From a virus, in the IMG/VR virus record IMGVR_UViG_3300036770_001512, positions 1 through 22,342 of that record: 22,342 nt of DNA. One strand, 5' to 3'. Positions within the stretch are counted from its first letter, which is position 1. The number at the start of each line of letters is the position of its first letter. Of the stretch, positions 1-22,342 are shown piece after piece. Below the pieces are notes generated by a model. The model saw only the letters and a list, made by a program, of their open reading frames with translations. It did not search any database and was not told the DNA's origin. The position numbers were made by a program, and so were the translations under genes.

Positions 1-1856
1 AGAACTAGGCTAGAGCCACCATCACCCGTAAAAGATATGTTCCCAGTTAGACTGTTGAACGAGGTGACACCAATGTTGTACAGAGTGTCTGTCTTACCCG
101 ATGTAACGATACCGATTCCCGATCCCGCGACTGTGATGACCGTATCGCCTGTGGTAGAATAAGCAAGAGTCAGTCCAACCTTGCCAACCGAATCGACATT
201 GAAAACCGACCCATCAAAAGAGGCAACGCCTGTTGTACTGGCTGATGCAATTGGAACTGCCGAAGAAATTGTTTTTGTCTTTCCATTTGTTGCAATAGAA
301 ACTCTATCTCCTGCAACGACTGTGTCTCCTGTCGATTGGAAAGCGGCAAGAAGATCGACATTACCTGTAGCAGATACGGTAAATCGGGACGGATTGAAAG
401 ACGCAGTTCCTGTCAGCGATGTGGTCGCCAATGGAACTGTAAAGGTAACGGCACCCGTAGCACCATTGAATGTCTGAACACCGATGTTGTTGATTGTCTT
501 TCCTGCACCGATGTTGATGAAGGAACCCGCCTGAATCGTATCTCCAGTTGCACCCGAGAAAACGACATGTCCCGTGGTTCCTACTGTGAAGAACCTAGTG
601 TCAAAAGATGCAACACCCGTCACAGATGTTGATGCAATTTTAGAATTATCGCCAGTTGCCTGATACGCAGATGCAAGGCTTACGGCACCATTTGATACCG
701 TAAAGTAAGTGGAGTTGAAAGACGCGACACCTGTGACAGATGTGGTCGCAACGCGGTTATCAATTGTTACTGTGTTGCCTGAGGTGGAAATCAGTTGCGA
801 TGCACCGCCCGAGACAACGGTTTGACCTGTGACCTGATAGGCAGCAGCAAGATCAATGTGCCCTGTAGTGGTGGCTGTAAAACGGACATTGTTGAACGAC
901 GCGACACCCGTAACAGCCGTGGTTGCAAGTCTTGCACCCAAAGTCGTGGTGGTGCCCGAGACAGTATGAAGAATTGCGCCCGAGCCTGTAAGAGATACAT
1001 TGCCCGTGAGTCCATTGAACGAAGTGACACCGATGTTGTATAGGGTATCGGTCTTGCCCGATGTAACGATGCCAATTCCTGATCCCGCTACCGTGATGAC
1101 TGTGTCGCCCGTTGCTTGATAGGCAGCAAGGAGATCTACATTTCCAGTAGCCGAGACTTGAAAACGATTTGGATTGAACGAAGCCGTTCCTGTGAGAGAT
1201 GTGGTAGCCAAAGGAACGGTAGCGATACCACTACCTGTTGCCTGATATGCAGCAGCAAGGCTTACAGCACCATTGGATACTGAGAAATATGTTGAGTTGA
1301 AAGATGCCACTCCAGTTGCGGCAGTTGTTGCGATGCGGTTTGTGACAACTGTGTTTCCGAGAACTAGGCTAGAGCCACCATCACCCGTGAGTGATACATT
1401 TCCTGTCAAACCATTGAACGAAGTGACACCGATGTTGTACAGGGTATCTGTCTTGCCTGATGTAATAATACCGATTCCCGATCCCGCGACTGTGATGACT
1501 GTGTCGCCTGTGGCTTGATAAGCAGCAAGGAGATCAACATTACCAGTAGCAGAGACTTGGAAACGATTTGGATTGAAGGATGCGGTGCCCGTCAGCGATG
1601 TGGTCGCCAAAGGAACCGTGAAAGTCACGGCACCAGTTGCACCATTGAATGACGATACAACCTTCGAAGATGCAGCAAACGCACCCGACAAATCTTTGGT
1701 CTGCGACAGCGAGAGAACCGTTCCTACATGGTTCTTGTAAAAGATCTTCTCGTCGGCTGTGTTGATCGCCAACTCACCAGAGGCTAGATTTCCCGATGTC
1801 GGGACACTCCCTGTCGTGGAGGATGTGTAGTGCTGAATCGTGCTTTCTTTGGGCAT
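1..1856 (-). CDS. Repetitive tail-fibre-like protein, 3' end outside window
   Basis: Virion fibre-type protein; the first 618 codons are visible and the frame stays open to the left edge. The ATG at 1854-1856 gives MPKESTIQ, matching the MPRESTIQ start of the fibre gene at 5938-7644; the following GELAINTADEKIFYKN segment resembles the anchoring domain of marine T4-like fibres. The rest is a tandem array of roughly 30-45-residue units with cores such as TSLTGTASFNPNRF, TGVASFN, AAYQATGDT and GVTSFNGLTGNVSLTGDG, presumably a trimeric beta-structured shaft. A CTAAATA late promoter at 1875-1881 overlaps the stop codon of the preceding gene; the ribosome site is poor (CAGGTACT). Exact DNA repeats are shared with the other fibre genes. 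Receptor binding is inferred from the type of protein; no enzymatic domain is visible. Confidence 0.8.
   Translation of the reverse strand, partial: MPKESTIQHYTSSTTGSVPTSGNLASGELAINTADEKIFYKNHVGTVLSLSQTKDLSGAFAASSKVVSSFNGATGAVTFTVPLATTSLTGTASFNPNRFQVSATGNVDLLAAYQATGDTVITVAGSGIGIITSGKTDTLYNIGVTSFNGLTGNVSLTGDGGSSLVLGNTVVTNRIATTAATGVASFNSTYFSVSNGAVSLAAAYQATGSGIATVPLATTSLTGTASFNPNRFQVSATGNVDLLAAYQATGDTVITVAGSGIGIVTSGKTDTLYNIGVTSFNGLTGNVSLTGSGAILHTVSGTTTTLGARLATTAVTGVASFNNVRFTATTTGHIDLAAAYQVTGQTVVSGGASQLISTSGNTVTIDNRVATTSVTGVASFNSTYFTVSNGAVSLASAYQATGDNSKIASTSVTGVASFDTRFFTVGTTGHVVFSGATGDTIQAGSFINIGAGKTINNIGVQTFNGATGAVTFTVPLATTSLTGTASFNPSRFTVSATGNVDLLAAFQSTGDTVVAGDRVSIATNGKTKTISSAVPIASASTTGVASFDGSVFNVDSVGKVGLTLAYSTTGDTVITVAGSGIGIVTSGKTDTLYNIGVTSFNSLTGNISFTGDGGSSLV
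443..542 (-). repeat. 100-bp exact repeat, copy in last fibre gene (partner 6522-6621)
   Basis: Reading base by base, 443-542 is identical to 6522-6621, with mismatches just outside both ends. The block encodes the unit GATGAVTFNG-like/INIGAGKTINNIGVQTFNG, in frame in both genes. A third and fourth close copy lie at 2742-2831 and 6934-7023. Such identity between two genes allows homologous recombination or gene conversion. Confidence 0.9.
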
Positions 1857-1874
1857 AACGAGTACCTGTATCCC

Positions 1875-1881
1875 TATTTAG
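1875..1881 (-). promoter_or_regulatory. T4-like late promoter (CTAAATA) for the last fibre gene
   Basis: CTAAATAG on the minus strand lies 18 bases upstream of the ATG at 1856. The TAA within it is the stop codon of the 1878-5849 gene, so promoter and stop overlap. Five other gene starts in the window have the same kind of box, matching the T4 late consensus TATAAATA and its CTAAATA variant. Confidence 0.6.
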
Positions 1882-4800
1882 AAGTCCCCGCCCGAGACAA
1901 TCCCGATGAAACGGGTCGCAGTTACGGTTTGTGTGAATGTTGCACCAGTTCCCGAAAGATAGGGAATAGACACATTGTCGGGCAAGCCGATTGTTATCGT
2001 CGGACATGAGTTGGAGACCATTACCTCATTGACTGTCCCCGTGATTGTGATGGTTCCCGTGCATCCATTGAGAGAGCCAACGACTGCGACATCTCCCGTC
2101 TGACCGTTCAGGCTCTTTACGGTGTTCTGCGTGATGTATGTGTACGCATCGCCGCTCTTGAGCAACTTGGTTTCACCCGCAGATACGGCTGCGGTAAGAA
2201 TCTCAAACTCGATGTTCGTGGATGACTTCGACTTTACGAACTGGCTTGACTTGCTGTTGAATACTGCATCGTTGTCAAGAAGAACCCGTTCGGGCCTAAC
2301 CCTCTTGGTTTTCATCACTCCAGTTTCACTTGCGTCATAGAACAGAACATAATCATTGCTCTTATCAATTGTAAGTGCGGAGTTGAAAGTTAGATTGCCC
2401 GCATCGAAATAGAAGTAGGAAATCGTGCCGTCTGCCCCTGCCGACACACCAAGTCCCGAATACGAGGGGGCAAGGGACAATATGCAACTACCACCACTAG
2501 GGAAATTTGCTTGCCATTGTCCACCACATGCAACACATTCTGCCTGAGTTGTTGGTGGCGGATCACATGCGTTAGTTGCAACCAAGCCCGTGATGATTCC
2601 ATTTCCATTGATGACAAACTTGGTGCAATCCACACCCACTACACCAGTAAAACCACACCCGCCTGTAATTGCCGTAATCGCATTATTTCCGATGCCGCGA
2701 ATTGCCCAACCATCACCTGTAAGTGTTCGCGCACCAGTAAGACCATTGAATGTCTGAACACCGATGTTGTTGATTGTCTTTCCTGCACCAATGTTGATGA
2801 AGGAACCCGCCTGTACCGTGTCGCCTGTGACCTGATAGGCACCCGTGAGGACGAGATGTCCCGATAGACCAATGCCAAAGAACCGAGGGTCGTAGGATGC
2901 AACACCCGTCAGCGTGTAAGAACCCAAACCTTCATTGGCATTGACGGTGACTGTGTTCCCCGAACGGCTGATGGTGACATTTGATCCTGCTGCAACGGTA
3001 TCGCCAGTTACTTGGTATGCCCCCGTCAGTACGAGGTGTCCCGACAGACCGATACCGAAGAACTGGGGGTCGTAGGATGCAACACCAGTTAGGGTATAAG
3101 AACCGAGTCTTGCACCAATTCGGTTGTTCCCGTAACCGAATAGGGCACTACCATCACCTGTAAGAGTTACAGTACCCGTGAGACCGTTAAACGAGGTGAC
3201 ACCTGTATTCCTGATTGTGTATTCGTTTGTAGGATTCGGAGTGCCTGGTATCAACCTAACAGAAACGCCATCCGTGCCGCTCAGTTTAATAGATCTATAT
3301 GTCGCACCATAACCAAGGCTGTATATGTTTACAGATTGACTAGCCGAATCTTGGAATTGAATATACGGGTCTAGGATTGAAACAGAACCGTTTGCAGCAA
3401 CGCTAAAGTAAGAATCGGGGAAAGAAGCGACACCTGTTAGAGAAGTGGTGGCAATTCTTGCCGTGATATAGGCATCGTCTTTTCCTTGAATTACACCACC
3501 ATCACCTGTTACAGCAGTTATTTGTTGTGCCTGACCCGCAATCGTGATCGTATTGCCCGACCGTGTAATCGTGATGTTTGATCCTGCTGTAATGTTTACC
3601 TTACCAGTTAGACCAAGATCATTGCCAAATCCAATACCCGTAACACCGATGTTGTACAGAGTATCCGTCTTGCCATTTGTGACAATACCGATACCCGATC
3701 CGACCACCGTAGTTACCGTGTCGCCCGTGACTTGATATGCCGAAGCGAGACTCACGGCACCGTTTGCTACCGTGAAGTATGTGTTGGAGAATGAAGCAAC
3801 ACCAGTTAGAGAGTCTGTAGCAACACGGGCTGTGATCGTATTGTTTGACTTGCCTTGAATTGCCTGTCCATCGCCCGTTAGCGTAACAGCACCCGTCAAA
3901 CCATTGAACGCGGTAACACCAATGTTGTTGATGACTTTGCCAGTTCCAATGTTGATCGCGGAACCCGCTTGAATTGTATCGCCCGTGACTTGATAGGCAC
4001 CCGTGAGGACAAGGTGTCCCGTTCCACCAATACCGAAGAAGCGGGGATCGAAGGAGGCAATGCCCAATACTGATTCACTAGCAGTAATTCCTCTAACAGA
4101 AAATGTATCGATTGCAGTCTTGACAACCGCAACACCACCACCACCAGTAATAGTTAATGTATTTCCTAGGCTAATAGTATCCGTCGAACCCTGCGAATCT
4201 CTAACTGTGAAAGATGAATTTTGAAGTGCCTTGTTTGCGATTCCGCCGTCTGCCAAAGAAACCAAACCATTAGACGCTACATCAAAAACGCCAGATACAA
4301 ATGAGGCAACTCCTGTAACACTAGATGATGCGATTCTTACTGTGACTTCTCTATCAGCCCCCTCAACAGCATACGGCTGTTTTTGTCTCAGAGAAATTGC
4401 ACCACCGTCTCCAGTAAGAGTGATGGCGGCATTGGTCAATCCATTGAAGGAGATAACGCCAGTATTTGTTATCGTTATCGAACTTCCACTTCTTACGGTT
4501 GATATTCCTGTTCCCGCTTGAACTGTATCGCCCGTGATTTGGTACGCACCCGTGAGGACGAGATGTCCCGATAGACCAATGCCAAAGAACCGAGGGTCGT
4601 AGGATGCAACACCCGTGAGCGTATATGAGCCAAGACCTTCGTTTGCATTGACGGTGACTGTGTTCCCCGAACGGCTGATGGTGACATTCGATCCCGCTGC
4701 AACAGTATCGCCAGTTACTTGGTAGGCACCAGTTAGAACTAGATGCCCTGATAGACCGATACCGAAGAACTGGGGGTCGTAGGATGCAACGCCTGTTAGC

Positions 4801-5849
4801 GTATAGGAACCAAATCTTGCACCAATCCTATTGTTCGCGTAGCCGAATAGAGAGCCGCCATCGCCCGTCAGCGAAACAGTACCTGTGAGACCGTTGAACG
4901 AGGTGACACCTGTATTATCGAAGTAGAGATAGTTCGCCCCCTCCCATATTGTTCGGATTCCACCTCTGCCGACAAAATTTCTTGTTACACCAGGCGTAAG
5001 CAGACCTGATCCACCAATACCATCGGGTATCGTAATTGACCTGACCGTAACTTTGCCATTCGCATCTGTGGTCAGGGTAGCACTATCAAAATAGGCAACG
5101 CCCGTCAGAGAATCCGTAGCAAGTCTTGTTGTAATGAAAGCATCTGACTTGCCTTGAACTGCACCACCATCACCAGTTACAACGGTAGCAGCCGCAATCG
5201 TAAAGTTTCCGTTCGCATCGGGTGCTTGGCTGTTGATCGTCATGACACCCTTGCTTCTTACATGTCCTGTTGCGGCTACGGTGAAGTGAGTGTCATCGAA
5301 TGATGCAACGCCTGTAACAGCATTGTCGGTGACCATTCTTACGGTGAGACGATTGTTTTCCTTGCCTTGTAGGGCACCACCATCGCCTGTGAGCGACACA
5401 TTTCCTGTAAGACCATTGAAGGCTGTGACACCGATGTTGTTGATGATTTTTCCTGCGCCAATGTTGATCGCAGAACCCGCTTGTATGGTGTCACCTGTAA
5501 CCTGATATGCACCTGTTAGTACAAGGTGACCCGAAAGACCAATTCCGAAGAAGCGAGGATCGAACGATGCAACGCCAGTTAGCGTGTAAGAACCAAGTCT
5601 TGCTCCGATCCTGTTGTTGGCATAGCCAAAGACGGCACTACCATCGCCCGTGATCGACACATTACCCGTAAGACCGTTTATTCCCGTAACGCTATAGGAA
5701 TCCGATGTGAATGTGATAAGAGATCCGTTGGTACCGCCAACAAAAAACTTGCCGTCAACAAGATTTGCAGCGATTTCGCCCGATGTGAGAGATGGGGTTG
5801 CCCCTCCGACATCTGATCGGTATATCCGAATGTATTCGTCACGCGCCAT
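1878..5849 (-). CDS. Very large repetitive tail-fibre-like protein (1323 aa)
   Basis: Structural fibre protein. The N-terminus (about residues 1-50, with SGEIAANLVDGKFFVGGTNG) is the same type of anchoring segment as in both neighbouring fibre genes. The body is built of repeats: FNGLTGTVSLTGDGG, NNRIGARLGSYTLTGVASYDP, FFGIGLSGHLVLTGAYQVTGDTV and GSNVTISRSGNTVTV. The pair of units at about 2810-3190 is duplicated at about 4520-4910. Near the C-terminus is a cysteine-rich insertion (about 2480-2660) with the CVAC motif. The end, FTIGLP-like followed by SGGDF, resembles the ends of the two genes before it. The ATG at 5849 has only a weak AAGG ribosome site, but the N-terminal match supports it. 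It lies downstream of a hairpin and a CTACATA box. Receptor specificity cannot be read from sequence. Confidence 0.85.
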   Translation of the reverse strand: MARDEYIRIYRSDVGGATPSLTSGEIAANLVDGKFFVGGTNGSLITFTSDSYSVTGINGLTGNVSITGDGSAVFGYANNRIGARLGSYTLTGVASFDPRFFGIGLSGHLVLTGAYQVTGDTIQAGSAINIGAGKIINNIGVTAFNGLTGNVSLTGDGGALQGKENNRLTVRMVTDNAVTGVASFDDTHFTVAATGHVRSKGVMTINSQAPDANGNFTIAAATVVTGDGGAVQGKSDAFITTRLATDSLTGVAYFDSATLTTDANGKVTVRSITIPDGIGGSGLLTPGVTRNFVGRGGIRTIWEGANYLYFDNTGVTSFNGLTGTVSLTGDGGSLFGYANNRIGARFGSYTLTGVASYDPQFFGIGLSGHLVLTGAYQVTGDTVAAGSNVTISRSGNTVTVNANEGLGSYTLTGVASYDPRFFGIGLSGHLVLTGAYQITGDTVQAGTGISTVRSGSSITITNTGVISFNGLTNAAITLTGDGGAISLRQKQPYAVEGADREVTVRIASSSVTGVASFVSGVFDVASNGLVSLADGGIANKALQNSSFTVRDSQGSTDTISLGNTLTITGGGGVAVVKTAIDTFSVRGITASESVLGIASFDPRFFGIGGTGHLVLTGAYQVTGDTIQAGSAINIGTGKVINNIGVTAFNGLTGAVTLTGDGQAIQGKSNNTITARVATDSLTGVASFSNTYFTVANGAVSLASAYQVTGDTVTTVVGSGIGIVTNGKTDTLYNIGVTGIGFGNDLGLTGKVNITAGSNITITRSGNTITIAGQAQQITAVTGDGGVIQGKDDAYITARIATTSLTGVASFPDSYFSVAANGSVSILDPYIQFQDSASQSVNIYSLGYGATYRSIKLSGTDGVSVRLIPGTPNPTNEYTIRNTGVTSFNGLTGTVTLTGDGSALFGYGNNRIGARLGSYTLTGVASYDPQFFGIGLSGHLVLTGAYQVTGDTVAAGSNVTISRSGNTVTVNANEGLGSYTLTGVASYDPRFFGIGLSGHLVLTGAYQVTGDTVQAGSFINIGAGKTINNIGVQTFNGLTGARTLTGDGWAIRGIGNNAITAITGGCGFTGVVGVDCTKFVINGNGIITGLVATNACDPPPTTQAECVACGGQWQANFPSGGSCILSLAPSYSGLGVSAGADGTISYFYFDAGNLTFNSALTIDKSNDYVLFYDASETGVMKTKRVRPERVLLDNDAVFNSKSSQFVKSKSSTNIEFEILTAAVSAGETKLLKSGDAYTYITQNTVKSLNGQTGDVAVVGSLNGCTGTITITGTVNEVMVSNSCPTITIGLPDNVSIPYLSGTGATFTQTVTATRFIGIVSGGDF
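2480..2660 (-). other. Cysteine-rich insertion in the fibre protein
   Basis: Six cysteines fall in about 60 residues: GGCGF, VDCTKF, NACDPPP, ECVACGG and GGSC. The surrounding repeats have essentially none. It could be a disulphide-stabilised knob or a metal site (a CxxC is present). It interrupts the regular beta-repeat shaft shortly before the C-terminal region. Confidence 0.6.
2742..2831 (-). repeat. 90-bp exact repeat, copy in the giant fibre gene (partner 6934-7023)
   Basis: Identical over 90 positions to 6934-7023 in the upstream fibre gene, and differing at only a few positions from the 443-542/6522-6621 pair. The same INIGAGKTINN unit is encoded, so this is the most conserved shaft module at DNA level. 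Confidence 0.9.
2810..3190 (-). repeat. About 380-bp duplicated fibre block (partner about 4520-4910)
   Basis: Within the giant fibre gene, this block and about 4520-4910 encode nearly the same two-unit protein segment (LGSYTLTGVASYDP, FFGIGLSGHLVLTGAYQ, SNVTISRSGNTVTVNANEG). The first 130 bp or so are close to identical; the rest differs mostly at synonymous-looking sites. Boundaries are approximate. Confidence 0.75.
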
Positions 5850-5883
5850 GGTTGATCATGCCTTCACAGAACATTTGATACAG

Positions 5884-5890
5884 TATGTAG
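5884..5890 (-). promoter_or_regulatory. Possible variant late promoter (CTACATA) before the giant fibre gene
   Basis: CTACATAC on the minus strand, 34 bases before the ATG at 5849 and directly after a hairpin. The same CTACATAC occurs upstream of the preceding fibre gene (7669-7675). It differs from CTAAATA at one base, and no canonical box is present here. Confidence 0.35.
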
Positions 5891-5891
5891 A

Positions 5892-5916
5892 CAGCCTCCC
5901 CATAAAGAGGAGGCTG
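5892..5916 (-). terminator. Intergenic hairpin between two fibre genes, terminator-like without U-tract
   Basis: A perfect 8-bp inverted repeat (CAGCCTCC at 5909-5916 in RNA sense, GGAGGCTG at 5892-5899) encloses a 9-base loop. It lies 22 bases after the TGA at 5938. No run of U follows; the next bases are UCUACAUAC. It could attenuate read-through, protect an mRNA end, or act as a processing site. Confidence 0.5.
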
Positions 5917-5937
5917 CTCAAAGTTCGTCTTTTGCGG

Positions 5938-7644
5938 TCAGAATGTGCCGCCATCGATCTTGGCAACGACCGTGGCAACTGTATATCCCGATCCTGCATC
6001 ATTGACGAAGGTAGTGGGTTCTACGCCACCCGACAGCCCCGTAAAGAATTTGAACTTCCCGCTGTCTGAGGCATCCCTGAAGATACCCGCAAACCGCTTG
6101 CCGCTGCTTGTGTACTGTCCGTAGAAACCGAGGTCAACGCTGTCTGCTGCGTTGCCTGTGCCCAACATGATGAGCGGGTCTTCAACGATAAAAGAGTCCA
6201 CATTTGCGGTGACTACTGTTCCGTTGACAGTTAGGTTCCCTGGGATTGTTACATCGTTCGGAAGACCGATTGTAAACTCGCTAGTGCTGCGAGATACAGA
6301 AACCTGATTTGCGGTGCCCGTGATTGAGAAGGACGAGCCAAGGGAAATTGCCTGCCCTGCATCGGAAGATCCTGCCTTGATTGTGATGCTAGAGTTTACA
6401 AGTTCGGCATTTGCAATACCGCCGTCCTTGACTGTTACAACTCCCTGAGCAGATACTGCAAAGTTGTCAGAAGAGAAAGAGGCAACACCCGTAAGCGAAG
6501 TGGATGCAATGGTGGGTGTGTAGGTAACGGCACCCGTAGCACCATTGAATGTCTGAACACCGATGTTGTTGATTGTCTTTCCTGCACCGATGTTGATGAA
6601 GGAACCCGCCTGAATCGTATCGCCCGTGACTTGATAGGCAGAAGCAAGATCAACCGCGCCTGCTGCCGATACCGTGAATCGGGTTCCATTAAAAGATGCA
6701 ACGCCCGTTACGCTTGAAGTTGCAACACGATTGTCAATCGTTACTGTGTTTCCTGAGGTAGAGACGAGTTGAGATGCACCACCCGAGACAACGGTTTGAC
6801 CTGTGACTTGGAATGCAGCAAGGAGATCGACATTCCCCGTTGCAGAGACTTGAAAGCGACTTGGGTTGAAGGATGCGGTGCCCGTTAGTGATGTGGTAGC
6901 GAGTGGAACCGTGAAAGTCACCGCGCCAGTAGCACCATTGAATGTCTGAACACCGATGTTGTTGATTGTCTTTCCTGCACCAATGTTGATGAAGGAACCC
7001 GCCTGTACCGTGTCGCCTGTGACTTGATACGCCGTGGCAAGATCAACAGCACCCGCAGCAGATACTGTGAAGCGAGTGCCATTAAAGGATGCAACACCCG
7101 TTACGCTTGAAGTTGCAACACGATTGTCAATCGTTACCGTATTGCCCGAAGTGGAGACAAGTTGAGATGAACCGCCCGATACTACTGTTTGACCTGTGAC
7201 TTGATATGCTGTCGCAAGTTTGACATGACCTGTGGTGTCAACGGAAAAGTGAACATTGTTGAAAGATGCAACACCCGTTACGCTTGTGGAGGAAACCCTT
7301 GCACCGAATGTGGTGGTCGTGCCCGAAACCGTTTGGGTAATTGCTCCTGATCCTGTAACTGTTAGATTGCCACCCGTGCCGTTCAGGCTATTGACCACGC
7401 TGCCGCCACCGACTACCCCATCAACATAAGTCTTGACTGCCGATTGGGTAGGAATGATGTATTCGCTGTTTGTGGAGAGGCTTCCCGCAGTAACCTGTGC
7501 CCCGACCCAAATGGAGTTGCCAGCCGCGTCTCCGACGAACAACTTCTCGTTTACATCCGAGTAAGCAAGTTCACCGAATGTCAATCCTGTCGGTGTGTCG
7601 GTTCCTGTCGAACGCAGGATTTGAATAGTACTCTCGCGGGGCAT
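5938..7644 (-). CDS. Repetitive tail-fibre-like protein (568 aa)
   Basis: Structural fibre-type protein. I chose the ATG at 7642-7644 (MPRESTIQ) because it has a good AGGAGAG ribosome site seven bases upstream and matches the MPKESTIQ start of the fibre gene at the left edge; a TTG two codons upstream is less likely. The N-terminal segment (FGELAYSDVNEKLFVGDAAG, then a PTQSAVKTYVDG motif) is typical of marine T4-like fibres. The middle consists of TGVASFN / AYQVTGDT / INIGAGKT repeats. The C-terminal region has FTIGLPNDVTIPGNLTVNG and VEDPLIMLGTG motifs, also seen in cyanophage-type virion proteins as I recall them, and ends in DGGTF. Preceded by the variant box CTACATA at 7669-7675. The exact virion location is not shown. 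Confidence 0.85.
   Translation of the reverse strand: MPRESTIQILRSTGTDTPTGLTFGELAYSDVNEKLFVGDAAGNSIWVGAQVTAGSLSTNSEYIIPTQSAVKTYVDGVVGGGSVVNSLNGTGGNLTVTGSGAITQTVSGTTTTFGARVSSTSVTGVASFNNVHFSVDTTGHVKLATAYQVTGQTVVSGGSSQLVSTSGNTVTIDNRVATSSVTGVASFNGTRFTVSAAGAVDLATAYQVTGDTVQAGSFINIGAGKTINNIGVQTFNGATGAVTFTVPLATTSLTGTASFNPSRFQVSATGNVDLLAAFQVTGQTVVSGGASQLVSTSGNTVTIDNRVATSSVTGVASFNGTRFTVSAAGAVDLASAYQVTGDTIQAGSFINIGAGKTINNIGVQTFNGATGAVTYTPTIASTSLTGVASFSSDNFAVSAQGVVTVKDGGIANAELVNSSITIKAGSSDAGQAISLGSSFSITGTANQVSVSRSTSEFTIGLPNDVTIPGNLTVNGTVVTANVDSFIVEDPLIMLGTGNAADSVDLGFYGQYTSSGKRFAGIFRDASDSGKFKFFTGLSGGVEPTTFVNDAGSGYTVATVVAKIDGGTF
6522..6621 (-). repeat. 100-bp exact repeat, copy in the 570-codon-class fibre gene (partner 443-542)
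   Basis: Second copy of the block at 443-542, identical over all 100 positions. It encodes the SFINIGAGKTINNIGVQTFNG unit of the fibre shaft. Confidence 0.9.
6934..7023 (-). repeat. 90-bp exact repeat, second copy in the 5938-7644 fibre gene (partner 2742-2831)
   Basis: Exact partner of 2742-2831. The same gene also holds the 6522-6621 copy, so it carries two alleles of the module, each shared exactly with a different neighbouring gene. Confidence 0.9.
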
Positions 7645-7668
7645 TGTCAAACTCTCCTGTTGAGTAAG

Positions 7669-7675
7669 TATGTAG
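7669..7675 (-). promoter_or_regulatory. Possible variant late promoter (CTACATA)
   Basis: CTACATAC lies 24 bases upstream of the ATG at 7644, in the position where other genes of the window have CTAAATA. It is the same variant as before the next fibre gene. Support is positional plus the shared sequence only. Confidence 0.35.
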
Positions 7676-7677
7676 GG

Positions 7678-10113
7678 TTAAAAGGTTCCACCGTCTGTGA
7701 TCTGATTTCGCGTCTTTCCTTCAAGATATTTTGCATTTACCTCAAGAAGGAGCGATCCGTCCAAAGCGGGCAGGGCACCCGTAGCACCCGCCCCAAAGAC
7801 CGAACTTGTGCCCAGTACGATGATGTTTCCTGCTTTGATTCCTGTCTTTATGGAAACATGTCCCGTAGAGCCGAGTTGGAAATAGTTGTCATCGAAAGAC
7901 GCAACACCCGTCGAACCCGTGGTGGCAAGAGGGGGTGGGCAGCACTTCGCTGCGGTTCCTTGAGTCGTACCATCACCAAACTGTATGAAACTATCGGGGT
8001 AGAGGGTTCCGAGTTTGAAAGACCCTGGTGTTTGAAGTGAAAGATCTGTGAGGTAGTTGAACTTGAGGGCATTGTCTGCACCAAGATCAGATCCATCTCC
8101 CTCAAAAGTTGCTCCCGTGTCAGCCCATGCGATAGCACCCGCAGTTCCCTTGACTGTGGCATAAGGCTTGCTGTACAAACGAAGCGTCTTGTTGTCGGCT
8201 CCTGTCACAGACAGGGTGAGGTTTCCTGCGACTGTTAGTCCAACCGCACCCGTAATTCCGTTTACCGACGAAACATAGTCGCTCGGTATTACACCTGTCG
8301 CGCCCGTTGCCCCCCGCTCGGAAGTCAGCGTCACCGCCACGAACTTCAGGAACTCTACCGTTATGCTCTTCGCGGCAGTCTTGTTCTGTACGATGAAGAA
8401 CAGGCGGTCGTTTGTGTTCAGATCAAGTACAGTTTGAATCGCACCCGCAACTGGCTTGGATTGCGATGGGCAGTCGATGTACACCTCTGATTCGGAGATG
8501 CGGTCTGCATCCGCACTCAATCCGCTCAAGATGTTCTTGTTATGACCGACATAGAAGCCGCATGTATTGTTGCTGACTTCACTCCAAAAGTTGAATGTGG
8601 CGACAACATGGAAACGACCACCCGAACCCAAATACTTCAATGAGTTCGTGGTCGGATCCTTGATGAAGTTATACAAGGCTCCTGCGGTCATCGAACCTTC
8701 AACAACCGCTCTTCCGTTGACTACTGATATGGGTGTTGGCGTTGCATTGTTCTTGAGGTACATGACCCCAACATCATTGTTTCCCGCAACTCCCGCGCCA
8801 GGGGCACCCGTAGCACCCGTTGGGCCTATGCTTCCCTGTCCACCAACACTACTGATCGTGATTGCATTGCTGTCGGGATCCGTTGTCAGGGCAATGTTAG
8901 TTCCTGCGACAAAGGTCAATGTTTCCTTGTCGTATTGAACAGCAGTCAGCCCCGACTGTCCCGATACAGAGATGAACTTGAAGGCTTCGCCAAGACCGCC
9001 GCCGCCATCATATAGTACAGGTGCGGTGCCTATAGCACTCTTGATCTTGGACAGATCGATAGAGAGATGTTTCTTGGCTTTGTCTAGTTTCAGGGGATAC
9101 TGAACCGACAGAAGACCTGAATCTCCCGTAGCACCTTTCTCGCCGCGTTCCCCTTGCTCTCCCTTGTCTCCCTTCTCTCCTCTCTCACCGCGTTCGCCCT
9201 GTGCGCCTACAAGCCCACGCTCTCCTGCCACTCCTTGAACGCCTTCAGGGCCTCTCTCGCCGCGTTCCCCTTGCTCTCCCTTGTCTCCTTTTTCCCCTTG
9301 CTCTCCCTTCTCGCCTCTTTCTCCTCTTTCGCCTTTCTCTCCTCTGTCGCCGCGATCTCCCTTATCTCCTTGGGCACCCTGAAGTCCTTGCGGGCCGATA
9401 TCTCCCCGCTCTCCCTTCTCGCCCTTTTCCCCTTGAAGACCTTGAAGTCCTCGTTCGCCTTGGGGGCCCTGTGATCCCTCTGCTCCCGCTTCCCCTTTTT
9501 CACCTTTCTCGCCTTGGAGACCTTGTTCACCTCTTTCGCCACGCTCTCCTCTTTCTCCACGAATACCAGGCGGCCCTTGAAGTCCACGCTCACCGCGTTC
9601 GCCTCTGTCACCGCGCTCACCCTTCTCTCCTTTTTCGCCCTTCTCCCCTGTGTCGCCTTTAGCCCCTTTTGGGCCTCTGACGCCAGGGATACCGTCCTCG
9701 CCACGAATGACTTGTGGCTGTGGACGATTGCGCTTCGCTTCAGCAAGAACCTCTCTTGCCTTGGGCGGTCGAACCTCGGGTGTAGGTTGTGGCTTTGCTT
9801 CCTCTACTTGAGGCTTGGGAGCATTCTCAAGCAGAATGAAAGATTCGTCTAGGATGTGCTTGCCACCTTTGAGAGTGACAGCATTTCCGCTTCCATCGAA
9901 GAAGAACGCTTCTCCGATTCCCTTGTAACGATATACCTTGCCACCCTCGCAAGCCTTCGCGGGGGCATATGTGAATACCGATCCTGCCTCATAGTCCATG
10001 AGGGGACGGACTAGCATCACCTGTGTGCCTACTGGAATGCCCGAACTCAGTCGAACGAATTCGACGGGGTCTTCTCCGTTGGCATTGATGTAATCATTAA
10101 ATCTGTTCGCCAT
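7678..10113 (-). CDS. Collagen-like tail-fibre protein (811 aa)
   Basis: Probable trimeric fibre. Residues 1-100 form a globular N-terminal domain, followed by a Pro/Lys-rich linker to about 137. Residues 138-332 are an uninterrupted collagen-like run of about 65 Gly-X-Y triplets, rich in GERGEKGDK. Residue 333 onward is non-collagenous, with a short second GPTGATGAPGAG run. A segment containing FHVVATFNFW and RLFFIVQNKT looks like a C1q/TNF-type beta sandwich (my inference from pattern). The C-terminal part has SFIQFGDGTTQGTAA, STGVASFDD and a final ITDGGTF, linking it to the fibre genes downstream. A CTAAATA promoter is at 10143-10149. The start region has no clear Shine-Dalgarno sequence and its A lies in an inverted repeat. 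The tandem GXY DNA makes long open frames on the other strand, which I regard as shadows. Confidence 0.88.
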   Translation of the reverse strand: MANRFNDYINANGEDPVEFVRLSSGIPVGTQVMLVRPLMDYEAGSVFTYAPAKACEGGKVYRYKGIGEAFFFDGSGNAVTLKGGKHILDESFILLENAPKPQVEEAKPQPTPEVRPPKAREVLAEAKRNRPQPQVIRGEDGIPGVRGPKGAKGDTGEKGEKGEKGERGDRGERGERGLQGPPGIRGERGERGERGEQGLQGEKGEKGEAGAEGSQGPQGERGLQGLQGEKGEKGERGDIGPQGLQGAQGDKGDRGDRGEKGERGERGEKGEQGEKGDKGEQGERGERGPEGVQGVAGERGLVGAQGERGERGEKGDKGEQGERGEKGATGDSGLLSVQYPLKLDKAKKHLSIDLSKIKSAIGTAPVLYDGGGGLGEAFKFISVSGQSGLTAVQYDKETLTFVAGTNIALTTDPDSNAITISSVGGQGSIGPTGATGAPGAGVAGNNDVGVMYLKNNATPTPISVVNGRAVVEGSMTAGALYNFIKDPTTNSLKYLGSGGRFHVVATFNFWSEVSNNTCGFYVGHNKNILSGLSADADRISESEVYIDCPSQSKPVAGAIQTVLDLNTNDRLFFIVQNKTAAKSITVEFLKFVAVTLTSERGATGATGVIPSDYVSSVNGITGAVGLTVAGNLTLSVTGADNKTLRLYSKPYATVKGTAGAIAWADTGATFEGDGSDLGADNALKFNYLTDLSLQTPGSFKLGTLYPDSFIQFGDGTTQGTAAKCCPPPLATTGSTGVASFDDNYFQLGSTGHVSIKTGIKAGNIIVLGTSSVFGAGATGALPALDGSLLLEVNAKYLEGKTRNQITDGGTF
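9118..9702 (-). repeat. Collagen-like Gly-X-Y triplet array
   Basis: About 65 consecutive triplets with glycine at every third residue (138-332) and no break. X is mainly E, D or L and Y mainly R, K or Q, giving alternating charged GER/GEK/GDK triplets instead of proline-rich ones. This suits trimer stabilisation by salt bridges where no prolyl hydroxylation is available. Confidence 0.95.
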
Positions 10114-10140
10114 CGTAAACCCAAGGGGGGCAGTTTACGA
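10113..10140 (-). promoter_or_regulatory. Inverted repeat covering the start of the collagen-like fibre gene
   Basis: Perfect 8-bp arms, TCGTAAAC (10133-10140) and GTTTACGA (10113-10120) in RNA sense, around a 12-base C-rich loop. The last base of the second arm is the A of the ATG. The late promoter box ends at 10143, so late transcripts should begin inside or just before the first arm. Confidence 0.6.
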
Positions 10141-10142
10141 GG

Positions 10143-10149
10143 TATTTAG
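10143..10149 (-). promoter_or_regulatory. T4-like late promoter (CTAAATA) for the collagen-like fibre gene
   Basis: CTAAATACC on the minus strand lies in the short gap after the ThyX stop codon (10157), 29 bases upstream of the ATG at 10113. Same box as at 1875, 11101 and 20210. Confidence 0.6.
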
Positions 10150-10156
10150 GGATGCC

Positions 10157-10837
10157 TCATTTGGCTATTAGTGCCTTCCACGATACTGGGTACAAAGGTT
10201 CAATAAGAGTGGAAATGGCATTTGCATATTCCCGAACTTCCCATTGGGCATGTGGATCCGACCGCAAGGCGTAAACTCTCGCATACGCAGCAAGCGATCC
10301 CGTCCACCACCATTCGGTATAGGTTCCTTGGGGGAGAATGAAACGAGCCTGTTCAGGCGCAACCCCCGACCCGATCAGGAAGTTGTAGTAGCCATGGGCT
10401 TTTGCTACTGATTCCTCATACATCTGCGTCAGGTGTTCGGTCAGGGCATCATGGTCGATGAAGTCCTCGCTCCCCTGCTTGGCACCGTTCGTCGGCTTCG
10501 ATCTCCATTGAGGAATGTAGAACTCAGGCTCATCGGTCACATATCGACGCGACACCTCGTTCTCGACAAACCCCTGCTTGTGCTTGAAGAGTTGTGTTCG
10601 AATTGAGATGGGTGCCTTGATCCGCAGCGTGATCTGCGGATGGGCGAACGGAGTCCAATGGTTGTGCTTCGCCAAGTAGTTGATCAACTTCTCGTCACGG
10701 TCAGCGAACTCTTCGCTTTCCTTGTTGAAGGAGACACGCGCTGCGTTGACAACCGTAAGGTCGTTTCCCATGTGGGAGACATATTGAACAAATCCCACCC
10801 CGTCCAAGACGGGGATCGATTCACGAACTGCTTCCAT
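10157..10837 (-). CDS. thyX: FAD-dependent thymidylate synthase ThyX
   Basis: Makes dTMP from dUMP with methylenetetrahydrofolate and FAD/NADPH, supplying thymidine for phage DNA synthesis. At 226 residues the length fits the family. The ThyX signature region is FKHKQGF...NEVSRRY (residues 84-99): the usual RHR is replaced by KHK/HKQ, as in the phage and cyanophage branch as I recall it, while N-E-x-S-x-R-Y is kept. The C-terminal part has R165 and LPQGTYTEWWWTG, then HAQWEVREYA (196-205), the canonical QWE-R motif. The ATG at 10837 follows the stop of the small acidic gene by three bases, with GAGGAA overlapping that stop, so translation is probably coupled. It would be transcribed from the late promoter at 11101-11107, which is unusual for a nucleotide-metabolism enzyme, or by read-through from primase. 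Confidence 0.95.
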   Translation of the reverse strand: MEAVRESIPVLDGVGFVQYVSHMGNDLTVVNAARVSFNKESEEFADRDEKLINYLAKHNHWTPFAHPQITLRIKAPISIRTQLFKHKQGFVENEVSRRYVTDEPEFYIPQWRSKPTNGAKQGSEDFIDHDALTEHLTQMYEESVAKAHGYYNFLIGSGVAPEQARFILPQGTYTEWWWTGSLAAYARVYALRSDPHAQWEVREYANAISTLIEPLYPVSWKALIAK

Positions 10838-10840
10838 TGT

Positions 10841-11083
10841 TTATTCCTCTGTCGGGGTTTCTGCGGTGTTGATGCTGTTACGGATTTCGGGTTTCAGAAC
10901 ATCGATCCGCTCTCCGACCTTCTGATACAGGGAGGCATAGATGGCTTGCTTGGCTTCGCTAGCCTTGCCGTCCATGACCAAGTCGATGATGGTTGGTACA
11001 TCACCGACAACCTCGTCTGCATCGGTATCAATCGCGGTATCAACTTCTGTTTCCATGATCTCGTCATTCTCTTCGGGGTTCAT
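10841..11083 (-). CDS. Small acidic protein, possibly prohead-core (gp67-like)
   Basis: 80 residues with a very acidic first third (E/D-rich) and an amphipathic helical segment, TIIDLVMDGKASEAKQAIYASLYQKVGERIDVLK, described here by its ends T31 to K64. Pattern and size resemble T4 gp67, a small acidic prohead core protein with a similar IEAI...D..AARKLF..AM helix as I remember it. That similarity is weak and unverified. It has a strong GGAGGA ribosome site and its own CTAAATA late promoter, which fits a capsid-assembly role better than a replication role, although it sits between primase and ThyX. It may instead be an uncharacterised phage protein. Confidence 0.7.
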   Translation of the reverse strand: MNPEENDEIMETEVDTAIDTDADEVVGDVPTIIDLVMDGKASEAKQAIYASLYQKVGERIDVLKPEIRNSINTAETPTEE

Positions 11084-11099
11084 TCAGAGTCCTCCATGG

Positions 11100-12131
11100 C
11101 TATTTAGCCCACCTCTTGAGGGCGATGTGCCCCGCAAGTCCTGAAAATGAGTTGCGGATGATGTCATATTGAATGTTGGTTCTTCCGTTCCCCGCAAGAA
11201 CCATGTCGTTGATATCCTTTAGTCCACGAAACTTCTCAGACCAAACACATACCTTATGACCGTCTTCCAAAAGACGCTCCATCGCTTCTGCAACTTGCTT
11301 GTTGCGAGGCTCGTTGTCCAAGGCATAGATCAGGTCAGAATCCTTCAGTTCTTCGGGGATATTCGTGGCATCGGATAGTCCGACCATGGCTACGCAGTTG
11401 TCTAGGAATAGACTGTCCAAAGGCCCTTCCACCACGATCACTTGCTTCTTGGGATCGCACCTGTCTAAGCCATACCATGTTTTGCCTGCATCCTTGTCTG
11501 CCTTGACGGTCAGATATCGAATCGTGCTTCGGTCGGGCTTATTGTTCCCGATGATTCGTCCTTGTGCCCCCACTACCTTGCCGTCCATGTCCAAGATGGG
11601 AATGACGATCCGCTCATCATCTCCTGCCTGTACATCAGGGTCGATGTTCTTCGCCCACTCTCCGTAGTTCTCGGAGTAGTAAAGGCGGCTCAGGCTTTCC
11701 TTGGGCAAACGCCGCTTGGTCGCCCACACAACAGCAAGGTGATCATTGGGGAGGGAGTCTAGCCGTGGCAGCAGAGAGAGGATCTTGTCCTCCCTTCGCA
11801 CAGGCGCGTGGGTGTGCGCGTCCGCGTGTGCCTGTGTGCGCCCGTGCGAGACCCCCGTTTCCTTGAGTACTTCGAATGTGTACTGCTTGTACAGGTTGGG
11901 GTCAAGCGTCTTCAGCAGCCAACTCAGGGTCGCGCTGTAGTCGCAGTTGTGGCACTTGCATGAGAACGATCCCTTCTTCTCGTACAGATAGAATCGTGCC
12001 TTGCTCTTGCTTTTCTGACTGTCCCCGCACATGGGACATCGGCACACCGCAAGACTCTGCTTCTTCCATTGAAAGCGGTCTAGGCGAGGTGACAGCAAGT
12101 TGATGTACTTGGTGTCGATGTGAATCGGCAT
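11100..12131 (-). CDS. DNA primase, T4 gp61-like
   Basis: Synthesises RNA primers for lagging-strand replication with the helicase encoded at 20309-21754. 343 residues from the chosen ATG. An N-terminal zinc ribbon has C32-x2-C35 and C60-x2-C63 within RCPMCGDSQKSKSKARFYLY and CKCHNC, as in T4 gp61. A Toprim domain follows, with VIVVEGPLDS (E235) and YALDNE (D272). I chose ATG 12131 (MPIHIDTKYINLL) because the family begins at about that point and because the alternative GTG at 12155 lies inside the spacer of a good sigma70 promoter. Neither start has a Shine-Dalgarno site, consistent with a nearly leaderless mRNA. Residues 99-113 (AHADAHTHAP) form a His/Ala-rich insert coded by alternating purine-pyrimidine DNA, between the zinc and Toprim domains. 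Confidence 0.92.
   Translation of the reverse strand: MPIHIDTKYINLLSPRLDRFQWKKQSLAVCRCPMCGDSQKSKSKARFYLYEKKGSFSCKCHNCDYSATLSWLLKTLDPNLYKQYTFEVLKETGVSHGRTQAHADAHTHAPVRREDKILSLLPRLDSLPNDHLAVVWATKRRLPKESLSRLYYSENYGEWAKNIDPDVQAGDDERIVIPILDMDGKVVGAQGRIIGNNKPDRSTIRYLTVKADKDAGKTWYGLDRCDPKKQVIVVEGPLDSLFLDNCVAMVGLSDATNIPEELKDSDLIYALDNEPRNKQVAEAMERLLEDGHKVCVWSEKFRGLKDINDMVLAGNGRTNIQYDIIRNSFSGLAGHIALKRWAK
11101..11107 (-). promoter_or_regulatory. T4-like late promoter (CTAAATA) overlapping the primase stop
   Basis: GGGCTAAATAGCC on the minus strand. The TAG in CTAAATAG is the primase stop codon. The box is 17 bases upstream of the ATG at 11083 and is embedded in a small palindrome, GGCTA-AA-TAGCC. Confidence 0.6.
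11799..11850. other. Alternating purine-pyrimidine GC-rich island in primase
   Basis: About 50 bp composed largely of GTGTGCGCG, CGCGTGTG and GTGCG strings, unlike the surrounding composition. It encodes the AHADAHTHAP insert. Such tracts can adopt Z-DNA and are prone to slippage. A similar island lies at the end of the helicase gene. Confidence 0.7.
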
Positions 12132-12143
12132 TTGATTTGAGAT

Positions 12144-12172
12144 ACTGTACCCCACGATCTGCGGGGTGTCAA
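12144..12172 (-). promoter_or_regulatory. Sigma70-type promoter for primase
   Basis: TTGACA (12167-12172, perfect consensus), a 17-bp spacer and TACAGT (12144-12149, four of six). The predicted start, 6-8 bases further, falls at about 12136-12138, only a few bases before the ATG at 12131. The spacer holds an imperfect inverted repeat, CCCCGC-AGATC-GTGGGG, which could be an operator. This is the only good host-type promoter I see; it suggests early or host-RNA-polymerase transcription of primase, in contrast to the late boxes elsewhere. Confidence 0.75.
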
Positions 12173-12304
12173 GATGAATTTACCAACTGAAACGAAAGTT
12201 ATAGGATCTTATAACTTAGCGGACATTGGAAATCGGGTAATAGAGAATCTTATCAATCTGCATAAAAGTCAGCAGAATTTTATTGACAGGAACATAGATA
12301 GCGA
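12173..12304. other. AT-rich intergenic gap upstream of the primase promoter
   Basis: The largest gene-free stretch of the window (about 170 bp from 12132, including the promoter). It holds the 22-bp palindrome at 12196-12217 and a weaker AT-only dyad (ATAAAA...TTTTAT, around 12260-12285). A plus-strand frame is open through it but continues antisense into a solid gene. No terminator with a U-tract is visible. Confidence 0.6.
12196..12217. promoter_or_regulatory. 22-bp near-palindrome upstream of primase
   Basis: AAGTTATA-GGATCT-TATAACTT: 8-bp perfect arms and a central GATC. Only two central positions break the dyad. It lies 24 bp upstream of the TTGACA box in an AT-rich gap and could be a protein-binding site or a weak AU-rich RNA hairpin after the 12305-12904 gene. 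Confidence 0.5.
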
Positions 12305-12904
12305 TCAAAGTTTACGCTTCAACTTCTTGTTGAGGTCTTTGGTCTTCTTCAGGTTACGGGCGAAGTACATGCCACGCTTCCCTGGGGGTTCTTGTCCAGG
12401 GGAGACACCCGCGATGTTGCCACCACCGACATTGTTGACGGGCGCATCTTCCATACGAACGGACTCTATTGTGAATGCCATGCCTTCATGGCGATAGATG
12501 GGATGTCCCAAGAATTCATCGCATGGAAGCAACTCTTCTTCCAATACGAGTTGCTTGTTCATTCCTGAGACTGCGTAGATTCCCGATGGGATGGCAACAG
12601 GCTCTGCTGCTTCCATGATCGTGCTGTGTGCCAATCCTCGCTTGGTCAACTCTTCGATCAGGAGTCTTTCAATCACCCCTTCCGACAGATCGTTGCTGCA
12701 ATACTCCCGCAGTCGATATCCATATTCAACCGCCTGAGACGGAACATATGGATGTGACCAAATCGTAAACGGATCACCCGCTTCCATCACCTTTCGCAGT
12801 TTGTGAATGTAGGCTTCGAACATGTTCTTTCGCTCAGGAAAATCTTTCCATGAGCAATTCATGAGGTGCTTGAAACGCTGCGTGATGAGGTGTTCGATGT
12901 CCAT
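12305..12904 (-). CDS. Conserved-looking phage protein of unknown function with GGGNIAG tail motif (199 aa)
   Basis: No known domain recognised. Residues 1-95 are probably helical (ITQRFKHLMN, FEAYIHKLRKVMEAG); residues 100-155 look like a small beta domain. Residues 153-166 (APVNNVGGGNIAG) resemble a short motif near the C-terminus of assorted phage proteins (N-x-x-G-x-G-x-I-A-G followed by a PG/EPP stretch), of unknown role. The last 20 residues are strongly basic (NLKKTKDLNKKLKRKL), suggesting contact with nucleic acid or an acidic partner. The ATG at 12904 overlaps the TGA of the preceding gene (TGATG), so translation is coupled. It ends the unit that starts at 14603 and includes likely virion genes, so a structural or assembly role is plausible. 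Confidence 0.8.
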   Translation of the reverse strand: MDIEHLITQRFKHLMNCSWKDFPERKNMFEAYIHKLRKVMEAGDPFTIWSHPYVPSQAVEYGYRLREYCSNDLSEGVIERLLIEELTKRGLAHSTIMEAAEPVAIPSGIYAVSGMNKQLVLEEELLPCDEFLGHPIYRHEGMAFTIESVRMEDAPVNNVGGGNIAGVSPGQEPPGKRGMYFARNLKKTKDLNKKLKRKL

Positions 12905-13293
12905 CAGATGCTCCGCAATCTCTTTATGATCTCGTTGTCCATCGTTATCTTGACCGTGTCCACTTCAAGATGAAACTTGGGTTGGTTGTCGGGCAAGTAC
13001 TCCAAGAAAACAAGGAATGTCTTAAGTATGTAGTGCAAATCTGCATCTATCTTGAAGAACAGAAGACGGGTTCCTGCTTCTATCCCGAAGACATTGCAGA
13101 ATGTAATGATGTGATTGAGGATCAGACGATCCCTAAGGATGCCCGATTTCTTGTAGCGTCTGAAAAGACGCTTCAGATACACGATACGAGCAAGATCCTC
13201 TTCGAACTCCTTGATCCCCGTGCAATGGGGATTGTCGTAGTTCCGCATCGCGTATCGAACATAGTTCTCATCGGTCAGGCTGTCGCCTCTCAT
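12904..13293 (-). CDS. Conserved T4-like phage protein, DUF7207-type (129 aa)
   Basis: The start MRGDSLTDENYVRYAMRNYD and the segment LRDRLILNHIITFCNVFG recall a small family very common in T4-like and marine myoviruses, which I know as DUF7207; function unknown. Mostly helical, with mixed charge and no signal peptide or membrane segment. The ATG at 13293 lacks a clear ribosome site, but the MRGDSL start is characteristic. An out-of-frame ATG 13 bases upstream is ignored. It begins 18 bases after the stop of the 163-residue gene and overlaps the next gene by one base, so the three are probably co-expressed. The family name is from memory. Confidence 0.82.
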   Translation of the reverse strand: MRGDSLTDENYVRYAMRNYDNPHCTGIKEFEEDLARIVYLKRLFRRYKKSGILRDRLILNHIITFCNVFGIEAGTRLLFFKIDADLHYILKTFLVFLEYLPDNQPKFHLEVDTVKITMDNEIIKRLRSI

Positions 13294-13311
13294 TACAAAG
13301 AACCATGGCTG

Positions 13312-13803
13312 TTAGCCGTTGGGCACGATCATCGCATGGACTTGGGTGAGTCCGTTTGGCAACTTGTTTGTCTCCACTCGCAGGGCGAGACCATGACCGA
13401 GCATGGGGGTGATTCCATCATCGTGGGATGTTCCGTAGGTCGTACCATCGGAACCAAAGACTCCACCGAAGCGAACTAGAGGAAGCATCTCCTCAGTCTG
13501 TGTGGAAAGGCGCATGGCACATTCCCGATCCATGTGGAAGTCAAGCCCGATCATCTGAAGCCGACCCTGTGCCTGCTTTAGGGCAGACACAGGGTCGATG
13601 TATGGCTTCGCAGATAGGGCACCAAGATAGGTGTTGATACGAGCAATCGCAGCATCAGAAAGAGAAGACAGGTTGATGTCAGTCCCGTCAAGAGCGTTGT
13701 CTCCGTCTTGCGGGCCCACGCGACCGCGAGTACCCACCGTGTCAAACGGGGCATATGCTGCGGTTTCGTTGATTGTCTTTCTCAGTTCCTTGAACGATCT
13801 CAT
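13312..13803 (-). CDS. Phage protein with capsid-targeting-like N-terminus (163 aa)
   Basis: The start, MRSFKELRKTINE followed by T, fits the M-x-x-F/Y-...-I-x-E signal of proteins directed into the T4 prohead and cut by the gp21 protease. After that come a polar low-complexity stretch, a helical segment (SLSDAAIARINTYLGAL, AKPYIDPVSALKQAQGRLQ) and a C-terminal beta-like part ending LGHGLALRVETNKLPNGLTQVHAMIVPNG (described by its ends L134 to G163). I do not recognise the fold; similar proteins occur in T4-like marine phages. ATG 13803 has a TAGGAG ribosome site overlapping the end of the preceding gene, to which it is probably coupled. Likely a head-internal or assembly protein, inferred from the N-terminus only. 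Confidence 0.78.
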   Translation of the reverse strand: MRSFKELRKTINETAAYAPFDTVGTRGRVGPQDGDNALDGTDINLSSLSDAAIARINTYLGALSAKPYIDPVSALKQAQGRLQMIGLDFHMDRECAMRLSTQTEEMLPLVRFGGVFGSDGTTYGTSHDDGITPMLGHGLALRVETNKLPNGLTQVHAMIVPNG

Positions 13804-13814
13804 ATTGACTCCTA

Positions 13815-14603
13815 TTAGGTAGCAGTTGCACCGAAGAACACATGGAATGTGGTATCGGCAGTTGCGCTTGCAGAATCGGTGACACGCAATGTAACAGAGT
13901 ATGGGCCGCTGTTTGAAGTTGCACCTTGTGTGTTGATTTTGAAAACAGCGATGTTATTGTTTACATCCGATGTTGGGCCAAAGAAGGCTTCGTAGATTGT
14001 CGCAGGAACATTCGTGGTAGTGAGCAAGTTTGCTCCCTGAATGATGTTTCCACGGGCACCGAACGGATCGGTTCTTTCGCTGAATGTCAAGTTCTGCGTG
14101 AAGTTACTGTCATTGGCAACAACCTTGATGTATGCAGTCTGACCACCCAAGAAGTTAAGAGTGGAAACACCATATGCATTGACTGCATAACTTCCATACC
14201 CCGCGCCACTTCCTGCAACAGAGTTGGCAAAAGAGAGTCCCTGACCATCAGGCCCACCCGCAGTTGCACTATCGCCGTTGAAGGGGCATGTGAAGTACGG
14301 GAGGAAGTTGGGGGAATCGCCCGATGCAGTTGCGCCACCAGTTGCAGAAACGCGAGTTGCATAAAGCGAACTTGTGGTTCCTGTGCTTGAGGGGTCAAGC
14401 GGCATGGCAACTAGGAGTTCCATGAAAGGAATGGAGAATGTTAGGGATGTAGCCCCCGCAACACCCATCATTTGGCCACCAAGGGAGGTTCCATCAAGGG
14501 GAAGTTCCCATCCCGCTACAGTACGAATGCAGCGAACCTTTTGTGCGGCGTTCAGCCATGTGGGCTTGGATTCTTCTCTATCTGTGTTGTTCCAAAGTGC
14601 CAT
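13815..14603 (-). CDS. Probable virion protein with Ig-like/cadherin-like C-terminus (262 aa)
   Basis: The N-terminus MALWNNTDREESKPTWLN matches a start (MALW-x-x-x-D) that I associate with virion proteins of marine T4-like phages. The middle is Gly/Ser/Thr/Ala-rich, beta-type. The last 80 residues include VFKINTQGATSNSGPYSVTL and VTDSASATADTTFHVFF, a pattern of PKD/cadherin-like Ig folds that are often surface decorations on phage heads or fibres. No signal peptide. The ATG at 14603 has a GAGGAG ribosome site and a GATAAATA late promoter at 14629-14636. It is the first gene of a unit with 13312-13803, 12904-13293 and 12305-12904. Which part of the virion it belongs to is not shown. Confidence 0.8.
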   Translation of the reverse strand: MALWNNTDREESKPTWLNAAQKVRCIRTVAGWELPLDGTSLGGQMMGVAGATSLTFSIPFMELLVAMPLDPSSTGTTSSLYATRVSATGGATASGDSPNFLPYFTCPFNGDSATAGGPDGQGLSFANSVAGSGAGYGSYAVNAYGVSTLNFLGGQTAYIKVVANDSNFTQNLTFSERTDPFGARGNIIQGANLLTTTNVPATIYEAFFGPTSDVNNNIAVFKINTQGATSNSGPYSVTLRVTDSASATADTTFHVFFGATAT

Positions 14604-14628
14604 TTTGGTAGTTCTCCTCTGTGCTTTC

Positions 14629-14636
14629 TATTTATC
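14629..14636 (-). promoter_or_regulatory. T4-like late promoter (GATAAATA)
   Basis: GATAAATAG on the minus strand, 25 bases before the ATG at 14603. Its TAA is the stop codon of the preceding 106-residue gene. Confidence 0.6.
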
Positions 14637-14952
14637 CACCGATCTTCGGTGGGTTCTTGCTCTTGTCTGCGGGGACAACAGCGGTCTTTCCTTCAAGGTG
14701 AAGTTGAACAGCCTTGGAGAAGTCGTTTGCTTCCTTTGTGGTACCACGGCAACCACAATCCTTTACAGCCTCGTTGAAGAGACCGACAAGGGTGTTGCGA
14801 CGATCCTCAAGGACGGTCTTCTCAGCAACGATCTTGGCGGCTTCTGCTGCCTTCTCACCCAAGCAGGGGAGAATATCGACATCGTTGCGATGCTCGTTTA
14901 GGAACTTGGTGATGTCAGCGACCACCTTAGAGTTGAATGGGTTATGGAACAT
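14632..14952 (-). CDS. Hypothetical protein (106 aa)
   Basis: Not recognised. A mostly helical small protein (VVADITKFLNEH, AAEAAKIVAEKTVLEDRRNTLVGLFNEAV), with a CGC pair in the middle and a Lys/Pro/Gly tail (KSKNPPKIGG). It is genuine by context: an exact TATAAATA late promoter at 14975-14982, an AGGAGA ribosome site before ATG 14952, and a tight fit between neighbours. The ribosome site sits mainly in the loop of a 5-bp hairpin (GTATC 14966-14970 / GATAC 14954-14958 in RNA sense, 7-base loop). A second pairing, GAACAT upstream of the promoter with ATGTTC at the start codon, would form only in read-through mRNA. Confidence 0.75.
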   Translation of the reverse strand: MFHNPFNSKVVADITKFLNEHRNDVDILPCLGEKAAEAAKIVAEKTVLEDRRNTLVGLFNEAVKDCGCRGTTKEANDFSKAVQLHLEGKTAVVPADKSKNPPKIGG

Positions 14953-14974
14953 GGTATCTCCTGTTGATACTGGT

Positions 14975-14982
14975 TATTTATA
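14975..14982 (-). promoter_or_regulatory. Canonical T4 late promoter TATAAATA
   Basis: An exact TATAAATA on the minus strand, 22 bases upstream of ATG 14952, in the 38-base gap after the stop of the DUF5824-like gene. This is the perfect T4 gp55-dependent consensus and anchors the interpretation of the CTAAATA boxes. Confidence 0.75.
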
Positions 14983-14990
14983 GATGTTCG

Positions 14991-15251
14991 TTATCCGCCC
15001 TTTGCTTTCTTCCAAAGATCAGCATCTGCGGTCTTGCGTGTCTTACCACCAACGATGAAAGAGTTGACTCTAGCAAACGCCCATTGATGGCTTGTTGCAC
15101 CAGGACGATGACCGCCCTTCCATGCTGCCATCCCACGGTCATAGACCTTCTTGAGGATGCCGTATGGAATGCCGCTAGCCTTTGCTTTCTTTTCAAGGGC
15201 TGCGATGCGGGCTTCTGAGATGTCCTGCTTGAGCGACTTATAGTTCTTCAT
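14991..15251 (-). CDS. DUF5824-like small protein with capsid-targeting-like N-terminus (86 aa)
   Basis: The core, residues about 24-84 (KASGIPYGILKKVYDRGM, GGHRPGATSHQWAFARVNSF, GGKTRKTADADLWKKAKG), matches a small basic domain common in T4-like phages that I know as DUF5824; it often stands at the end of larger proteins. I chose ATG 15251 over an upstream start at 15278 because it overlaps the previous stop as ATGA and gives MKNYKSLKQDISE followed by A, a good match to the T4 internal-protein signal with I-S-E at the cut. Charge is strongly positive, suiting DNA binding in the head. Function of the domain is unknown. Probably translated by coupling with the giant protein. Confidence 0.88.
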   Translation of the reverse strand: MKNYKSLKQDISEARIAALEKKAKASGIPYGILKKVYDRGMAAWKGGHRPGATSHQWAFARVNSFIVGGKTRKTADADLWKKAKGG

Positions 15252-18200
15252 GACTTCTTCTCGGGGTTGTATCCCCATACCTTGAGGGCGAGCAGTTTGC
15301 GAGTTGGGCGACCCTTCTCGTCCCGCATCGCACCCTTGGCACCCTTCATGCGATTGATGAAATTCACTTGCTTACCCGCCCATTTCCAATCGTTGGGTGT
15401 CCACTTTTCCTTGGGTGTATCAAGCATGCGAATGATGGCTCTAGCGGAATCGCGTCCGCTTGTGATTTTGCCACCACTTGCTCCTGCCTTACCCGCTTCT
15501 TTGCGAGAAAGTCCCGCTTCCTTGCCCTCGTCCGAATCTAGGAAAGATTGGATTTCTTTCCCCGACATGTTTACAAGTTTCTGCCACTCTTTGTAGAGCG
15601 CAGACTTCTCCTCTTCGGACTTCTCCTCGCCAAGACGCTCCCGTTCACCAGGGGTGTCCTTTTTGTAGGTCTTGACGATCTCATCAGAGCCGATCATCAG
15701 CGGGCCTCTCTTACCGATAGCCGTCCATTGCATGGTGGCATTGATCTTCTTTGACTCATCAAGCCATCGGGAAGACTCTACTTCCTCTCCGTGCATCTTC
15801 CATGCGGTGGCGTAGAAAACATCCTTCCATCGATTGCCATATCGCTTTTGAAACTCTTTCTTGATCTTTTCTTTCTTGGAGAACCGACGAGCAGGGCCGC
15901 TCGGTGGACTGACTTCCAACATCAAGTAATCAAAGTCCTCGTTGATGTCCGTCTTCGGCTGATTCTTGCCCTGTTCATCTCGGATCTCCTTCAGAAGATC
16001 GATGTATACACGGGTGATATGCGCGGCTTCCGTCATCTTACGACGAATGCAACGCTCTTCGTATGCAATCGACATACGCAACTTTGCGCCATTGGTCTCA
16101 TCAGAAGCATCAATCGCAGCGAGTCTTTCCATGACTTCGTCATGCTCGTACTGGTTCTTGAGAGCCTTCAACTTGCCCTTCTTCTCCAGTTTCTTGTACA
16201 GGCTGCTGTACTTCGATGGTTTGGTCTTGATATCCTTCTCGTCAGGATTGACGAACTCCCATGTCTGTGGATCATCATCCGACATGGTCTTTCGCTTCTC
16301 CAATCGCTTCTTTCGAAGTTCTGCGTCCTTCTTGGAGAGACCAGCGACATACTTCTTTGGAAGACCTGATGCCTTGTCCTTGGGGCTTTCCTTCGTCTTG
16401 CCCGACTTGGTCTTGAATTCCTTGCCCTTGGTCACATCGGCTTCGACAACGGTTTCTTCGTGCTGATGCTTGAAGAATTCGATCTCTCTAAGTCTCTTCT
16501 TGGCGGCGGTTTCTGTTGGATATGTGCCAAGTTTCTTCTTGCCGTCCTTTGAATAGATGACCCACTTTCCACCTTCGTGGCGAATGGTTTCCATCAAAGG
16601 ATTGCCTTCCATCTCATCACCCATGCCCAACATAGACAAGGCAGACATTGCGCCCGTCATTAGTTTGTTGGTAAACAGCCCAAGATCAATACCGCCCGAA
16701 ACCATCAACTTGTCAAACAACTTAGTGATTAGTTTGGCAATTTTGTTATCGTGGGAGAAGTGGGTAAGAGCAACCCCTGCCCCCGCAGCCTTGTAGGCCT
16801 GAAGCATGACTTCGGTTTTTACTTTCTCAACTTCTCTTTTGAACTCTTCGGGTGTGAGTGTCTTTTTCTTGTTGGCTAGTGTAAACAACTTTGTGCTGAC
16901 AACAGGGGTCTTAATTATCTCAACCACCGCCTTGGCAGCATCCTTGGTTGCCATCTCCGACAGTTCTTCCTCTTCCTCCTCGTCGCCCTTGCGCTTGGAG
17001 TTGACATCGGGCTGTGGATAGATTGCCTCTGCGGGGTCTACCACCATTCCCGTCTTGCTGAGGAACTGTAATCCGATCAGAACCTTCGTTGACATGTGGC
17101 TACGATCACCAAGGCTGAACTTGATGTTCGCATACTTCTTGCCATGGAACTCAATGTCCATCAGAACGACAAGTCGCTTCTTCTCGCCAATGCCACTCTT
17201 GACCGTGATGCGACTGACGATCTTCTTGGTAACCTTCTTGCCGTTGGGCAACTTGAAGGTGACGGTGTGATCGCCATTGTCCTTGATGTCTTCGGCATGG
17301 ATCATGTTGTAGCCGCTGTTGCCTGTGTCGATCTTGGCGGTGTACTCCACGCCATCGATCTTCACCTCTTCGCGCACGGCTAGATTGGAGAACAACTTCC
17401 AATGTGCCTTGTTGAGAATGTAATCAACAAAGTCTTCGACCAGTTCCTCGCCCTTCACATTGTTCTTGCCCTTGCCATCTTCGTAATAGCGGTAGTAGAT
17501 GTTACCGCTGCCTGGGCTTGCATTCATCTCAATGATGTATGGCTTGCCGTCATTGATGACATGGTCGATTCCGACATAGTAGCACTTACTAACCCTTGCA
17601 GCCCGCTCCACCAACTTTATTTCCTCGTCAGAAAGTTGGAAAGACCCACCCTTTGAACCACGGGCGATGTTGGTACGGAAATCCTTTGGTGCCTTGTCGC
17701 GCTTGGCGCAAGCAAAGATCTTTCCGTTGAGGACGATACTGCGGACATCGTTCTTGAAGTTCGGCAGGAACTCCTGAAGAATAACTTCCGCACCATACTT
17801 CCATAGAGTCTGTAGCACGGACTTGAGGCTTTCCATGCTTTCGATCTTCGAAACGCCGATACCCTCTGCCCCCGTGAGGGTCTTGCAGATGATCGGGAAC
17901 TTGCCGCCGACTTCCTTTACGGCAGATTCGATGTTCTCCTCGTCAGCAACAAAAGCGGTACGGGGATGTGGCAACTCATGCTTCTTGAGAGCAATTGCCG
18001 TCTCCAACTTGTTGGCGCACAGTTCCATGCCGCCACGCTCGTTGATCATGAACACCCCGTTGTTCTGTAGGATGGTCATGATTGCAACACCGATCTCGCT
18101 GTTCATCACGCCGCCGCGAACTACCGCAACGGTATTTGCGGGATCGACCACCGCATCCTTGCCCTCGCCATCATAGTTTTTGATTGTGATCTTCTTGGAG

Positions 18201-18991
18201 GCAACATTGGAAATCTCCACCTGTGCCTTGCTCGTCTTAACGGCATAGAACTCAATCTTGCGCCGCTTGCAGATGGCTTCCATCTTCTCAATCGTATCGC
18301 TGAGATCCTTCTCGGAGGATGTCAGGGCGAGAATGGTGACTTTGTCTTCCTCATTCTTTGCTTCGAAGATGTACTCCTCCTTGAGATTCATGCCCTTGCG
18401 GACATCGTTGTACATCTTCTTCTTGATTGCAACATCGTTTCCTGCGATGCCTGTAGAGAACTTCTTGAAGTCTCCGTCAAACGCCGCTGCTCTCATTTTG
18501 GATGCGGACATTCCCTGAACGCCCTGTGCATCATCGTCGCGGGCTTCACCCGCCTGAACTACCTCAAAGGTATCGAATGAATACTTGCGCTTCTTAGGAT
18601 CGCGCTCGGCAGTCTTGCCCTTGTACTTGGCGATGTTCTTGAAGTTCTCTACCTGATCGCTACCCGCGACCATGATAATGTTCTTGTAGCCCAAATCGCA
18701 GACATACAGAACCGCAGAATATGGATCTCCCGCCTTGTTCAGGGGGAACTTCGCCTTGGGGAAGAACTTCTTTAGATACTCAACCTTTTGCTTGTGCGTC
18801 AGAGGGTTCTTCTTCGGATCCTGTGAGGTGGATGCAAAGATGAAGTGATCCGCATTGCGCTTCGACGCTTCGGAAAGAACCTTGTCAACGAGAACACCGT
18901 GACCGATTGTCGGTGGGTTCATGCGACCGAATGCAATAACAACCGTGTCCTTCTTCGGTGCTTCCGTGATGTGCTGTGCGAAGTTCTTCAC
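15248..18991 (-). CDS. Giant multidomain protein: nucleotidyltransferase + RimK ATP-grasp + RimB-like retropepsin + phage modules (1247 aa)
   Basis: Residues 1-10, MKNFAQHITE followed by A, resemble a T4 capsid-targeting peptide. Residues 15-205: HIGH-type nucleotidyltransferase (NMNAT/cytidylyltransferase) with GRMNPPTIGH (22-31) and SASKMR (162-167). Residues 215-530: RimK-type ATP-grasp, with CK370, GAEGIGV (374-380), E407 and D476...E488-M-N490. Residues 535-660: retropepsin-like RimB/RLAN domain with K-I-D555-T-G and H565-A-E, then DRSHMSTKVLIGLQFL (629-644). Later modules: acidic run 670-679; hydrophobic helical segment 735-790; KWVIYSKDG...LREIEFFKH (809-841); GLPKKYVAGLSKK (876-888, DUF5872-like); KIKKEFQKRYG (1042-1052); GGKITSGRDSARAI (1173-1186). 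The start codon is GTG 18991 in a GTGA overlap; it has no strong ribosome site of its own. The order is like a polyprotein; peptide-ligase and protease roles are inferred from families. Confidence 0.9.
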   Translation of the reverse strand: MKNFAQHITEAPKKDTVVIAFGRMNPPTIGHGVLVDKVLSEASKRNADHFIFASTSQDPKKNPLTHKQKVEYLKKFFPKAKFPLNKAGDPYSAVLYVCDLGYKNIIMVAGSDQVENFKNIAKYKGKTAERDPKKRKYSFDTFEVVQAGEARDDDAQGVQGMSASKMRAAAFDGDFKKFSTGIAGNDVAIKKKMYNDVRKGMNLKEEYIFEAKNEEDKVTILALTSSEKDLSDTIEKMEAICKRRKIEFYAVKTSKAQVEISNVASKKITIKNYDGEGKDAVVDPANTVAVVRGGVMNSEIGVAIMTILQNNGVFMINERGGMELCANKLETAIALKKHELPHPRTAFVADEENIESAVKEVGGKFPIICKTLTGAEGIGVSKIESMESLKSVLQTLWKYGAEVILQEFLPNFKNDVRSIVLNGKIFACAKRDKAPKDFRTNIARGSKGGSFQLSDEEIKLVERAARVSKCYYVGIDHVINDGKPYIIEMNASPGSGNIYYRYYEDGKGKNNVKGEELVEDFVDYILNKAHWKLFSNLAVREEVKIDGVEYTAKIDTGNSGYNMIHAEDIKDNGDHTVTFKLPNGKKVTKKIVSRITVKSGIGEKKRLVVLMDIEFHGKKYANIKFSLGDRSHMSTKVLIGLQFLSKTGMVVDPAEAIYPQPDVNSKRKGDEEEEEELSEMATKDAAKAVVEIIKTPVVSTKLFTLANKKKTLTPEEFKREVEKVKTEVMLQAYKAAGAGVALTHFSHDNKIAKLITKLFDKLMVSGGIDLGLFTNKLMTGAMSALSMLGMGDEMEGNPLMETIRHEGGKWVIYSKDGKKKLGTYPTETAAKKRLREIEFFKHQHEETVVEADVTKGKEFKTKSGKTKESPKDKASGLPKKYVAGLSKKDAELRKKRLEKRKTMSDDDPQTWEFVNPDEKDIKTKPSKYSSLYKKLEKKGKLKALKNQYEHDEVMERLAAIDASDETNGAKLRMSIAYEERCIRRKMTEAAHITRVYIDLLKEIRDEQGKNQPKTDINEDFDYLMLEVSPPSGPARRFSKKEKIKKEFQKRYGNRWKDVFYATAWKMHGEEVESSRWLDESKKINATMQWTAIGKRGPLMIGSDEIVKTYKKDTPGERERLGEEKSEEEKSALYKEWQKLVNMSGKEIQSFLDSDEGKEAGLSRKEAGKAGASGGKITSGRDSARAIIRMLDTPKEKWTPNDWKWAGKQVNFINRMKGAKGAMRDEKGRPTRKLLALKVWGYNPEKKS

Positions 18992-20190
18992 GACTCGTTT
19001 ACCTTTCTATTCTGTCTGCTGAAGCGCAAACGATTGACCAACTTGACTGCCGTGCCCGTGCGAACGATTACGATTCCCTCGGGATCTGTGGGACGAATGC
19101 CGTCAGCATCTACAAAGAAGTGACCAAGAGCAGACACCGCATACATCTTTCCAAGAATCATTTCCTTGACTTTGGCGATCTTGTTGTGCAACTCAAACAT
19201 AGCGGTGAACTGACCCTCATACGCATCGATGAACGCGAGAATGTCATTCATGGCGGCTTCCTTCGCCTGTCTGCCCTTCTCGGTCTTCAACTTATTTAGT
19301 TCCTTTTCCAACTTAGTCTTAACATACAGTTTCAGACCATTTGTGCTGAAACTGGTCATACCACCATTGATGGTGCTATTAATGTAGGGGAGCATCAGCG
19401 GCATGAGGTCTTTACGGGCAAGCAGCGGCTTCAGGAAGGGCTTTACCTTCTTCGCTAGGGCTTCGCACTCGGTAATGCTCCTGAGAGCCATATCGCCTTC
19501 TCCTCCCTTCATAAGGGCAGGAGTAAGGTCATAGATGTTTGGATCGGTGAACCAAACATCAGGGTGCTGCTTGAGTTTGCTAGCGTTGAAGTTGAAGGTG
19601 GTCGCCTTCAGATCAGCGAGAGTCTTTCCTGAGTACTCGGTGTGGAATGTGATTCCAATCTTTGCAGCAGCGATACGCTTACCGATCTCGCTCTCAGTCG
19701 GAACGGTATAAAGAATCGTATTAGGTTGGAAGCCGATGTGTGGCTTGCCGCCAATCGTGAGATTCTTCTTGCCGTCTGCGGTGAACATCAGGTCTCCCTG
19801 TAGCACCGTCTTGATTCCTACCTTTGGGAGATACTTCAGGCATTGCACCAACTTGTCAGCCAAGTCCTTGATGTCAAATCCCTTGCGGATCTCTTGCTCG
19901 GTATGAAAGACCTTTTGGACTTGCTTACCAAAGACACCTTTGATGGCGACGAAGAACTTCTTGTTCTCGGGATTGATGCCACAGATGACAGCAGGCTTGC
20001 CGTCCCACTTGGTGGACATTCCCATTGTTGTGCTGCCTGTCTTGAGGCTCTGAACAATGTCCTTCAGAAAGGCAATTGCATTGTCCAACCCGCTCCCACC
20101 GCGAAGAAGCATGAGATCTTCGATGTGATCTAGGTGCTTATTCTGCTCAGTTTGCTCCATCAGGGGGAGCATTTGCTTAAATGACAGCAT
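18988..20190 (-). CDS. DUF6267-type protein with ligase/nucleotidyltransferase motifs (400 aa)
   Basis: The start, MLSFKQMLPLME followed by Q, has the capsid-targeting pattern with L-M-E at the presumed cut. The rest matches a family common in T4-like marine phages that I remember as DUF6267. Motifs of covalent nucleotidyltransferases (DNA/RNA ligases, capping enzymes) are visible in order: K61-W-D-G64 (motif I, with the lysine that would carry AMP), QGDLMF 131-136 (motif III-like), E371-GIVIV (motif IV) and VKLV 382-385 (motif V). The middle (210-350) is helical. ATG 20190 has an AGGAGA ribosome site and a CTAAATA promoter at 20210-20216. It overlaps the giant gene by four bases. Ligase activity is my inference; substrate unknown. 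Confidence 0.87.
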   Translation of the reverse strand: MLSFKQMLPLMEQTEQNKHLDHIEDLMLLRGGSGLDNAIAFLKDIVQSLKTGSTTMGMSTKWDGKPAVICGINPENKKFFVAIKGVFGKQVQKVFHTEQEIRKGFDIKDLADKLVQCLKYLPKVGIKTVLQGDLMFTADGKKNLTIGGKPHIGFQPNTILYTVPTESEIGKRIAAAKIGITFHTEYSGKTLADLKATTFNFNASKLKQHPDVWFTDPNIYDLTPALMKGGEGDMALRSITECEALAKKVKPFLKPLLARKDLMPLMLPYINSTINGGMTSFSTNGLKLYVKTKLEKELNKLKTEKGRQAKEAAMNDILAFIDAYEGQFTAMFELHNKIAKVKEMILGKMYAVSALGHFFVDADGIRPTDPEGIVIVRTGTAVKLVNRLRFSRQNRKVNES

Positions 20191-20209
20191 AGGGAGTCTC
20201 CTGTGCGGT

Positions 20210-20216
20210 TATTTAG
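20210..20216 (-). promoter_or_regulatory. T4-like late promoter (CTAAATA)
   Basis: GCCTAAATAACC on the minus strand, between the tRNA and the ATG at 20190 (19 bases). It would drive the three overlapping genes 20190-14991 as one late unit. Confidence 0.6.
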
Positions 20217-20228
20217 GCATATGTCGAA

Positions 20229-20303
20229 TAGGCGGGGCGGGAGTCGAACCCGCATGAGGGCGATTATAAGTCACCACCTTTTACCACTATCAGGCACCCG
20301 CCC
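20229..20303 (-). tRNA. tRNA-Ile (anticodon UAU)
   Basis: A full cloverleaf can be folded by eye: acceptor GGGCGGG/CCCGCCT (first pair G-U) with discriminator A; D arm CCTG...AAGG (13-22 mismatched); anticodon stem GGTGA/TCGCC with loop CTTATAA, giving anticodon UAU that reads AUA; T arm GCGGG-TTCGACT-CCCGC. The 3' CCA is not encoded (next bases are TTC). The D loop, ATAGTGGTAA, keeps GG but has T where a purine is usual at 15. It fills nearly the whole gap between the helicase stop (20309) and the late promoter. Confidence 0.9.
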
Positions 20304-20308
20304 GTAGA

Positions 20309-21754
20309 TTAAGACCAACCCTTTATGGCGGGTTTCTCACGCCCGTACCCGCCCGTGCGCCTGTACGCGCCCCCGCCCCCGTGCGCGTGACCGTCATCCT
20401 CATCATCTTGATCTTCGGCTCCGTTGCCTTGGATCAACTGCTGCTGAGACTCATCGACATCGAACAACTTCATCTTGGCACGGTCGATGCCGATCACGAA
20501 CTTGCGATTCGTCGCCACATCGTTGTAGCGATTCTTCAACTGCTTTACCATGACCTGTCCCAACTCATCCAACTGCTCGGTAGCGATGAGTGCAAACATG
20601 AAGTCTGCGGTAGCAGGAAGACCGAATGACTCCGATGTATCCGTGAGTTCGACATCGGTGTTGCCAAAGCCCGAACGGTTAGTCTGCGTTGCGGTAAAGA
20701 TAGGAACACCGATTTCCACAGCCAAGCCACGAAGTTCCTCGGCAATTGCCTTCACATAGGTGTATGAGTTGACATTCCCGTTTGCCTTGAAACGAGAAGA
20801 AGCACAGATGTTGAGGTAGTCGATGAAGATGACATCGGGCTTGAAGTTCTTCTTCAGGCGAAGTTCATCCAACAGGTGGCGGAAGTGATTCACATTTGCA
20901 GATGCTGTGGGGTACTCCTTGATCAGGAGTTTGCCCGTGATGCCCATGGTCACCTTGGCAAGACGCTTGGCATAGATCTCCATGGGCAACTTCTTCAGAT
21001 CGTCAAGCGTGATGTCCATCAGATTGGCATCGATGCGCTCTGCGATTCGCTCCTCAGCCATCTCGCATGTGATGTACAGCACATTCTTGCTTTGGGTCAG
21101 GCAATTCGCGGCATGGTGGCACATGAACAGGGACTTGCCTACGCCAGTACCCGCTAGAATGACATTGAGAGTCTTGTCGGGCACCCCGCCGTTAGTGATC
21201 TTGTTGAAGTAGTCAAGGTCAAACGCCGTCTTCTTCTCCACGCGGTGGTAGAAGTCATAGCGTTTCTCTGCGTCTTCGATGAAGTCGTGTCCGATATGCT
21301 CATCGAAAGATACGCTGAGAGCCTTGGTCAGGATTTCGGGGATCGCGTTCTTTGAGCGACCCTTTGCCTTCTTCTCGTCTAGCAGTTCAACGGACTCCAT
21401 GAGAGCGTTGTAGACAGCCTTGTCCTTACAGAACTTCTCGGTCTGATCGACAAGCCATTGCTCATCAGGCTCCTCGCCTGACTTCTCCAAGCACTCCACC
21501 AACTTGACGCATTCATCGAACTCGCCCTGAGACAGACCATCCTGCTGATTGAGGATGATCTTCAGGGCTTCGCGGGTGGGTGCGGTAGCATACTTCTCAA
21601 TGAAATCAGACACCGTATTGAACAGCCGCTTCTCGCAGGGGTCGTGAAAGTACTCCTGCTTGAGAAACGGCTGAACACGGCGTGTGAAGTCAGGTCGATG
21701 GAGAAGGCTACGAAGAATGATGAGTTCGATGTTGTCCGTCATGGATTCGGACAT
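20309..21754 (-). CDS. Replicative DNA helicase, T4 gp41/DnaB-like
   Basis: Hexameric 5'-3' helicase that unwinds the fork and recruits the primase. 481 residues: N-terminal helical DnaB-N-type domain (1-110), linker, and a RecA-type C-terminal domain with Walker A AGTGVGKS (201-208), ITCEMAEE (E231 position of the catalytic glutamate), Walker B DVIFID (307-312), TATQTNRSG (Q357, sensor) and KNRYND (408-412, arginine-finger region). The last 40 residues are an acidic stretch (DQDDEDD) plus a Gly/His/Arg-rich tail (GHAHGGGGAYRRTGGYGR) coded by very GC-rich DNA; T4-type helicases vary here. ATG 21754 has a poor ribosome site; a second Met four codons on (21742) is possible. The gap to the methyltransferase gene is 34 bases and holds a weak promoter candidate. 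Confidence 0.94.
   Translation of the reverse strand: MSESMTDNIELIILRSLLHRPDFTRRVQPFLKQEYFHDPCEKRLFNTVSDFIEKYATAPTREALKIILNQQDGLSQGEFDECVKLVECLEKSGEEPDEQWLVDQTEKFCKDKAVYNALMESVELLDEKKAKGRSKNAIPEILTKALSVSFDEHIGHDFIEDAEKRYDFYHRVEKKTAFDLDYFNKITNGGVPDKTLNVILAGTGVGKSLFMCHHAANCLTQSKNVLYITCEMAEERIAERIDANLMDITLDDLKKLPMEIYAKRLAKVTMGITGKLLIKEYPTASANVNHFRHLLDELRLKKNFKPDVIFIDYLNICASSRFKANGNVNSYTYVKAIAEELRGLAVEIGVPIFTATQTNRSGFGNTDVELTDTSESFGLPATADFMFALIATEQLDELGQVMVKQLKNRYNDVATNRKFVIGIDRAKMKLFDVDESQQQLIQGNGAEDQDDEDDGHAHGGGGAYRRTGGYGREKPAIKGWS
20341..20393. other. GC-rich CGTGCGCGTG-type island at the end of the helicase gene
   Basis: About 50 bp almost purely of CCCGC, GTGCGC and GTACGCGC strings. It encodes the disordered GHAHGGGGAYRRTGG tail. 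It shares the octamer GTGCGCGT and the nonamer GCCCGTGCG with the island in primase. Confidence 0.7.
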
Positions 21755-21780
21755 AGTACCACACTTTCAGCAAAATGCAA
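21753..21780 (-). promoter_or_regulatory. Weak sigma70-like promoter candidate before helicase
   Basis: TTGCAT (21775-21780), a 16-bp spacer and TACTAT (21753-21758), with an upstream TG that would make an extended -10. The -10 overlaps the ATG at 21754, so transcripts would only serve the second Met at 21742. Three of six and four of six matches only. Confidence 0.25.
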
Positions 21781-21788
21781 GCGGTCAT

Positions 21789-22342
21789 TCAGGGCTTTGG
21801 ATAGATCCAACATCCTTCCGATTGATCAACCGAACCAATAGATTCGTCAACGGCTCGTTTGACTTCGCTAGATGCATAGTCATGTCCAGCCAACCAACCT
21901 TTGCTCTTGACCTTTGGTAGCCATGCAGAAATATCAGCCATCACATCGTTATAGGTGTGTCCTGCGTCAATGAAAACTACATCCAAAGAATTGTCTGCAT
22001 AGTCGGCAGCAGCCTCAACGGATGTTTTCCTTATTGGCGTGACAACACTTGAAACAGGAGAAATGTTTGACAAAAAAAGTTGATAAAGTTTATCTGTTTT
22101 CACATAGGTATCGTTCTGATGATACTCCTCATCAGGAGTTCCTTGCCATGTGTCAACGGCATCCACTTTGATTTTCTTTCCTGAGTTGATGATCTCAACT
22201 GCCAAGAAAGCAACACTCTTTCCTTTCCAACAACCAACCTCAACGATCTTCCCACCATCAGACAGTTTCTGTACAAAGTACCTGTATAGATGGGGATATG
22301 TAAACCAGTTTTCCCCGAATTGAGGTTCGTGATAGATGTGTT
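21789..22342 (-). CDS. Class I SAM-dependent methyltransferase (Methyltransf_24/TylF-like), 5' end outside window
   Basis: The last 183 codons are visible; the frame is open to the right edge, so the start lies outside. Motif I is KIVEVGCWKGKSVAFLAVEI (the SAM-binding loop, E-V-G-C-W-K-G). Later VDAVDTWQG gives the acidic residue region, and VVFIDAGHTYNDVMADISAW with GWLAGHDY matches the post-motif and metal-binding DAxH...HDY pattern of Methyltransf_24/macrocin-O-methyltransferase-like enzymes, which use a divalent metal at D/H residues. A GTP- or sugar-type small-molecule, glycan or DNA-base substrate cannot be chosen from sequence. It stands directly upstream of the helicase gene, with a 34-base gap. 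A TTG at 22205 is not the start, since motif I lies upstream of it. Confidence 0.88.
   Translation of the reverse strand, partial: HIYHEPQFGENWFTYPHLYRYFVQKLSDGGKIVEVGCWKGKSVAFLAVEIINSGKKIKVDAVDTWQGTPDEEYHQNDTYVKTDKLYQLFLSNISPVSSVVTPIRKTSVEAAADYADNSLDVVFIDAGHTYNDVMADISAWLPKVKSKGWLAGHDYASSEVKRAVDESIGSVDQSEGCWIYPKP

Follow-up and report, generated by a model that had tools for sequence, protein, structure and literature searches.

A short module ahead of a tail fibre gene fuses a T4-type late promoter to a hairpin that ends in the A of the start codon. The module is conserved among close relatives, is present twice in one virus and, at the same junction in distant lineages, is replaced by other stems in which pairing is preserved. 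We hold, with moderate confidence, that late-start hairpin control of the T4 gene e type is its best explanation. In the scheme that we infer, RNA running in from the upstream thyX gene would carry both arms, so that the hairpin would cover the leader together with the first base (A) of the start codon; once closed, it would lower fibre translation from this read-through RNA. RNA begun at the late box would start inside the 5' arm, lack the outer stem and be translated. Fibre synthesis would thus be coupled to late transcription, even though the gene lies directly behind a gene of nucleotide metabolism. If this is right, fibre synthesis in uncultured T4-like viruses is subject to a control already described for T4 lysozyme and homing endonucleases, and compensatory change has retained it there.

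Gene neighbourhood and anatomy of the module

The window, that is, the whole stretch of 22,342 nucleotides that was analysed, encodes a gp61-like primase and a gp41-like helicase upstream of thyX and was thus recognized as a piece of a T4-like virus; the closest isolate homologues of the helicase are found in Kyanoviridae-type phages (~61% identity). A tRNA gene (20229-20303, minus strand) is located between the helicase gene and a DUF6267 gene. All genes around the fibre start are encoded on the minus strand. The N-terminus of the fibre protein had no match among phage isolates; the position of its start is supported by an MxxRFN N-terminus kept from residue 1 among relatives. The features of the region are as follows.

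10157-10837, minus strand: thyX, flavin-dependent thymidylate synthase (Pfam Thy1, phrog_85)
10143-10149, minus strand: late-promoter box CTAAATA, T4-type, -12 to -6 (direct reading; same in all relatives)
10136-10138, minus strand: predicted late transcription start, 10137 by the T4 rule (from T4 box spacing and leaderless ATG clustering)
10133-10140, minus strand: 5' arm TCGTAAAC, its first 3-4 nt predicted to be missing from late mRNA (invariant in window-type relatives)
10128-10131, minus strand: inner stem, 5' side, GCCC (folding)
10123-10127, minus strand: hairpin loop CCCTT, variable in letters and length (5-6 nt) in relatives (alignment)
10119-10122, minus strand: inner stem, 3' side, GGGU, the only Shine-Dalgarno-like letters, weak (sequence and folding)
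10113-10120, minus strand: 3' arm GTTTACGA, its last base being the A of the start codon (sequence and alignment)
10111-10113, minus strand: fibre start codon ATG (conserved N-terminus)
7678-10113, minus strand: collagen-like tail fibre gene, 811 aa (PHROG tail fibre families and Pfam Collagen)

On the minus strand, CCTAAATA (10150-10143) is followed by CC, TCGTAAAC (10140-10133), TGCCCCCCTTGG (10132-10121), GTTTACGA (10120-10113) and TGG, so that the stretch reads directly as CCTAAATACC-TCGTAAAC-TGCCCCCCTTGG-GTTTACGA-TGG. The inverted repeat reported in the initial annotation was confirmed by this reading: perfect 8-mer arms, separated by 12 nt and including the A of the ATG, lie between the CTAAATA box and the fibre start codon, with the 5' arm two bases from the box and 16 nt from the thyX stop codon. 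The element folds into UCGUAA/UUACGA, an ACU bulge and GCCC/GGGU with a 5-nt loop; within the full element the A of the AUG is paired, with a pairing probability of at least 0.9 in most contexts. The reported lack of a visible Shine-Dalgarno sequence was also borne out, as the fibre leader has none of the GGAG, GAGG or AGGA type and only the weak GGGU, 5 nt upstream of the ATG. An intrinsic terminator was rejected, since the hairpin has no T-run, its stem is followed by ATGGCG and a terminator scan was negative here.

The late promoter box proposed in the same annotation is real. TAAATA occurs seven times in the window, always on the coding (minus) strand and mostly just 5' of open reading frames, and CTAAATA is the late box of phage Aeh1 (PMC1524935). 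Late boxes of T4 span -13 to -6 (PMC1524935, PMC2988020), a spacing that places the predicted +1 near 10137, inside the first arm, as had been suggested; a start there would leave 3-4 nt of the 5' arm out of the late RNA. No early or middle promoter was established upstream of thyX, which weighs against the proposed scheme.

In isolation, the 36-nt element folded better than 199 of 200 shuffles (z -2.8), and the folding of a 111-nt context was unremarkable against shuffles (z 0.04). Short inverted repeats of this size class number 38 in the window, so the weight rests on position and conservation rather than on the mere existence of the repeat. That the repeat arose by chance in ordinary intergenic sequence, a reading to which the frequency of such repeats and the unexceptional long-context folding lend some credit, is nevertheless very improbable: when the spacer only was shuffled, an 8-bp repeat beginning at most 4 nt from the box arose in 0.024% of the cases (p 0.00024), the module is invariant among relatives and independent stems occupy the same place elsewhere (see below). 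The inverted repeat before the fibre gene is real and not a product of chance.

Close relatives and a second copy

An exact pattern search of IMG/VR recovered 9 further sites, spread over 8 other viral contigs, that carry the whole module; bacterial and archaeal genomes gave no match in the module search. In a ninth contig (L007), the module has one difference, A to G in the 3' arm, which keeps the pair (U-A to U.G). The initial annotation had made its proposal depend on conservation of the arms in relatives, and in the alignment of the window type both arms and the box are indeed invariant, as is the inner CCC/GGG stem, whereas loop letters and length vary and the flanks diverge. The identity of the fibre N-terminus among these relatives is as low as 58%. 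Twelve further matches to the 16-mer TAAATACCTCGTAAAC come without hairpin or ATG, in the number that chance predicts, and were not considered copies of the module; a match in L097 (GTAAACTNCCC...GGGTTTAC) belongs to an unrelated repeat-rich region.

Across lineages of the window type it is the letters themselves, and not just their pairing, that do not vary, with 19 unchanged columns from the box through the 5' arm, and one virus has a near-identical copy ahead of a further gene. Both observations could point to a sequence-specific binding site, at which a phage protein bound to the hairpin RNA (cf. T4 RegA, gp43 and gp32) or to a DNA palindrome by the late box would repress or activate the fibre gene. 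However, distant relatives retain the hairpin without the letters, the variable loop length and the G.U pairs argue against a DNA operator, and no candidate binder was found; we regard such a site as possible but rather unlikely.

The second copy is carried by contig G001 (147,569 bases), in which the module is present twice, and precedes another structural gene (L093:3172, 168 aa). The two copies are identical at 37 of 39 bases and have unrelated flanks; in copy 2, a G to A change in the inner stem (G.U to A-U) keeps the pair with U. Since the loop TTCYAT is common to both copies and confined to that lineage, we infer that they arose by duplication and not by convergence. In contig G002, the counterpart of the second module-carrying gene lacks the module and is preceded instead by a strong GC-rich hairpin, AGCAGCCTCCTCCTTGTGGGGAGGCTG (L137:2930-2960).

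A recombination cassette, conserved mainly through copying and homologous exchange between fibre genes, would account for the likeness of the G001 copies amid unrelated flanks, for their shared loop and for the absence of the module from the G002 gene. The PeSL cassettes of T4-type phages (PMC4503421) similarly combine a promoter and a stem-loop in a small transferable unit, but join an early promoter to a terminator, whereas the fibre module is late and its hairpin lacks a T-run. Yet a single duplication was seen, the 16-mer elsewhere is attributable to chance, and copying alone leaves the different stems of distant lineages unexplained, all of which makes a cassette decidedly unlikely. Under late-start control, the duplicated copy suggests that such control can pass from one structural gene to another as a single unit.

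Different stems at distant thyX-fibre junctions

Distant thyX-fibre junctions were fetched through protein homology, irrespective of hairpins. At the same junction, L017 has the stem CCTGTA/TACAGG (shuffle p 0.009), L152 and L157 have CTCTCG/CGAGAG with the Shine-Dalgarno sequence GAGAG within the 3' arm (p 0.0013 and 0.009, respectively), L024 and L026 have TACTCG/CGAGTA (p 0.24 for L026), and L068 retains TCGTA/TACGA with CCAC/GTGG as the inner stem (p 0.047). The combined p is ~1e-4 for four lineages with one junction each. Furthermore, in the L012-14 group the late box is located within the hairpin loop (AACCTGT/ACAGGTT, p 0.005 for L012; AACTTGT/ACAAGT, p 0.016 for L013; L014 has a wobble-containing version only). 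Such a hairpin is absent from the L085 thyX-fibre junction.

Window-type sequences served to build a covariance model, which matched L068 (20.4 bits), L017 (16.2) and L024 (14.6) at this junction, although a few matches of similar score lay at other places. In the model-fitted alignment, which leans towards the structure, 90% of the cells were paired, compared to at most 50% when it was slid, and 2 pairs showed double-sided changes, both from L017. MAFFT applied to the distant stems produced no alignment and no consensus structure. We read the different stem letters at the same place as the compensatory change that the initial annotation had proposed to seek in relatives; judging from conservation and pair-preserving replacement, the hairpin at this junction is maintained.

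In every lineage with a stem, the predicted transcription start leaves 4 nt or more of the 5' arm upstream of it. This arrangement fits what the T4 e mechanism needs and would be unneeded by a plain binding site or a stabilising hairpin. The 5' arm extends into the end of thyX in L068 and in the L012-14 group, and ribosomes translating thyX would therefore open the hairpin there; these two lineages weigh against the mechanism, as do the weak calculated effect in the window and the persistent inner stem (see below). With four different stems at one junction, the relatives are natural variants for testing how the start point affects translation.

Two other arrangements were observed downstream of thyX. 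The stop codon TAA of thyX often forms part of the TAAATA late box of the next gene (L012, L018, L034, L050, L078 and other thyX loci), such that stop and promoter are fused. At the L087 junction, a leaderless-type start has ACTTGCG 5' of the ATG and CGCAAGT just within the gene; this hairpin holds the ATG in its loop, and late RNA could not form it.

Start-codon accessibility, known systems and predicted leaderless genes

In short folds, the energy changed from the read-through to the late form from -11.9 to -4.7 kcal/mol in the window, from -8.6 to -1.5 in L017, from -8.7 to 0 in L152 and from -17.5 to -1.9 in L012. The outer stem is lost from the late form. Thus, the earlier claim of a hairpin formed only in read-through mRNA stands for the outer stem but not for the inner GCCC/GGGU hairpin, which persists in the late RNA of the window. 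The proposed folding of both transcript forms likewise separated them by the outer stem, but the cost of opening the window start region was nearly equal with 35-50 nt of coding sequence included (4.3-5.2 kcal/mol in read-through versus 4.1-4.7 in late RNA), as this longer context lets the start codon pair with coding sequence; with 25 nt, the costs were 3.3-4.7 versus ~2. The corresponding read-through and late values were 8.6 versus 1.1 for L093 copy 2, 12.8 versus 1.9-4.6 for L017 and 5.3-6.6 versus 2.4-3.8 for the T4 e control, clear differences in the predicted direction; the difference in L015 varied with context. Shuffling of the upstream sequence gave significant results for L015, L093 and L017; the window was not beyond shuffles. 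Leader pairing with the sequence before the start is also frequent at other late genes (mean 3.5 expected pairs), and the fibre junctions, which are related sequences, exceed them only moderately (p 0.008).

A leader without a good Shine-Dalgarno sequence and an inner CCC/GGG stem that is both invariant and persistent in late RNA might also suggest a hairpin that helps translation, with the 5' structure of late mRNA stabilising the message or placing the start codon in lieu of the missing site, or acting as a split ribosome binding site. The outer stem, however, requires letters that late RNA should not have, and we consider a helping role unlikely. T4 genes 25 and 38, with split ribosome binding sites, share a hairpin directly before the start codon (PMC3014915) but differ from the fibre gene, and this reading was rejected, in that the alignment has no conserved purine-rich Shine-Dalgarno site upstream of the hairpin, L015 and L093 being without one.

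Hairpin control by late transcript start is known for T4 e, soc and I-TevI (PMC3014915, PMC2988022), so the precedent named in the initial annotation is correct. In gene e (as well as soc, 49 and I-TevI), as in the fibre module, the late box adjoins or lies within a hairpin over the initiation region (PMC3014915, PMC2988022), and the T4 e sequence and its fold place the start of late e transcripts within or past the 5' arm. For the fibre module, T4 box spacing predicts a start within or downstream of this arm in all lineages examined; moreover, the A of the AUG is paired in the fold of the full element and the structure is conserved in relatives. In contrast to e, the controlled gene would be a tail fibre gene behind thyX, the start codon is the stem edge with no good Shine-Dalgarno sequence, the inner stem survives in late RNA and one virus has a second copy. 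Late-promoter-proximal hairpins also sequester the initiation region in the leaders of Aeh1 mobE and of I-TevII and I-TevIII (PMC2988022), and the CTAAATA boxes are shared with Aeh1 (PMC1524935), but those are homing endonuclease genes, whereas no endonuclease is involved in the fibre module.

In a set of 194 late-boxed genes from the fetched loci, ATGs cluster 5-8 nt past the box (24, 12, 11 and 5 genes), as would be expected if the box placed transcription initiation on the A of a leaderless ATG. About one third of the boxed genes in G001 and G002 look leaderless, and leaderless late mRNAs are predicted. More tentatively, and with considerable doubt, the transcript start point may impose late timing on translation in this T4-like branch, through many leaderless late genes and a transferable fibre late-box hairpin that would make a start codon without a Shine-Dalgarno sequence usable only in late-promoter RNA.

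An anti-Shine-Dalgarno sequence after late boxes, taken as a general feature, had no effect across the 83 further late genes (z at best -1.3). In some late genes, CTCC-like letters directly past the box pair with the gene's own Shine-Dalgarno sequence (e.g., TACTTTCC/GGAGAGTA); the cases include L106 (G001:18977) and L121 (G002, spacer 25 and 20), with no general trend. In G001 and G002, the contigs of L093 and L095, the box lies 4-8 nt before the ATG in 27 of the 87 late-boxed open reading frames; in stretches sampled from T4, DSL-LC02 and Melnitz, the figure was 4 of 81 (Fisher p 8e-6). Examples of this short spacing are found at G002:68196, 45492, 57394 and 127304, and the genes that display it include those for a baseplate wedge subunit, the tail tube cap and a DNA helicase.
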